A stretch of 64,000 bases of DNA from Streptomyces cadmiisoli. GTDB taxonomy: Bacteria; Actinomycetota; Actinomycetes; Streptomycetales; Streptomycetaceae. The notes below the pieces were generated by a model that searched no databases, was not told the origin of the DNA, and worked only from the letters and a program-made list of their open reading frames with translations. Position numbers and translations under genes: made by a program. The stretch is from NCBI RefSeq assembly GCF_003261055.1, contig NZ_CP030073.1, positions 3,782,001-3,846,000 on the forward strand. The letters run 5' to 3'. Shown piece by piece: positions 1 through 64,000 of this stretch (position 1 is the first letter of the stretch; each line of letters starts with the position of its first letter).

Positions 1-10
1 TGGGACGACG

Positions 11-28
11 CAGGCAGATATCTGCCTG
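11..28. repeat. 18-bp perfect palindrome
   Basis: CAGGCAGAT followed directly by ATCTGCCTG: two 9-bp arms with no spacer. It lies about 240 bp upstream of the first gene, so it could be an operator for a gene to the left or the tail of a terminator. The rest of positions 29-269 holds no convincing gene; it is slightly less GC-rich than its surroundings, as expected of a promoter region. Confidence 0.5.
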
Positions 29-269
29 GGTAAACGTGGTGGATCGGAGAACAGTAAGAAACCAATACGACGCAGAGGTGAACCGCTCGGGACCGGCGGG
101 CAAATCGTGTTTCCGTCGAACGGAATTCCATCGAACGACGTTTAGGGTGGCGTGCGGCGTCAAAGAGCGTTGACGGAGGCCTCCTGGGGTTATGACTGAT
201 ACGGGCGCTTTGTACGGAACGGCGTCCGAAGAGATCTGCGGACGGACGAGGCAGCCGAGGTAGGAAAGC

Positions 270-1445
270 GTGACCGAGACGGTCGTCACCACAGCAAAGC
301 CCCAGCCCACCGCGCCCGCTCCGGGCGGACCGCGGCAGGCCCCGACGGGCCCGCCGCGGAGGAAAGCCTCCGGCGGCCGGCTGCGCGCCCTGGACGGGCT
401 GCGACTGCTGGCCGCGCTGATGGTGGCGCTCTACCACTACGGCGGCCGGGGCGGCGACGTCACCCACGCCTGGGGTTCGTCGCCGCAGATCCAGTTCCCC
501 ACCCTGCACTCGTGGTTCGCCTACGGCTGCCTCGGCGTGCAGATCTTCTTCGTGATCAGCGGCTTCGTGATCTGCATGAGCGGCTGGGGCCGGTCCCTGC
601 GCGACTACTTCGCCTCCCGGGTCGCACGGCTGATGCCCTCGTACTGGGTGGCCGTCGTCCTGGTGACGGCCGTGTTCGCGCTGCCGGGCGTGGCCTACGA
701 GGCGGTGTCGCCGAGCGACGCGCTGGTCAATCTGACCCTGCTTCAGCAGCCGCTGGGCGCGGACCGGGTGCTCGGCGTGTGCTGGACGCTGTGGGTGGAG
801 ATCCGGTTCTACGCGCTGTTCGCCCTGTGCGTCGTACTGCCGGGCGCGAACCGCCGACGGGTGGTGCTGCTGTGCGCCGTCTGGACGCTGCTCGCGGCCG
901 TCACCCGGGCGGCCGACCAGCCCTTCCTCGACCTGGTCGTGATGCCGGAGTACGCGCCGTTCTTCATCGGCGGCATGGGCATCTACCTGCTGTACCGCGA
1001 CCGCAGGGACGCCGTCGCGTGGGGCATCGTGCTGGTGAGCTGGCTGACCGGCCAGCACTACGCGGTGCAGAGCCTGTGGCACAGCGACGGCCCCGGCCAC
1101 TTCTCCTACCGCTCCGCCTCGGTCATCATCCTGATCGTCACGTTCGGCTTCGCGGCGGTGCTGGCGGTGGCGCTCGGCTGGCTGAGCCGGGCCGACTGGC
1201 CGTGGCTGACGGTGGCGGGCGCGCTGACGTACCCCTTCTACCTCGTCCACGAGCACCTGGGCTGGGCCGTGATCGAGGTGCTCCACCAGGACTTCGGCGT
1301 GCCCTCGTGGATGACGGTGGGCTGCACGCTCGCGGTGATGCTGACCCTGGCGTGGCTGTTCAACCGGTACGTCGAGGAGTGGGCCACACCGCTGCTGCGG
1401 CGGACACTGGCGGCGGCGGGGACGCGCCCCGCACCGAAGGGCTGA
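270..1445 (+). CDS. Membrane acyltransferase, acyltransferase 3 (OafA/YrhL) family
   Basis: A polytopic inner-membrane acyltransferase, 391 aa, of the family that O-acylates sugars, polysaccharides, antibiotics or peptidoglycan. After a Pro-rich cytosolic tail of about 35 residues comes the family hallmark RALDGLRLLAALMVALYHY, whose His-containing end is the usual catalytic site, then about ten hydrophobic segments. The motif FFVISGFVI is also typical. The GTG start is preceded by GAGGTAGGAAAG. It appears to be transcribed alone. The substrate cannot be told from sequence: the flanking methyltransferase does not belong to an obvious sugar cluster. Confidence 0.88.
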   Translation: MTETVVTTAKPQPTAPAPGGPRQAPTGPPRRKASGGRLRALDGLRLLAALMVALYHYGGRGGDVTHAWGSSPQIQFPTLHSWFAYGCLGVQIFFVISGFVICMSGWGRSLRDYFASRVARLMPSYWVAVVLVTAVFALPGVAYEAVSPSDALVNLTLLQQPLGADRVLGVCWTLWVEIRFYALFALCVVLPGANRRRVVLLCAVWTLLAAVTRAADQPFLDLVVMPEYAPFFIGGMGIYLLYRDRRDAVAWGIVLVSWLTGQHYAVQSLWHSDGPGHFSYRSASVIILIVTFGFAAVLAVALGWLSRADWPWLTVAGALTYPFYLVHEHLGWAVIEVLHQDFGVPSWMTVGCTLAVMLTLAWLFNRYVEEWATPLLRRTLAAAGTRPAPKG

Positions 1446-1717
1446 CGGGCCGGCACCGAAAGCGGCGGACGGGGCCGGGGCGGCGCCGTCGGCCCGGAGG
1501 CGGTCGGCGCGGGACCGGCGGCGTACGGGTGGGCCGGCCCGGGTGGCCGGGTGACCACCGGCGCCGGTTACTCGGCCGAGGAGCGAAGTCGACGTACTGT
1601 GCGCAGGGAATTGACCCGTTGTTCATCTGTCGACTGGTTTGGCCGGATTGTTCGCCCGGGCAGGCGCTGGGCAGTTCCTGACCGCACCATTCGCACGAGG
1701 AAGGGCGTTCTCCTTCC

Positions 1718-2659
1718 ATGACCACTACACACGACACGCCATTGCGGCCTCGCCGGCTCGACGACGTTCCGGGCTGGTTCCCCGTACTCGACCAGGTTCT
1801 CTTCGACTGGTTCCTGGACCGGCAGGACGCCGCGGAGGTCCGCGGCGACCTGCTGGAGGTCGGGGTCTACATGGGCAAGAGCGCCATCTTCCTCGGCCGC
1901 CGTCTGCACGAGGGCGACCGGTACACGGTGTGCGACCTCTTCGAGGGCGACGCCCCGGACGACGCCAACCGCGCCGAGTCCACGAAGTCGTACGGCGCCC
2001 TCACCCGCCGGGCCTTCGAGACGAACTACCTCTCCTTCCACACCGAACTGCCCCGCGTCGTCCAGGGGCCCAGCTCGCTGGTGCCCGCCGAGGTCGAGCC
2101 CGGCTCCTGCCGGTTCGTCCACATCGACGGCTCCCACCTCTACGAGCACGTGTACGACGACATCGGCGCCGCACGCGACGTCCTGCTGCCCGACGGCATC
2201 GTGGTCCTGGACGACTTCCGCTCCGAGCACACGCCCGGTGTCTCCGTCGCCGCGTGGGAGGCCGTGCTCAGCCGGGGTCTGCGTCCGATCTGTCTGAGCA
2301 CGCAGAAGCTGTACGGGACCTGGGGCGACCCCGAGCCCGTGCAGGACGAGCTGCTCACGGCGGTCCGCGACCGCGACGACTGCCGGCTCAGCGTGCAGCA
2401 TGCGGCCGGCCACCGGCTGGTCCGGCTGAAGTCCCAGGGCATGCGGGCCCCCGACTTCCCGCTGTCCCGTCACGCGGACGAGCCGGCGCCCGTCCCGGCG
2501 GCGGCCCGGACACCGGCGAAGGCGCCCGCGCCCCCGGCACCACGGCCGCCCCGGCCACGGCGCAGCCGCGCCCGCCGTCTCGCGGTGGACCTGCTGCCGC
2601 CCATCCTGACCCGCGCCATCGTCAACGCCCGCGGCAACGGTCGGCCGGAGGCACGCTGA
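1718..2659 (+). CDS. Class I SAM-dependent methyltransferase, TylF/MycF-like
   Basis: 313 aa. The N-terminal half carries a SAM-binding motif I-like segment, LLEVGVYMGKSAIFLG, then the TylF-type sequence YTVCDLFEGDAPDD and a metal/catalytic region FVHIDGSHLYEHVYDDI and GIVVLDDF, as in macrocin-type sugar O-methyltransferases. Positions after about residue 245 are Pro/Ala/Arg-rich and probably disordered, then end with a short basic helix. The ATG is preceded by an AAGG-type site around 1701. The family includes both antibiotic tailoring enzymes and cell-surface sugar methyltransferases; nothing nearby decides which. Confidence 0.82.
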   Translation: MTTTHDTPLRPRRLDDVPGWFPVLDQVLFDWFLDRQDAAEVRGDLLEVGVYMGKSAIFLGRRLHEGDRYTVCDLFEGDAPDDANRAESTKSYGALTRRAFETNYLSFHTELPRVVQGPSSLVPAEVEPGSCRFVHIDGSHLYEHVYDDIGAARDVLLPDGIVVLDDFRSEHTPGVSVAAWEAVLSRGLRPICLSTQKLYGTWGDPEPVQDELLTAVRDRDDCRLSVQHAAGHRLVRLKSQGMRAPDFPLSRHADEPAPVPAAARTPAKAPAPPAPRPPRPRRSRARRLAVDLLPPILTRAIVNARGNGRPEAR

Positions 2660-2740
2660 CGCGACCGGCGCACCACCGCCCGCGCCGCCGTACCTGCCGT
2701 ACCTGCCGTCACTGCCTCCGCCGCCGAGGCCGCCGGCGCT

Positions 2741-3385
2741 CTAGGAGCTCAGCGAGAGCTTCACCGCGAAGCCGAGGAAGAGCACGCCCGCCGCCGAGGT
2801 CGCGCCCGCCGACAGCCGCTTACGCCGGCGGAAGACGGTGGCGAGCCGGGTGCCGCTGAATATCAGCGCGCTGAGGTAGAGGACGCTGGCCAGCTGGGCG
2901 AAGGCGCCGAGCACGACGAAGGACAGGGCCGGGTGGGCGTACCCCGGATCCACGAACTGCACGAAGAAGGCGACGAAGAACAGGATCGCCTTGGGATTGA
3001 ACAGGCTGATGACCAGGGCCCGGCGGAAGGGCCGCTCGTCACCGGCGCCGGGCGCGGCGGGAGCCTCGACGGCCTCCCGCCGCGCCCGCCACATCGCCCA
3101 CGCCGCGCGCAGCATCCCGATCGCCAGCCAGGTCAGATAGCCGGCGCCCGCGTACTTCACGATCCCGAAGAGTACGGCGTTGCCCTGGAGCAGGGAGGCG
3201 ACGCCGGCCGCGGAGAGTGTCATCAGCACGGTGTCCCCGCACCAGACCCCGGCCGCGGCCGTGTACCCGGACCGCACTCCGCGCCTGGCCGCGACGGACA
3301 GGACGTACAGCGAGTTGGGGCCGGGGAGCAGGACGATCAGGGCGAGTCCCGCCAGGTAGGTGGGAAGGTCGATGACACCGAACAT
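2741..3385 (-). CDS. LysE/RhtB family amino-acid exporter (LeuE-like)
   Basis: About 214 aa from the ATG at 3385; an upstream in-frame start at 3415 would add ten residues, but homologues such as E. coli LeuE begin near MFGVIDLPTYL. Five to six transmembrane helices, with the family signature VLLPGPNSLYVLS near the N-terminus and SLFNPKAILFFVAFF in the middle. It exports neutral or basic amino acids or related small molecules by proton antiport. It lies downstream of the mutase gene with a 39-bp gap and may be co-transcribed. Confidence 0.9.
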   Translation of the reverse strand: MFGVIDLPTYLAGLALIVLLPGPNSLYVLSVAARRGVRSGYTAAAGVWCGDTVLMTLSAAGVASLLQGNAVLFGIVKYAGAGYLTWLAIGMLRAAWAMWRARREAVEAPAAPGAGDERPFRRALVISLFNPKAILFFVAFFVQFVDPGYAHPALSFVVLGAFAQLASVLYLSALIFSGTRLATVFRRRKRLSAGATSAAGVLFLGFAVKLSLSS

Positions 3386-3424
3386 GGACAGGAGTGTCGC
3401 ACGAAGGTACGACAACGCAGCCGG

Positions 3425-5005
3425 TCAGAACGTGTCGTTCGGTACATGGGTCCCCCAGGTGTGCCGCAGCGCGTCGCACACCTCACCGACCGTGGCCCGC
3501 GCCCGCAGTGCCTCCTTCATCGGGTACAGGACGTTGTCCTCGCCCTCCGCGGCCCGCTTCAGCGCCGTCAGGGCCGAGTCCACCGCCCGCCGGTCGCGCC
3601 TCGCGCGCAGCTCGGCGAGGCGTGCGCACTGCCGGGCCTCGATGGCCGGGTCGACGCGCAGCGGCTCGTACGGCTCCTCCTCGTCGACGCGGAAGCGGTT
3701 GACGCCGACCACGACCCGCTCGCCCGCCTCGGTCTCCCGCGCGATGCGGTAGGCGTTGCGTTCGATCTCGCCCTTCTGCACACCGCGCTCGATCGCGGCG
3801 ACCGCGCCGCCGAGGTCCTCGACCCGGGTCATCAGCGCGACCGCGGCGCCCTCGAGGTCGTCGGTCATCCGCTCCACCGCGTACGAGCCCGCGAACGGGT
3901 CGACCGTCGCCGTCAGGTCCGTCTCGTGGGCCAGGACCTGCTGGGTGCGCAGGGCCAGGCGGGCGCTCCGGTCCGTGGGGAGGGCGATCGCCTCGTCGAA
4001 GGCGTTGGTGTGCAGCGACTGCGTACCGCCGAGCACCGCGGCCATCGCCTGCACGGCGACGCGGACCAGGTTCAGCTCGGGCTGCTGCGCCGTCAGCTGC
4101 ACACCCGCGGTCTGGGTGTGGAAGCGCAGCGTCCAGGACCGGGGGTTCTTCGCCCCGAACTCCTCCCGCATCACGCGCGCCCAGATCCGGCGCGCGGCAC
4201 GGAACTTGGCGACCTCCTCCAGGATCGTCGTACGGGCGACGAAGAAGAAGGACAGCCGCGGGGCGAAGTCGTCCACGTCCATGCCCGCGGCGACCGCCGT
4301 GCGTACGTACTCGACACCGTCGGCCAGCGTGAAGGCGATCTCCTGCGCGGGTGAGGCGCCCGCCTCGGCCATGTGGTAGCCGGAGATCGAGATCGTGTTC
4401 CACTTCGGGATCTCGGCCCGGCAGTACCGGAAGATGTCGGCGGTCAGCCGCAGCGAGGGCCGGGGCGGGAAGATGTACGTCCCACGCGCGATGTACTCCT
4501 TCAGGACGTCGTTCTGGACCGTGCCCGTGAGCCGGTCGGCCCCGATCCCCTGTTCCTCCGCCACCAGCTGGTACATCAGCAGCAGCAGCGCAGCCGGTGC
4601 GTTGATCGTCATCGAGGTGGAGACCTCGCCCAGCGGGATCCCGCCGAACAGCACCCGCATGTCCTCGACGGAGTCGATCGCCACGCCGACCTTGCCGACC
4701 TCGCCGTGCGCGAGGGGAGCGTCGGAGTCGTGGCCCATCTGGGTGGGCAGGTCGAAGGCGACCGACAGTCCCGTGGTGCCGTGCGCGATCAGGTCCCGGT
4801 AGCGGGCGTTGGACTCCGCCGCCGTGCCGAACCCCGCGTACTGGCGCATCGTCCACGGGCGGCCGGTGTACATCGTCGGGTGGACACCGCGGGTGAACGG
4901 GTAGGCGCCGGGATCGCCCAGTATCCGGGCGGGGTCCCAGCCCGCCAGGGCGTCCGGCCCGTAGACCGGCTCGATGGGCAGTCCCGACTCGGACTCGCGC
5001 GCCAT
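3425..5005 (-). CDS. Acyl-CoA mutase large subunit (methylmalonyl-CoA mutase family) without B12 domain
   Basis: 526 aa from the ATG at 5005. It is the substrate-binding TIM-barrel half of a coenzyme-B12-dependent acyl-CoA mutase: [52 protein letters not shown] and [18 protein letters not shown] are all recognisable. The sequence stops at the length of IcmA-type subunits; there is no cobalamin domain (no DxHxxG), so it needs a small B12-binding partner from elsewhere. Y56 and R174 sit 118 residues apart, as do Tyr89/Arg207 of methylmalonyl-CoA mutase, whereas isobutyryl-CoA mutases carry Phe and Gln. That favours a carboxylated acyl-CoA substrate; the exact substrate is open. Confidence 0.88.
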
Positions 5006-5146
5006 GGTGTGCCTCCCGCGCAGCGCTGGACTCACTCCTCGTCCACAACGATGCCGCGCCGTTCGCAACCCGTCATACCGGGGGAGCATCTCAGGTGACG
5101 TCAGCGCCCTTCCGTGGGGCGGCGGTGGGGACGACGGGGGGCTGTC

Positions 5147-6016
5147 GTGGGTACGACGGGCAGGGGCAGGACGATCGCCGCGCTGGTCGCGCTGGCCGCG
5201 GTGTGCGGCTGCACGGCCCAGGCGGTGGACGCGGACGGCGGGCGGCGCGGGCCGGTCCACCTGGACATCACCACCACGGGGCCGCCGCCCACGGCGCCCG
5301 GCGCGTCCGCCGCGCCCGGCCGGCCCGCGGACCGCGGTACGCCCGCCGCACCGTCCTCGCCGCCGCCTCCGCCCCCCGAGCCGCCCCGCGTCCTGTGGGC
5401 ACCGGGGGACACGGGCCGGGACGTGCGCGAGCTCCAGTCCCGGCTGCGTCAGGTGGCCTGGCTGTTCGACGGTCCCACCGGGACCTACGACGATCTGACC
5501 GAGCGGGCCGTCGAGGGCTTCCAGCGCAAGCGCGGGCTGCCCGCCACGGGTGAGACCGACACGGTCACCTGGCGCCGGCTGCTGGACATGACCCGCGAGC
5601 CGGGCCGCTGGGACCTCTATCTCATGGGCGGTCAGCCCGCGGACGCCCCGGACCCGCGCTGCCTGACCGGCCGGGCGCTGTGCGTCAGCAAGTCGAGCCG
5701 CACCCTGCGCTGGATGATCGACGGGCGGACGGTCACGACGGTGCCGGTGCGCTTCGGGTCGTCGTACACCCCGACCCGCGAGGGCGAGTTCCGGGTCTAC
5801 TGGAAGTCCCGCCACCACCACTCCACGCTCTACGACTCGCCCATGCCGTACGCCATGTTCTTCAGCGGCGGGCAGGCGGTGCACTACTCGTCCGACTTCG
5901 CCGCCCGCGGCTACGCCGGCGCCTCGCACGGATGCGTCAACGTGCGGGACGAGGCGGCGATCGCGGACCTGTTCGCCCAGGTGCGCACCGGCGACAAGGT
6001 CGTCGTGCACTGGTGA
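5147..6016 (+). CDS. Lipoprotein L,D-transpeptidase with peptidoglycan-binding domain
   Basis: 289 aa from the GTG at 5147, chosen because a G-run (5136-5141) precedes it; a GTG at 5114 is possible. A short signal ends in a lipobox-like AAVCGC (Cys22), then a Pro-rich linker, a PG_binding_1 domain ([18 protein letters not shown] ... [15 protein letters not shown]) and a YkuD domain ending in [10 protein letters not shown], with the catalytic Cys at about 263 and His at 261. It forms 3-3 (L,D) cross-links in peptidoglycan, or attaches proteins to it, outside the membrane. A perfect hairpin follows the gene. Confidence 0.9.
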
Positions 6017-6046
6017 GACCGGAGCCGCGGCACTGAAGGGGATTCG

Positions 6047-6085
6047 GGCGCGGGCGGGACCGGGGGAACGTGTCCCGCCCGCGCC
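6047..6085 (+). terminator. Hairpin terminator after the L,D-transpeptidase gene
   Basis: Perfect 14-bp stem: GGCGCGGGCGGGAC at 6047-6060 pairs with GTCCCGCCCGCGCC at 6072-6085, with an 11-nt loop. There is no U-run, which is common in Streptomyces. It lies between convergent genes and may also serve the gene ending at 6230. Confidence 0.75.
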
Positions 6086-6229
6086 GAGGTGCACGAGCCG
6101 TGAGTACGGGGGGAACCCCGGCTCGGTGCGACGGCCGATGACCAGTCGGCTCAATCAGTACTGCGCCATCGCGGCCGAAAATGTCACAGCTCTCGCCATG
6201 GGTGGTTCAACGCGATACGGAATCCCAGG

Positions 6230-7321
6230 TCAGAGGGTCGCGTACGACGGTTCCGGGGACGGCCGCGGTGCGGTGACGGGCCGGTCGGGCGCGGCGTCCG
6301 GCGGCCCGGACGAGACCAGATCCCGGTCCCAGCCGCCGTCCCCGCCGGCGCCGTCACCAGGGGGTATGTGGTCGTCCCCGTCGTCGCCCCGGCCGTCGCC
6401 GTCGCCCGAGTCCTCGCCGTGGTCGCCGCTGTGATCGCGGCCCTGGTCGCCGTCGCCTCGGTCGTCGTCGTGATCGCCGCGGTCGCCGGGATCGCCGTGC
6501 TGGCCGTCACGCCCGGGACCCTTGTCGTCCCAGTTCCCGAAGCCGCCGGGGCCCTTCAGGACGCCCTCGCAGTACCGCTCCACACGCGACCAGCCGCCCG
6601 CCAGCTTCTCCAGGGTCCGCCGGCGGCCGGGGTCCGGATCCGTACCACGGCGCACGTCGCGGCAGGCCGAGACGACGGCCTCCCACCACTTGCCGTACCG
6701 GTCCCGCCGCGTGCGGTCGCGGTCCTCGGCCCTGCCCTCGTGGCCCGGTCCGGGCTTGCCGGCCGGGGGACCGCTCGGGGCGTCGTCGCGTTCGGTCGCG
6801 CCGGGACGGCGGTCCGGGGCCGGCGAGGACGGTACGCGCGGGCGGCCGGGATCGGGCGGCGCGGGGGCGGAGACCGAGGCGGCCGGGCCGGGATCGTCGT
6901 CGAAGGGGGTCGGCAGGGCTCCGGTTCCGGTGGCGACGGCCACCCCGCCGATCATCCCGACGGCCAGCGCGGCGGCCAGCCCGAGCCGCACCGGGCGGGC
7001 CCAGCGCGGCCGGCGGACGGCGGACGAACGGCCGCGGACACGACCGCCGATCCGCACGAGACCGGCGTCGGAGGACGCGCCGTGCCCCGGCAGGGCGAGG
7101 TCCTCGCGCTCCGCCCGCGCCTTGCGGAAAGCGGCCAGCGCGGCGGCCTCCCCGGGCAGTTCGTCGCCGGTCGGCGCGGGTTTCACGGAGAGTGCGTCCA
7201 GGGTTTCGGCGAGCCGCGCGGCCCGCTCCCCGGCGGCGGCGTCGACAGCGTCCAGTGGCTCTCCGCGCAGCAAACGCTCCGCCGTTTCGCGGTCCAGCCA
7301 CCCGTACTGCTCGTCGGCCAT
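6230..7321 (-). CDS. Single-pass membrane protein coupled to ECF sigma factor (putative regulator)
   Basis: 363 aa. The ATG at 7321 shares one base with the stop of the sigma-factor gene (TGATG), implying translational coupling. The cytosolic N-terminus begins ADEQYGWLDRETAERLL, there is one membrane helix near VRLGLAAALAVGMIGGVAV, a Pro-rich linker, then an outside domain with two Cys (SACRDVRR ... RVERYCEGVL). The C-terminus is a long Asp/Gly/His-rich tail that could bind metal. The position suggests an anti-sigma factor, but no zinc-binding HxxxCxxC motif is present. It is paralogous to the product of 8331-9155. Confidence 0.8.
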   Translation of the reverse strand: MADEQYGWLDRETAERLLRGEPLDAVDAAAGERAARLAETLDALSVKPAPTGDELPGEAAALAAFRKARAEREDLALPGHGASSDAGLVRIGGRVRGRSSAVRRPRWARPVRLGLAAALAVGMIGGVAVATGTGALPTPFDDDPGPAASVSAPAPPDPGRPRVPSSPAPDRRPGATERDDAPSGPPAGKPGPGHEGRAEDRDRTRRDRYGKWWEAVVSACRDVRRGTDPDPGRRRTLEKLAGGWSRVERYCEGVLKGPGGFGNWDDKGPGRDGQHGDPGDRGDHDDDRGDGDQGRDHSGDHGEDSGDGDGRGDDGDDHIPPGDGAGGDGGWDRDLVSSGPPDAAPDRPVTAPRPSPEPSYATL

Positions 7322-7992
7322 CACATGTCCTTCTGCGTCCGCGCGCGCACAGGCGTCACACTCGCGGACGTCACCGCGCGACCGCGCGGTTCTCGCTGAG
7401 GCGGCAGGGCGTCGAGGGCCCCGGCCGATTCCGGATCGGCTCCGGCCTCGCCGAGAAGCTCGGCGAGTCGCTTCAGACCGCGGTGCGCCGCGGTGCGCAC
7501 GGCGCCGGCGCGCTTGCCGAGCGTCTCGGCCGCGGTCTTCGCGTCGAGGCCCACGACCACCCTGAGGACGACGGCCTCGGCCTGGTCCTGCGGCAGCCGG
7601 GAGATGAGGGAGAGGGTGCGGTCCGTGGCCAGGGCCTCGATCGCCTCGCCCGCGGTGTCCGACTCGGCGGCCCGGCCCGTCAGTTCGGTCTCGTCGCCGC
7701 CTATCGCGGGACGGCGGCCCCGCATGCGGATGTGGTCGAGGGCGCGGTTGCGGGCTATCCGTGCGGCCCACCCCCGGAACCGGTCCGCGTCACCGGTGAA
7801 CCGCTCCAGGTCCCGGGCTATCTGCAACCAGGCCTCGGACGCCACGTCCTCGGCGTCGGGGTCGCCGACGAGCGTCCGTACGTACCCGAGCAGCCGTGGA
7901 TGCACCGTGCGGTACACAGTCCGGAACGCGGTTTCGCTTCCGTCCTGCGCCGCAAGCACCGCGGCCGTCAGCTCCGCGTCGTCCCCCAGCAC
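7321..7992 (-). CDS. ECF-family RNA polymerase sigma factor
   Basis: 223 aa from the GTG at 7992. Region 2 includes DAEDVASEAWLQIARDLERF and FRGWAARIARNRALDHIR; region 4 is LPQDQAEAVVLRVVVGLDAKTAAETLGKRAGAVRTAAHRGLKRL. It has an extra tail of about 45 residues after region 4. It would direct RNA polymerase to a small regulon, probably including its own promoter. The downstream membrane protein gene overlaps its stop codon. Its closest relative in the window is the sigma factor at 9152-9838. Confidence 0.93.
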   Translation of the reverse strand: MLGDDAELTAAVLAAQDGSETAFRTVYRTVHPRLLGYVRTLVGDPDAEDVASEAWLQIARDLERFTGDADRFRGWAARIARNRALDHIRMRGRRPAIGGDETELTGRAAESDTAGEAIEALATDRTLSLISRLPQDQAEAVVLRVVVGLDAKTAAETLGKRAGAVRTAAHRGLKRLAELLGEAGADPESAGALDALPPQREPRGRAVTSASVTPVRARTQKDM

Positions 7993-8330
7993 CCGCGCGC
8001 CCCTCTTTGCGCCTGAGCCGGTGCCGCTCTCGCGGACCGGAATTCGCCGTTGTGGTCGTCAGTCAGTGGTTGCGACTCCGAGGCCCGCAGTGGTCACGGT
8101 GGTCTTCCTGCCTCCGCGGTCCGGCGCGAAAGGCACGTTACGTCCTGAAACCGCTCCCCGTCCATGTCCGTAGAGGATGCAACTAACTCGTGACACGCAC
8201 GGGTGTGACAGAAAACGCACTCATGGCGCTGTAGTGAGTACGGGCCGCCGCGCGGCCCGTGCCGCGCGACGGCCGGGGCCTCTCCTGTGGGGGGTGGCGG
8301 CCCCGGCCGTTGCCTTGGCACTGAAGCCGC
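7993..8330. other. Intergenic region upstream of the first ECF sigma gene
   Basis: 338 bp with no supportable gene. It must hold the promoter of the 7321-7992 sigma gene and the 3' untranslated region of the 8331-9155 gene. GTGACA occurs twice as a direct repeat with 9 bp between copies (around 8190-8210), within a stretch that is less GC-rich than its surroundings. That is the best candidate for a promoter or operator, but I cannot assign -35 and -10 boxes. Confidence 0.4.
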
Positions 8331-9155
8331 TTACTGGCCCCGGCCCTTGGCTCGACCGGGCGCGCCCTCGCCGTGGCCGCCGGATTCGCCCCGGCCGCTC
8401 GGCTTCCCGGAACTGCGCGCTTCACCCTTCGCCGGCGCCTTCGCCAACACCTCGGCGCAGTACGCCTGCACGTGCGGCGCACCGCCCGCCGACTCGATCA
8501 GCCGCTGCCAGGCCGTCGCCTCCAGCGCCCGCCCGCGGCCCGCCACCCGCTCGTAGGCGCGGCAGTGCGCCTCGGTGTCCTCGGCCGGGTCCGGACGGTC
8601 CCGGGTCCCGTCGCCGGCGCGGGAGGGAGCGGGAGCGGGGGACGCCGGAGCACTCGGCGCGGGTCGATGCGACGGCCTGTCAGAAGAACGGTCGGGCGCG
8701 GCGGGTGAACCCGGCGAACCGATCGCCGCGAACCCGACTCCGCCCAGCGTGAGGCTCGCCATCAGGACGGACAGCGTGGTCCGCGCCGACCAGGACGCCG
8801 GTCGCCACCGGGGACGCCAGTCGTCCCGGCGCCAGTCGTCCCGGCGCCAGTCGTCCCGGCGCCGGGTGCGCGCGCCGTGCGCCCCCGCGTCCCGGGCGGC
8901 CCGGAACGCGGCCACGGCGCGCTGCTGGGCCCGCGAGTCCACCTCGCCGTCCCGCAGCGCGGCACCGAGCAGCGCCGCCACTCCGTCGTCCCCGGGGCCG
9001 GGCGCGGCGCCGTGCGGGTGCGTGCGCCGACGGCCCGTTGCACCGCCCTCGTCTCGCCCTTCGCCCATGTCCGATTCCGTTCCTGTACGAGCCGCCCCGT
9101 CCGTCCGGTGGATGGGCTCCGACCGCCGATCGGCCCGGCCGCCGCCGTCGTTCAC
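8331..9155 (-). CDS. Single-pass membrane protein coupled to second ECF sigma factor
   Basis: 274 aa from a GTG at 9155 that overlaps the sigma-factor stop by four bases (GTGA). A long hydrophilic N-terminus carries three tandem RRDDW repeats encoded by a 15-bp DNA repeat, then one membrane helix (TLSVLMASLTLGGVGFAAIG), a Pro/Ser-rich linker, and an outer domain with EAHCRAYERVAGRGRALE and VQAYCAEVL. The two Cys and the surrounding pattern match the C-terminal domain of the 6230-7321 product, so the two modules arose by duplication. It is probably the signalling partner of the sigma factor; no known anti-sigma domain is visible. Confidence 0.78.
   Translation of the reverse strand: MNDGGGRADRRSEPIHRTDGAARTGTESDMGEGRDEGGATGRRRTHPHGAAPGPGDDGVAALLGAALRDGEVDSRAQQRAVAAFRAARDAGAHGARTRRRDDWRRDDWRRDDWRPRWRPASWSARTTLSVLMASLTLGGVGFAAIGSPGSPAAPDRSSDRPSHRPAPSAPASPAPAPSRAGDGTRDRPDPAEDTEAHCRAYERVAGRGRALEATAWQRLIESAGGAPHVQAYCAEVLAKAPAKGEARSSGKPSGRGESGGHGEGAPGRAKGRGQ
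8815..8859 (-). repeat. Three tandem 15-bp repeats inside a coding region
   Basis: The unit CGCCAGTCGTCCCGG occurs three times without interruption (8815, 8830, 8845). On the coding strand it gives the repeated peptide RRDDW. The frame-preserving 15-bp length makes expansion or contraction harmless to the reading frame. Confidence 0.85.
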
Positions 9156-9838
9156 TTCGACTCCCCCAGCGTCCGGGGGCCGTCCCGCGTCACACCTCGG
9201 CCGCCCAGCCGGTTGCCGAGCTGCCTCAGCCCCCGGTAGGCGGCGGTGCGCACGGCGCCGGGCCGCTTACCGAGGACCCGGGCCGCGGCGGGGCCGTCCA
9301 GACCGACGACCACCCGCAGCAGTACGGCCTCGGCCTGATCGCGCGGCAGTCCGCGGATCAGTTCCAGGGCGTACGCGGTGGAGATGGCCTCCAGGGCCTG
9401 CTCGTGCGTGCTGTGCGGGCCGGGCAGTTCGAGCATGTCCTGCTCCAGCGCCGTCGCCTGCGGCCGTACCCGCCGCCGGCGCAGATGGTCCAGCGCCCGG
9501 TGCCGTGCGATGGTCGCCGTCCAGCCGCGGAAGCCGGCCCCGTCGCCCTTGAACCGGCCGAGGTCCCGGGCGATCTCCAGCCAGGCGTCGGACGCCACGT
9601 CCTCGGCGTCGTCGCCGACGAGCCCGCGCAGATAACCGAGCAGGCCCGGCTGCACGATCCGGTAGAGCACCGCGAACGCGGCCTCGTCACCGTCCTGGGC
9701 CCGCGCGACCGCCGCGCCCAATTCCCCGTCGTACGCCGCTAGGCGCCGGGGTTTCCCTCCCTGGCCCAAGACGTTCCTCGTTCGTACGGGTTCGTGGAAG
9801 CCGGCGGCGTGCGGCATGTCCCTGCCGTGTGCACGCAC
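9152..9838 (-). CDS. ECF-family RNA polymerase sigma factor (second copy)
   Basis: Up to 228 aa. Region 2 holds DDAEDVASDAWLEIARDLGRF and FRGWTATIARHRALDHLR; region 4 is LPRDQAEAVLLRVVVGLDGPAAARVLGKRPGAVRTAAYRGLRQL. These match the 7321-7992 sigma factor closely, as does the gene order. The start is uncertain: the conserved part begins near LAAYDGELGAAVARAQDGD, and in-frame ATG and GTG codons at roughly 9815 and 9770 are alternatives to 9838. Two near-identical 23-bp repeats lie just upstream and may be its control region. Confidence 0.9.
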   Translation of the reverse strand: MRAHGRDMPHAAGFHEPVRTRNVLGQGGKPRRLAAYDGELGAAVARAQDGDEAAFAVLYRIVQPGLLGYLRGLVGDDAEDVASDAWLEIARDLGRFKGDGAGFRGWTATIARHRALDHLRRRRVRPQATALEQDMLELPGPHSTHEQALEAISTAYALELIRGLPRDQAEAVLLRVVVGLDGPAAARVLGKRPGAVRTAAYRGLRQLGNRLGGRGVTRDGPRTLGESK

Positions 9839-9850
9839 CCACGGTCATCA

Positions 9851-9901
9851 GCGTCAGGCGCCACAGAAATGTCACAGCGCGTCAGACACCACGGAAATGT
9901 C
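9851..9901. promoter_or_regulatory. Two 23-bp direct repeats upstream of the sigma gene (possible operator)
   Basis: GCGTCAGGCGCCACAGAAATGTC at 9851-9873 recurs at 9879-9901 with four mismatches, a 28-bp period. A weaker third match (GCCTCAGGCGCAACACAAGTC) follows. The repeats start 12 bp upstream of the sigma-factor ORF and are also about 120 bp upstream of the divergent amidase gene. Read on the minus strand each contains TGACATTT or GACATTTC, which could act as a -35-like or operator element. The function is inferred. Confidence 0.5.
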
Positions 9902-10011
9902 TTGCCGCCTCAGGCGCAACACAAGTCCCTCAGGTGACGTTTCCAGGGGGGCGTGCGCTGTCTAAGTGCCACCTGTGCGACAGGTGGGCTGACTGAGCTT
10001 ATTTCCTAGGG

Positions 10012-12735
10012 GTGGGACATTTGAGTCCTCGTAGTGGCCGTGCCTACAGACCGCTGAGCCTACGGCGGAGAGCATGGCTGACCATCGGAGCCGTCCTGGT
10101 CGGAGGTGCCGGAGCCGTCACGTACGCCGTCGCGGATCAGCCCGCCCCGGCCGACGGCAAGGGGCCGGCCCGCGAGCCGTCCGTCCACACGCTGAAGCTC
10201 CAGGACGAGGGCAGGGGCCGCCGGGGCCTGGACCGGCGGGACACCCACCGGTTCAGCGCCGTGGTGCTGACCTGGAACGACACGGAGGCGAAGGCCAAGG
10301 GCACACCCCAGGTGCGCACCCGGGACGTCGAGACCGGCGCCTGGTCGGGCTGGCGGGAACTGGACGCGGAGCCGATCCAGGCGGACGGCGCCGAGGGAGC
10401 GCGGGCCGCCGCCCGCGGCGGCACCGAGTCGCTGTGGACCGGCGACTCCGACGGCATCGAGGTCCGCCTCGTGAACGCCGACGGCACCGAGGCGGCCGGG
10501 CAACCGGCCGGAATGGACGTCAAGCTGCTCGACCCGGGCACGGACTCGGCGGCCATCGGCACCGAGTCCGGCACGGAGCCCGCCGCGTTCGCCGCGGAGA
10601 CCACCGCGCCGGGCACGGAGTCCCCGGCGTCCACGGACCCCGCGTCCCCGCCGGCGTCGGAGTCCCCGGCCGAGTCCGAGTCGGCCTCCGCGCCCGAGTC
10701 CCCGGCCACGTCCGAATCGGCGTCCGAGTCGGCGTCCCCGTCCGGGTCGCCCACCGAGTCGGCGTCCCCGACGCCGACCCCGACCCCGACGGTGCCCGCG
10801 CCCCGGCCCTCGACCGTGGTCAAGCCGCCGATCATCACGCAGGCCGAGTGGGGCGCGTCCACGGACTACGACGGCACCCCGACCTACGGCACGCAGATCA
10901 AGGCCGCGGTCGTCCACCACACCGGCGTGGACCCGGACAACGCCCTGTCCTGCGCCGAGTCCCGGGCCCGGATGCGCACCATCCAGCAGGGCCACTTCGC
11001 CCAGGGCTACTACGACATCGGCTACAACTTCGTCGTCGACAAGTGCGGCCAGATCTTCGAGGGCCGCAGCGGCGGCATGGACCTGCCCGTGGTCGGCGCC
11101 CATGACGCCGGGTTCAACACCGACACCCTCGGCATCTCGTACATCGGCAACTACGAGACGGCCAGGCCGAGTCGCGCCGCCCTCGACGCGATCGCCCGGA
11201 TCGTCGCCTGGAAGTTCGGGATGTACGGCCTCGACCCGACCGGCAAGGTCACGCTGACCTCCGGCGCCGAGAAGGGCTACAGCGGCAACAAAATCCCGCT
11301 GGGCGGGCAGATCACGCTGCCCCGCGTCTTCGGGCACAAGGACACCAACACCACCGCCTGCCCCGGCCTCAACCTCTACCCCAAGCTGGGTCTGATCGCG
11401 GCCCTCGCCAAGACCCCGGGCGTCTCGCACGCGCTGCCCACCTCGGACTACAACCGCGACGGCGCGGGCGACCTGGCCGCCGGCACGTCCAAGGCCAACC
11501 GCGTCACCATCGTGCCGGGCGGCCTGAACGGCCCGGTGACCTCCTCGAAGATCTCCCTGACCCAGAACAGCCCGGGGGTGCCCGGCTCCTCCGAGACCGG
11601 TGACGGCTTCGGCGCGGCCACGGTCTGGGGCGACGTCAACGGCGACGGACACGCCGACCTCGCGATCGGCTCCCCCGGCGAGGACGACACCAGCGGCAAC
11701 ACCGACCGCGGCCAGGTCAGCGTCATGTACGGACCCGACTTCACCAAGGGCTTCTCGTACACCACCTCCACGGTGACCGCGAAGGGCGCCAAGCTCGGTA
11801 CCGCGGTGGCCGTCGGCGACTTCGACGGCGACGGCAAGGCGGACGTCTTCTCCGCCGGCACCGGCACGGGCGGCAACTACCACGTCCGGCTCGCGGGCGG
11901 CGCCGTGAAGGCCGACCGGCTCACCACCGCCACGGGCTCGGTCGCCCACCTCGACGCCGCGACCGGCGACTTCAACCGGGACGGCTACGCGGACGTCGCC
12001 CTCAACTACCGGGACTCCGCGGGCATCGGCCGGGTGGTCCGCTTCGCCGGGTCCGCGACCGGCCTGGCCAAGGCCGGGGTCCTGTCCGTCAAGGGCGGGC
12101 GCGCCGTCGCCGCCGGCGACATCGACGCCAACGGCTACGACGACCTCGTCATCGGCCAGCCCGTCGCCGCCGAGTCCGGGGCCATCTCCGGCGGCCAGGT
12201 GACCATGCTGTTCGGCACGTCGACCGGCTTCACCACCACCGGTATGAAGGTCGTCCACCAGGACACCGCCGGGGTCCCCGGCGGCAACGAGTCCGGTGAC
12301 GCCCTCGGCCTCTCGGTCTCGATCGGCGACTACAACGCCGACGGCCACCCGGACGTCCTGGCCGGCGCCGGCAACGAGGACCTCACCCGCGGCGGGGTGA
12401 ACCAGGTCAACGCGGGCAGCGCGCTGCTGATCAAGGGCACGTCGTCCGGCCTCACCGGCTCGGGCGCGCTGGTGATCTCCCAGGACACGGCCGGTGTCCC
12501 CGGCTCCAGCGAGTCCGGCGACAAGGTCGGCTCGGCCGTCTCACTGGCCGACCTGTCGGGGTACGGACGCACCGACCTGATCCTCGGCGCGTCGGGCGAG
12601 GACGGCACCGACGGTGTGCTGATGTACCTCCCGAGCAACAGCACGGGCCTCGGCTACACCCGTACGGTCCTGCTCACCAAGTCCGTCATGGGCACCCCCA
12701 CGGACGGCATGCTGGGCACGACCCTGACGCCGTAA
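10012..12735 (+). CDS. Secreted N-acetylmuramoyl-L-alanine amidase (PGRP/Amidase_2) with FG-GAP repeats
   Basis: About 907 aa. An N-terminal signal or anchor (WLTIGAVLVGGAGAVTYAVA) is followed by a variable domain, a Ser/Pro/Glu linker, then a peptidoglycan-recognition amidase domain: AVVHHTGVDPDN, YDIGYNFVVDKCG, IFEGR and VFGHKDTNTTACPG supply the zinc His ligands and the Cys. The C-terminal part holds seven FG-GAP/VCBS-like calcium-binding repeats (DYNRDGAGDL, DVNGDGHADL, DFDGDGKADV, DFNRDGYADV, DIDANGYDDL, DYNADGHPDV, DLSGYGRTDL), as expected of a seven-bladed propeller. It cleaves the stem peptide from glycan strands. A TTG at 10021 has the better-spaced AGGGG site and may be the true start. 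Confidence 0.9.
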   Translation: MGHLSPRSGRAYRPLSLRRRAWLTIGAVLVGGAGAVTYAVADQPAPADGKGPAREPSVHTLKLQDEGRGRRGLDRRDTHRFSAVVLTWNDTEAKAKGTPQVRTRDVETGAWSGWRELDAEPIQADGAEGARAAARGGTESLWTGDSDGIEVRLVNADGTEAAGQPAGMDVKLLDPGTDSAAIGTESGTEPAAFAAETTAPGTESPASTDPASPPASESPAESESASAPESPATSESASESASPSGSPTESASPTPTPTPTVPAPRPSTVVKPPIITQAEWGASTDYDGTPTYGTQIKAAVVHHTGVDPDNALSCAESRARMRTIQQGHFAQGYYDIGYNFVVDKCGQIFEGRSGGMDLPVVGAHDAGFNTDTLGISYIGNYETARPSRAALDAIARIVAWKFGMYGLDPTGKVTLTSGAEKGYSGNKIPLGGQITLPRVFGHKDTNTTACPGLNLYPKLGLIAALAKTPGVSHALPTSDYNRDGAGDLAAGTSKANRVTIVPGGLNGPVTSSKISLTQNSPGVPGSSETGDGFGAATVWGDVNGDGHADLAIGSPGEDDTSGNTDRGQVSVMYGPDFTKGFSYTTSTVTAKGAKLGTAVAVGDFDGDGKADVFSAGTGTGGNYHVRLAGGAVKADRLTTATGSVAHLDAATGDFNRDGYADVALNYRDSAGIGRVVRFAGSATGLAKAGVLSVKGGRAVAAGDIDANGYDDLVIGQPVAAESGAISGGQVTMLFGTSTGFTTTGMKVVHQDTAGVPGGNESGDALGLSVSIGDYNADGHPDVLAGAGNEDLTRGGVNQVNAGSALLIKGTSSGLTGSGALVISQDTAGVPGSSESGDKVGSAVSLADLSGYGRTDLILGASGEDGTDGVLMYLPSNSTGLGYTRTVLLTKSVMGTPTDGMLGTTLTP

Positions 12736-12749
12736 CCGCGGACCCGGGG

Positions 12750-12778
12750 GCCGGGGCCCGCCCTGAGCGGGCCCCGGC
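12750..12778. terminator. Bidirectional hairpin terminator
   Basis: GCCGGGGCCCGC at 12750-12761 pairs perfectly with GCGGGCCCCGGC at 12767-12778 around a 5-nt loop. It sits 15 bp after the amidase stop and directly abuts the end of the convergent gene at 12781, so it probably ends both transcripts. Confidence 0.8.
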
Positions 12779-12780
12779 CG

Positions 12781-13278
12781 TCACGGCCGGGCGGCCTCCC
12801 GGGTCGCGTCCCGGCACAGCAACCGCAGCGAGCCCGCACCCGTGAAGCATCGGCGGGCCTCCTCGAACGGGTCCCACAGCCGGCCGTCGGGCGTGCGGAC
12901 CCAGTGGTCGCCGCCCGTGGCCCACCACTCGGCGTCCGTCTGACGGACGATCACCTCCCCCGCGTACGCGCCGAGTCCGCGCAGCACGCTCTCCACGGCG
13001 GCGTACGGCGTGTCCTCCCGGCGCAGTTCGTCGATCAGCCGGTCGACGCGCCACAGGCTCTGCGCGGAGTAGTCGAGGTGCAGCCGCGCCCCTTCGCGCA
13101 GCGTAGAGACCACGTCCGCCGCCCAGCGAAGCGGCTTGGCCGCGGCCGAAGGTCTGGCTTCCTGCTGTGTCGTCACAGTCGTCGCACTCGTCACACTGGG
13201 AAAAGCGCGGCGGCGCGACGATTCGTCACTCGGACACAGGCGGTTCCCGCAACCGGCGCAGTATCGCCGCGGCGCCAC
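12781..13278 (-). CDS. Small conserved hypothetical protein
   Basis: At most 165 aa. I do not recognise a family. The conserved-looking part starts near LRWAADVVSTLREGARLHLDYSAQSLWRVDRLIDELR and continues with EWWATGGDHWVRTPDGRLWDPFEEARRCF. It is soluble, with no signal or membrane segment. The N-terminal 30 residues (with CAGCGNRLC) may be untranslated; a GTG near 13197 is an alternative start. It is the last of three small same-strand genes between the hexosaminidase and the amidase. Confidence 0.6.
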   Translation of the reverse strand: MAPRRYCAGCGNRLCPSDESSRRRAFPSVTSATTVTTQQEARPSAAAKPLRWAADVVSTLREGARLHLDYSAQSLWRVDRLIDELRREDTPYAAVESVLRGLGAYAGEVIVRQTDAEWWATGGDHWVRTPDGRLWDPFEEARRCFTGAGSLRLLCRDATREAARP

Positions 13279-13320
13279 CCCGGGACGGTCACAGAATCCT
13301 TTCCTCGCGGGTTCGGCGGT

Positions 13321-13890
13321 TCAGGCGAGCCGCGCCCGGCGCGACACCACCGCCCGCAGCACCCGGCGTCCCTCGGTGGAGACCTCCAGCGCCCGCCGCA
13401 GCCCGCCCGTGCCGTGCTCCGCGAGCAGTTCCAGGACGGTGATCTGGCGCCGCAGTTCGGCGGCGACCAGCGGTGACATCCCGTCCGTGCTGCCCGCGCG
13501 CCGGGAGTCGATCGAGGCCGCATCCTCCTCCGCGGGATCGAGGAGGCGGTGGATCTGCAGGGAGGCGACGGAGCAACCGTCGGCCCACACCCGCGCCTCG
13601 GCCGCGGACCGCACGCCCGGGGCGGCCGCCAGCATCCGCCGGACCAGCAGCGCCGCCTCGTCCTCGGCGTCCTCGGCACGGACGACGTCGCCCACGCCCA
13701 GTTGTGCGCGCGCCTTGTCCAGCAGCCCGCCCCACTCGCCCGCCTCCCCGCCGTCCGCGAGGTTCGCCCACAGCGGGCGCAGCACTTCGTCGTCACCGCC
13801 GAGCAGGGGCACGCAGCGATCCAAACAAGCCAGCCCGCTGGCGGCCAGTCCGCGCTCGTCGGCCTGCGCGATCAGTTCCACAAGGCTCAT
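13321..13890 (-). CDS. Conserved hypothetical protein
   Basis: 189 aa from the ATG at 13890, preceded by GGGAGGCG. Predicted soluble and mainly helical (MSLVELIAQADERGLAASG ... LLVRRMLAAAPGVRSAAEA ... ELRRQITVLELLAEHGTGG). No motif I can name. It is flanked by two other small unknown genes on the same strand, with gaps of 42 and 76 bp, so the three may form one transcript. Confidence 0.65.
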   Translation of the reverse strand: MSLVELIAQADERGLAASGLACLDRCVPLLGGDDEVLRPLWANLADGGEAGEWGGLLDKARAQLGVGDVVRAEDAEDEAALLVRRMLAAAPGVRSAAEARVWADGCSVASLQIHRLLDPAEEDAASIDSRRAGSTDGMSPLVAAELRRQITVLELLAEHGTGGLRRALEVSTEGRRVLRAVVSRRARLA

Positions 13891-13966
13891 GCACGCCTCC
13901 CGATCCGGGGCGCCATCCCTTACGGAGCCCGCACTTTCCCTTACTGCGCGCGACGCCGCCGCAGTG

Positions 13967-14470
13967 TCACAGGGGTACCACGCCAAGTCGGTCGAGGAGG
14001 CGGAAGAATAGGTTTTCGGCCAACTGCTCAGGTTCGGCGGTCAGTACGTCGAGCAGCGGCTCCGCGGGCACGGCGTGCCCGGCCTCGGCGGCCCAGGCGA
14101 CGGCTCGCTCGGCCGCGTCGCGCGGTTCCAGGAAGTAGTCGTCCAGCGTCAGGCCCTCGCTGCCCGCGCCGAGGTACCCGGCCGTCGCCGCCCGCGCCAG
14201 ACAGGCCGTCCACGCGCCGCTGTGCGGGGCCGCCGCCTCGATCACCACGCAGGCGCTGTCCATGACGTATCCGAACAGGGCGGGCGCACCGGTCTCGGCG
14301 GCCAGCGCGTTCATGCTCCCGACGTCACCGTCGGCACCCGCGTGCTCCCACACCTGCCACCCGTCCGGCGCCGACTGCCGCAGCGCGGCGTCCGGCACCC
14401 CCGACAGCGCGTCCAGTTCCGCGAGCGGCCGCTCGTCGCGTCCCACGACGAAGTATCCCCAGTAGCCCAT
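13967..14470 (-). CDS. Conserved hypothetical protein (MGYWGYFVVGR-type)
   Basis: 167 aa from ATG. The start, MGYWGYFVVGRDERPLAEL, is typical of a small actinobacterial family of unknown function that I recall as common in Streptomyces. Rich in Ala, with a segment ALFGYVMDSACVVIEAAAP, and ending LFFRLLDRLGVVPL. No signal peptide, no membrane helix and no catalytic motif that I recognise. It is first in the line of three small genes running to 12781. Confidence 0.65.
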   Translation of the reverse strand: MGYWGYFVVGRDERPLAELDALSGVPDAALRQSAPDGWQVWEHAGADGDVGSMNALAAETGAPALFGYVMDSACVVIEAAAPHSGAWTACLARAATAGYLGAGSEGLTLDDYFLEPRDAAERAVAWAAEAGHAVPAEPLLDVLTAEPEQLAENLFFRLLDRLGVVPL

Positions 14471-14551
14471 GTCCGTCCCCCCGGCGTCTCGGCTCGGCCC
14501 TGAGCGCCGAATACACCACAGCCGGAGGGCATTTCGCAGCCATTCGCACCG

Positions 14552-16165
14552 TCAGCCCAGCTGATCGGCCAGTTTGCCGAACTCCGCCCAGGTGAGTTCG
14601 GGTCTGGTCGGATCCCACAGCTTCTGGACGGTGGCCCGCAGCGGCATCCGGATCCCGGCCGCCACCTGGTCCTGCGTCTGGGAGTTCGCCAGGTCGCACC
14701 ACACCGCGAGGGAACCGCCGAGGATCTGCGCGTCGTACTGCGCCGGCACCGCCTCGGTGCCGCGCAGCACACGCGGCGTCCACTGCTCGTAGATCCGCTG
14801 CCCGGTCGGATAGACGAAGGTCTGCGGCTCGCCGAGGACGTAGTAGAGGAACTCGTCGTTGTAGTTGACGACCTGGCGCCCCGCGGCCAGATACTCGGCC
14901 GGGACGCGCGCGCCGATCTCCTTGCCCGTCCAGTACGCGACCTTGATGTCCTTGTCGGGCTGGACGGAGGTCCCGGCGTAGAAGCCGTCGTTCCAGGCGC
15001 GCGGGACGCGGCCGTTGGCGCGCACCGTGGCGGCGCGGTCGTTGAGCCAGCCGGTGGCCAGGTCGGCGACGGTCCCGCCGGAGCCGTACTCCCGGCGCGC
15101 GGCGGCCGCGAGCTGCGGGTACGAGGCCTGCGGGTCGGACACCATGAGCGCCTGGTACTCGTCGCCGCCGAGGTGCCACTGATCGCCGGGGAACAGTCCG
15201 GCGTACTCGTCGAGCAGATCGTCGACGATCTCGGCGGCGGCCGGCTTCGAGATGTCCACCGCGCCCCTGGCGGGCACGCCCTGCGCGTTGCGCAACTGGA
15301 GATCGGGGTGGGCGGCGATCACGGCGCCCAGATGGCCGGGCGAGTCGATCTCGGGCACGACGGTGATGTGCCGGCTCCGGGCGAGCCGGACGATGCTCGT
15401 CACCTCGGCCTTGGTCAGATGCTGCGCGGACACGATCTCCGGATGCGACGCCGACTCGATGCGGAAGCCCTGGTCGTCGGAGAAGTGCAGGCCCAGCTGG
15501 TTGAACTTCAGGTCGCCCAGCTCGCGCACCCGGTCCTCTATCCAGCCGGCCGTGAAGTGCTTGCGCGCGATGTCCAGCATCAGCCCGCGCTGCGGCTTGG
15601 CCGGCTCGTCGCGCATCACGCCCTCGGGCGCCGTGGCACCGTCGCGCACGGTCTGCTTCAGGGTGCGGGTGCCGTAGAAGACACCGGCGTCGGCGGGCGC
15701 GCTGATGGTCACCTGTCCGCCGCGCACGGTCAGGGTGTACGACTCCGGGTTCGCGCTCCCGCCGCGGCCGAGCGCCAGCCGCAGGTCCCCCGCGCGCGTG
15801 TCGTCGCGGTCACCGCCGTACGACATCCCCAGTTCGCCCGCGATGAGCCGGCCCTCGTCGGCCAGCCCGGCGTCGCTGACCACCACGCGCTGGCCGCGCG
15901 CCGGGCGCCAGCCGGGACCGCGCTCGGGAGTGTGGCCCCGTACGGCCGGGATCGAGTTCGGGGCGGACGACAGCGGGTACGAGCGGGTGGGCGAAGGGGT
16001 CGGCTCGGCCGCGGTACCGCGGCCGGAGACGGTCGGGCCGCCGTCCTCCCCGGCCCACAGCCCGAGACTCAGCGCCACCGCGACCACGGCGGTGACGGCC
16101 ACCGTGATCAGCACCCGCCTGTGCTTCACCTTCGTTGCCGGTGCCCGGCGCCTGTGCTGGCTCAC
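14552..16165 (-). CDS. Secreted beta-N-acetylhexosaminidase, GH20
   Basis: 537 aa. A membrane anchor or uncleaved signal (VLITVAVTAVVAVALSLGLW) is followed by a Pro/Ser linker, a GH20b-like domain and the GH20 TIM barrel: GLMLDIARKHFTAGWIEDRV, LGLHFSDDQGFRIES, VVPEIDSPGHLGAVI, and the catalytic pair in WHLGGDEYQ (D335-E336). It removes terminal GlcNAc/GalNAc from chitin oligosaccharides or cell-wall fragments by substrate-assisted catalysis outside the cell. The start has a weak ribosome site. It is divergent from the next gene, with an 84-bp gap. Confidence 0.92.
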   Translation of the reverse strand: MSQHRRRAPATKVKHRRVLITVAVTAVVAVALSLGLWAGEDGGPTVSGRGTAAEPTPSPTRSYPLSSAPNSIPAVRGHTPERGPGWRPARGQRVVVSDAGLADEGRLIAGELGMSYGGDRDDTRAGDLRLALGRGGSANPESYTLTVRGGQVTISAPADAGVFYGTRTLKQTVRDGATAPEGVMRDEPAKPQRGLMLDIARKHFTAGWIEDRVRELGDLKFNQLGLHFSDDQGFRIESASHPEIVSAQHLTKAEVTSIVRLARSRHITVVPEIDSPGHLGAVIAAHPDLQLRNAQGVPARGAVDISKPAAAEIVDDLLDEYAGLFPGDQWHLGGDEYQALMVSDPQASYPQLAAAARREYGSGGTVADLATGWLNDRAATVRANGRVPRAWNDGFYAGTSVQPDKDIKVAYWTGKEIGARVPAEYLAAGRQVVNYNDEFLYYVLGEPQTFVYPTGQRIYEQWTPRVLRGTEAVPAQYDAQILGGSLAVWCDLANSQTQDQVAAGIRMPLRATVQKLWDPTRPELTWAEFGKLADQLG

Positions 16166-16249
16166 CCGGCCAATTTAGTCGTCGAACGTCCACCACGCGC
16201 TCTCAAACTCTCCCGTGCGAGTGAATTTCGCGCATCCCTCGGACAGCCG

Positions 16250-16864
16250 ATGACCACTCTCGATAACGTGACGACACATCCCACACAACATCCCCTGTCG
16301 ACACACACGCAAAGCCCACGAGGACCCCCGCTGCCTGCGCACCGTCTCCCAGACCTTCCCGGCCACCTCGCCATACCGGAACAGAGCCGCGGCGGGCCCG
16401 CCGCGCTGGACCTGTTCAACACGGCGCCGGCCGAGGCCGTACAGCCCGTCCTCCTCGCCTGTCTGCACAGCCGCCCCTGGTCCCGCCGGCTGACCGCCCA
16501 CCGCCCCTACCCCGACCTCGACGCGCTGCTGGCCGCGGCCGACGAGGCGGCGTACGACCTGACCCCGGTGGAGCTGGCCGAAGCGCTCGCCGGGGAATCC
16601 CTCCCGGAACTCCCCGAGGACGCCTATCTGGCGGCGCACACCGCGCTGAGCGCGGCCCAGGCCGCCTACGAGGCCCGATTCGGACACGTGTTCGTCATCT
16701 GTGTGGACGACCTCACCCCGGACGAGGTACTCGACCGGGTGCTGGCCGCCATCCGGTCACGGTTGGCGAACGATCCGGAGGAGGAGCGGATCGTGGCGGC
16801 GGAGGAACTGCGCCGGCTGGCGCGCGGGCGGCTGATCCGGGCGCTCAGGGGCACGGCCCCGTGA
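16250..16864 (+). CDS. OHCU decarboxylase-like protein lacking the usual catalytic motif
   Basis: About 204 aa from the ATG at 16250. The C-terminal half matches 2-oxo-4-hydroxy-4-carboxy-5-ureidoimidazoline decarboxylases of the urate pathway: AAYEARFGHVFVICVDD, LDRVLAAIRSRLANDPEEE and AAEELRRLARGRL. However, the HPxIG segment holding the catalytic His is absent; at that place the protein reads LAGESLPELPED. The N-terminal 60 residues are Pro/His-rich. No other purine catabolism gene is near. It may have lost activity or do something else; confidence in the family is good, in the activity low. Confidence 0.72.
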   Translation: MTTLDNVTTHPTQHPLSTHTQSPRGPPLPAHRLPDLPGHLAIPEQSRGGPAALDLFNTAPAEAVQPVLLACLHSRPWSRRLTAHRPYPDLDALLAAADEAAYDLTPVELAEALAGESLPELPEDAYLAAHTALSAAQAAYEARFGHVFVICVDDLTPDEVLDRVLAAIRSRLANDPEEERIVAAEELRRLARGRLIRALRGTAP

Positions 16865-17115
16865 CGGCACGCGGTTCCGCCACATGGGCCACCGACAGGG
16901 CCGCCGGCGGTCACAACAGCACCGCGCCGGCCGATAACAGGACAGCCCACCCCCAATAGGCCGTTCGATTGCCACTTTGATCACATCGGCAGGCCCGCCG
17001 TAAGCGCCGCAGGCAACCGTCGCTACGATGCTGGGGGCCGGTGGACCGTACCCGGCCGGGCCCGTCCGACCACCAAGCCGGCAGGCCTCGATCCCCACTC
17101 CCGGAGGGTTCTTCC

Positions 17116-17496
17116 GTGCCGGCTGGAACGCTGTACCGCGGCCGGGAAGGAATGTGGTCCTGGGTGGCTCACCGAGTCACCGGCGTCCTCATCTTCTTCT
17201 TCCTGTTCGTACACGTGCTGGACACCGCGCTCGTCCGTGTCTCCCCCGAGGCCTACGACGAGGTCGTGGCCACGTACAAGAATCCGCTCGTCGCCGTGCT
17301 GGAGTACGGCCTCGTCGCCGCCATCCTCTTCCACGCACTCAACGGCCTGCGCATCATCGCCGTCGACTTCTGGTCGCAGGGCCCGCGCTACCAGAAGCAG
17401 ATGCTCTGGACCGTCGTCGGCGTGTGGGTCGTGCTGATGCTCGGGGCGATCTACCCCGTCCTCGGCCACGCCGCTCGTGAACTGTTCGGGAGCTGA
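17116..17496 (+). CDS. sdhC: Succinate dehydrogenase cytochrome b556 subunit
   Basis: 126 aa from the GTG at 17116, preceded by GGAGGG (17103-17108). Membrane anchor of complex II: three hydrophobic helices, with MWSWVAHRVTGVLIFFFLF, LDTALVRVSPEAYDE and FHALNGLRIIAVDFW carrying the conserved His and Arg for haem b and quinone contact. It is the first gene of sdhCDAB; the spacing to sdhD is five bases. The complex oxidises succinate to fumarate and passes electrons to menaquinone. The promoter must lie in 16865-17115, where TACGAT at 17024-17029 is a plausible -10 box. Confidence 0.95.
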   Translation: MPAGTLYRGREGMWSWVAHRVTGVLIFFFLFVHVLDTALVRVSPEAYDEVVATYKNPLVAVLEYGLVAAILFHALNGLRIIAVDFWSQGPRYQKQMLWTVVGVWVVLMLGAIYPVLGHAARELFGS

Positions 17497-17501
17497 CGCC
17501 C

Positions 17502-17984
17502 ATGTCCACCACCGAGACCACCGCTTCCGGGATCGGCCCCGTCGAGGGCGGCTCCGTCTACACGGTCGACAACCCGGCGCCCTTCATCGAGCCCCCGCGC
17601 AAGCGTACGAAGAAGACGCCGAAGAGCACCCGCGGCAACTTCGAGATGGCCGCGTGGCTGTTCATGCGGCTGTCCGGCATCGTCCTCGTCGTCCTGGTCA
17701 TCGGCCACCTGCTGATCCAGCTCGTGCTGGACGGCGGCGTCTCCAAGATCGGCTTCGCCTTCGTGGCCGGCCGCTGGGCGTCCCCGTTCTGGCAGGTCTG
17801 GGACCTGGCGATGCTGTGGCTCGCGATGCTGCACGGCACCAACGGCCTGCGCACGGTCATCAACGACTACGCGGAGCGCACGAACACGCGCCTGTGGCTG
17901 AAGGGCCTGCTGTACACCGCCACGGTGTTCACGATCCTGCTGGGCACGCTGGTGATCTTCACCTTCGACCCGAACATCCGCTAG
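17502..17984 (+). CDS. sdhD: Succinate dehydrogenase hydrophobic membrane anchor subunit
   Basis: 160 aa. A 45-residue cytosolic N-terminus with a basic stretch ([15 protein letters not shown]) precedes three membrane helices: [40 protein letters not shown] and [26 protein letters not shown] and LHGTNG contribute conserved His residues for haem binding. With SdhC it anchors SdhA/SdhB to the inner face of the membrane. It lies between sdhC and sdhA in the operon. Confidence 0.95.
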
Positions 17985-18006
17985 GCACGGGGCTGAGGTA
18001 TTCCTG

Positions 18007-19761
18007 ATGAAGATCCACAAGTACGACACCGTCATCGTCGGCGCCGGCGGCGCCGGTATGCGCGCCGCCATCGAGGCGACCAAGCGCAGCCGCACCGCGG
18101 TCCTGACCAAGCTCTACCCGACCCGCTCCCACACGGGCGCCGCGCAGGGCGGCATGGCCGCCGCGCTGGCCAACGTGGAGGAGGACAACTGGGAGTGGCA
18201 CACCTTCGACACGGTCAAGGGCGGTGACTACCTGGTCGACCAGGACGCCGCCGAGATCCTGGCGAAGGAGGCCATCGACTCGGTCCTCGACCTGGAGAAG
18301 ATGGGCCTGCCGTTCAACCGGACGCCCGACGGCACCATCGACCAGCGCCGCTTCGGCGGTCACAGCCGCAACCACGGCGAGGCGCCGGTCCGCCGCTCCT
18401 GCTACGCGGCCGACCGCACCGGCCACATGATCCTCCAGACGCTGTACCAGAACTGCGTCAAGGAGGGCGTGGAGTTCTTCAACGAGTTCTACGTCCTGGA
18501 CCAGCTGATCACCGAGGTCGACGGCGTCAAGCGGTCGTCCGGTGTCGTCGCCTACGAGCTGGCGACCGGCGAGATCCACATCTTCCAGGCGAAGGCCGTG
18601 ATCTACGCGTCCGGCGGCACCGGCAAGTTCTTCAAGGTCACGTCCAACGCGCACACGCTGACCGGTGACGGCCAGGCCGCCGTGTACCGGCGCGGTCTGC
18701 CGCTGGAGGACATGGAGTTCTTCCAGTTCCACCCGACCGGCATCTGGCGCATGGGCATCCTGCTGACGGAGGGCGCCCGCGGTGAGGGCGGCATCCTGCG
18801 CAACAAGGACGGCGAGCGCTTCATGGAGAAGTACGCGCCGGTCATGAAGGACCTCGCCTCGCGTGACGTCGTGTCCCGCTCCATCTACACGGAGATCCGC
18901 GAGGGCCGCGGCTGCGGTCCCGAGGGCGACCACGTGTACCTGGACCTGACGCACCTTCCGCCGGAGCAGCTGGACGCCAAGCTGCCCGACATCACCGAGT
19001 TCGCGCGGACCTACCTCGGCATCGAGCCCTACACGGACCCGATCCCGATCCAGCCGACCGCGCACTACGCGATGGGCGGCATCCCGACCAACGTCCAGGG
19101 CGAGGTCCTCGCCGACAACACGACGGTCGTCCCCGGCCTGTACGCGGCCGGCGAGGTCGCCTGCGTCTCCGTGCACGGAGCGAACCGGCTGGGCACGAAC
19201 TCGCTGCTGGACATCAACGTGTTCGGCCGCCGGGCCGGTATCGCGGCGGCGGAGTACGCGCAGAAGGCGGAGTTCGTCGAGCTGCCGGAGAACCCGGAGT
19301 CGCTCGTCATCGAGCAGATCGAGCACCTGCGGACGTCCACCGGGACCGAGCGGGTGGCGACCCTGCGCCGTGAGCTCCAGGAGACCATGGACGCCAACGT
19401 CATGGTGTTCCGTACGGAGCAGACGATCAAGACGGCCGTGGAGAAGATCGCCGAGCTGCGCGAGCGCTACCGGAACGTCGCGATCCAGGACAAGGGCAAG
19501 CGGTTCAACACGGACCTCCTGGAGGCCGTCGAGCTGGGCAACCTGCTCGACCTGGCCGAGGTCATGGCGGTGTCCGCACTGGCCCGCAAGGAGTCCCGCG
19601 GCGGTCACTACCGCGAGGACTACCCGAACCGCGACGACGTCAACTTCATGCGCCACACCATGGCGTACCGCGAGGTCGGCGCCGACGGCACCGAAACCGT
19701 CCGTCTCGACTACAAGCCGGTCGTCCAGACCCGCTACCAGCCGATGGAGCGTAAGTACTGA
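18007..19761 (+). CDS. sdhA: Succinate dehydrogenase flavoprotein subunit
   Basis: 584 aa, the usual length. It has the FAD-binding Rossmann motif [16 protein letters not shown], the histidyl-FAD attachment region [11 protein letters not shown], and the active-site segment [20 protein letters not shown] with [14 protein letters not shown] later. It oxidises succinate to fumarate in the TCA cycle, on the cytosolic side. Its TGA stop overlaps the sdhB ATG (TGATGG), so the two subunits are translationally coupled. Confidence 0.98.
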
Positions 19762-20522
19762 TGGCTACCCCCGTTCTGGACAAGGTCGAGGCGGAATCCA
19801 CCTCCTCGCCCTACATCACCGTGACCTTCCGGGTCCGCCGCTTCAACCCGGAGGTCTCCGCGGAGGCCACCTGGGAAGACTTCCAGCTGGAGATCGACCC
19901 CAAGGAGCGTGTCCTCGACGGCCTCCACAAGATCAAGTGGGACATCGACGGCACCCTGACCTTCCGCCGCTCCTGCGCGCACGGCATCTGCGGCTCCGAC
20001 GCCATGCGGATCAACGGCAAGAACCGCCTCGCGTGCAAGACGCTGATCAAGGACATCAACCCCGACAAGCCGATCACGGTCGAGCCCATCAAGGGCCTGA
20101 CGGTCCTGAAGGACCTGGTCGTGGACATGGAGCCGTTCTTCCAGGCGTACCGGGACGTGATGCCCTTCCTGATCACGAAGGACACCAACGAGCCGACGCG
20201 TGAGCGTTTCCAGACGGCCGAGGACCGCGAGCGCTTCGACGACACGACGAAGTGCATCCTGTGCGCCGCCTGCACGTCCTCGTGCCCGGTCTTCTGGAAC
20301 GACGGCCAGTACTTCGGCCCGGCGGCCATCGTCAACGCCCACCGCTTCATCTTCGACTCGCGCGACGAGGCGGGAGAGCAGCGGCTGGAGATCCTCAACG
20401 ACCGTGACGGTGTGTGGCGCTGCCGCACCACGTTCAACTGCACGGACGCCTGCCCGCGCGGCATCGAGGTGACGAAGGCGATCGCCGAGGTCAAGAAGGC
20501 ACTGATCACCCGGCGGTTCTGA
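19761..20522 (+). CDS. sdhB: Succinate dehydrogenase iron-sulfur subunit
   Basis: 253 aa. The N-terminal plant-type ferredoxin domain holds the [2Fe-2S] ligands (RRSCAHGICGSDAMRING and later NRLAC); the C-terminal domain has CILCAACTSSCPVFW and CTDACPRGIEVTKAI for the [4Fe-4S] and [3Fe-4S] centres. It relays electrons from FAD to the quinone site in SdhC/D. Last gene of the operon, followed within 20 bp by a strong hairpin. Confidence 0.97.
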   Translation: MATPVLDKVEAESTSSPYITVTFRVRRFNPEVSAEATWEDFQLEIDPKERVLDGLHKIKWDIDGTLTFRRSCAHGICGSDAMRINGKNRLACKTLIKDINPDKPITVEPIKGLTVLKDLVVDMEPFFQAYRDVMPFLITKDTNEPTRERFQTAEDRERFDDTTKCILCAACTSSCPVFWNDGQYFGPAAIVNAHRFIFDSRDEAGEQRLEILNDRDGVWRCRTTFNCTDACPRGIEVTKAIAEVKKALITRRF

Positions 20523-20537
20523 CGTCCTCTCCGCTTC

Positions 20538-20590
20538 GCCCGTGAGGGCCCCGTGACCGGTGAAACACCGGAGACGGGGCCCTCACGGGC
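20538..20590. terminator. Strong bidirectional terminator after sdhB
   Basis: A perfect 17-bp inverted repeat: 20538-20554 (GCCCGTGAGGGCCCCGT) pairs with 20574-20590. The 19-nt loop contains a second small hairpin (CCGG TGAAACA CCGG). It separates the sdh operon from the convergent DUF4132 gene ending at 20648. Confidence 0.88.
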
Positions 20591-20647
20591 GTCACGGCCA
20601 CTTCACCCGAGGGGCCTTCCGAACGGGGGTTCCGCACTCGTTCCGGA

Positions 20648-22852
20648 CTACAGCTGGCTGAGGATCGTCGGGTCGGTGATCTTTGTGTCGTCGGCCAGCA
20701 TCATCGCCTTGCTGAGGATCACCGCGAGCATCCGGTCCCCCTCGTACGGCAGGTAACCCGGCTGCGGGGACGACGGGTTGGACTTCGGGACGATGCACAG
20801 GTACTGGTCGTTCGGGGTCATCAGGATGTTGCCCGAGCCGAGGTGGATCTTGTACGTGTGGCGCTCGCCCTTCACGTGCAGGAAGCGGCCCTCCAGGGTG
20901 CAGCGGTCGGCGACGGCCAGCCGGGGTATCAGGCGTTCGAGCAGGGTGCGGCGGGTCTCGGCGCTCTGGCTCAGCTCGCCGAAGCCGTACGACGTCCAGT
21001 ACTCGCGGAAGCGGCCCTCGGGGCCGCCGTCCTGCCACGTCGGGTCGTTGCCGACGCTCGCGACACCGACGAACAGGTCGACGTCGCGCAGGACTTCGGA
21101 CAGCACGAGCGGTGGGATCTCGGCGAGGGGGATCGGGTCGACCCGGGCCGTGTCGTCGGGCAGCCACATGCGGTACTCGCCGCCGTAGCAGTGCGCCCAG
21201 TTCTCCGGGGCGCCGATCGGGTAGAAGCGGACCTGGTCGGTGCGCAGGCGCAGGTAGCTGCCGGATTCCGTGGTGTCGACGCCGTAGTCCTCGCCCTCGC
21301 CCTCGATCCAGTACTCGGCGCGCAGGCCCCACTGCGGCAGTTCGCGGGTGGCCGGCGGCGCCTCGTCGTCGACGCACAGACGGAGCTTGTTGCGCCAGCC
21401 CCGGACGGCGGCCAGGGAGTGGAACTGGTGCTGCCGCAGAATGTGCGCCGCGAACCGGTTGGAGTAGGTGCCCGTGGCGCGCTCCGCGTCGGTGAGCAGG
21501 TACACCTCCCGGTGGGCCTGCTTGAACGGCTGGGTGATGCCGTGGCGCTCCAGCCAGTCCCGCCAGGCGACGATCCGGGCGGGTTCGTCGCCGACCGGGT
21601 GCCACAGCCCGACGTCGCCGCCGCCGGTCACCGGGTCGTCGGTGAGGGTGCGCAGCGCTCCGTCCGCGAATCCGACCGTGGTGCCGTCGACCGTCCACAG
21701 CAGGCGGCGGGCGAGGGTGCCGATCAGCGGATGGTCCAGGTAGCGCTCGCGCCACGTGTCGTAGGACCAGGTGCGCCGGGCGAGGAACTGGCGGTCCATG
21801 CGCTCGCTCTGCGCGGAGAGCATCTTGTCGATGTCCTTGACCGCGGCCTTCAGCTCCTTGAGCTCCTCGGCATGGTCCCGCTTCACGGCCGCGGGGACGC
21901 TCTTGACCTCCTTGCCGGCCGCGTTGCGCCAGCTGAGCTGCGCCTTGGCTCCGTGCACCACGACGAGGGCGGTCGCGTCGCCCAGCCGGTGGTGGGCCCG
22001 GCCGACCTCGGTCAGTCCGTAGGCGGGCACCGCCAGTTCCTCGATCTCCTCGCGGCTGAGGCCCATCGCCTCGGCCCGCGCGTCGAGCGCGGTGTTGAGC
22101 AGTTTGAGGGTGCCCTTGTAGGTGACGCGGGTGGCCAGGCGGGCCAGTTCGGCGAGGGCGGCCTCGCCGTCGAGGCGGGCGAGGGCGTTGACCCCGGCGT
22201 TGGCGACCTTGGGGTTCACCGGTCCGAGGCCGGGGACCTTGCGCAGCGCCGTCTCGACGAGGGCACCGAGGACCCGGGCGGACTCGGCGCGGGCGGGCAG
22301 GAAGGACAGCAGCCAGGTGATGCCGCGCAGCGCGTTGGCGTTGTACGCGTCGAAGGCGGCGTTGGCGTACGAGCCTTCGTAGGCCAGGTGCAGCGGGTGC
22401 GTGCGGGGCCGGCCGACGAGGGGCAGCCAGGACAGCAGCCGCTCGCGCGCCGCGTCCGCGCCGACGGCGCCGATCAGTGTGCGGCCGGCCTCCTCCCACT
22501 TCGCCGTGGGGCGGGTGGCGGTGGCGGTGGCCGCGTGCGCGAGCAGCCGGTGCCAGTCCTCACCGAGCCCGTCCAGCTCCTTCAGCGCCTGGTCCGACCA
22601 GGCCTCGCCGGGGTTGAGGACGGGGCCGGGGATCCGCCGGACGAGTGCGCCCAGTCTGCTCGCTCCGTTCCACAGCGTCAGCTGCGAGCGGCGGATCACG
22701 GCGACGAACAGCCCCGGCAGTTCGCGCCCCTCGGCGAGCTCGCGGTCCGCGATGCGGATCAGACCGTCGACGTCGTACTGCGTGTCCAGCTCGGCGGCGG
22801 CGCGCATCAGCGCGGACCGGCCCTCGTGCGACAGTTCGTCGGCCGTGTTCAT
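20648..22852 (-). CDS. DUF4132 (MolR-like) domain protein
   Basis: 734 aa, soluble. The N-terminal two thirds are helical and repeat-like (LAELARLATRVTYKGTLKLL ... HLAYEGSYANAAFDAYNANAL); the DUF4132 region follows, with HGITQPFKQAHREVYLLTD, TGTYSNRFAAHILRQHQF and SYLRLRTDQVRFYP, and the chain ends ILSQL. The function of this family is not established; it turns up in regulatory and conflict-type gene clusters. The ATG at 22852 shares a base with the stop of the small upstream gene (TGATG), so both are made together and probably act together. Confidence 0.85.
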   Translation of the reverse strand: MNTADELSHEGRSALMRAAAELDTQYDVDGLIRIADRELAEGRELPGLFVAVIRRSQLTLWNGASRLGALVRRIPGPVLNPGEAWSDQALKELDGLGEDWHRLLAHAATATATRPTAKWEEAGRTLIGAVGADAARERLLSWLPLVGRPRTHPLHLAYEGSYANAAFDAYNANALRGITWLLSFLPARAESARVLGALVETALRKVPGLGPVNPKVANAGVNALARLDGEAALAELARLATRVTYKGTLKLLNTALDARAEAMGLSREEIEELAVPAYGLTEVGRAHHRLGDATALVVVHGAKAQLSWRNAAGKEVKSVPAAVKRDHAEELKELKAAVKDIDKMLSAQSERMDRQFLARRTWSYDTWRERYLDHPLIGTLARRLLWTVDGTTVGFADGALRTLTDDPVTGGGDVGLWHPVGDEPARIVAWRDWLERHGITQPFKQAHREVYLLTDAERATGTYSNRFAAHILRQHQFHSLAAVRGWRNKLRLCVDDEAPPATRELPQWGLRAEYWIEGEGEDYGVDTTESGSYLRLRTDQVRFYPIGAPENWAHCYGGEYRMWLPDDTARVDPIPLAEIPPLVLSEVLRDVDLFVGVASVGNDPTWQDGGPEGRFREYWTSYGFGELSQSAETRRTLLERLIPRLAVADRCTLEGRFLHVKGERHTYKIHLGSGNILMTPNDQYLCIVPKSNPSSPQPGYLPYEGDRMLAVILSKAMMLADDTKITDPTILSQL

Positions 22853-23244
22853 CAGCCACCCACCAGCGGGACGAGCTTCAGGAACGTGACCTCGGTGCCG
22901 AGACCGAGGTCGATCTCCTCGTCCGCCTCGGTGACCTGCCGGTCCCCGACCAGCACGAGGAAGCCGTTCCCGGCGAACGCGCGGAGCGCCAGCTCGGTCT
23001 GCCGCTCGGGGTCTATCCGGCGGGGGGTGCGCAACGCGTACCCGTTCAGCACGCGCTCCGTGTCCTCGGGCTGCACGAGGCCCTGGAACACGCCCGGCGT
23101 GCGCGCGTTGTACTCGGCGACCTCCTGGAAGACCCGACGCCGGATCAACTCACCTACGGTGAGCCGCTCCTCGGCGACGGCCAGCTCCCAGCCCGCGCCC
23201 CTGTCCCCGGTCGTCGTCTCGTCGACGAACGTCACGATTGCCAT
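22852..23244 (-). CDS. Small ubiquitin-like (beta-grasp) protein ending in Gly-Gly
   Basis: 130 aa from ATG 23244. The N-terminus (MAIVTFVDETTTGD ... GWELAVAEERLTVGELIRRR) reads as beta-hairpin plus helix. The C-terminal 36 residues resemble ubiquitin residues 43-76 in spacing and character: FLVLVGDRQV, then EEIDLGLGTEVTFLKLVPLVGG (split here as EEIDLGLGTEV and TFLKLVPLVGG) against ubiquitin's STLHLVLRLRGG. The chain stops exactly after the Gly-Gly, as mature conjugated modifiers do. An insert of about 45 residues sits between the helix and the third strand. It is coupled to the DUF4132 gene. No E1-, E2- or JAB-like gene is visible in this window. The fold is inferred by eye. Confidence 0.7.
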   Translation of the reverse strand: MAIVTFVDETTTGDRGAGWELAVAEERLTVGELIRRRVFQEVAEYNARTPGVFQGLVQPEDTERVLNGYALRTPRRIDPERQTELALRAFAGNGFLVLVGDRQVTEADEEIDLGLGTEVTFLKLVPLVGG

Positions 23245-23601
23245 GTCGCCGAATGTAGAGCCCACCACTGACAACGGGCCGCCGGGCGGGCAGCGCGGGT
23301 GCCCAGATGGGGAGCGCGGGTGTCCGGGCGGGACGCCGCGCCCGTCGGAGGGGTCCCGGGGTCCCCGGGCGCCGGGTCCGGCGCGGTCGGGGGATCGTGC
23401 GGCCGCAGGACCGGTCCGTCGCTTCTGCCACCGCCGGATGCGGGGAGCCCGCCGCATCGCCCCTCCCCGACCACGCAGCCCCCGGCCCGCTCCACCCCGC
23501 GCCCTCCCTTCCCCCTCCCCCTCACCTCAACGAGTGATCACATGGTCGGACCACGGTTCGGTGACCGCGGTCCCGGCCCGCCTCCCCCCTAGCCTGATGA
23601 C
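23245..23601. other. Divergent intergenic region
   Basis: 357 bp between the minus-strand ubiquitin-like/DUF4132 pair and the plus-strand VOC gene. It must hold promoters for both. Short GC-rich repeats of AGCGCGGGTG occur near 23293-23325. The stretch around 23535-23570 (TGATCACATGGTCGGACCAC) is less GC-rich and contains the palindrome TGGTCGGACCA. I see no supportable gene. Confidence 0.45.
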
Positions 23602-24012
23602 ATGTCAGATGACGAGTCGTACGAGCTGCTCGGTTTCGACAACGTGCTGCTGCCGGTCGGGGATCTCGACGAGGCGGTGAACTTCTACGAGCGCGCCGGG
23701 TTCACGACCGGCTTCCGGCTGGACGAGGCCGGGATCGCGCTGCTGAAGGTCGGGGGTGAGACGCCCGGGATCCTGCTGCGGCAGGAGCACGAGTTCGGGC
23801 ACCGCCCGCCGCCGTGGCCCTCGGCGCGGCTGTGGGTGGAGGTGCCGGACGCCCGGACGGCCGCGCGCGTCCTGACCGACGCCGGCATCCCCCTCCTCGA
23901 CGAGCCGTCCGCCGTGGCCACGGGCTGGACCGTCGAGGTCGCCGACCCGTGGGGCAACGTCCTGGGGTTCACCGACTACAGCAAGCGGCCGGAGCTGGGC
24001 CGCAGGCTCTGA
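23602..24012 (+). CDS. VOC (glyoxalase/bleomycin-resistance-like) family protein
   Basis: 136 aa, a single vicinal-oxygen-chelate unit: FDNVLLPVGDLDEAVNFYERAGF at the start (shown only to mark the motif LPVGDLDEAVNFYER), then a second half ending VEVADPWGNVLGFTDYSKRP, typical of glyoxalase/lyase-like proteins that bind a metal and a small molecule. The substrate cannot be told. The TetR gene follows after 46 bp on the same strand and may be co-transcribed. Confidence 0.85.
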   Translation: MSDDESYELLGFDNVLLPVGDLDEAVNFYERAGFTTGFRLDEAGIALLKVGGETPGILLRQEHEFGHRPPPWPSARLWVEVPDARTAARVLTDAGIPLLDEPSAVATGWTVEVADPWGNVLGFTDYSKRPELGRRL

Positions 24013-24058
24013 CGCCCGCCACGGGACCGGCGCTTCCGGCTGACTAGGCTCTCTTCCC

Positions 24059-24835
24059 GTGGCCGCGAAGAACGACAGCCCTCCACCGAGCGACCGGACC
24101 GCTGCGGACGGGCCGCCCGGCGAGGGCGGTGCCCCGAGCAAGTCCGAACAGACCCGTGCGCTGATCCTGGAGACGGCGATGCGGCTGTTCCGGGAGCGGG
24201 GGTACGACAAGACCACCATGCGGGCCATCGCGCGGGAGGCGGGTGTCTCCGTCGGCAACGCGTACTACTACTTCGACGGCAAGGAACACCTGATCCAGGG
24301 CTTCTACGACCGGATCGCCGCCGATCACCGGGAGGCGGTCCGCGAGGTCCTGGACCGGGAGACCGGCCTGGAGGCGCGGCTCGCGGGTGTGCTGAAGGCC
24401 TGGCTGGACGTGGCCACGCCGTACCACGAGTTCGCGGTGCAGTTCTTCAAGAACGCCGCCGATCCCGACAGCCCGCTCAGCCCCTTCTCCCCTGAGTCGG
24501 AGCACGCGCGCGTGGAGGCGGTCGGCGTGCACCGGGAGGTCCTCACGGGTTCGAAGGCGCGGGTGCCGGCGGATCTGCGCGATGTGCTGCCCGAGTTGAT
24601 GTGGCTGGCCCAGATGGGCCTGTGCCTCTATTGGATCTTCGACCGGACCGAGGGGCGCGAGCGCAGCTACCGGCTGGCCGAGCGGGGGGCGCGGCTCACC
24701 GCCCGCGGGGTGTCCCTGGCCCGGTTCCGGGTACTGCGGCCGCTCGTGCACGAGGTGCACGAGCTGTTCACGGACTTTCTCCCGGGGATGGCCAGGGCCC
24801 TGCCGGATCCGGCGGGCAGGGCGCGGGGCGAGTGA
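24059..24835 (+). CDS. TetR-family transcriptional regulator
   Basis: 258 aa from GTG. A 30-residue acidic/Pro leader precedes the HTH: ALILETAMRLFRERGYDKTT, MRAIAREAGVSVGNAYYYFDGKEHL (helix-turn-helix with the YYYF contact region). The C-terminal ligand domain contains YHEFAVQFFKNAADPDSPLSP. Possible targets are the divergent-end MMPL gene (convergent here), the VOC gene or itself; no operator could be placed with certainty. Confidence 0.92.
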   Translation: MAAKNDSPPPSDRTAADGPPGEGGAPSKSEQTRALILETAMRLFRERGYDKTTMRAIAREAGVSVGNAYYYFDGKEHLIQGFYDRIAADHREAVREVLDRETGLEARLAGVLKAWLDVATPYHEFAVQFFKNAADPDSPLSPFSPESEHARVEAVGVHREVLTGSKARVPADLRDVLPELMWLAQMGLCLYWIFDRTEGRERSYRLAERGARLTARGVSLARFRVLRPLVHEVHELFTDFLPGMARALPDPAGRARGE

Positions 24836-24857
24836 TCGCCGCCGCGCCGAGGAACCT

Positions 24858-24917
24858 CCCCGAACGGTGCGGAAGCCCTGAGCCGTCAAGAAACCCCGAA
24901 CCGTGCGGAAGCCCTGA
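24858..24917. repeat. Intergenic 24-bp direct repeats and a second repeat family
   Basis: CCCCGAACGGTGCGGAAGCCCTGA at 24858-24881 recurs with one mismatch at 24894-24917 (period 36). Directly after, 24956-25015 contains another duplicated segment, GGTCGACGGCA-CCCGCC-CCGCAC. Both lie between convergent genes (TetR and MMPL). No hairpin with a U-run was seen, so these look like slippage-prone spacer rather than a classic terminator. Confidence 0.7.
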
Positions 24918-25031
24918 ACCGTGAGACGTCCCTCGGCGCCGGACGGCGGCGGGCCGGTCGACGGCAACCCGCCCCCACCGCACGGTCGACGGCACCCGCC
25001 CGCCGCACCGTCGACGGCCTTCCTCCCTCGC

Positions 25032-27455
25032 TCAGTTGACGGCGTCCACCTCACCCTCCGCCAGCTCCAGGTCGTGCACCACCGGCCCGTCCGCCACCAG
25101 GACGTGCCCCGCCCGGGACGGGTGGGACTCCGCGGCGGCCGCGACCAGGTACGTCCCCGGGCCCGGCACCGCGACGATGTACGAGCCGTCCGCCAGCGTG
25201 GTCACCCGGTCCAGTTGCCGGCCGCCCCGGGACAGCAGTGTCACCGTCGCGTCCGCCACCCGCTCGCCGTCCGGCGTGCGGACGAAGCCGTGGATGACGG
25301 AGGCCGGGCCGTCCGGCTCCGGAGCCCGCTCCGGCGCGGACTCCTCACGCGGTTCCACCGCCAGATGCGGCAGCCGCTTGTCCAGACCGGCCGGCAGCCA
25401 CCAGTTGGCCCGGCCCAGCAGGTGCATCACGGCCGGTACGAGCGCCGTGCGCAGGATGAACGCGTCCAGGGCGACCGCCGCCGCCAGGCCTACACCCGCC
25501 ATGGCCGCGCCGTAGTCACCGCTGAGCACGAAGGCCAGGAAGACGCACACCATGATCAGGGCCGCGGAGTTGATCACCCGGCTGGTCTCCGCCAGGCCGA
25601 CCCGTACCGCGCGCGCGTTGTCCTTCGTGTGCACCCATTCCTCGTGCATGCGGCTGACCAGGAACACCTGGTAGTCCATGGACAGCCCGAACAGCAGGGA
25701 CAGCATGATGATCGGCAGGAACGCGGCGATCGGCCCCTCCTTGCCGAGTCCCAGCAGGTCCAGCCCCCAGCCCCACTGGAAGATCGCCACGAGTGCCCCG
25801 AAGGACGCGGCTGCCGCGATCAGGTTCATCACCGCCGCCGTCAGCGGCACCACCAGGGAACGGAAGGCGACCGTCAGCAGCAGGAAGCCGAGGCCGATGA
25901 TCGTCGCGACGAAGTAGGGCAGCCGGTCACCCGTGACGGCCGCGAAGTCCTTCGACACGGCGGTCACCCCGCCGACGTGGGCCCGCGCCTCCTCCTCCGG
26001 GATGACGTCCTCGCGCAGGGTGTCGATCAGCCGGTCCGTCTCGACGGCCTGCGGTGACGTGGCCGGCACGACCTGGATGACGGTGACCCCGTTCGCGGGC
26101 GGTGCCGCGGCCACCTGGGCGACGCCCTCGGTGTCCCGGATCGCGGCGACCAGCCCGTCGGCGCCGTCACCGGCCACGACCACCTGGAGCGGGCCGTTGA
26201 AGCCGGGGCCGAATCCCTCGGCGAGCAGGTCGTAGGCCTGCCGGGTGGTCGAGGAGGCCTCGTCGTTGCCCTGGTCGACGGTGCCGAGCCGGAGCGACAG
26301 CACGGGCAGCGCGAGTACCACCATCACGGCGAGGCCGAGCGCGGCGACGGACCGCGGGCGCCGCTGGACGGTGGCCGACCAGCGCGCCGCGAGGCCGCCG
26401 GCCCGCTCGGGTTCGGGCCCCTGCTCGGCGAGGTTGCGGCGCTGGCGGCGGCTGAGGACCCGCTTCCCGAGGAAGCCGAGCATCGCCGGCAGCAGTGTGA
26501 TCGCCGCCAGGACGCTCAGGACGACGGTCAGCGAGGTGCCGAGCACGACGCCGTCCAGGAAGCGCAGGTTCGTCACCAGCATCCCGGCGAGCGCGATGCA
26601 CACCGTGCCGCCCGCGAACAGCACGGCCCGGCCTGAGGTGTTGAGCGCGGTGACCGCCGACTCCTCCGGGTCCATGCCGCGCAGGAGGCCGCGCCGGTGC
26701 CGCATGACGATGAAGAGGGCGTAGTCGATGCCGACGCCGAGGCCGATCAGCGTGGACAGCAGCGAGGCCAGTTCGGGCACGTTCGTGACGTGGCTGAGCA
26801 GCTGGACGGAGAACATGCCCGTGCCCACGCCGAAGACGGCGACCAGGATCGGCAGCAGCATCGCGAACAGCGAGCCGAAGGCCAGGAACAGGACGACGGC
26901 CGCCGCGCCGATGCCGACCAGTTCGGCGGTACCGGTGGGCGGTTCCTGGACGCGGGCGACGGCCTGGCCGCCCAGTTCGACCTGGAGGCCGTCGGTCCCG
27001 GCGGCCTGCGCGGTGTCGACGACGTCCTGGACCAGTTCCTTGGGCACGGCGTTCGCCTGTTCGGCGAAGGTGACCTGGGCGTACGCGGTCCGCCCGTCCT
27101 CACTGATCCGCGCCGCGCCCCCGTCGCCGTACGGACCGGCGACCTCGCCGACCCCCTCCATCCCCGCGATCTCCCGCAGCGCGGGTTCGACGCGGGAGCG
27201 CACGGCGTCGTCCCGCACCGATCCCTCGTCTACCCGCCACACCACCGTGTCGACGTCCCCCGAGCGCTGCGGGAAGGCCTTCTGCATCAGGTCGTAGGCG
27301 CTCTTGGAGTCCGTGTTCGGCAGGGAGAAGACCTCCGCGTAGTTGGTGCCCGTGCCCGTGGCCGAAAAGCCCAGGCCGAACAGGGCACCCACCCACAGCA
27401 ACAGGACCACCAGCCGGTGCCGATAGCACCATCGTGCCAATGTCGCCACGCTCAA
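25032..27455 (-). CDS. MMPL/RND-family transporter with C-terminal carboxypeptidase-regulatory-like domain
   Basis: 807 aa. Two repeats of a large extracytoplasmic loop plus membrane bundle give about 12 helices, as in MmpL/YdfJ transporters that export lipids or drugs with proton motive force; FSLPNTDSKSAYDLMQ, LIGLGVGIDYALFIVMRHR and MLSLLFGLSMDYQVFLVSRM carry the family's GxxxDY motifs. After the last helix an extra 90-residue segment (SVIHGFVRTPDGERVADATV ... TLADGSYIVAVPGPGTYLVA) looks like a beta-sandwich of the CarboxypepD_reg/DUF4198-like type, which is unusual. It is divergent from the response regulator, with about 150 bp between. Confidence 0.9.
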   Translation of the reverse strand: MSVATLARWCYRHRLVVLLLWVGALFGLGFSATGTGTNYAEVFSLPNTDSKSAYDLMQKAFPQRSGDVDTVVWRVDEGSVRDDAVRSRVEPALREIAGMEGVGEVAGPYGDGGAARISEDGRTAYAQVTFAEQANAVPKELVQDVVDTAQAAGTDGLQVELGGQAVARVQEPPTGTAELVGIGAAAVVLFLAFGSLFAMLLPILVAVFGVGTGMFSVQLLSHVTNVPELASLLSTLIGLGVGIDYALFIVMRHRRGLLRGMDPEESAVTALNTSGRAVLFAGGTVCIALAGMLVTNLRFLDGVVLGTSLTVVLSVLAAITLLPAMLGFLGKRVLSRRQRRNLAEQGPEPERAGGLAARWSATVQRRPRSVAALGLAVMVVLALPVLSLRLGTVDQGNDEASSTTRQAYDLLAEGFGPGFNGPLQVVVAGDGADGLVAAIRDTEGVAQVAAAPPANGVTVIQVVPATSPQAVETDRLIDTLREDVIPEEEARAHVGGVTAVSKDFAAVTGDRLPYFVATIIGLGFLLLTVAFRSLVVPLTAAVMNLIAAAASFGALVAIFQWGWGLDLLGLGKEGPIAAFLPIIMLSLLFGLSMDYQVFLVSRMHEEWVHTKDNARAVRVGLAETSRVINSAALIMVCVFLAFVLSGDYGAAMAGVGLAAAVALDAFILRTALVPAVMHLLGRANWWLPAGLDKRLPHLAVEPREESAPERAPEPDGPASVIHGFVRTPDGERVADATVTLLSRGGRQLDRVTTLADGSYIVAVPGPGTYLVAAAAESHPSRAGHVLVADGPVVHDLELAEGEVDAVN

Positions 27456-27606
27456 CGCTCCTTATTCCGTGGTCGGTCGGTCCCCCAGGTCCTGGGCCAC
27501 AGCATTGGCGGCGGCACGCGCGCGTGGACACGGTCCGCCCATGACTCTCAAGCAACTCCAAAGCGCGGGCGGCCCCGTTGTCGGTGGGCGCGCCGATACT
27601 GGGGGC

Positions 27607-28296
27607 ATGACGACGGCTCCCGGCACCGTGCTGGTCGTGGAGGACGAGGTGAGCATCGCCGACGTCCTCACGATCGCCCTGCGCTTCCACCGCTTCGAGG
27701 TCATGACCGCGGGCACGGTCCGCGAGGCGCTCGCCCTGGCCGAGCGCACCCGCCCCGACGCGGCGCTGCTCGACGTCATGCTCCCGGACGGCGACGGCCG
27801 CGCCCTCGGCCGTGAACTGCGCGAGCGGCGGCCGGACCTGGCGCTGGTGTTCCTCACGGCGCGCGACTCGCCCGCCGAGATCGTCGGCGCGCTCGGCTTC
27901 GGCGACGACTACATCACCAAGCCCTTCAACATCGACGAGGTCGTCGCCCGGGTCACCGCGGTGCTGCGCCGCACCCGCCCCGCGGACGTGCTTCCGCAGC
28001 TCCCGCCGCTGCGTTACGGCGATCTGGAGCTGGACGAGACGACGTACTCGGTGCACCGGGCCGGCCGTTCGGTCGAGCTCACCCCCACGGAGTACGCGCT
28101 GCTGCGCTTCCTGGTGCGCAACGGCGGCCGGATCGTGCCCAAGGAGCAGTTGCTGCGGCACGTCTGGCAGTACGAGCACGCGCCGTCGGAGTCGACCGTC
28201 GTCGAGACCTACATCAGCTACCTGCGGCGCAAGCTGGACCCACTGGGAGCACCGGTGATCACCACCCGCCGGGGCGTCGGCTACGGGCTGGCATGA
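27607..28296 (+). CDS. OmpR-family response regulator
   Basis: 229 aa from the ATG at 27607. The receiver domain has the acidic pair E12-D13, the phosphorylated D56 (ALLDVMLPD) and K105 (YITKPFN); the winged-helix DNA-binding domain follows (LTPTEYALLRFLVRNGGRIV ... TYISYLRRKLD ... TRRGVGYGLA). Its stop overlaps the kinase start (ATGA), so they form one two-component system. The divergent MMPL transporter gene is the natural first candidate target. Confidence 0.95.
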   Translation: MTTAPGTVLVVEDEVSIADVLTIALRFHRFEVMTAGTVREALALAERTRPDAALLDVMLPDGDGRALGRELRERRPDLALVFLTARDSPAEIVGALGFGDDYITKPFNIDEVVARVTAVLRRTRPADVLPQLPPLRYGDLELDETTYSVHRAGRSVELTPTEYALLRFLVRNGGRIVPKEQLLRHVWQYEHAPSESTVVETYISYLRRKLDPLGAPVITTRRGVGYGLA

Positions 28297-29810
28297 GGAC
28301 CGTCAAGGGCCGCCGCGCACACGGCCCGCGCTCCCTGCGCGGCAAGCTGACGCTGGCCAACGTGGTGCTGCTGGCGCTCTCCATCGTCGCGGCGACCGCC
28401 GCCAGCCTGATGGGCCTGCGGCACTATCTGCTGGACGCCATCGACAGCGAGCTGCTGTCGTCCCGCAGGTCCGTCGGCGAGGCTCCGCTGACCTTCGAGC
28501 AGATCGACTCGCTCACCGCGCTGTTCGCCCTCAGCGAAAAAATGGGATCCGGCTCCTCCGGCGATGACACCGACACGCTGGTGCAGGGCTCCGTCTTCGT
28601 GGCCGTGGACGCGGCCGGCCGGCCTCTGGCGATCGGGGGCCTGCCGGTGACCGGGACGCAGCGCGCGCTGGCCGCCGCGGTGGCCGATCCGGCGCCGCTG
28701 GTCGCCGACACCGAGCCGCGCGACCTCCAGGTCCGGGGCGATCACTACCGCGTCACCGCCGGCCGGCTCGACGACGGCACCACCGTCCTGCTCGCCACCT
28801 CGACCGAGCCCGTCAGCCATGTCGTCGCCAAGGCCCTCAAGCTGGACCTCGCCGTCGGCTCCCTGCTGCTGGCCCTGCTGGCCTGCCTGACCATGATCAG
28901 CGTGCGCCGCCGCACCCAGCCGCTGGAGGACATGGTGGAGACGTCGACGGCGATCGCCGAGGGCGACCTGACCCGGCGCGTGCCGTCCAGTCGCGAGCCC
29001 ACCCTGGAGGTGGAGCAGCTCCGGCTCGCCCTCAACTCCATGCTCCACCAGGTGGAGTCGGCGTACCGCACACGCGAACGCAGCGCCGCCCAGCTGCGCC
29101 GCTTCGTCGCGGACGCCTCGCACGAGCTGCGCACCCCGCTGTCGGCGATACGGGGCTACCTCCAGCTGTACGACAAGGGCATGCTGCGCGATCCGGTGGA
29201 CCGAAAGCGGGCCTGGGAGCGGGTGATGGCGGAGGCGGACCGGATGGGCCGGCTGGTCGACGAACTGCTCGTCCTGGCCCGTCTGGACCAGCAGCCGCAG
29301 CTGCGCTTCCGCGACGTCGACCTGAGCCTGCTGGTGCGGGAGGCGGCGCAGGACCTGCGGGCTCAGCAGCCCGAGCGGCCCCTCACGGTGGCCGCGGACG
29401 GCGCGCTGCTGGTGCACGCCGACGAGTCCGGGCTGCGGCAGATCCTCGGCAACCTGCTGGCCAACGTGCGGATCCACACCCCCTCCGACGTGCCCGTGCG
29501 GCTCGCCGCGCAGCGCCGCGACGGGACGGTCCGGCTGTGCGTCGCGGACGACGGGCCGGGCCTCGACGCGGAGGACGCGGCCCGGGTGTTCGACCGCTTC
29601 TTCCGCGCGGGCGGCGGTGCGGGCAGCGGCCTGGGCATGGCGATCGTGCAGGGCGTGGTCCACGCGCACGGCGGCGAGGTGGCGGTGGAGACGGCACCGG
29701 GCGAGGGGCTGGCGGTGACGGTGACCCTGCCGGACCGTCCGGCGCCGGCGCCGGAGGACTGCGCCGGCGTACGGCCGCCGGACGCCGCGGCCCCGTCCCG
29801 GCCGTCGTAG
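28293..29810 (+). CDS. Two-component sensor histidine kinase
   Basis: 505 aa. A first membrane helix (LANVVLLALSIVAATAASLM), an extracytoplasmic sensor of about 130 residues, a second helix (LAVGSLLLALLACLTMISV), a HAMP linker, then HisKA with the phosphorylated His277 in FVADASHELRTPLSAIRGY and an HATPase domain (NLLANVRIHT, DDGPGLDAEDAARVFDRFFR, GSGLGMAIVQGVVHAHGG). It phosphorylates the regulator at 27607-28296. The signal is unknown. The 3' end runs toward the RsbW-like pseudogene on the other strand. Confidence 0.95.
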   Translation: MRTVKGRRAHGPRSLRGKLTLANVVLLALSIVAATAASLMGLRHYLLDAIDSELLSSRRSVGEAPLTFEQIDSLTALFALSEKMGSGSSGDDTDTLVQGSVFVAVDAAGRPLAIGGLPVTGTQRALAAAVADPAPLVADTEPRDLQVRGDHYRVTAGRLDDGTTVLLATSTEPVSHVVAKALKLDLAVGSLLLALLACLTMISVRRRTQPLEDMVETSTAIAEGDLTRRVPSSREPTLEVEQLRLALNSMLHQVESAYRTRERSAAQLRRFVADASHELRTPLSAIRGYLQLYDKGMLRDPVDRKRAWERVMAEADRMGRLVDELLVLARLDQQPQLRFRDVDLSLLVREAAQDLRAQQPERPLTVAADGALLVHADESGLRQILGNLLANVRIHTPSDVPVRLAAQRRDGTVRLCVADDGPGLDAEDAARVFDRFFRAGGGAGSGLGMAIVQGVVHAHGGEVAVETAPGEGLAVTVTLPDRPAPAPEDCAGVRPPDAAAPSRPS

Positions 29811-30236
29811 GAGCTGCGCACGGGCGGCCACGAGGGCCCACACGTCTTGCCGCCGCCCCGGTTCCACACGCCCCACGCGGCGGCCGTGCGCTCCACGAGG
29901 TCCGGGCCGCGTCCGCTCTCCTCCTGCTCGTCCACGGTCCGCGGCCGGGGTTCGGGGCGGCCCTCGCCGGACACCTCTATGAGGCGGGAACCGTCGGCCA
30001 GGGCGGTCACCGCGACCTCGAACTCGTGCGCCCGCCAGGCCCCGTGGCGTACGGCGTCGGTGGCGAGTTCGGACACGAGCAGCACGGCGTCGGCGAGCGT
30101 CCGGTCGTCGGGGTGGCGCCCCCGCTCGGCCAGTTGGTCCCGTACCCGGCGCGGGGCCAGGCCGACGGACGCCGGGTGCCGGGTGCCGGGGCAGCCGGGG
30201 CAGCCGGGGCAGCCGGAAGGAGTGACGTCTCACCAC
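29811..30236 (-). pseudogene. Frameshifted RsbW-like ATP-binding (anti-sigma/HATPase_c_2) gene
   Basis: The family pattern is plain but split over frames. Frame 1 starts at GTG 30236 (behind GAGGAG) and reads MVRRHSFRLP ... RHPA; the expected continuation HPASVGLAPRRVRDQLAERG is in another frame. The shift coincides with a tandem 7-bp duplication (GCCGGGT twice at 30171-30184 on the plus strand). The body then reads VLLVSELATDAVRHG and GRGPDLVERTAAAWGVWNRGGGK correctly, and a second shift after GGGK (about 29855) moves the expected VWALVAAR into the next frame. A 9-bp slippage repeat (LPR codons, 30185-30216) lies nearby. Two sequencing errors would be the alternative. Confidence 0.7.
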
Positions 30237-30358
30237 GCTCGCTCCTCACCGCGCACACTTCCGTCACATGATGCTGTGCCGGGTGCTCCGCGCGGTGGCA
30301 CTTGAGGTGTCCCGGCGCCCCGGGACCACGTCAGAAGCCGGTGAGCCGCCGCGGCCGG

Positions 30359-31621
30359 TCACCGTGTCGACGCCAGCTCCACGACCGTGATGTCGGAGGG
30401 GGCGCCCACCCGGGTGGGCGGACCCCAGGCGCCCGCGCCGCGGCTGACGTACAGCTGGGTGTCGCCGTAGCGCTCCAGGCCGGCCAGGGTGGGGTTCGCG
30501 GCGTCGGCGACGAGGTTGGCGGGCCAGAGCTGGCCGCCGTGGGTGTGGCCGGACAGCTGGAGGTCGACGCCGTACTCGACGGCGTCGTGGATCTGCACGG
30601 GCTGGTGGGCCAGCAGCACGCACGCGCGTGCCCGGTCCCGGTCGCCGAGTGCCTTGGCGTGGTCCGGCCCCTGGCCCACGGAATCGCCCGCGAGGTCGTT
30701 GACGCCCGCGAGGTCGAAGTGGGGCAGCTCCGTGCGGGCGTTCTCCAGGGGCCGCAGGCCGAGGCGCCGCACCTCGTCGACCCACTGCTCGGCGCCGGAG
30801 AAGTACTCGTGGTTGCCGGTGACGAAGTACGCGCCGTGGCGGGCCGTGAGCTGGGCCAGGGGCGCCGCGGCGGGCCCCAGGTCCCGCACGCTTCCGTCGA
30901 CGAGGTCGCCCACCACCGCGATCAGGTCGGGCTGGGTCGAGTTGATCGTGTCCACCACCCGCTGGGCGAAGCCGCGGCCGAGAACCGGGCCCAGATGGAC
31001 GTCGCTGACCACCGCGATCCGGAAACCGTGCGCCGTGCGCGGCAGTTTGGCCAGCGGCACGGTGACCCGCTTGACCCGCGGGCCGCGCAGCACGCCGTAG
31101 GTGCCGTGGGCGACGGTGCCGACCGCGGCCGCCGCGGCGGCACCGGCGACGACCCGGGAGACGAACAGGCGGCGCGACGGAGCGGGCGTGACGGCGGGCG
31201 GGCGCGGCGGTTCGACGGGCTCGGGCTGCGCGGGGGGCGCGCCGGCCGGTATCGCCTCGGGCTGCGGCTGCGGAACCGTCGCGGCCACGGCGGGCGCCCG
31301 CTCACGGTCCCGGCGTTCGAGGAAGCGGCGCAGCAGCGGCCGTACGACCTCGCCCGCCAGTACGGCCAGCAGCAGGTAGAGGGAGAGCGCCAGCCACAGG
31401 AAACCGGGCCAGGCGAGGGTCCGCTGGAGCCAGAAGGGAGCACCCGCGCGTTCGGCGACGAACGCGGTCACGGCGACCACCCAGCCGCCGGCGAGCAGCA
31501 CCGCGCCGACGAGACGGACCGGGCCCGGGGCCCTCGTCGTGTCGCGGAACAGGCGGCGCCACAGGTACCAGTTCGCCGTCACGAGGACGCTCACGACGAC
31601 GAGCAGGAAGACGATCACCAT
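30359..31621 (-). CDS. Membrane-anchored calcineurin-like metallophosphoesterase (YkuE/YaeI type)
   Basis: 420 aa. Three to four N-terminal hydrophobic segments (VIVFLLVVVSVLVTANWYLW, LVGAVLLAGGWVVAVTAFV, WPGFLWLALSLYLLLAVLAG), a Pro-rich linker, a Tat-like RRLFVSRVVAGAAAAAAVG segment, then the phosphoesterase core with all five metal motifs: VSDVHLG, GDLVDG, GNHEYF, LLAHQP and SGHTHGGQ. Related proteins (YkuE, YaeI) act on lipid A-like or phospholipid-type substrates; the substrate here is unknown. The small membrane protein gene is 33 bp upstream on the same strand. Confidence 0.92.
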   Translation of the reverse strand: MVIVFLLVVVSVLVTANWYLWRRLFRDTTRAPGPVRLVGAVLLAGGWVVAVTAFVAERAGAPFWLQRTLAWPGFLWLALSLYLLLAVLAGEVVRPLLRRFLERRDRERAPAVAATVPQPQPEAIPAGAPPAQPEPVEPPRPPAVTPAPSRRLFVSRVVAGAAAAAAVGTVAHGTYGVLRGPRVKRVTVPLAKLPRTAHGFRIAVVSDVHLGPVLGRGFAQRVVDTINSTQPDLIAVVGDLVDGSVRDLGPAAAPLAQLTARHGAYFVTGNHEYFSGAEQWVDEVRRLGLRPLENARTELPHFDLAGVNDLAGDSVGQGPDHAKALGDRDRARACVLLAHQPVQIHDAVEYGVDLQLSGHTHGGQLWPANLVADAANPTLAGLERYGDTQLYVSRGAGAWGPPTRVGAPSDITVVELASTR

Positions 31622-31654
31622 GCTGCTGTTCTCTCCTCGACCGGATGCCGGTGT

Positions 31655-31894
31655 CTATGAAGTTCGACGCAGTGCGCGCAGTCCGCGCAACCCGATGACC
31701 CCGACAACCGTCCCCAATACGAAGGAGACGACGGCGAGCGTCAGATGGACCCAGAAGTATGCCGTCGGATCTCCGTCGTCGAACGCCAGACCGCTGCCGT
31801 CCTTGATCAGGTTCTTGACGAAAGTGACCCAGATGACCCAGCTCCACACCCCGAAGGCGAGCAGGAACCAGGACATCGGGCGGCTGAGTTTCAT
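31655..31894 (-). CDS. Small two-helix membrane protein (SCO4848-like, by recollection)
   Basis: 79 aa from the ATG at 31894. Two membrane helices: SWFLLAFGVWSWVIWVTFV and VHLTLAVVSFVLGTVVGVIG, separated by KNLIKDGSGLAFDDGDPTAY. Function unknown. It sits just upstream of the metallophosphoesterase gene on the same strand and is divergent from the carboxypeptidase gene, an arrangement I recall from other Streptomyces. Confidence 0.8.
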   Translation of the reverse strand: MKLSRPMSWFLLAFGVWSWVIWVTFVKNLIKDGSGLAFDDGDPTAYFWVHLTLAVVSFVLGTVVGVIGLRGLRALRRTS

Positions 31895-31985
31895 GCGTTC
31901 AGTATCTCCGCCGGATGTCCGGTTCCGTTCGCGGGGTGGGGAGGGCGGCGGGACTTCCCGGCGCCGGGGCTGTACGTTCTCGCTC

Positions 31986-33278
31986 GTGCCCGCACCCAAG
32001 ATGACCGCCAGGCGATCTCTACTGGCCGCTTCCACGACCTTTTTGTCCGTTTTGTTGACCACGCCCACCGCGTTCGCGGCGCCCGGTCCGTCGACCAGCC
32101 CGTCGGCCACTCCCCCGGCGAACATGTCGACCGTGGGTGGCGAGCGGCTCGGCCGGGCGGGCACCCAGGTGAACCTCGCCACAGGTGTCCCGGTGCTCCC
32201 CAAGGACGTCACGGCCCGCTCGTGGATCGTGGCCGACGCCGAGTCCGGCGAGGTGCTCGCGGCGCACAACGCGCACTGGCGGCTGGCCCCGGCCAGCACG
32301 TTGAAGATGCTGTTCGCCGACACGGTGCTGCCGAAGTTCCCCAAGACGATGAAGCACAAGGTCGCCGTCTCCGACCTCGCGGGCATCGGCGTCGGCTCGA
32401 GCATGGTCGGCATCAAGGAGGACGAGACCTACTCGGTCCACGACCTGTGGCTCGGCGTCTTCCTGAAGTCCGGCAACGACGCGGTGCACGTGCTGTCCCA
32501 GATGAACAAGGGCATCGACAACACCGTCAAGGAGATGAACGAGCACGCCGAGGACCTCCAGGCCCTCGACACGCACGTGGTCAGCCCCGACGGCTACGAC
32601 GCGCCCGGCCAGGTCTCCTCCGCGTACGACCTGACGCTGATCGCCCGCTCCGGACTCCAGAAGAAGGACTTCCGGGAGTACTCCTCCACGGCCACGGCGA
32701 AGTTCCCCGGCGCCACGACGAAGAACAAGAAGGGCAAGTCCGTCCGCGGGTCCTTCGAGATCCAGAACACCAACCGGCTGCTGACCGGCGACTACGACAT
32801 CTCCCAGTACCGGGGCATCGCGGGCGTCAAGAACGGCAACACCACCAACGCGGGCGCCACCTTCACCGGTGTCGCCGAGCGCGACGGCAGGGTGCTGCTG
32901 GTCACGGTCATGAACCCCGCCAAGAGCGGGCACAACCAGGTCTACAAGGAGACCGCCCGGCTGTTCGACTGGGGGTTCAAGGCGGCCGACAAGGTGGACC
33001 CGGTCGGCGAACTGGTGCCGCCGAAGGGCGCCGAGGGCACCGGTGGCGAGCCGGGCGCCAAGGCCTCCGCGGGCGCCCCCGGCGCGGGCGAGGCGGGCGG
33101 AGCGGGCGCCGCCGGCGAGTCGGGCAAGTCGGCCGCGAGCGCGGCCACGGCGAGCGGCTCCAGCGGCATCGGTGTCGCGCTCGCGATCACCGGCGGGGTG
33201 CTGGTACTGCTCGGGGCCGGTGTGTTCCTGGTCAACCGCCGCTGGCCGCTGCCGGATCTGGTGCGCCGCCGCCGCTGA
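31986..33278 (+). CDS. D-alanyl-D-alanine carboxypeptidase, C-terminally anchored
   Basis: 430 aa from the GTG at 31986 (ATG at 32001 is an alternative). Signal peptide ending near TPTAFAA, then an S11/low-molecular-weight PBP fold: S104xxK107 in APASTLKML, the SGN triad at 162-164, and the third motif as K282-N-G (AGVKNGNTTNAG) rather than the usual KTG. A Gly/Ala-rich linker leads to a C-terminal membrane helix and basic tail (LVNRRWPLPDLVRRRR). It trims terminal D-Ala from stem peptides outside the cell. The last 47 bp overlap the convergent YihY gene. Confidence 0.92.
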   Translation: MPAPKMTARRSLLAASTTFLSVLLTTPTAFAAPGPSTSPSATPPANMSTVGGERLGRAGTQVNLATGVPVLPKDVTARSWIVADAESGEVLAAHNAHWRLAPASTLKMLFADTVLPKFPKTMKHKVAVSDLAGIGVGSSMVGIKEDETYSVHDLWLGVFLKSGNDAVHVLSQMNKGIDNTVKEMNEHAEDLQALDTHVVSPDGYDAPGQVSSAYDLTLIARSGLQKKDFREYSSTATAKFPGATTKNKKGKSVRGSFEIQNTNRLLTGDYDISQYRGIAGVKNGNTTNAGATFTGVAERDGRVLLVTVMNPAKSGHNQVYKETARLFDWGFKAADKVDPVGELVPPKGAEGTGGEPGAKASAGAPGAGEAGGAGAAGESGKSAASAATASGSSGIGVALAITGGVLVLLGAGVFLVNRRWPLPDLVRRRR

Positions 33279-34146
33279 CGCCGCCGGCCTCCCCCGCCTC
33301 CTTGCTCTGCGTCGCCGTCCAGGCGGCGCAGTACAGCAGGAGTTTCGAGGTGAAGTTGATCCACAGCAGCAGCGCCACGGGGACGCCGAACGCGCCGTAC
33401 ATGCTCTTCGTGGCCACCCCCTGCAAGTAGCCGCTCAGCAGCAGCTTCAGTACCTCGAAGCCGACCGCGCCGATCAACGCCCCGACGATCAGCCGCCGTC
33501 GGGACGGTTCGACGCCCGGCAGCAGCGTGAGCATGTACAGCAGCAGCAGGAAGTCGCACAGCACGGCGACGAGGAACGCGGCGACACGCAGCAGCAGACT
33601 GCCCCAGCCGTGCTCGGCCAGGCCCAGCTGGCGGATGATCCAGCCGACCGCGGCGGAGGCGACGGCCGAGGCGGCGAGGGTGACCAGCAGCGCCCCGCCG
33701 AGGCCGACGAGCACACCCGCGTCCTTGGCCTTGAGCACGAAGGGGTTCTCCTCGTCGTCGGGCAGCTCCCACACCGCGCGCAGGCAGTCCCGCATCGACC
33801 CGACCCAGCTGATGCCGGTCAGCAGCAGCAGGGCGGCGGCGATGAGGCCGACGGTGCCCGCGTTCTCCACCAGGGAACCGATGTTCAGCTGCTCGGAGAT
33901 GCCGGGGATCTGCTCGGCGATCTTGTCCTCCAGCTCCTTCTGCCGGTCCGGCCCGAGCGTGGCGGCGCCGATCGCGGCCCCCACGGTGAGCAGCGGGAAC
34001 AGCGCGACGAAGCTGGTGAACGTCATCGCCGCGGCCAGCCGTGTCCACTTGACCCGGTCCAGCCGCTCGTACGACCGCCAGGCGTGCGTGAGCATCAGAC
34101 GGCCGGCCAGTGGGCCGACGACGGGGAGCTTCTTCAGCCAGTCCAT
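33232..34146 (-). CDS. YihY/BrkB-family membrane protein
   Basis: 304 aa from the ATG at 34146. About six membrane helices with the family features TRLAAAMTFTSFVALFPLLT, LLLTGISWVGSMRDCLRAVW and FGVPVALLLWINFTSKLLLY. The molecular role of this family is not settled (the older ribonuclease BN label is not supported by later work; flippase-like or transport roles have been proposed). The C-terminal 25 residues are Gly/Ala-rich and encoded in the region overlapping the carboxypeptidase gene on the other strand. Confidence 0.9.
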   Translation of the reverse strand: MDWLKKLPVVGPLAGRLMLTHAWRSYERLDRVKWTRLAAAMTFTSFVALFPLLTVGAAIGAATLGPDRQKELEDKIAEQIPGISEQLNIGSLVENAGTVGLIAAALLLLTGISWVGSMRDCLRAVWELPDDEENPFVLKAKDAGVLVGLGGALLVTLAASAVASAAVGWIIRQLGLAEHGWGSLLLRVAAFLVAVLCDFLLLLYMLTLLPGVEPSRRRLIVGALIGAVGFEVLKLLLSGYLQGVATKSMYGAFGVPVALLLWINFTSKLLLYCAAWTATQSKEAGEAGGVSGGGAPDPAAASGG

Positions 34147-34437
34147 GATCCGACCCTGCCCTCCGTGCGGCCGTGAATGCGGTCCGGGGCGTCCGTCGCG
34201 TCCGACGGGGCCGGCGTCCCCGCCGGTTCCGCCGATTTCGACGCCCGTTGTCCGAGTGCCCCGGAACCGCATGTCACTGTTCACGTCAACACCGCGGGAA
34301 TTCCGGCAATATTGGGCGACATCCCATTAATCACCCATTTCGGGGAGGCGGCGAATGTCCCCGAAACCAATGGCCGCCCCGGGCACTACGGTCACCGAAG
34401 AGTCCGCCACAGGCCCGCCACCAGGAGTGTGATCGTC
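34147..34437. other. Divergent promoter region (lower GC)
   Basis: 291 bp between the YihY and reductase genes. Positions 34262-34345 are clearly less GC-rich than the rest of the window (for example CAATATTGGGC and CATTAATCACCC), as expected for promoters of both genes. No gene is supported here. Confidence 0.4.
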
Positions 34438-35193
34438 GTGAAGGACGCCTCCGGCCTCCCCCAGTCCCTCCTCGTCCTCGGCGGTACGTCCGAGATCGCG
34501 CTCGCCACCGCCCGCCGGATGATCGCCCGCCGCACCCGCACCGTCCGGCTGGCCGGCCGGCCCTCACCCGGCCTGGAGCGGGCCGCCGAGGAGCTGCGCG
34601 CCCTCGGCGCCGACGTCCGCACCGTCACCTTCGACGCGCTCGACCACGAGTCCCACGAAACGGTCCTCGGCAAGGTATTCGCGGAGGACGACATCGACAT
34701 GGTGCTGCTCGCCTTCGGCATCCTCGGCGACCAGGCGTACGACGAACGCGAGCCGGCCGGCGCCGTGCGGGTCGCGCAGACCAACTACACGGGCGCCGTG
34801 TCGGCGGGCCTGGTCGCCGCCCGCGCCTTGCAGACACAGGGACACGGCTCGCTCGTGGTGCTGTCCGCCGCGGCCGGCGAACGCGCCCGCCGCGGCGACT
34901 TCATCTACGGCTCCAGCAAGGCGGGCCTGGACACCTTCACCCAGGGCCTGGGCGACGCGCTGTACGGCACGGGCGCGCACGTGATGGTCGTACGCCCCGG
35001 CTCCGTGCGGGCGAGGACGGCCGCCGGTCCGGCCCGCTCACCGCTGTCGACCACCCCCGAAGAGGTCGCGACGGCGATCGAACTCGGCCTGCGCCGGGGC
35101 TCGGAGGCGGTGTGGGTGCCGGCGTCGCTGCGCCCGGTCACGACGGTGCTGCGGCACCTGCCGCGCGCGGTGTTCCGGCGCCTGCCGCTCTAG
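34438..35193 (+). CDS. Short-chain dehydrogenase, DprE2-like (decaprenylphosphoryl-2-keto-ribose reductase type)
   Basis: 251 aa from the GTG at 34438, ten bases after AGGAG; a GTG at 34429 is too close to it. The Rossmann motif is LLVLGGTSEIALATARRMI rather than TGxxxGIG, which is the DprE2 pattern, followed by NYTGAVSAGLVAARAL, VVLSAAAGERARR, the catalytic YGSSKAGLD and VVRPGSVRARTAAG. DprE2 with the oxidase DprE1 converts polyprenyl-phosphoryl-ribose to arabinose for envelope arabinan; no DprE1 gene lies beside it. Its TAG stop is formed within the left CTAG flank of a MITE-like element. Confidence 0.82.
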   Translation: MKDASGLPQSLLVLGGTSEIALATARRMIARRTRTVRLAGRPSPGLERAAEELRALGADVRTVTFDALDHESHETVLGKVFAEDDIDMVLLAFGILGDQAYDEREPAGAVRVAQTNYTGAVSAGLVAARALQTQGHGSLVVLSAAAGERARRGDFIYGSSKAGLDTFTQGLGDALYGTGAHVMVVRPGSVRARTAAGPARSPLSTTPEEVATAIELGLRRGSEAVWVPASLRPVTTVLRHLPRAVFRRLPL

Positions 35194-35275
35194 GACCTGT
35201 CGTCAAATTCCCGCCTGCCCCGCGACGCCCGGGCCGCCCTTCGGGCAACGACAGCAATGTGACGACAGGCCCTAG
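35190..35275. mobile_element. 78-bp MITE-like element flanked by CTAG duplications
   Basis: Between CTAG at 35190-35193 and CTAG at 35272-35275 lies a 78-bp segment whose ends are inverted repeats: GACCTGTCGTCAAATT on the left and, read on the other strand, GGCCTGTCGTCACATT on the right (two mismatches in 16). It is too short to code for a transposase. A 4-bp CTAG duplication fits the YTAR target preference of IS5-family elements. The left CTAG supplies the TAG stop of the reductase gene. Confidence 0.72.
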
Positions 35276-35353
35276 CGGCGGCGCCTGGGGGCCGCCCGCC
35301 GTGTGTCACGGCTCCTGCCCGCCGCCGGCTTCGGCCGGCCCCGCCGGGCCGGG

Positions 35354-35932
35354 TCACCGGCTGGGGATGGTGCCCCGCTCCACATGAGCGGCCTGCGGCG
35401 GCACCACCGCGCCGCCGAAGGTGAAGTCGCGCAGCTTGCGCCACACGGCGTCGGCCCCTTGCTCGTACAGGCCGAAGCCGGTGCAGGCCCACTCGGCACG
35501 GTAGTCGGCGAGCTCGGCGTAGGCGCGGTCCATGGCCTCGTCGGCGATGCCGTGCGCCACGGTGACGTGCGGGTGGTAGGGGAACTGCAGTTCGCGGGCG
35601 AGCGGCCCGGACGGGTCACGGACCTGCTGCTGGAGCCCGGCACAGGCCTCGGCGCCTTCGACCACCTGGACGAACACCACCGGTGACAGCGGGCGGAAGG
35701 TGCCGGTGCCGGACAGTCGCATCGCGAAGGGGCGCCCGGCCGCCGCGACCGCGCCGAGGTGGGCCTCGATCACGGCCAGGTCCGGTTCGCCGACCTCCGT
35801 CGGCGGCAGCAGGGTGACATGCGTGGGGATGCCGTGAGCGGCGGCGTCGCCGAAGCCCGCGCGCCGCTGCTGGAGCAGGCTGCCGTGCGGCTCCGGGACC
35901 GCGATCGACACCCCGATCGTTACGGTCCCCAC
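35354..35932 (-). CDS. 2'-5' RNA ligase-like 2H phosphoesterase
   Basis: 192 aa from the GTG at 35932, preceded by AGGAG at good spacing. The two HxT motifs that define the 2H superfamily are IPTHVTLLPP and YHPHVTVAHG, about 85 residues apart. Family members hydrolyse cyclic phosphodiesters or ligate RNA ends through a 2'-5' bond. The protein ends VERGTIPSR. It stands alone between the reductase and trpS. The actual substrate cannot be predicted. Confidence 0.88.
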   Translation of the reverse strand: MGTVTIGVSIAVPEPHGSLLQQRRAGFGDAAAHGIPTHVTLLPPTEVGEPDLAVIEAHLGAVAAAGRPFAMRLSGTGTFRPLSPVVFVQVVEGAEACAGLQQQVRDPSGPLARELQFPYHPHVTVAHGIADEAMDRAYAELADYRAEWACTGFGLYEQGADAVWRKLRDFTFGGAVVPPQAAHVERGTIPSR

Positions 35933-36137
35933 GTCGTCTCCTGTCGTCGTGTCGAGTACGGCTCGTGCGGGCACGGACGGCCGCGGATGCGGCCTGTGGC
36001 TATCGACTGTACGGCCACGGAACTGCCCTGGGCAGGCGCAGCCGTAGTGATGTGCAGCGCTGTGCGGTGGTGAGCGCCGAGTGCCGGCCCGGTGTCCGCC
36101 CCGTGCCCGGGGCCCGGTGCTCGGCTCGGTGCCCGGC

Positions 36138-37826
<1,689 letters not shown>

Positions 37827-37843
<17 letters not shown>

Positions 37844-38738
37844 CAGGTCGTACGACGGCGCGGGCGAGCCCCGGCGCGGGCGGGACGGCACCGCGGACTC
37901 CGGGCTGCCCGAGGAGCTGCGGGCGCTCGGCCGGTCCCTGGATCCGCCGGGGGCGGACGGGGCGGAGTCGATGGTCGAGCGGGTGCTGGAGCAGCTGCTC
38001 GCCGAGCGGGTGCCCGTGCCGGTGCCCGAGCCGCCGGGGTTCGGCGGGCGGCTGCGGGCGGTGCGCCGGTGGGCGCGGGTGCGGTGGCACTCGCTGACGG
38101 CCGCGCTGTGCGGGTTGCTGACCGTGCTCGCGCTCACACCCCCGGTGCGCGCCGCGGTCGTCGACTGGTTCGACTTCGGCGGCGTCGAGGTGCGCTACGA
38201 CCCGTCGGCGGTGCCCTCCGACGGCTCCGGTGCGCCCGGCTGCGGCCGGTCGGTGCCGTCGGCGCAGGCCGCGCGGCGGGCGGGTTTCGAGCCGCTGGTG
38301 CCCGGGGCGCTGGGCGAGCCGGACTCGGTGGCGGTGGCCGGCGTGCCGGGCGGGCGGTCCGTGGTGACCCTGTGCTGGCACGAGCGGGGCGGCACGATCC
38401 GGCTGGACCAGTACGCGGCGGGCCTGGACATGACCTTCGTGAAGACGGTGCGCGAGCAGCCGCAGTGGCTGACGCTGGACGCCGCCGGGGCGGGGTCGGA
38501 ACCGGCCCTCTGGTTCGCACGGCCGCACCTGCTGAGCTTCTGGCTGGTGGACGGCGACGGGGACCGCTTCTCCCGGGCGGAGCGGACGGCCGGGCCGACG
38601 CTGCTGTGGACGCACGGGACGCCGGACGGCGAGGTGACGCTGCGGCTGGAGGGTGTGGCGGCCCGGGAGCGCGCGGTGGACCTGGCGCGGTCGGTCGGGG
38701 AGGGCTCGGGCGGGCCGTCCGAAGTGCCCGGCGAATAG
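37827..38738 (+). CDS. Membrane protein coupled to ECF sigma factor (putative anti-sigma)
   Basis: 303 aa from GTG 37827 (or GTG 37836, better spaced from GGGGAAGGGG). A cytosolic domain of about 85 residues (LPEELRALGRSLDPPG ... MVERVLEQLLAERV), one membrane helix (WHSLTAALCGLLTVLALTPP), and an outer domain of about 190 residues with GFEPLVPGALGEPDSVAVAG and VVTLCWHERGGTIRLDQY, a pattern seen in anti-sigma-associated extracellular domains that resemble DUF4367. Overlap with the sigma gene and this topology suggest an anti-sigma factor with an outside sensor; inferred. Confidence 0.8.
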
Positions 38739-38837
38739 TGCGGGCGAAGTGGGAACCCCGGCGGGCCGGGCGGTGTACCAGGAGTGACACGCGGCTCGCG
38801 GACGAGCCGCACGGGGATCGCCCGGTAGGGGGTTCGA

Positions 38838-39584
38838 ATGCGCGGGCACGTGATGTGGTGGAAGGACAGCCGTCGTGAACTGGCGGCGCTGGCGGCGGTG
38901 TTGGCGGCGGCGCTGGCGCTGCTGATGGGGAGTGCGCCGGTCGCTTCGGCGGGCGGCCCGACGAGCGTGCTGATCGTCTCTCCGGAGAGCACGCGGACGG
39001 CGGCGCTGTACTCCACCGACGAGGAGTACGACCGGTTGCAGCAGCTGCTGGGCGAGCCGTCCACGGCGACGGCGGTCAAGCCGCCCGAGGCCGATCTGTC
39101 CCGGGCACGGCTGATCAATGTCACCTGGATGGTGCACGACGTGTCGCCCTGGCGGTACGACCAGGTGTACCCGTCCTCCGAAGACGGCAAGGTCTGGATC
39201 CACACGTCGAGGAACCTGCCGGACACGGTGAACGGCGTGTGGCACCGCGCCGAGCGGCCGGCCGAGCTGCGCACGCTGCTCGAGGGGCTGGGCGTGCTGG
39301 GTCCGGCCGCCGAGAAGGGGTCCGGCGGGGTTCTCCCTCAGGACGGGCCGTCGCAGGAGTCCGCCGCGGGTGACGGGGCCGGTTCCGGCGCCTCCGGCGG
39401 CGAGGCCGCCGCCTCGCCGACCGGCGCTGCCGCCGCGGGGGCGGGCTCGGGATGGTGGTGGGCGCTGCCGGGCGCGGCGGCCGGAGCGGTGCTGGCGCTG
39501 GTCCTGCGTCCGTTCGCGGGCCGTGTCCCGCTGGGCCGGCTGCGGCCGGAACCAGGCCCGAGGCAGGAGCTGCGTGACATATGA
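38838..39584 (+). CDS. Secreted or surface-anchored hypothetical protein
   Basis: 248 aa from ATG, behind AGGGGG. N-terminal signal (LAALAAVLAAALALLMGSAPVASA), an outer domain of about 140 residues (TSVLIVSPESTRTAALYSTD ... ARLINVTWMVHDVSPWRYDQVYP ... WIHTSRNLPDTVNG), a Gly/Ala linker, and a C-terminal membrane helix (WALPGAAAGAVLALVLRPFA) with a basic tail. No known family. As third gene after the sigma/anti-sigma pair, 99 bp downstream, it could be the sensor partner or a target. Confidence 0.78.
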   Translation: MRGHVMWWKDSRRELAALAAVLAAALALLMGSAPVASAGGPTSVLIVSPESTRTAALYSTDEEYDRLQQLLGEPSTATAVKPPEADLSRARLINVTWMVHDVSPWRYDQVYPSSEDGKVWIHTSRNLPDTVNGVWHRAERPAELRTLLEGLGVLGPAAEKGSGGVLPQDGPSQESAAGDGAGSGASGGEAAASPTGAAAAGAGSGWWWALPGAAAGAVLALVLRPFAGRVPLGRLRPEPGPRQELRDI

Positions 39585-39645
39585 GTCGCGGAGCGCGGCG
39601 CCGGGCTCACCGGCGCCGGGCGCCCGGCGCGCTGCGGAAACACCG

Positions 39646-39677
39646 CGCGGTGGTCCGGCCGGGGCCGGACCACCGCG
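39646..39677. terminator. Bidirectional hairpin terminator
   Basis: A 15-bp perfect stem (39646-39660 with 39663-39677) and a 2-nt loop: CGCGGTGGTCCGGCC against its complement. It lies between the convergent secreted-protein gene and glyA. Confidence 0.78.
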
Positions 39678-39737
39678 GCGGGCGATCACGAGATGAGCTG
39701 TCCGGTCTCCGAGCCCGGTGCGGGCCTTTCGTCCGCG

Positions 39738-41189
39738 TCAGCCGAGGTCGATCTCCGGGTAGAGCGGGAAGCCGGCGACCAGGTCGGTGGCCCGGCGGGA
39801 GATCTCGTCCGCGATCTTCGGGTCGAGGATGTGCTGGGCCTTGGACGGTGCGCCCTTGGCGGTGGTGCCGGGCTCGGTGGTGGCCAGCACGCGGTCGATG
39901 AGACCGGCGACCTCGTCCATCTCGGCGGTACCGAGGCCGCGCGTGGTCAGGGCGGGGGTGCCGATGCGGATGCCGGAGGTGTACCAGGCGCCGTTGGGGT
40001 CGGCCGGGATGGCGTTGCGGTTGGTGACGATGCCCGAGTCCAGCAGGGCGGCCTCGGCCTGGCGGCCGGTGAGGCCGTAGGAGGAGGTGACGTCGATCAG
40101 GTTGAGGTGGTTGTCGCTGCCGCCGGTCACCAGGGTCGCGCCGCGGCGCATCAGGCCCTCGGCGAGGGCGCGGGAGTTGTCCACGATGCGCTGGGCGTAG
40201 TCCTGGAAGGAGGGCCGGCGCGCCTCGGCGAGGGCGACAGCCTTGGCGGCCATCACGTGCGGGAGCGGGCCGCCGAGGACCATCGGGCAGCCGCGGTCCA
40301 CCTGGTCCTTGAGGGAGTCGTCGCAGAGCACCATGCCGCCGCGCGGGCCGCGCAGCGACTTGTGGGTGGTGGTCGTGACGATCTGGGCGTGCGGGACCGG
40401 GTCGAAGTCACCGGTGAGGACCTTGCCGGCGACGAGCCCGGCGAAGTGCGCCATGTCCACCATGAGCGTGGCACCGACCTCGTCGGCGATCTCGCGCATG
40501 ATCCGGAAGTTCACCAGACGGGGGTAGGCGGAGTAGCCGGCCACGATGATCAGCGGCTTGAACTCGCGGGCGGTGGCGCGCACGGCCTCGTAGTCGAGGA
40601 GGCCGGTGCCGGGGTCGGTGCCGTAGGAGCGCTGATCGAACATCTTGCCGGAGATGTTCGGGCGGAAGCCGTGGGTGAGGTGACCGCCGGCGTCCAGGGA
40701 CATGCCGAGCATGCGCTGGTTGCCGAAGGCGCGACGCAGCTCGGCCCAGTCGGCCTCGGTGAGGTCGTTGACCTGGCGCGCGCCGGCCTTCTCCAGGAAG
40801 GGGGCCTCGACCCGCTGGGCGAGGACGGCCCAGAAAGCGACGAGGTTGGCGTCGATGCCGGAGTGCGGCTGGACGTAGGCGTGGCGGGCGCCGAACAGCT
40901 CGCGGGCGTGCTCGGCGGCGAGGGCCTCGACGGTGTCGACGTTGCGGCAGCCGGCGTAGAAGCGGCGGCCGACGGTGCCCTCGGCGTACTTGTCGCTGAA
41001 CCAGTTGCCCATCGCCAGCAGCGTGGCCGGGGACGCGTAGTTCTCGGACGCGATCAGCTTGAGCATCTCCCGCTGGTCGGCGACCTCCTGCCCGATGGCG
41101 TCGGCGACGCGCGGTTCGACGGCACGGATGACGTCGAGGGCGGAACGGAAGGCGGTGGACTCGGTGGAGAGTGGCTGCTGCTCTGACAT
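39738..41189 (-). CDS. glyA: Serine hydroxymethyltransferase
   Basis: 483 aa from the ATG at 41189 behind GGAGG. PLP enzyme that interconverts serine and glycine and charges tetrahydrofolate with a one-carbon unit. [55 protein letters not shown] and the PLP lysine in [15 protein letters not shown] are all present. It is longer than the common 420-residue form, with an insert around [20 protein letters not shown], a feature I recall from actinobacterial GlyA2. The ZTP riboswitch upstream links it to one-carbon (10-formyl-THF) supply. Confidence 0.95.
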
Positions 41190-41236
41190 GTCGGCCTCCG
41201 GGCTGCGTGGCTTTCGGCGTGCGCGGTTCACGGTTC

Positions 41237-41338
41237 GGCCCAGGCGCACGGCACTCGCTCGCCAGGCCCGTGTCCGGGCCTCGGGGGCCGCTCCCCGATG
41301 GTCGGTCCCATCCCAGCGCGCCAGTCACGGCCCGCCGG
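41237..41338 (-). promoter_or_regulatory. ZTP (pfl) riboswitch upstream of glyA
   Basis: On the minus strand, 5' to 3': GGGCCGTGACTGGCG, then GGGACCGACCATCGGGGAGCG, a variable hairpin, and finally GCCGTGCGCCTGGGCC about 47 nt before the glyA ATG. These match the conserved blocks of the ZTP/pfl class (CGUGACUGGCG; CCAC-GGGGAGC; GCCG--CGCCUGGGC). The class senses ZMP/ZTP, a sign of low 10-formyl-tetrahydrofolate, and turns on genes such as glyA. GGCCT in the variable region could pair with the GGAGGCC ribosome site, which would fit translational control; that part is inferred. Confidence 0.88.
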
Positions 41339-41430
41339 TCAGCCTACCGGGCGCGCCGGACGATCCAGTTCCCACGTCCACCATGCGAGCGACGATAGGA
41401 AAGGGGCGAGCCTCATCTCCGGGAGTTGCC

Positions 41431-42636
41431 GTGACCGCTACGGAAAGCCTCATCGCCGCCGCAGAAGCCCACAGTGCGCCCACGTATCACCCGTTGCCGG
41501 TGGTCGTCGCCAGCGCCGACGGGGCGTGGATGACGGACGTGGAGGGCCGGCGCTATCTGGATCTGCTGGCCGGCTATTCGGCGCTGAACTTCGGGCACGG
41601 CAACCGGCGGCTGATCGATGCGGCGAAGGCGCAGCTGGAGCGGCTGACGCTGACGTCGCGCGCCTTCCACCACGATCGTTTCGCGGCGTTCTGCACCGAG
41701 CTGGCGGAGCTGTGCGGCATGGAGATGGTGCTGCCGATGAACACGGGCGCGGAGGCGGTGGAGTCGGCGGTGAAGACGGCCCGGAAGTGGGGGTACCGGG
41801 TCAAGGGCGTGTTCGCGGAGATGGCGAAGATCGTGGTCGCGAGCGGCAACTTCCACGGCCGTACGACGACCGTCATCAGCTTCTCCACCGACCCGGAGGC
41901 GCGGGCGGACTTCGGGCCCTACACGCCGGGCTTCGAGATCGTGCCGTACGGGGATCTGGCGGCGATGCGGGAGGCGCTGACCGAGAACACGGTCGCCGTC
42001 CTGCTGGAACCCGTTCAGGGCGAGTCGGGGGTGATCGTGCCCCCGGCCGGTTACCTCCCGGCGGTGCGGGAGCTGACCCGGGAGCGGAACATCCTGTTCA
42101 TCGCCGACGAGATCCAGTCCGGGCTGGGGCGGACGGGGAAGACCTTCGCGTGCGAGCACGAGGGCGTCGTACCGGACGTCTACGTGCTGGGGAAGGCGCT
42201 GGGCGGCGGGATCGTGCCCGTGTCGGCGGTGGTGTCGTCGGCCGATGTGCTCGGGGTGTTCCGGCCCGGGGAGCACGGGTCGACGTTCGGCGGGAACCCG
42301 CTGGCCTGCGCGGTGGCGCTGGAGGTGATCGCGATGCTGCGTTCGGGTGAGTTCCAGGCGCGGGCCGCGGAGCTCGGCGGGCATCTGCACCGGGAGCTGG
42401 CGGCGCTGGTCGGCACCGGGCGGGTGTCGCAGGTGCGCGGGCGGGGGCTGTGGGCGGGCGTGGACATCAACCCGCGGTACGGCACGGGGCGGGAGGTGTC
42501 CGAGAAGCTGATGGACCGGGGGGTGCTGGTGAAGGACACCCACGGTTCCACGGTCCGCATCGCGCCGCCACTGGTGATCTCGAAGGAAGACCTGGACTGG
42601 GGGCTCGCGCAACTGCGCAATGTGCTGGGCGCTTAG
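41431..42636 (+). CDS. rocD: Ornithine aminotransferase
   Basis: 401 aa from the GTG at 41431 behind GGGAG. Class III PLP aminotransferase: YLDLLAGYSALNFGHGN, the PLP region LPMNTGAEAVESAVKTARKW, NFHGRTTTVISFSTD, FIADEIQSGLGRTGK, and the Schiff-base lysine in VLGKALGGGIVPVSA. The glycine/ornithine features (NTGAEAVE, VPYGDL) are those of ornithine-oxo-acid transaminase, which makes glutamate-5-semialdehyde from ornithine on the way to proline. Divergent from glyA; the ZTP riboswitch lies between but on the other strand. Confidence 0.9.
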   Translation: MTATESLIAAAEAHSAPTYHPLPVVVASADGAWMTDVEGRRYLDLLAGYSALNFGHGNRRLIDAAKAQLERLTLTSRAFHHDRFAAFCTELAELCGMEMVLPMNTGAEAVESAVKTARKWGYRVKGVFAEMAKIVVASGNFHGRTTTVISFSTDPEARADFGPYTPGFEIVPYGDLAAMREALTENTVAVLLEPVQGESGVIVPPAGYLPAVRELTRERNILFIADEIQSGLGRTGKTFACEHEGVVPDVYVLGKALGGGIVPVSAVVSSADVLGVFRPGEHGSTFGGNPLACAVALEVIAMLRSGEFQARAAELGGHLHRELAALVGTGRVSQVRGRGLWAGVDINPRYGTGREVSEKLMDRGVLVKDTHGSTVRIAPPLVISKEDLDWGLAQLRNVLGA

Positions 42637-42770
42637 AGCGGGAGCCGGGACGGTCCCACCGGCGCCCGCCTCTCTGTCCGCCCGACCGACCCGCCCGACC
42701 GACCGCCCCGACCCGCCCGACAGCCGGTCCACCCGCCCGTCCGTCGCCGGCTACCCGTCCAGCCGTCCCC

Positions 42771-43955
42771 CTAAAGGATGACGTGCGGCAGGAAGCGGGC
42801 GTACTCGTCGGTGATCAGGCCGGCCGATTCGCGGATGCCGAGGCCGGCCGACTCGTCCTCCACGATCCAGGCGCCGAGGACGACATGGTTGCCGTCGAAG
42901 TCGGGCAGGGGGGCCAGTTCCTGGTAGCAGCAGGGCTCCTCGCGCGAAACGGGGTCCGCGCCCGGCCGGTGGACGGTCACTCCGGCGCCCTCGCGGCCTA
43001 GCAGCGGTTTGGCGACGTAGCCGGTGGTGGTGGCCAGTTCGCGCGGGCCGTCGAGGTGGGCCGGCAGCAGGTTCGGGTGACCGGGGTAGAGCTCCCAGAG
43101 GACGGCGAGCAGCGCCTTGTTGCTGAGCAGCATCTTCCAGGCGGGTTCGATCCACAGCGTGGTGCCGGTGCCGCCGCCGTTGTCGAGGGTGTCGAGCACG
43201 TGGTCGGCGAAGCGGTCGGTGGTGAGCCACTCCCACGGGTAGAGCTTGAAGCAGCTGCGGATGAACCGGAGGCTGTTGTCGACGAAGCGGCCGGACAGCC
43301 GGTCCCAACCGATCTCCTCCATCGAGATCCAGTCCGTGTCGAGCCCGGCCTGTTCCGCGGTCTCCTTGAGGTAGGCGACGGTCATCAGGTCCTCGCCGAG
43401 CTCGTCGGCGCTGGAGTGCGCGAAGTACAGGGGGTTGCCGGGCGGCAGCAGGGCGGAGTGCTTGCGCCAGGCGGCGACGAGGCGTTCGTGGAGGGAGTTC
43501 CACTGGTCGGCGCCGGGGAAGCGCTCCTCCATCCAGAACCACTGGGGGGAGGCGGCCTCGACCAGGGAGGTGGGTGTGTCGGCGTTGTACTCCAGCAGCT
43601 TCGCCGGGCCCGTTCCGTCGTAGCGCAGGTCGAAGCGGCCGTAGACGGAGGGGAGTTCGGCGCGGCGCCGCCAGGCCTCGGCGACCACGCGGGCGATCCG
43701 CGGGTCGGTGATGCCGAGGTCGGCGAAGCGGTCGGCGGCGACGATGTGCTCGGCGGCGGCGAGGCACATGCGGTGCAGCTCCTCGACGACGTCCTCCAGC
43801 GCCTCGATCTCCGCGAGGGAGAAGACGTAGTAGGCGCTCTCGTCCCAGTAGGGGCGCAGGGAGTCGTCGGGGTAGCGGGTGAGCGGGTAGATCAGCCCCT
43901 GTTCCTCGACTGTCTGCTGCCAGCCGGGGCGGGGCTCGATGGTGCGGCGTTCCAC
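42771..43955 (-). CDS. Glutathionylspermidine synthase-like ATP-grasp protein (YgiC/YjfC type)
   Basis: 394 aa. The family's conserved blocks are present: YWDESAYYVFSLAEIEALE, YGRFDLRYDGTGPAKLLEYNADTPTSLVEAA, PWEWLTTDRFAD, IEPAWKMLLSNKALLAVLWELYPGHPNLLP, VAKPLLGREGAGVTV and EPCCYQELAPLP. These proteins share the synthetase fold of E. coli GspS but the physiological product of the YgiC branch is unknown; actinobacteria lack glutathione, so another peptide or amine is likely. The neighbouring lipoprotein gene 48 bp upstream resembles the YgiB partner. Confidence 0.88.
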   Translation of the reverse strand: MERRTIEPRPGWQQTVEEQGLIYPLTRYPDDSLRPYWDESAYYVFSLAEIEALEDVVEELHRMCLAAAEHIVAADRFADLGITDPRIARVVAEAWRRRAELPSVYGRFDLRYDGTGPAKLLEYNADTPTSLVEAASPQWFWMEERFPGADQWNSLHERLVAAWRKHSALLPPGNPLYFAHSSADELGEDLMTVAYLKETAEQAGLDTDWISMEEIGWDRLSGRFVDNSLRFIRSCFKLYPWEWLTTDRFADHVLDTLDNGGGTGTTLWIEPAWKMLLSNKALLAVLWELYPGHPNLLPAHLDGPRELATTTGYVAKPLLGREGAGVTVHRPGADPVSREEPCCYQELAPLPDFDGNHVVLGAWIVEDESAGLGIRESAGLITDEYARFLPHVIL

Positions 43956-44003
43956 GGGGAGGCTTCCTTGCGTGTCGGGCGGAGTCCGTGCGGGGCCGCC
44001 CGC

Positions 44004-44354
44004 TCAGCCGCCGCCGCTGCCGCCGGAGCAGCCGAAGCCGCCGCGGTCGACCGCTTCGCTGCGGCTGAAGGTGCCGTAGTCGGCGTAGCTCCCGCTGACG
44101 TCGGCGTCGTAGTACCAGTCGGCGTCGACGGTGGCGCCGCCCGACTTCCGGTTCTTGCCGTACGAGGAGCCCGACGAGGAGGAGTTGCAGTTGTTGTCGG
44201 CGACGATCCTGTAGCCGTTGGCGTAGTCGTAGCTGTCGCGGTCGACGCAGCGGCGGTCCGGTTCGGACCCGCAGGAGGTGAGGGCCGCGGCTATGACCCC
44301 CATACCGCCGAGCACGACGGTGCTGGAGCGCAGCCGGCGCCGGTTTTCTGCCAT
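44004..44354 (-). CDS. Small lipoprotein, YgiB-like
   Basis: 116 aa from the ATG at 44354. A lipoprotein signal ends in ALTSCGS; the mature part has cysteines, Ser/Gly/Tyr-rich stretches (NCNSSSSGSSYGKN, ADVSGSYADYGTF) and ends DRGGFGCSGGSGGG. The C-terminal RGGFG is also found in E. coli YgiB (DUF1190), whose gene sits next to ygiC, exactly as this gene sits next to a YgiC homologue. Function unknown; the pairing across phyla suggests that the two act together. Confidence 0.78.
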   Translation of the reverse strand: MAENRRRLRSSTVVLGGMGVIAAALTSCGSEPDRRCVDRDSYDYANGYRIVADNNCNSSSSGSSYGKNRKSGGATVDADWYYDADVSGSYADYGTFSRSEAVDRGGFGCSGGSGGG

Positions 44355-44568
44355 GTCCTCGTCTCCCCGTCGACAGTCGTTCCGACGGGTGATCATAGGG
44401 GAGGGACTTGAATGTGCGCGATCACGTCAGGCGGGAAGGAACCCTGCTTCCGGGGCGCCGCGCTCCTAGGGTGTGGGGCATGACCACCTACGGCAGCGAC
44501 ACGACGACCGTGCGGTGCGCCCCCGCGCCCGTTTCCCGTCCCGACCGGGCCTCCGCGGGCAGTGCCGC

Positions 44569-45297
44569 GTGGTGAGCAAGGCGGAGGCGTTCCGCGCCCT
44601 GCACCGGCGGCCCGGTCCGGCCGACCCGCTCGTACTGCCCGGTCCGTGGGACGCGGTGAGCGCCCGGATCCTGGCCGAGGCCGGGTTCCCCGCGCTGGCG
44701 ACCCCGAGCGAGGGAGTGGCCGCCGCTCTCGGGTACGCGGACGGGGCGGTTCCGGCGGACGAGATGTTCGCGGCGGTCGCCCGGATCGCGCGGACCGTGG
44801 ACGTACCGGTGTCCGCGGACATCGAGAGCGGCTACGGCCTGCCGCCGCGTGAGCTGGTGGAGCGGCTGGTGGAGGCCGGCGTCGTCGGCTGCAACGTCGA
44901 GGATTCCGCGGGCGGTGTCCTCAAGGATCCGCGGGCGCATGCCGAGTGGCTCGCCGAGATGCGGGCGGCGGCGGGCGACCGGCTGTTCGTCAACGCGCGG
45001 ATCGACACGTTCATCCACGGGATCACCGATCCCGAGAAGGCCGTCGAGCGGGCCGTGCTGTACGGCGCGGCGGGCGCCGACTGCGTCTATCCGATCGGCG
45101 CGCCCCCACAGGTGCTGCCGGTGCTGCGCTCCGCGATCGAGGGGCCGATCAACGCGTTCGCCGGGCTCGACGGGCCGGACCCCGCCGAGCTCGGCGAACT
45201 GGGCGCCACCCGGGTCACCTTCGGCGGGGCCCTCCAGCAGCGCGCCGCGGACACGCTGCGCGGGATCGTGGCGGGCCTGCGGCGTCCCCGGACGTAG
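44569..45297 (+). CDS. Isocitrate lyase/PEP mutase superfamily protein
   Basis: 242 aa from GTG at 44569 or 44572. A short TIM barrel: LVLPGPWDAVSARILAEAGFPALATPSEG, the metal/substrate motif VSADIESGYGLPP, CNVEDSAGGVL in the active-site loop position and FVNARIDTFIHG. The KKCGH lyase loop of true isocitrate lyases is absent, so it is closer to the oxaloacetate decarboxylase/phosphonopyruvate hydrolase-like group. The start region has no clear ribosome site. It converges on the betaine operon. Confidence 0.85.
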   Translation: MVSKAEAFRALHRRPGPADPLVLPGPWDAVSARILAEAGFPALATPSEGVAAALGYADGAVPADEMFAAVARIARTVDVPVSADIESGYGLPPRELVERLVEAGVVGCNVEDSAGGVLKDPRAHAEWLAEMRAAAGDRLFVNARIDTFIHGITDPEKAVERAVLYGAAGADCVYPIGAPPQVLPVLRSAIEGPINAFAGLDGPDPAELGELGATRVTFGGALQQRAADTLRGIVAGLRRPRT

Positions 45298-45310
45298 CGG
45301 TCGCGGCCGG

Positions 45311-46264
45311 TCAGGGCAGCCACGCGCGCCAGGTGGACTCGTGGCTGTCCACCCACTTCCTGGCCGCCTCCTCGGGGGTCAGCCGCTGCTCGGCGATCAT
45401 CAGGGAGACCGCGTTCTGGTCCTCGGTCGTCCACCGGAACTTCTTCAGGAAGGCCGCCGCCTCGCCGCCGTCCCGGGCGAAGTCCGCGTTGAGGTACTTC
45501 TGCAGCGGGGTGTGCGGATAGGCGCAGGCGACCGCGGCCGGATCGGCGTCGCAGCCCTCCTCGTAGGCGGGGAGCTTCACCTCGGTCATGGGGACCTTCC
45601 GGAACAGCCACTGGGGCGAGTACCAGTACGTCAGGAAGGGCTTCTTCTCCTTGGCGAACTGCTTGATCTGGGTGATCTGCGCGGCCTCCGAACCGGCGAA
45701 CACCACCTGGTAGTCCAGCTTCAGGTTCTTCACCAGTGCCTTGTCGTTGGTGACGTAGGACGGGGAGCCGTCCATCAGCTGGCCCTTGCCGCCGCTCTCC
45801 GGGGTGCGGAACTCGTCGGCGTACTTGTCGAGGTTCTTCCAGTCGGTGACGTCGGGGTGCTGCTTCGCGAAGTACGTCGGGACGTACCAGCCGATGTGGC
45901 CGGTCACCCCGAGGCCGCCGCCGTTCACGATCGTCTTCTTGTCCTCGACGTACCGCTGCTCCTCCTCGGGGTGTCCCCAGTCCTCCAGGAGCGCGTCGAC
46001 GCGGCCCTGGCTGAGGGCGTCCCAGGCGGGGACCTCGTCGATCTGGACGGTGTCGACGCGGTAGCCGAGTTCGTGTTCGAGCAGGTACCGGGCCACGGCG
46101 ACGTTCGCCTGGGCGCCCACCCAGGACTGCACGGACAGGGTCACGCTCTTGGTGCCCTGCGCCCCCGCGAACGGCGAGGCCTGCTGGGTCATGTCGGCGG
46201 CACCGCAGCCGGTGGTCAGAGCGAGCAGACCGGCCGCCGCCACTGTGCCCGTACGCGTACGCAT
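45311..46264 (-). CDS. Glycine betaine ABC transporter substrate-binding lipoprotein
   Basis: 317 aa from ATG 46264 behind GGGAG. A lipobox (ALTTGCG) anchors it outside the membrane; the rest is an OpuAC/ProX fold with several Trp residues that would form the aromatic cage for trimethylammonium (SVQSWVGAQANV, DAWDALSQ-type VPAWDALSQGRVD, WYVPTYF, YWYSPQWLF). It delivers glycine betaine (or proline betaine, carnitine) to the double permease encoded just upstream. Last gene of the operon. Confidence 0.92.
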   Translation of the reverse strand: MRTRTGTVAAAGLLALTTGCGAADMTQQASPFAGAQGTKSVTLSVQSWVGAQANVAVARYLLEHELGYRVDTVQIDEVPAWDALSQGRVDALLEDWGHPEEEQRYVEDKKTIVNGGGLGVTGHIGWYVPTYFAKQHPDVTDWKNLDKYADEFRTPESGGKGQLMDGSPSYVTNDKALVKNLKLDYQVVFAGSEAAQITQIKQFAKEKKPFLTYWYSPQWLFRKVPMTEVKLPAYEEGCDADPAAVACAYPHTPLQKYLNADFARDGGEAAAFLKKFRWTTEDQNAVSLMIAEQRLTPEEAARKWVDSHESTWRAWLP

Positions 46265-46265
46265 G

Positions 46266-48200
46266 TCAGGCTCCCTTCTTCGCACGGCGATCGGTCGGCT
46301 GCGTCACCCGGTCCAGCATCAGGCCCAGGCAGACGATCGCCGCTCCGGCCACCAGACCGGTCGCCAGGTCGCCCTGCGCGAGGCCGAAGACCACGTCGTA
46401 GCCGAGCGCGCCGCCGCCGACCAGGCCGCCGATGATCACGACGGCGAGGACCAGGACGACACCCTGGTTGACGGCGAGCAGCAGCGCCGGGCGGGCGAGC
46501 GGCAGCTGGACCTGGCGGAGCTGCTGCCCGCCGGTCGCGCCGAGCGAGCGGGACGACTCCATGGCCGCGGGGTCGACCTCGCGCAGTCCCTGCGCGGTGA
46601 TGCGGACCACGGCCGGGAGCGCGTACACGACGGCCGCGGCGACGGCGGGGGCGCGGCCCACGCCGAACAGTGCGACGACCGGGATCAGGTACACGAACTG
46701 CGGCATCGTCTGGAAGACGTCGAGGACGGGGCGCAGCAGCCGTTCGAAGCGGTCGCTGCGGGCCGCGGCGACCGCGGTCGCGAAGCCCAGCACGAGGGTG
46801 ACGGCGACGGCCGCCAGGACCTGGGAGAGCGTGTCGAGCGCCGGCTCCCACACCCCGAGGACACCGATCGCGGCCATGGCGAGGACCGCGGTGAGCGCGG
46901 TGCGCCAGGTGCCGATCAGCCAGGCGAGGGCGGCCACCACGAGCAGCACCGACCACCAGGGCAGCCACAGCAGTCCGTCACGCAGCGGGTCCAGCACCCA
47001 CGTGGTGAACCGCCCGGCCCAGTCGGCGGTGCCGCCGACGACCGGCACCCCCGAGTACAGATGGGCGGTCATCCAGTCGACGGCGCGGTTGACGGGCTCG
47101 GCGATGTTCAGCGTCCAGGCTTCGGGCCAGTCGGTGCGGCCGAGCAGCCGCCCGGCGACCGCGACAGCCAGGGCGGCGCCCAGGGCGTACGTCCATCCCG
47201 CTCGGTGTCCTGCGGTGCCGCCGTCGCCGGCGGCCGCCGTCACCCGGTCCAGGACGACCGCGAGCAGCACGATCGGGATTCCGGCGGCGAGCGCCGCGCC
47301 GACGTCCACGGTGGCGAGCGCCTGGTACACACGGTCGCCGAGGCCGCCCGCGCCGATCACCGACGCGATGACGGCCATGGACAGCGCCATCATGATCGTC
47401 TGGTTGAGGCCCAGCAGGAGCTGCCCGCGGGCCAGCGGGATCCGGGCGGTCACCAGGCGCTGGCGGGCGGTGGCGCCGAGGGACTCGACGGCCTCCAGGA
47501 CACCCTGGTCGGCGCCGCGCAGGCCGAGCGCGGTGAGGCGGGCCATGGGCGGGGCGGCGTAGACGACGGTGGCGAGGACGGCCGCCGGGACACCGATGCC
47601 GAAGACGAGCACCACGGGCAGCAGATAGGCGAACGCCGGCAGCACCTGCATGGTGTCCAGGACCGGCCGCAGGGCCCGGTCCATACGGTCGGACAGTCCC
47701 GCCGCCAGGCCCAGCAGGGCGCCGACGGCCACCGACGCGAGCACCGCGACCACCATCAGGGCCAGCGTCTGCATGGTCGGCACCCACATGCCGAGCAGGC
47801 CGCAGGCCAGGAACGCGGCCGCCGTGCCGAGCGCCTGCCGCACCCCGGCGAAGCGCCAGGCCAGAAACGCCGCGACGGCGGTGACACCGGCCCAGCCCGC
47901 CGCGAGGAGGGCGAGGTAGACGGCGCGTACGCACAGGACGACGGCGTTGCTGACGTGGCCGAAGAAGTAGAGGAACAGGGGGTGGCTGTCCCGGTTGTCG
48001 ATGATCCAGTCGCTGACACCGGTCAGCGGCCCGGTCAGGTCGACGGTCAGGGCCTCGGGCCAGGCGCCGCCGGTCCAGCGGGCCTGGGCGAGGGGCACCA
48101 GGACGACGGCGGCGAGGGCCAGGAGGCCGAGTTTGGCCGCGGCGCGGTTTCTGAGCAGGGCGGGCAGCGCCCGCGGGGCGGTCGCGGTGATCGATGCCAT
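46266..48200 (-). CDS. Glycine betaine ABC transporter permease, two fused domains
   Basis: 644 aa. Two copies of the OpuAB/ProW-type permease in one chain, each with a periplasmic-facing first segment (WIIDNRDSHPLFLYFFGHVSNAV; then WMTAHLYSGVPVVGG) and the EAA loop (LEAVESLGATARQRLVTARI at mid and MESSRSLGATGGQQLRQVQL later). A single fused polypeptide can replace the usual homodimer. The ATG at 48200 shares a base with the stop of the ATPase gene (TGATG). Confidence 0.92.
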   Translation of the reverse strand: MASITATAPRALPALLRNRAAAKLGLLALAAVVLVPLAQARWTGGAWPEALTVDLTGPLTGVSDWIIDNRDSHPLFLYFFGHVSNAVVLCVRAVYLALLAAGWAGVTAVAAFLAWRFAGVRQALGTAAAFLACGLLGMWVPTMQTLALMVVAVLASVAVGALLGLAAGLSDRMDRALRPVLDTMQVLPAFAYLLPVVLVFGIGVPAAVLATVVYAAPPMARLTALGLRGADQGVLEAVESLGATARQRLVTARIPLARGQLLLGLNQTIMMALSMAVIASVIGAGGLGDRVYQALATVDVGAALAAGIPIVLLAVVLDRVTAAAGDGGTAGHRAGWTYALGAALAVAVAGRLLGRTDWPEAWTLNIAEPVNRAVDWMTAHLYSGVPVVGGTADWAGRFTTWVLDPLRDGLLWLPWWSVLLVVAALAWLIGTWRTALTAVLAMAAIGVLGVWEPALDTLSQVLAAVAVTLVLGFATAVAAARSDRFERLLRPVLDVFQTMPQFVYLIPVVALFGVGRAPAVAAAVVYALPAVVRITAQGLREVDPAAMESSRSLGATGGQQLRQVQLPLARPALLLAVNQGVVLVLAVVIIGGLVGGGALGYDVVFGLAQGDLATGLVAGAAIVCLGLMLDRVTQPTDRRAKKGA

Positions 48201-49273
48201 CAGACCGCCTCCGTGCGGGTGCGCACCGCTCCCGCGGTACGTCCGTTCGGGGTCACGCCCGCCACGACGCCGAGCAGCCCCTCGGAGTCCACCGCGCCGA
48301 CGCAGCGTCCGGCGTCCATCACGCGGACCGGGCCGCCGCTGCGCGCCACCGCCTCGATCGCCTCGGACACCGTGGCGCCCGGAGCGAGCGCCGGACCGGA
48401 GTCCGCCTCCCGCGCGGACGCGGGCCGCATCGCGGAACGCACCGTGATGACCTGCTCGCGGGGAACGTCGCGGACGAACTCGCGGACGTAGTCGTCGGCC
48501 GGTGAGCCGACGATGTCCTCGGGAGTGCCGAGCTGGACGATTCGGCCGTCCCGCATCAGGGCGATGCGGTCGCCGAGCTTGAGGGCCTCGCCGAGGTCGT
48601 GGGTGATGAAGACCATCGTGCGGCCCTCCTCGCGGTGCAGCCGGACGACCTCCTCCTGCATGTCCCGCCGGATCAGCGGGTCGAGAGCGCTGAACGGCTC
48701 GTCGAACAGCAGCACCTCGGGATCGACCGCCAGCGCCCGCGCCAGCCCCACCCGCTGCTGCTGGCCGCCGGACAGCTGGCCGGGCCTGCGCTGCTCCATG
48801 CCCTCCAGGCCGACCTTGGCGACGACCTCGGCGGCCCTGGCCCGCCGTTCGGCCCGGCCCACGCCCTGGATCTCCAGGCCGTAGGCCACGTTGTCGAGGA
48901 CGGTGCGGTGCGGGAGCAGGCCGAAGTGCTGGAAGACCATCGCGGCGCGGTGCCTGCGCAGTTCGCGCAGCCGGGCCCTGTCCATCGCGCGGACGTCCTC
49001 GCCGTCGATGGCGATGGTGCCGGCCGTCGGCTCGATGAGCCGGGTCAGACAGCGGACCAGCGTGGACTTGCCGGAGCCGGACAGGCCCATGACGACGAAC
49101 ACCTCGCCCTTGCGCACCTCGAAGCCGACGTCGCGGACGGCGGCGGTGCAGCCGGTACGGGCCCGCAGCTCGGCGGGGTCGAGGGCGGTGAGGCCGGGGT
49201 CCGCGGGGACCCGTTCGGGCTTGGGGCCGAACACCTTCCACAGCCCGTCGACGGAGAAGACCGGGGTACTCAT
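48200..49273 (-). CDS. Glycine betaine ABC transporter ATPase with CBS domains
   Basis: 357 aa. Walker [11 protein letters not shown]-loop [10 protein letters not shown], signature [15 protein letters not shown], Walker [14 protein letters not shown], then a C-terminal regulatory part with a degenerate CBS pair ([22 protein letters not shown] and [15 protein letters not shown], each shortened). OpuA-type CBS domains sense ionic strength, which would gate betaine uptake under osmotic stress. Its stop and start codons overlap both neighbours, so uptake and synthesis proteins are made together. Confidence 0.93.
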
Positions 49274-50802
49274 CACGCACCGCCCCCGATCAGCTCCACG
49301 GCCCGTTCCCCGACCATCAGCACCCCGATCATCGGGTTGACGGCGGGCATGGTCGGGAACACCGACGCGTCGGCGATCCGGATGCCGTCCAGGCCGCGGA
49401 TCCTCAACTGCGGGTCCACCACCGCGTCCGGGTCGTCGGCGGCGCCCATCCGGCAGGTGCCGGCGGGGTGGTAGACGGTGTGCGCGACCTTGCGGGCGTA
49501 CTCGCCGAGCTCCTCGTCCCCGGTGACGTCGGGGCCGGGGCAGACCTCGCGCTTGAGCCAGTGGGCGAGCGGCTCGGCCGCGGCGATCTCGCGGGCGAGC
49601 CGGATGCCGTCGACGAGGGTGCGGCCGTCGTGGTCGTCCTCGTCGGTGAAGTAGCGGAAGTCGAGGGCCGGTTTCACGGACGGGTCGGCGCTGGTCAGGT
49701 ACAGCCGGCCGCGGCTCCTCGGCTTGGGGATGTTGGGGGTCATCGAGACGCCGAACGGGGGGCGTTCGTAGCCCAGGCGCTCCGGGTTGTCCGTGAACGG
49801 GATCTGGTAGAAGTGGAACATCAGGTCCGGGCCCGCGTGTTCGGGGTCGCGGCGCACGAACAGACCGGCGTCGGAGTCCATCGCGGAGTTCTCCGGGATG
49901 GGTCCGTGGGTCTCCCAGACGATCACCGATTCGGGGTGGTCGAGCAGGTTCTCGCCGACACCGGGCAGGTCGTGCGCCACCGGTATGCCGAGCGCCTCCA
50001 GGTCCGTCTTCGGGCCGATGCCCGAGTGCAGCAGCAGCCGCGGGGAGTCGACCGCGCCCGCGCACAGCACCACCTCGTTGCGGGCCCGTACGAGGAGTTC
50101 CTCGCCGTCCTTCGTGCGGACGTGGACGCCTTCGGCGCGGGTGCCGTTCAGCTCCAGCCGGTACGCCCAGGTCTCCAGGAGGATCGTCAGGTTGGGCCGC
50201 TCGTCCATCACCGGGTGCAGATACGCCACCGACGCCGAGGACCGCTTGTTGTTCTCGGGGTGGTAGGCGAGGTCGAAGAAGCCGACGCCCTCGGTGAACG
50301 GCTTCTTGTTGAAGCCCTCGACGCGGGGCACGCCGAGCGCCGAGCGGGCGGCGTCGACGAAGTCGCGGGCGATGGCGTTCCGGTCCTTCTCGTCGACCGG
50401 GACGATGTTGTTCAGCAGACGGGCGAAGTACGCCTCCATCCGGACGGCGCCCCACCCCTCGGCGCCGGCCTCCTCCCACTCGTCCCAGTCGGAGGGCAGC
50501 GGCTTGAACGCGATGAGCGTGTTGTGCGAGGAGCAGCCACCGAGGACGCGGGCGCGGCTGTGCCGGATGTGGGAGTTGCCGCGCGGCTGCTCGGTGGTCG
50601 GGTAGTCGTAGTCCAGTTCGCCGCCGAGCAGACCCATCCAGCGGCGCAGGGTCAGGACGTCGTCGCGGCCGACATCGCTCGGGCCTCCCTCGATCACGGC
50701 GACGGTGACGTCGGGGTTCTCGGTGAGGCGGGAGGCGATGACGGAGCCGGCGGTGCCGCCGCCGATGACGACGTAGTCGTAGACGCGGGTGGTGTCGGAC
50801 AT
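49273..50802 (-). CDS. Choline oxidase/dehydrogenase-like GMC flavoprotein
   Basis: 509 aa, start ATG 50802. GMC oxidoreductase: ADP-binding [28 protein letters not shown] with H93 at the place where Arthrobacter choline oxidase links FAD to His99, W-E297 matching its Glu312 choline-binding residue, and the catalytic [10 protein letters not shown] (H445). It should oxidise choline to betaine aldehyde and perhaps to betaine. The residue after HN is Thr instead of the Ser101 of the Arthrobacter enzyme. It sits between the aldehyde dehydrogenase and the betaine importer genes in one operon. Confidence 0.9.
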
Positions 50803-50850
50803 GGGGTGGTACTCCAGGGTGAGGGGGGTGGCCGGGAGGGGACGTCGGGC

Positions 50851-52395
50851 TCAGCCGGAGAACCAGCGCACCGGCCGGGGCGCGAGGTTCTGGTAGACGT
50901 GCTTGGCCTCGCGGTACTCGGCGAGTCCGGCCGGGCCGAGCTCGCGGCCGACGCCGCTCTTGCCGAAGCCGCCCCACTCCGCCTGCGGGAGGTAGGGGTG
51001 GAAGTCGTTGATCCAGACGGTGCCGTGCCGCAGCAGGCCCGCGACCCGGCGGGCCCGCCCGGCGTTGGCGGTCCAGACGGCGCCGGCCAGGCCGTACTCG
51101 GTGTCGTTGGCGAGTGCGACGGCCTCGTCCTCGGTGCGGAAGGTCTCGACGGTCAGGACCGGACCGAAGACCTCCTCGCGGACGACCTTCATGTCGCGGT
51201 GGCACTCGTCGAGGACGGTCGGCTCGTAGAAGTAGCCGGTGGCGGGCCTGCCCTCACCGGGTTCCGGCCGCTTGCCGCCGCAGCGCAGCACCGCGCCCTC
51301 GGCCAGCGCGGAGGCGACGTACGCCTCGGTCCTGGCGCGCTGCTGCTCGGAGACGAGGGGGCCGCACTCGACGCCGGGCTCGGTGCCCCGGCCGAGGCGG
51401 ATCCTGGCGGCCCGGCGGGCGAGTTCGCTGACGAACCGTTCCCGCACGCTCTCCTCGATGATCAGCCGGCCGCCCGCCGAGCAGACCTGGCCGCTGTGCA
51501 TGAAGGCCGCGTTGAGGGCCTGGTCGACGGCGGTGTCGAAGGCCTCGTCGGTGGCGCAGGCGTCGGCGAAGACGACGTTGGGGTTCTTGCCGCCGAGTTC
51601 GAGGGCGACCTTCTTGACGCCCGGCGCGGCGGCGGCGGCCACCTTGGTGCCGCTGACCAGGCCGCCCGTGAAGGAGACCAGGTCCACGTCGGGGTGCTCG
51701 GTGAGCCGGGCGCCGACGGTGTGGCCGGGTCCGGTGACGATGTTGGCGGCCCCCGCGGGCAGTCCGGCCTCCGCCAGCAGCTCGATCAGCGCGACGGTCG
51801 TCATCGGGGTGATCTCGCTCGGCTTGATCACAAAGGTGTTGCCGGCCGCGAGGGCGGGGGCGATCTTCCAGCTGGCCTGGAGGAGGGGGTAGTTCCACGG
51901 CGTGATCAGCGCGCAGACACCGACCGGCTCGTGGACGACGACGCTGTGGATGTCGGGCGAGCCCGCGTCGACGACCCGGCCGGGGGCCTCGGCGGCGACC
52001 AGGTCGGCGAAGTAGCGGAAGGCGTCGGCCACGCAGTCGATGTCGACACGGCCCTCCTCGACGGTCTTGCCGGCGTCCCGGCTCTCCAGCAGGCCGAGCC
52101 GTTCCCGGTCGCGCGCCAGCAGGCCGGCGACGCGGCGCAGCAGGGCGGCGCGCTCGGCGACGGGGGTGCGCGGCCAGTCGCCCCGGCCGCCGTCGAAGGC
52201 GCGCCGGGCGGCCGCCACCGCGAGGTCCGTGTCCTTCTCGTCACCCTCGGCGACGACGGCGAACGGCCGGCCGTCCGCGGGGTCGAGGATCTCGCGTGTG
52301 GCGCCGGAAACGGCGTGCCGCCACTCCCCCTCGATGTGCAGGGTGCCGCGCGCCCGCGGCTCCTGATCCGTGTGGTGTTCCGTTCTGTCCGCCAT
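50851..52395 (-). CDS. Betaine aldehyde dehydrogenase-type aldehyde dehydrogenase
   Basis: 514 aa. NAD(P)-dependent ALDH fold: [41 protein letters not shown], the general base in [13 protein letters not shown], and the nucleophilic Cys in [14 protein letters not shown]. It converts betaine aldehyde to glycine betaine. It is the first gene of the operon betaine aldehyde dehydrogenase - choline oxidase - ABC ATPase - permease - binding protein, all within 7 kb on the minus strand. No BetI-like regulator gene is adjacent. Confidence 0.93.
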
Positions 52396-52548
52396 GCCTG
52401 GTCTTGCCTTCCGCTCCTGTTCAGGACCGTGAGCGCCTGCCCTGGGGCCGCGCCGGCATGCGAAATCGGTGAGCGAAAGTGCGCTGTGTCACTGAAGATG
52501 CGGACAAATGGGTTGAAATGCCTGGTGGTGGGTGAGGGGTGCTCGCTG

Positions 52549-53463
52549 TCACATCGCCGTGTCGCAGGTCACCGTCGACGGGCAGAACCAGTCCAGGCCC
52601 GTGCCGGCCAGCTCGAACTCGTCGTCCCGGCCGTCGTCGTCCCGGCCGTAGGCGGCGATCGCGTACCGCGCGCCGTCCGCGGCCACGAACCGCACGTCGA
52701 CCACATGCCACGTGCCCACGTCCGGCTCGCCCCGGATCGAGTCGGCCAGATACTCCAGCCTCGCCCCCGTGACGTCCCCGGCGAGGTCGTCCAGGGCGAG
52801 CCGGTCGAAGCCGGGCGCCTTCGCGGTCTGCGGCGACAGGAACAGGTCGAAGGACTCCTGCGGCGACGCCTCCGCCACCTCGAACACCTGGAGCCGCTGC
52901 TCGCCGGTCGGGCTGCGGAAGTTGACCACGTCCATGCCGTACTCGGACGCGACGGTCTGCCGCGTCCAGCCGATGGGCAGGGCGATCCGGAAGCCCTGCG
53001 GATCCACGAACGGCGCGTAACCGACGGGGAGTTCGGGGCCGGTGGGGCTCGGTGAAACGGACGGGGACGGCTCCGCCTCCGGTGTCGCGGAGAGGTAGGT
53101 GTCCGACGACACGGAGGGCGACACGCTCCCGCCCGCCTGAGGCTCGGCGGACCGTCCGGGCCCGTCGTCGGCGTCCCCCCTGTTCACCTGCACCAGTACG
53201 AGCGCCACCGTCACCCCGACCACCGCGGCGGCCGCCACCACCGCGGCCCACATCTGCCGCCGCTCCCGCCACCCCGGCGCGGCCGGCGGCGACGGCCGGA
53301 CCGGATCGGGCCACGGGACCGGCGGTGCCGGGACACCGGCGCCGTCACCCTGTGGCAGGTACTCGGGCCGGGCGGGCGGGGGCGGCGTGACATGGGCCGT
53401 CCCCTCGGTGCCGTCCTCCCAGCGCTGGGTCCGCTCGTTCCAGTACCGCTCTCCCCCGCTCAT
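52549..53463 (-). CDS. Single-pass membrane protein of unknown function
   Basis: 304 aa. A short N-terminal motif (SGGERYWNERTQRWEDG) of the kind found at the start of many actinobacterial type II membrane proteins, a Pro-rich stretch, one helix (MWAAVVAAAAVVGVTVALVL), a Ser/Pro linker, then an outer domain: PVGYAPFVDPQGFRIALPIGW, VVNFRSPTGEQRLQVFEVAE and LDWFCPSTVTCDTAM with two Cys. No family I can name. Ten bp downstream of the next gene, so probably co-transcribed with it. Confidence 0.78.
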   Translation of the reverse strand: MSGGERYWNERTQRWEDGTEGTAHVTPPPPARPEYLPQGDGAGVPAPPVPWPDPVRPSPPAAPGWRERRQMWAAVVAAAAVVGVTVALVLVQVNRGDADDGPGRSAEPQAGGSVSPSVSSDTYLSATPEAEPSPSVSPSPTGPELPVGYAPFVDPQGFRIALPIGWTRQTVASEYGMDVVNFRSPTGEQRLQVFEVAEASPQESFDLFLSPQTAKAPGFDRLALDDLAGDVTGARLEYLADSIRGEPDVGTWHVVDVRFVAADGARYAIAAYGRDDDGRDDEFELAGTGLDWFCPSTVTCDTAM

Positions 53464-53473
53464 CGCGCACCCC

Positions 53474-53830
53474 TCACATTCCGAGCAGCCCCGCCACGGC
53501 TCCGGCCGAGGCGAGCAGGCTCACCAGGGCCTCCGAGTCCGTGAGCAGTTGCCGCAGCCGCTGGAGCCTGCCCTGCCCGACCGCTCCGGTACGGGTGATC
53601 TCCTCCTCGGTGCCGGCCAGTTCCGTGTCGAGTTCGGCGGTCCGCCCGTCGGCCCGCACCCGGGTCAGGTCGGCGCGCAGTTCCCGCACCGCCGCCAGCA
53701 GTTCCTCGGCCGCCGGGTCGCGGCGGTCGCCCGTGCCGTGGTGGCTCTCGGCCCGCGCGTGGCTGCCGATGGCGAACGTGCTGTGCGAGACGTCGCCCAA
53801 CCGGACGCTCGGCTCATCCCCTGTGGTCAT
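53474..53830 (-). CDS. Small protein with motif shared with its upstream neighbour
   Basis: 118 aa from ATG 53830; the start overlaps the end of the upstream gene by 17 bp. The N-terminus has VRLGDVSHSTFAIGSHARAES, close to the C-terminal DSTFAVGANARAAST of the upstream protein. The middle is a coiled-coil-like helix (AAEELLAAVRELRADLTRVR ... ELAGTEEEITRTG) and the chain ends with a hydrophobic segment (LVSLLASAGAVAGLLGM). Function unknown; a partner of the 595-residue membrane protein is the obvious reading. Confidence 0.72.
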   Translation of the reverse strand: MTTGDEPSVRLGDVSHSTFAIGSHARAESHHGTGDRRDPAAEELLAAVRELRADLTRVRADGRTAELDTELAGTEEEITRTGAVGQGRLQRLRQLLTDSEALVSLLASAGAVAGLLGM

Positions 53831-55601
53831 CGTCGTCGGGTCCCCTCTGCGTGGTCGACGCGGCGCGTGCGTTGGCGCCCACCGCGAAGGTGCTGTCCTT
53901 GACGGAGTCGATGTGCACACCGCCGTTGCTGATGTTCACGACCTTCTGGACGAACTCGCCGGTCCGGTAGCCGTGCGCGGCCAGGGCCGTCCGCACCCCG
54001 TGCGCGATACGGTCCTGCACGCTCCTGAGGTACCGGTCGACGTCCATCTGCTGGAACAGCGACCCGGAGGGCGCCGCGCCCAGTTCGCGCACCGAGAGCG
54101 CGGGGCCCTCGGGCAGCGCGTTGCCGTACCCGCCGGTGAGCGACTGCCAGCCGTGCGCGGCGCCTTGGCACAGCGTCACCACGGAGCGGATCGCCGAGCC
54201 GGGCACCTGGCCGACGGCCCAGGTCGCCTGGCCGAGGGCGCTGTTGCTGCGGAAGCGGTGGGCCGTGCGGTCGGCGTCCTTGAAGTCGGCGCGGATCGGC
54301 TGGAGCACATGCGGGGCGATCTCCAGCATCAGCATCCGGCCCTGGGTGTGGACGCGGACGAAGACCGTGACGACCAGTTCCTCCTCCCAGCCGCCGACCC
54401 GGACCCGCAGGAAGTGGCGGCGCTTCTCGGCGCCCTCCTCCACCGCGCGGGCCCGGTGCGCCTCGAACGCGGACTGGTCGTAGGGCGCTTCCTCGCGGCG
54501 GGCGAGACCCTCCGCGGGCAGGAACACGCACTCGTCGATCTCCAGCCAGCGCAGCCGGTCCCGCACCGCCTCGCCCGCGTACTCCGCGGGCAGCCGCAGC
54601 CCTTCGAGCAGCGGACGGATGGTGTCCAGCACCGTGCGGTTGCTGAGCGGCCGGGCCTTCTTCGACTCGTCGGACCGCAGTTCGACGGCGAGCACCCAGG
54701 TGTCGTAGGCGGCGCCCGCGCCGCAGAACGGGTGTGCCTCCTGGTACATGATCAGCGGCTTGTGCTGTTCCAGCCGGATGCGTTCCTTCAGACGCTGGAA
54801 CCGCCGGCTCTCCGCGCTCTCCGCGGGGTCGGAGGCGGCGTCGGCGAAGCGTGCCGGGGCCAGCTCACCGTCCAGCGCGCGGGCGAACTGGCTGCGCTGG
54901 GCGCCGGTGCACAGGGCGACGGCCACGAACAGCACCAGCGCGAGCCACGCCTGGAGCGGATGGACGGTGCCGTCACCGCCGGCCAGCTGGGACAGGCCCG
55001 GCAGCAGCTCCTTGAGGAAGGCCCCGAAGCCCGAGGAGTCCTCGGGCGGACCGTACGGGCCGTACGTGGGGTCGTAGGTGCCGGACGAGGAGGAGTCGTC
55101 GTCGGTGCCGGTGAACGCGAGGACCACGGTGGCCACCAGGAACACGGCGAAGACGACACGGCCCAGCCAGCGCATGACGAACGCGGACAGCCGGCGCGCG
55201 ACGGGCGGGTTGTCGTCGCCGCCGCGCACGCCGGCGGCCAGGGCCAGCATCAGGCCGGGCAGCAGATAGCCCGCGAGCAGCATGTCGGTCGCCAGCAGGC
55301 CCACCACCCACAGCCCGACGATCGCCCCGGCCCAGGCCAGCTCGAGACGCCGGGCGCGCAGGGCGTGGGCGAGGACCCGTGCCGCGTCGAGACCGAGCGA
55401 GGGCGCGACGATCCGCTGCTCGTTGAGGTGCAGTTCCTCGATGACCCGGTCGCGGTAGGCGGAGTCCAGGTAGGAGCCCGCGCACAGCAGGCGGGTCGCC
55501 TCGCTGGCGTGCGGCGGGGTGGGAGGCGGCGCCGGGGTGGCCGGTGGCACGGCCGGTTCGGGCGTCGGCGGTGATTGCGATGGCACATTGGCGGTAGTCA
55601 C
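53814..55601 (-). CDS. Large membrane protein of unknown function
   Basis: 595 aa from the GTG at 55601 (GGGGG five to six bases upstream). A Pro-rich N-terminus, about four hydrophobic helices (LELAWAGAIVGLWVVGLLA, MLLAGYLLPGLMLALAAGV, WLGRVVFAVFLVATVVLAF, LQAWLALVLFVAVALCTGA), then a 320-residue soluble domain (PFCGAGAAYDTWVLAVELRS, LRWLEIDECVFLPAEGLARR, LRVRVGGWEEELVVTVFVRV) and a C-terminal tail with VNISNGGVHIDSVKDSTFAVG. No domain recognised. It is first of three overlapping or closely spaced genes. Confidence 0.75.
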   Translation of the reverse strand: MTTANVPSQSPPTPEPAVPPATPAPPPTPPHASEATRLLCAGSYLDSAYRDRVIEELHLNEQRIVAPSLGLDAARVLAHALRARRLELAWAGAIVGLWVVGLLATDMLLAGYLLPGLMLALAAGVRGGDDNPPVARRLSAFVMRWLGRVVFAVFLVATVVLAFTGTDDDSSSSGTYDPTYGPYGPPEDSSGFGAFLKELLPGLSQLAGGDGTVHPLQAWLALVLFVAVALCTGAQRSQFARALDGELAPARFADAASDPAESAESRRFQRLKERIRLEQHKPLIMYQEAHPFCGAGAAYDTWVLAVELRSDESKKARPLSNRTVLDTIRPLLEGLRLPAEYAGEAVRDRLRWLEIDECVFLPAEGLARREEAPYDQSAFEAHRARAVEEGAEKRRHFLRVRVGGWEEELVVTVFVRVHTQGRMLMLEIAPHVLQPIRADFKDADRTAHRFRSNSALGQATWAVGQVPGSAIRSVVTLCQGAAHGWQSLTGGYGNALPEGPALSVRELGAAPSGSLFQQMDVDRYLRSVQDRIAHGVRTALAAHGYRTGEFVQKVVNISNGGVHIDSVKDSTFAVGANARAASTTQRGPDDDDHRG

Positions 55602-55796
55602 ACGATCCCCCGATACATGAAATGTCGTGTGTCCCAAGTCACTTGAGTGACCCTCAGGATAGAGGGCGCAAGAGGGTCGGGCGAGAGAAAAGTCACGGAT
55701 CGGAAGGGATTGATCGCGCCATGTGAACACATGTGCCCCTCACCGGGCCGATTTCCCCGACCTCCCGGCCGCCCGGCCACTGGACCCCGCCCTTTC

Positions 55797-55814
55797 CTTT
55801 GACTAAAGTCAAAG
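55797..55814. promoter_or_regulatory. MarR-type operator palindrome
   Basis: CTTTGAC-TAAA-GTCAAAG: two perfect 7-bp arms around four bases, ending four bases before the ATG of the MarR-GNAT gene. Palindromes of this TTGACT..AGTCAA type are usual MarR sites. Lying over the start region, it would block transcription or translation of its own gene. Confidence 0.75.
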
Positions 55815-55818
55815 AAAT

Positions 55819-56727
55819 ATGGAACCAGTGTCGACGGAGCAGGTGGCGGCCTTCCGCCGCTTCAACCGCTGCTTCACGCGCCGCATCGGGGTCCTCGACG
55901 ACCACTACCTCGGGCAGGACCGCCCGCTCGGGGAAGCCAGACTGCTGTTCGAGATCTGCCGGTCCGGTCCCGCGGTGTCCCTGCGCGAACTGCGCGGCCG
56001 GCTGGGGCTCGACGCCGGTTACCTGAGCCGGATGGCGAAGACGCTCCAGGCGCAGGGCCTGATCCGGTTCGGCACCGATCCCCGGGACAGCCGGCTGCGG
56101 ACGGTCGAGCCGACCCCGGCCGGCCGGGCGGAGGTCACGGAGCAGCAGAAGCGGGCCGACGCCCTGGCGGCAGGGCTGCTCGGCGGGCTGAGCGGCAGCC
56201 AGCGCGCGCGGTTGACCGAGGCGATGGACACCGCCCGGCGCCTGCTGCGCCTGGCCGGCATCACCGTGCGCCTGGTCGACGGGGCCTCGGCGGACGCGCG
56301 CGCCTGCCTGGACGCCTACGCCGCCGACCTCGCGGAGCGGTTCCCGGAGGGTTTCGACCCGTCCGACCTGGTACGGCCCGAGGAGGTGTCCGGGGACGCG
56401 GGCGCGTTCCACGTGGCGTACGAGGAGGGGCGCCCGGTCGGCTGCGGCGGACTGCGGCGCCTGGAGCCGGGCATGGGCGAGATCAAGCACGTGTGGGTGC
56501 ACCCGGACGCCCGGCGGCTGGGCCTGGCCCGCCGGATCCTCGGGGAACTGGAGCGCGAGGCCGCCGGACGGGGCATGACCGCGGTACGGCTCGACACGCA
56601 CGCGGTGCTCACCGAGGCCCGGGCGATGTACCGGGCGTGCGGCTACACGGAGATCCCGGCATACCTCGAACACGTCTACGCCAGCCACTGGTTCGAGAAG
56701 CGACTCACCGGCACGGCGCCCGACTGA
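55819..56727 (+). CDS. MarR-family regulator fused to GNAT acetyltransferase
   Basis: 302 aa from ATG. The first 145 residues are a MarR winged helix (AFRRFNRCFTRRIG, LGEARLLFEICRSG, LRGRLGLDAGYLSRMAKTLQ, TVEPTPAGRAEVTE); the last 155 are a GNAT N-acetyltransferase with the acetyl-CoA loop VWVHPDARRLGLARRILGEL and AMYRACGYTEIPAY. Such fusions are common in actinobacteria; the acetylated substrate is unknown. There is no Shine-Dalgarno before the ATG, and the operator ends four bases upstream, so the message may be leaderless. Confidence 0.9.
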   Translation: MEPVSTEQVAAFRRFNRCFTRRIGVLDDHYLGQDRPLGEARLLFEICRSGPAVSLRELRGRLGLDAGYLSRMAKTLQAQGLIRFGTDPRDSRLRTVEPTPAGRAEVTEQQKRADALAAGLLGGLSGSQRARLTEAMDTARRLLRLAGITVRLVDGASADARACLDAYAADLAERFPEGFDPSDLVRPEEVSGDAGAFHVAYEEGRPVGCGGLRRLEPGMGEIKHVWVHPDARRLGLARRILGELEREAAGRGMTAVRLDTHAVLTEARAMYRACGYTEIPAYLEHVYASHWFEKRLTGTAPD

Positions 56728-56762
56728 CCGGCACCGCTCCCGGCCCACCCGCGCCGCGGCAC

Positions 56763-56860
56763 TCCGCGCGACCCGCTCCACGCCACGTGGTCCGCGCGAC
56801 CCGCTCCACGCCACGTGGTCCGCGCGATCCGCTCCACGCCACGTGGTCCGCGCGACCCGG
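56763..56860. repeat. 28-bp tandem repeat, 3.5 copies
   Basis: The unit TCCGCGCGACCCGCTCCACG followed by CCACGTGG occurs at 56763, 56791 and 56819 (one mismatch in the third) plus a partial copy to 56860. Each unit holds the palindrome CCACGTGG. It lies between convergent genes (MarR-GNAT and the L7/L12-like gene). Confidence 0.88.
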
Positions 56861-56871
56861 TCCGCTCCTCG

Positions 56872-57198
56872 CTACGCGGCCCCCTGCGCCGCGGACTTCG
56901 CCAGTTGCACGGCTTCGAGCAGGCCGAGCCCCGGGGCCGCCTCGCGCAGGTGCTTGATCGCCTTGACCGAGTCGACCGGCCCCTCGTACCCGACGGCGGC
57001 CAGCCGCTCGCGCACCCAGCGGGCGCGCAGGTCCGCGTCCGAGGCCCGGGCGGCGCGCTCGGCGATCCCGACGGCCCGTTCCAGGCCCGGGCGTTCCTCG
57101 GGTCCCGCCTCGGCCAGTGCCTGCCGCAGGTCCGCGACGGCGGCGTCGGCGTCGCGCACGAAGAGGATGGTGCGTGGGTGCTTGTCTCGTCCGGCCAT
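56872..57198 (-). CDS. Small protein with ribosomal L7/L12 C-terminal-like domain
   Basis: 108 aa from ATG 57198. The N-terminal half is helical (RTILFVRDADAAVADLRQAL ... RAVGIAERAARASDADLRAR); the C-terminal part, DSVKAIKHLREAAPGLGLLE followed by AVQLAKSA, follows the IKxLREaxGLGLxEAkxLV pattern of the L7/L12 C-terminal domain. It is not the ribosomal protein, which has a different N-terminus and gene neighbourhood. The function of such stand-alone domains is unknown. It is separated from mdh by a strong hairpin. Confidence 0.7.
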   Translation of the reverse strand: MAGRDKHPRTILFVRDADAAVADLRQALAEAGPEERPGLERAVGIAERAARASDADLRARWVRERLAAVGYEGPVDSVKAIKHLREAAPGLGLLEAVQLAKSAAQGAA

Positions 57199-57280
57199 AC
57201 GGCCATCCTCGGGGCCGCACCGTCCGGCCCTCCACCCACTTGAGGTGTTCCAGAGCCTCGGCGCGTGCCGCGGGCCCGTG

Positions 57281-57325
57281 GACACGACGATCCCCGGGCC
57301 GCGGCGGCCCGGGGATCGTCGTGTC
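57281..57325. terminator. Strong terminator after mdh
   Basis: A perfect 20-bp stem, 57281-57300 (GACACGACGATCCCCGGGCC) with 57306-57325, and a 5-nt loop, ending 11 bp beyond the mdh stop codon on the minus strand. Confidence 0.9.
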
Positions 57326-57336
57326 GTGAAGCGGGG

Positions 57337-58644
<1,308 letters not shown>

Positions 58645-59871
58645 TCAGTCCGTGCAGCCCTCCTGCCCCGACGCCAGCGTGGCGCACGCCGTCGCCTCGC
58701 CCGCGTCCCGCACCGCCACCATCGGCGTGTACGCGATGGTGTCACCGGCGAGCGTGATGGAGCCGTCCTCCTTGGCCTTGCCGGCGGTCACCTCGACCTC
58801 GTCGCCCTGGACCGCCTGTGTGATGCGCCCCCACGCCGCGCCGCAGGTCTCGCTGTAGCGGACCTCGACGACGGTGGCGCCGACGGTCGCCGTCTTGGCG
58901 GTGGTCACCAGGTCCCCGCTGCACCCCATGCTCTCCGCGTCCTTGCCGGTGCAGCTCTCACCGCTGCACTTCACGCCCGGCGGCAGATCGGCTTCGGTGG
59001 TGACGGACGGCGACGGGGAGGGAGCCGCGGTGCCGCCGTCGCCGTCCCCGCCCTTCGTCAGGTAGAACGCCCCGGCGACCACGACGACCACACCGACGAC
59101 TCCGGCGAGGAACATCGTCGCCCGGCGCTTGCCCGACGAGCCGCGGGCGGCCCGGCGGCCACCGGAGCCCGGAGCGCCGGGGCCGGCCGGCGAGGCCGAC
59201 GGTGCGCCGGCGGTACCCGGCGCGGCACCGGCACCCGCGCCGCCGCCCGCCCCGTAGCCGGTACCGGCCCCCGGTCCGGGCCGGGCGCCCGGTCCGCGGA
59301 CACCGGACTGCGACGGCCCGGCGTATCCGGCCACGCCCCACGAGTTGCCGCCCGAGGAGGACGCCGGACCGCTGGTCCGCGCGCCGCTCTCCCGCGCGTC
59401 CGCGTCGGGTGCGGTGGGCTGTGCCGGCACCGACGGAACCACGCCCGCCGGTCCCGCGATCCCCGGTGTCGCCGTCGCGCTGCCGCCACGGCGGGCCCCC
59501 CGGCCGCCCTTGGCGTTGGCCGGCGGCGCACCGAACTCTCCCAGTGCCGCGCGGGCCTGGGAGATCCGTATCGCCTCCATGGTCATGTCGTGGCGCATCT
59601 CCGAACGGCTCCAGGCGCGTTCGGCGAGCTCCCACATCGTCGTGACATGGATGGGATTGGTGCCGGTGACCTCGGCCAGGGCGACGATGGCACCCTTGGG
59701 CGCGAGGAGCCGGCCGTTGAGGTAACGCTCCCAGGACGTCTTGCTGTAGCCCGTGCGGTCGGCCACCGCCGCGACGCTCAGGCCACTGCGGTCCACGAGG
59801 CGCCGCAGCTGGCTCACGAACTCTCTGATCTGCGGATCGATCTCGTCCGGCAAGGCTTTCCAACGAGGCAT
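58645..59871 (-). CDS. XRE-type HTH protein with membrane helix and DUF2690 domain
   Basis: 408 aa from ATG. N-terminal HTH (FVSQLRRLVDRSGLSVAAVADRTGYSKTSWERYLNG, conserved core SVAAVADRTGYSKTSWERYL), a Gly/Ala/Pro-rich linker of about 170 residues, one membrane helix (MFLAGVVGVVVVVAGAFYLT), then an outer DUF2690 domain: CSGESCTGKDAESMGCSGDL, VEVRYSETCGAAWGRIT and a C-terminal Cys pair. A membrane-spanning arrangement with DNA-binding inside and a disulfide-rich domain outside suggests signal sensing; the ligand is unknown. A 499-bp gap precedes it. Confidence 0.85.
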   Translation of the reverse strand: MPRWKALPDEIDPQIREFVSQLRRLVDRSGLSVAAVADRTGYSKTSWERYLNGRLLAPKGAIVALAEVTGTNPIHVTTMWELAERAWSRSEMRHDMTMEAIRISQARAALGEFGAPPANAKGGRGARRGGSATATPGIAGPAGVVPSVPAQPTAPDADARESGARTSGPASSSGGNSWGVAGYAGPSQSGVRGPGARPGPGAGTGYGAGGGAGAGAAPGTAGAPSASPAGPGAPGSGGRRAARGSSGKRRATMFLAGVVGVVVVVAGAFYLTKGGDGDGGTAAPSPSPSVTTEADLPPGVKCSGESCTGKDAESMGCSGDLVTTAKTATVGATVVEVRYSETCGAAWGRITQAVQGDEVEVTAGKAKEDGSITLAGDTIAYTPMVAVRDAGEATACATLASGQEGCTD

Positions 59872-60370
59872 TGCTTCCCCCCTCTTCCCCCCGGTTCGTG
59901 CTGGTTGTTCCCCCGCGCGTACTGCCCCCTGCCGAGTCCTCGTTCTGGCTACCCACAGGGATGCGCCGGATCAGGATCTCAGTTCCCGGGGCGAGGGCGC
60001 ACGGGGGCATTGGCGGCGCGGACATGCACCGTTGCACGCCCGCTGGTCCGCGGTCCAGCTCGGGACGTCCCGGACCGTCCCGATTGGGGAGATTAGCCCC
60101 GCTGTGCAGTGCCTTGGCCCGGCATCCCGGAACTGTCAATACATCGACACAACCGGCACACACCGGTGACCTCGTACGCCCCTGCGGTGCCACTCCCGCC
60201 CACACGCAACCGCGCCGGGCCTGTGTCAGGGCGCGGACACGGTGGCGGAACGGTCACCTCCGAGCCACAGCGTACGGACAGCTGTTGAACGGGCCGTTCG
60301 CCGTGCGGGAGTTTGGGTGCGGCGGCGGCCCGTCCTTGCTCGGGGGAGGGGACGGGTCGCCGCTGGTTCC
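59872..60370. other. Long intergenic region
   Basis: 499 bp with the promoter of the DUF2690 gene (pyrimidine-rich leader at 59875-59935) and the 3' end of the DUF3017 gene. Short repeats such as GGGACGTCCCGGACCGTCCC around 60061-60080 were seen. I found no supportable gene, tRNA or riboswitch in it. Confidence 0.45.
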
Positions 60371-61165
60371 TCAGCTGCTGCTGACCGTGAAGTGCAGGGT
60401 GTCCTTCAGGAACGGGATCTCCAGCCAGGGCTTCGGCTGCACCATCAGGGCGAGCAGGACGATGACCAGGCCCAGGCCGCCGTAGGTGACGATGTCGGTG
60501 AAGCGGGAGCGCACCGCGAGCATGCCGACGCCGGGCAGCAGCCAGCGCAGCGCCGCCGCGCAGAGCAGGGCGACACCGATCAGCAGCGTGCCGATCCGGA
60601 ACAGGTCCAGCGCCGTCACCAGCAGGCCGAGCCCCACCAGGGCCAGTACGGCGAGCATCGGCCACTGCCGCGCCGGCGCGGGCGCGGCACCGGACGCGGC
60701 GCGCCCGCCGCCCTCGGGCCGCGCGGTGTCCTTGGTGAACAGCGGGAACCGCCGGGTGACCCGCCGCGGTGTGCCTTCGGCGTCGGGCGCGCTGATCGGG
60801 TCCCGGACGACGAGTCCACCGTCCTCGCGGGCGGCGTCCTCGTTGCCGCCTATCTCCTCCCCGCCGTCACCCCGCGCGGGCCGACCCCCCGCGGAGCCGT
60901 TCGGCGAGACGCCGTTGCTCAGCGCACCGCCCGCCGAGGAGCCGTTCGGCGAGACGCCGTTGCTGTACGCGCCGTCCTTCGCGGAGCCGTTCGGCGAGAC
61001 ACCGTTGCTCAACGCACCCTCCCCCGAGGAGCCGTTCGGCGAGACACCGTTGCGCCGGGCGGCGCCGGTGTCGCCCGGCGCGCCGGTGTCGGCGCCGGGA
61101 TCCCGTGGTGCCGATCCGTCGCGTGCGGCGCCGGTCCGCCCGGCGTCCTTCCGGTCAGCCGACAC
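60371..61165 (-). CDS. DUF3017 membrane protein with N-terminal tandem repeats
   Basis: 264 aa from GTG 61165; the start lies 11 bp inside the end of folD, so the two are coupled. The N-terminal part carries four 15-residue repeats of the form [15 protein letters not shown], then an acidic linker, and the C-terminal 100 residues are DUF3017: [40 protein letters not shown] and [20 protein letters not shown] form three helices. The role of DUF3017 is unknown, but its position next to folD is, in my recollection, usual in Streptomyces. Confidence 0.85.
60893..61054 (-). repeat. Four 45-bp tandem repeats in the DUF3017 gene
   Basis: GGAGCCGTTCGGCGAGAC followed by RCCGTTGC recurs at 60893, 60938, 60983 and 61028, exactly 45 bp apart; the core is nearly identical while the rest of each unit varies. 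Each copy encodes one [12 protein letters not shown] 15-residue repeat, so length changes would keep the frame. Confidence 0.9.
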
Positions 61166-62009
61166 TGCGCTCCGCCGCCTCGACCACGTTCACGAGCAGC
61201 TGCGCCCGGGTCATCGGACCGACACCGCCGGGGTTCGGGGAGATCCAGCCGGCGACCTCGGCGACGCCGGGGTGGACATCGCCGACGATCTTGCCCTCGG
61301 CGCTGCGGGACACGCCGACGTCGAGGACGGCCGCGCCGGGCTTGACGTCCTCGGGCCGGACGAGGTGGGCGGAACCGGCCGCGGCGACGATGATGTCCGC
61401 GCGGCGCAGATGGGCCGACAGATCACGGGTGCCGGTGTGGCACTGGGTCACCGTGGCGTTCTCGCTGCGCCGGGTCAGCAGCAGCGGCATCGGACGGCCG
61501 ATGGTCACGCCGCGGCCGACGACGACCACCTCGGCGCCCTTGATCTCCACGCCGTGCCGGCGCAGCAGCGTGATCACGCCGTTGGGCGTGCAGGGCAGCG
61601 GGGCCGGCTCGTTGAGGACGAGGCGTCCGAGGTTCATCGGGTGCAGGCCGTCGGCGTCCTTGTCCGGGTCCATCAGCTCCAGGACGCGGTTCTCGTCGAT
61701 GCCCCTGGGCAGCGGCAGCTGGACGATGTAACCGGTGCAGGCCGGGTCCTCGTTCAGCTCCCGGACGACCGCCTCGATCTCTTCCTGCGTCGCCGTGCCG
61801 GGCAGTTCCCGCTGGATGGAGGCGATACCGACCTCTGCGCAGTCCCGGTGCTTGCCGGCGACGTACTTCTGGCTGCCGGGGTCGTCCCCGACCAGGATCG
61901 TGCCGAGGCCGGGCGTGACGCCCTTCTCCTTCAGCGCCGCCACGCGGACGGTCAGATCGGACTTGATCGCGGCTGCGGTGGCCTTGCCATCGAGAATCTG
62001 GGCGGTCAT
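61155..62009 (-). CDS. folD: Methylenetetrahydrofolate dehydrogenase/cyclohydrolase
   Basis: 284 aa from ATG 62009 behind GGGAGG. Bifunctional folate enzyme: the catalytic YVAGKHRDC (Tyr/Lys), [25 protein letters not shown], the dinucleotide site [14 protein letters not shown] and NPGGVGPMT. It converts 5,10-methylene-THF to 10-formyl-THF. It supplies the pool that the ZTP riboswitch of glyA senses. The GxT sequence VGRGVTIG is a slight variant of the usual VGRSxIVG. Confidence 0.96.
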
Positions 62010-62273
62010 GGCCCCATCCTCCCGGATGACCGGGTCATGGTTCCAATCCGGGTGGCCGGGACCCCGCCGCCCGTATCCGCCCATGATCGGTGATGTTGCA
62101 CTTGCACAACACATCCGGAATGCGGCTGGACAAGCCGACGGTGGCTGAAGAACGATTATCGCAACAGTGTCGCGGACAGTACCGGGGGGACGAACCGCAT
62201 CTGTAGGACCTTCCTCCGAATCCGGCCGCGCGTCGTCCCCGCACTCCAGAGGCAAAACGGAGGAAAGACCGCC

Positions 62274-62882
62274 ATGAGTTTCGGCGACCCGAACAACCCC
62301 TACGGGCACGGGCAGCCGCCCCAGCAGCCCCCCGCCCCCGGATACGGGTACCCCCAGCAGACGCCGCCCGGCGCCCCCCAGCAGGGCTACGGCTACCCGT
62401 CGGCCCCGCCGCTCCAGCAGCCGTACGGCGGCGGCTACGCCCCGGGCGTGCCCGCCCAGATGCCGGGCGTCACCCGCGCCTCGCAGATCATGCTCGGTGT
62501 GATCGCGCTGGCCCACGCGGTGATCGCGGTGCTGTACGGGGTCGCGCTCAGCGAGTGGGACAAGACCATGGCCGACGCGGGCGTCACCGGTGACTCGGAG
62601 GCGGAGGCGATCGCCGACCTGGGCAAGGGCGTCGTGGTCTTCCTGCTCGGTCTGGCGGCCGTCTTCGCGCTGCTCGGCCTCGCCCTGCTGGTCCAGTACG
62701 CCAAGGGCGGCAACGGCGTGCGCGTCTGCTCGATCGTCTACGGCTCGTTCGCGATCGTCACGGGCATCGTCATGATCGCGGCGTACGGCATCGGGCTGAT
62801 CATCATCGCGATCTCCATCCTCCTGATCGTCTTCTCCGCGAAGCGCGCCAGCGCAGAATGGTTCCGCCGCCCGCGCTACTGA
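62274..62882 (+). CDS. Membrane protein with Pro/Gln/Tyr-rich N-terminus
   Basis: 202 aa from ATG behind GGAGGAAAG. The first 70 residues are low-complexity ([20 protein letters not shown]), a common cytosolic tail in actinobacterial membrane proteins. Four helices follow ([78 protein letters not shown]) and a short basic end. Function unknown. It is divergent from folD. Confidence 0.82.
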
Positions 62883-63036
62883 TCGGCGGCGCCCGCGGCG
62901 CCCGACGCGCTCACGCGACGGAACGGTTCGCGCCATTCACACCGAGGGCCGTGTCTCACCCGTGCAAGGGAGGGACGCGGCCCTGGTGCGTCGCCCTACT
63001 CTGATGCGGTAGCCGCCAGGCACGGGGAGAAGCACC

Positions 63037-63789
63037 TTGTACAGCATCATCGTGGTACCTCCGCCGAGCTCGCAGGACGAGCGGGACCGCACCGCCCAGA
63101 TCCGCCTCGCCCCCGGCGAGCGGCTCACCTTCGGCCGCGGCGCGGGCAACGACGTCGTGATCGCCCACGACGGCGTCTCGCGCCGCGCGGGTGAGATCGC
63201 CGCGCAGGGCGCCTTCTGGATACTCAGCAACCTCAGCCGGGACCAGACGTACGTCGTCGAGAACCCGGAGGGCGCGGGTGAGCACATCAAGGTGGCGCCG
63301 GGGCGGCTGGACGCGCCCGTGCCGTTCGAGTTCTCCCGGATCGTGCTGCCCGCGGCGGGCGACCTGCTGCCGGTCGACGTCTGGGCACCCCGCCACGACC
63401 ACCTGCGCCCCGAGGGCGGGCTGGACGGGGTGACCACCGCGCCCGCCTTCTCCCTGGACCGCAGCAAGCGCTACTACGCGGTGCTCGCCGCGCTGTGCGA
63501 GCCGCGGCTGCGCGGCGAACCGCACGCCCCGCTGCCCACCGTCGACCAGGTCGTCGAGCGGCTGCAACCGGGCTGGCCCGCCGCGTCCCGCACCTCGGTG
63601 CAGTGGAACATCGACTACCTGGCGGTCAAGCTGCGTCTGAAACCCGGCCCGGAGACCGCCGACAGCGGTCCGCGGCTCAACGGCAAGAAGGAGTCCCTGG
63701 TCTCCCTCGCCCTCCGCTTCGACCTGGTGCGGGAGGACGACCTCGCCGTCCTCGCCGCCGCCGTACCGGGCGGTGCGGGCAACCGGTGA
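63037..63789 (+). CDS. FHA-domain protein with C-terminal winged-helix-like region
   Basis: 250 aa from TTG 63037 behind GGGGAG. An N-terminal FHA phosphothreonine-binding domain (LTFGRGAGNDVVIAHDGVSRRAGEIAAQG; key residues GR, N and SRR) and a C-terminal helical region (LPTVDQVVERLQ, TSVQWNIDYLAVKLRLKP) that resembles a winged helix. Its stop overlaps the start of the kinase gene (GTGA). The FHA domain probably reads phosphothreonine made by that kinase. Confidence 0.88.
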   Translation: MYSIIVVPPPSSQDERDRTAQIRLAPGERLTFGRGAGNDVVIAHDGVSRRAGEIAAQGAFWILSNLSRDQTYVVENPEGAGEHIKVAPGRLDAPVPFEFSRIVLPAAGDLLPVDVWAPRHDHLRPEGGLDGVTTAPAFSLDRSKRYYAVLAALCEPRLRGEPHAPLPTVDQVVERLQPGWPAASRTSVQWNIDYLAVKLRLKPGPETADSGPRLNGKKESLVSLALRFDLVREDDLAVLAAAVPGGAGNR

Positions 63790-64000
63790 CCGAGCCGTAC
63801 GCCGTACCGGTGCCCAAGGGGTACCGGGTGGGGTCCTGGGAGGTGCGGGCGCCGATCGCCACGGGTGCCTTCGGCAGCGTCTACGAGGCCCGGCGCACCG
63901 ACCCCCGGGAGGACCTGCCGCGCACCGCCGCCCTGAAGTTCCTGCCGACCGGCACCAACACCCCCCGCCATCTGTCCCACCTGCGGGAACTGGTCGACCG
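63786..64000 (+). CDS. Ser/Thr protein kinase, N-terminal part (cut by the window end)
   Basis: GTG start 63786, coupled to the FHA gene. The visible 71 residues contain the glycine-rich loop IATGAFGSVYEARR and the ATP-binding lysine in AALKFLP, in an STK-type fold. The catalytic loop and the C-terminal part lie beyond the window. With the FHA protein it forms a signalling pair, a frequent arrangement in Streptomyces. Confidence 0.88.
   Translation, partial: MTEPYAVPVPKGYRVGSWEVRAPIATGAFGSVYEARRTDPREDLPRTAALKFLPTGTNTPRHLSHLRELVD

What the first reader, a model, noticed from the sequence alone, without database searches (positions are those of the whole stretch)
20648..23244. Ubiquitin-like protein with free C-terminal Gly-Gly coupled to a DUF4132 protein
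The 130-residue product ends TFLKLVPLVGG directly at its stop codon. Its last 36 residues follow the ubiquitin pattern of strand, turn, short helix, final strand and Gly-Gly, and its N-terminus reads as a beta-hairpin plus helix. The downstream DUF4132 gene overlaps its stop by one base. Such a pair may be a ubiquitin-like modifier or sensor with its effector or adaptor. A free Gly-Gly with no processing tail suggests it could be activated directly, yet no E1-, E2- or JAB-like gene is in the window.
Basis: partly seen in the sequence, partly recalled or inferred. Interest (0 to 1): 0.87.

Follow-up and report, generated by a model that had tools for sequence, protein, structure and literature searches.

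The report
Damage-linked bacterial ubiquitin-like protein pair
A small bacterial protein shaped like ubiquitin, with a free Gly-Gly tail, is encoded together with a large uncharacterised partner behind what looks like a DNA-damage promoter, and the pair recurs in distant bacterial phyla.

The parts
22852..23244 (-). Ubiquitin-like (beta-grasp) protein, 130 aa
22855..22860 (-). Codons of the C-terminal Gly129-Gly130
22852..22852 (-). Base shared by the stop codon of the small gene and the ATG of the DUF4132 gene (TGATG)
20648..22852 (-). DUF4132-DUF7737 protein, 734 aa
22022..22828 (-). Helical N-terminal region (residues 9-277), mostly high confidence in the model; HEAT/ARM-like matches are too weak to name a fold
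21395..21916 (-). DUF4132 domain (residues 313-486)
20651..20962 (-). DUF7737 domain (residues 631-734) with His670, Ser673, Cys686, Lys715, Asp722, Asp727, Gln733 the same in 28 of 28 rows that have the domain
23252..23274 (-). RecA-NDp/PafBC-type promoter motif TTGTCAGTG-N8-TACATT, ending 7 bases before the ATG

Best explanation
A two-gene module induced by genotoxic stress. SHOWN: the small protein is predicted to have a ubiquitin/MoaD beta-grasp fold with a flexible free Gly-Gly tail; it is encoded as a unit with a DUF4132-DUF7737 protein across phyla; tail and partner go together in the phylum sample. STRONGLY INDICATED: in Streptomycetaceae it is transcribed, probably without a leader, from a PafBC-type promoter, and in Deinococcus from a DdrO-controlled one. 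INFERRED: after damage the two proteins are made together; a ThiF/E1-type enzyme encoded elsewhere adenylates the C-terminal glycine; the activated tail is handed to the DUF4132 protein, whose helical N-terminus binds substrate and whose DUF4132/DUF7737 part uses the tail. The product may be a Ubl-modified protein, with sulphur transfer as the alternative.
For: Fold; an independent published model of the Deinococcus orthologue also names 5MPO and SAMP1 (section 33 of PMC9650054). Tail kept in 44 of 44 and 80 of 80 with synonymous codon change. Tail/partner link: 10 of 10 against 0 of 8; the Gly-Gly-less f16 clade is nested among Gly-Gly proteins (100/99) on a long stem, so tail and partner were probably lost together. 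Partner on the same strand next door in 40 of 44 and 77 of 80, in two gene orders and four DUF4132 clades, and in Novosphingobium, three Deinococcus and Bacteroides. Promoter; RecA-NDp is the PafBC target (passages of PMC6789036); DdrO site at DRA0165 and IrrE-dependent rise of DRA0166 after mitomycin C (passages of PMC8533742). Precedent for one E1 serving several carriers: mycobacterial MoeZR with MoaD1, MoaD2 and CysO (abstract of PMC3227635); own genome has two ThiF and four ThiS-family genes.
Against: No E1 or JAB gene seen beside the pair. Bacteroides keeps the pair with tail LSGRLW. Profile comparison with MoaD/CysO alignments is not significant (probability under 1%). DUF7737 is modelled at low confidence, so no active site can be assigned. 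Own genome has a second DUF4132-DUF7737 protein without a Ubl and some Ubls stand alone. In D. radiodurans, tagging either end still pulled down 157 shared proteins, and the deletion is more H2O2-resistant; the same paper says no RDRM is present (passages of PMC9650054). Five actinobacterial or proteobacterial loci (L145, L155, L156, L243, L242) show neither the promoter motif nor SOS boxes.
Confidence: 0.5

Rival explanations
1. Non-covalent subunit: the Ubl is a constant structural or regulatory partner of the DUF4132 protein, as YukD or TmoB are described, and the Gly-Gly only fits a groove of the partner.
For: No E1 in the operon; Bacteroides pair without Gly-Gly; C-terminally tagged DR_A0165 still bound proteins; passages of PMC1779556 say TmoB is a hydroxylase subunit and YukD is not conjugated.
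Against: The exact free Gly-Gly end is kept in 80 of 80 loci and from Actinomycetota to Deinococcus and is lost in the 8 homologues whose genomes lack DUF4132.
Confidence: 0.3
2. Sulphur carrier: the tail is made into a thiocarboxylate and the DUF4132 protein is the receiving enzyme for a small molecule or tRNA, as MoaE, ThiG or CysM receive sulphur.
For: Best structural match is a molybdopterin-synthase entry; the genome's ThiF genes are candidate activators; MoeZR sulphurates several carriers.
Against: A sulphur route does not by itself explain the damage promoter; no sulphur-metabolism gene was seen beside the genes in the loci I listed around the pair, though these were not searched family by family.
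Confidence: 0.2

Closest known systems
MoaD / ThiS / CysO sulphur carriers
   Same: beta-grasp fold, free C-terminal Gly-Gly, partner enzyme encoded next door
   Different: no Pfam ThiS match, profile similarity not significant, long insert after helix 1, partner is DUF4132, damage-type promoter
Ubiquitin and archaeal SAMP/Caldiarchaeum ubiquitin
   Different: no E1/E2/JAB gene seen in the operon; no conjugation shown
DR_A0165 (SEP068184) of Deinococcus radiodurans
   Same: direct orthologue: same place before a DUF4132 gene, same LTALAGG ending type
   Different: published as Deinococcus-only and not linked to DUF4132 or to ubiquitin-type tails; its MoaD/SAMP1-like model is already in print
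E. coli-type DUF4132 (MolR) with VWA_CoxE/DUF5682
   Same: DUF4132 domain
   Different: the actinobacterial examples of that kind (L220) have no DUF7737 and no Ubl

Membership tests
Ubiquitin-like beta-grasp fold | beta-beta-alpha-beta-beta topology matching solved members | tested here: met
Ubiquitin-like modifier | free C-terminal Gly-Gly | tested here: met
Ubiquitin-like modifier | activation by an E1-type enzyme | not testable with these tools
   two ThiF genes in the genome, outside the window
Ubiquitin-like modifier | covalent attachment to proteins | not testable with these tools
   needs mass spectrometry
MoaD/ThiS family | sequence-profile similarity | tested here: not met
   no Pfam match at E 10; not among the four own-genome PF02597 matches; hhalign probability under 1%
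Bacterial Ubl operons with E1/E2/JAB (Bil, 6A-6E types) | E1, E2 or JAB genes beside the Ubl | tested here: not met
   own-genome ThiF and Prok-JAB matches lie outside the window; E2 was not searched
E2 (UBC) fold for DUF7737 | UBC fold with catalytic cysteine | tested here: inconclusive
   Cys686 in 28 of 28 rows, but residues 672-707 have pLDDT under 50
RecA-NDp/PafBC promoter class | TTGTCRGTG-N8-TANNNT (consensus recalled) | tested here: met

The most novel reading that the evidence does not exclude
A DNA-damage-inducible ubiquitin-like conjugation pathway of bacteria in which a DUF4132-DUF7737 protein is a new kind of ligase, with invariant Cys686 as candidate thiol acceptor, a bacterial counterpart of ubiquitin signalling in DNA repair.
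Probability: 0.22. Interest if true: 0.93.

Novelty: new variant of a known kind. Interest (0 to 1): 0.78.

Why it matters
DUF4132 proteins are widespread and unexplained. Tying one branch to a ubiquitin-like partner and to DNA-damage promoters in two unrelated phyla (PafBC-type in Streptomyces, DdrO in Deinococcus) gives both proteins a testable role. It also reconnects the published stress protein DR_A0165 with a family far beyond Deinococcus. If the tail is activated, bacteria have a damage-induced ubiquitin-like system.

Tried and rejected
Sequence-only homology: Pfam, NCBIfam, PADLOC and PDB sequence searches gave nothing for the small protein; profile search of the PDB gave only weak PAS hits at E 0.68 or worse and none of use for DUF4132.

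Profile comparison with MoaD/CysO: not significant with full or trimmed alignments, so kinship rests on fold, tail and gene context.

Phage or virus origin: no relative in viral contigs. The pair is not in PADLOC.

Acetobacter plasmid DUF4132: the gene before it is not a Ubl and I saw no Ubl-like ORF in the listed stretch.

A paper search with yehI among its terms was swamped by unrelated names; a search for MoeZ plus Streptomyces found none. SOS-box scan of loci without the promoter motif was empty; my RDRM pattern in that script was wrong, since it missed sites that are plain in the printed sequence.

Full report
THE OBSERVATION. The minus-strand gene 22852-23244 encodes 130 residues ending TFLKLVPLVGG, and its TGA overlaps the ATG of the 734-residue DUF4132 gene by one base. 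The large protein has DUF4132 and, at its C-terminus, DUF7737; the small one matches nothing in Pfam, NCBIfam, PADLOC or PDB sequences. The genome holds one copy of the small gene.

THE TAIL. A search of 150 family genomes found matches in 43; these are 44 distinct genes and 44 of 44 end in Gly-Gly, down to about 38% identity over the matched part, one of them a fragment. A contig scan kept the best 80 of at least 448 relatives, and 80 of 80 end FLKLV[PA]LVGG, with eight codon combinations at the glycines. Across a wider alignment Asp78, Ala86, Ala89, Phe90, Phe121, Leu124, Leu127, Gly129 and Gly130 are invariant.

THE PARTNER. DUF4132 lies next to the small gene on the same strand in 40 of the 44, with a remnant in one more (L028) and none adjacent in three (L026, L030, L038). 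It follows in 77 of the 80; L067, L096 and L126 lack it. In 73 single-piece loci the nearest in-frame start lies within about 10 bases of the end of the small gene, by a rule that picks the first start codon. Both gene orders occur. In a 31-row tree the Ubl-linked proteins fall in four DUF4132 clades, with long-branch warnings. Of seven genomes with a lone or damaged copy, six have DUF4132 somewhere and one (L096) has none.

TAIL AND PARTNER GO TOGETHER. In 396 genomes of the phylum 18 have a homologue. Ten keep Gly-Gly, though in two drafts the gene looks damaged (L132 with an internal stop, L133 shortened), and 10 of 10 have DUF4132. Eight, all in family f16, end otherwise (for example VVASGS, ARSG, VGDA), and 0 of 8 have a DUF4132 match; three of these eight genomes are under 90% complete. 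Nine further genomes have DUF4132 and no Ubl match. The five f16 rows in the Ubl tree are nested with Gly-Gly proteins (100/99) on a stem of 1.32, which reads as joint loss. This is one clade, so it is one or few events, not eight.

OTHER PHYLA. A plasmid search found a 36% identical homologue on a Novosphingobium humi replicon, ending FLYLTPLKGG, followed by DUF4132-DUF7737, and one in Nonomuraea. Searching with the DUF4132 protein gave 13 records, of which I opened six places in full. Three Deinococcus species have a 134-residue gene ending LTALAGG directly before DUF4132. Bacteroides finegoldii has a 139-residue homologue before DUF4132 that ends LSGRLW. Acetobacter has DUF4132 with no Ubl seen.

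PROMOTER. TTGTCAGTG-N8-TACATT at 23252-23274 is an exact match to the RecA-NDp consensus (consensus recalled; no call prints it), ending 7 bases before the ATG; 0.03 matches with up to one mismatch were expected in the window and two were found. Upstream of the 80 loci: exact in 69, one mismatch in 3, two in 6, three in 2, nearly always 6-8 bases before the start. Of 7354 background 200-base stretches from the same loci 6 are exact, and some of those may be true sites, as the exclusion was by position. In 39 further Ubl-first loci: exact 11, one mismatch 15, two 4, three 5, four 1, five 3; the misses include every non-Streptomycetaceae locus tested. DUF-first loci show a related element with one to four mismatches in 10 of 11. 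The f16 loci show none within three mismatches. RecA-NDp is the PafBC target (passages of PMC6789036) and such a promoter precedes a UV-inducible Streptomyces gene (passages of PMC5087735).

DEINOCOCCUS. PMC8533742 (passages) lists the DdrO site GGTTATGCTATTTACATAAC before DRA0165, strong upregulation of drA0165-drA0166 on DdrO depletion, and IrrE-dependent rise of DRA0166 after mitomycin C. The same letters stand before the gene in L244, and like palindromes in L247 and L249. PMC9650054 (passages and section 33) found the protein raised by irradiation and H2O2, a deletion strain more resistant to H2O2, and 157 proteins shared by four pull-downs with tags at either end; it states that no RDRM is present and that the protein is confined to Deinococcus. 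Both statements disagree with the sequences here. The phenotype points to a negative role in oxidative stress, which my reading does not predict.

MECHANISM. Candidate activators exist in the genome: two ThiF genes, one JAB gene beside one of four ThiS-family genes (positions 5531140 and 5531862). One mycobacterial E1-type enzyme serves MoaD1, MoaD2 and CysO (abstract of PMC3227635). DUF7737 carries His670, Ser673, Cys686, Lys715, Asp722, Asp727 and Gln733 in 28 of 28 rows that have it, with and without a Ubl neighbour, so they are not Ubl-specific. The DUF4132 model (48 sequences, pTM 0.46) is confident only in the helical N-terminus. Which reaction follows is therefore open; I commit to a tail that is activated in trans and used by the DUF4132 protein.

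IN PRINT. DUF4132 occurs in three papers of the library. Searches showed none that joins DUF4132 with a ubiquitin-like partner; passages of PMC1779556 and PMC7159879 found by term search do not contain MolR or WGR. Subscription journals and preprints are not held, so this is no proof of novelty.

Noticed in passing
window 27578-27600 (+): A second RecA-NDp-like motif with one mismatch lies just before the likely ATG (about 27607, by my reading of the ORF) of a response-regulator gene, which is followed by a histidine-kinase gene.
   Followed up: no
window 20648-22852: The window's DUF4132 protein has 734 residues; 72 full-length orthologues measured have about 799-835, with some 90 extra N-terminal residues.
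   Followed up: partly
L134-L139, L141, L144: Gly-Gly-less homologues without DUF4132 and with no shared neighbours that I could see.
   Followed up: partly
L246:2419-2838: Bacteroides homologue with tail LSGRLW: tail loss or a short extension after a glycine.
   Followed up: no
L220:2437-10353: DUF4132 without DUF7737 in a locus with VWA_CoxE and DUF5682 genes.
   Followed up: no
L031:1311-6573: Two DUF4132 genes in tandem followed by the ubiquitin-like gene.
   Followed up: partly
L244, upstream of 2634: The DdrO site that one paper lists and another says is absent is present before DR_A0165.
   Followed up: yes
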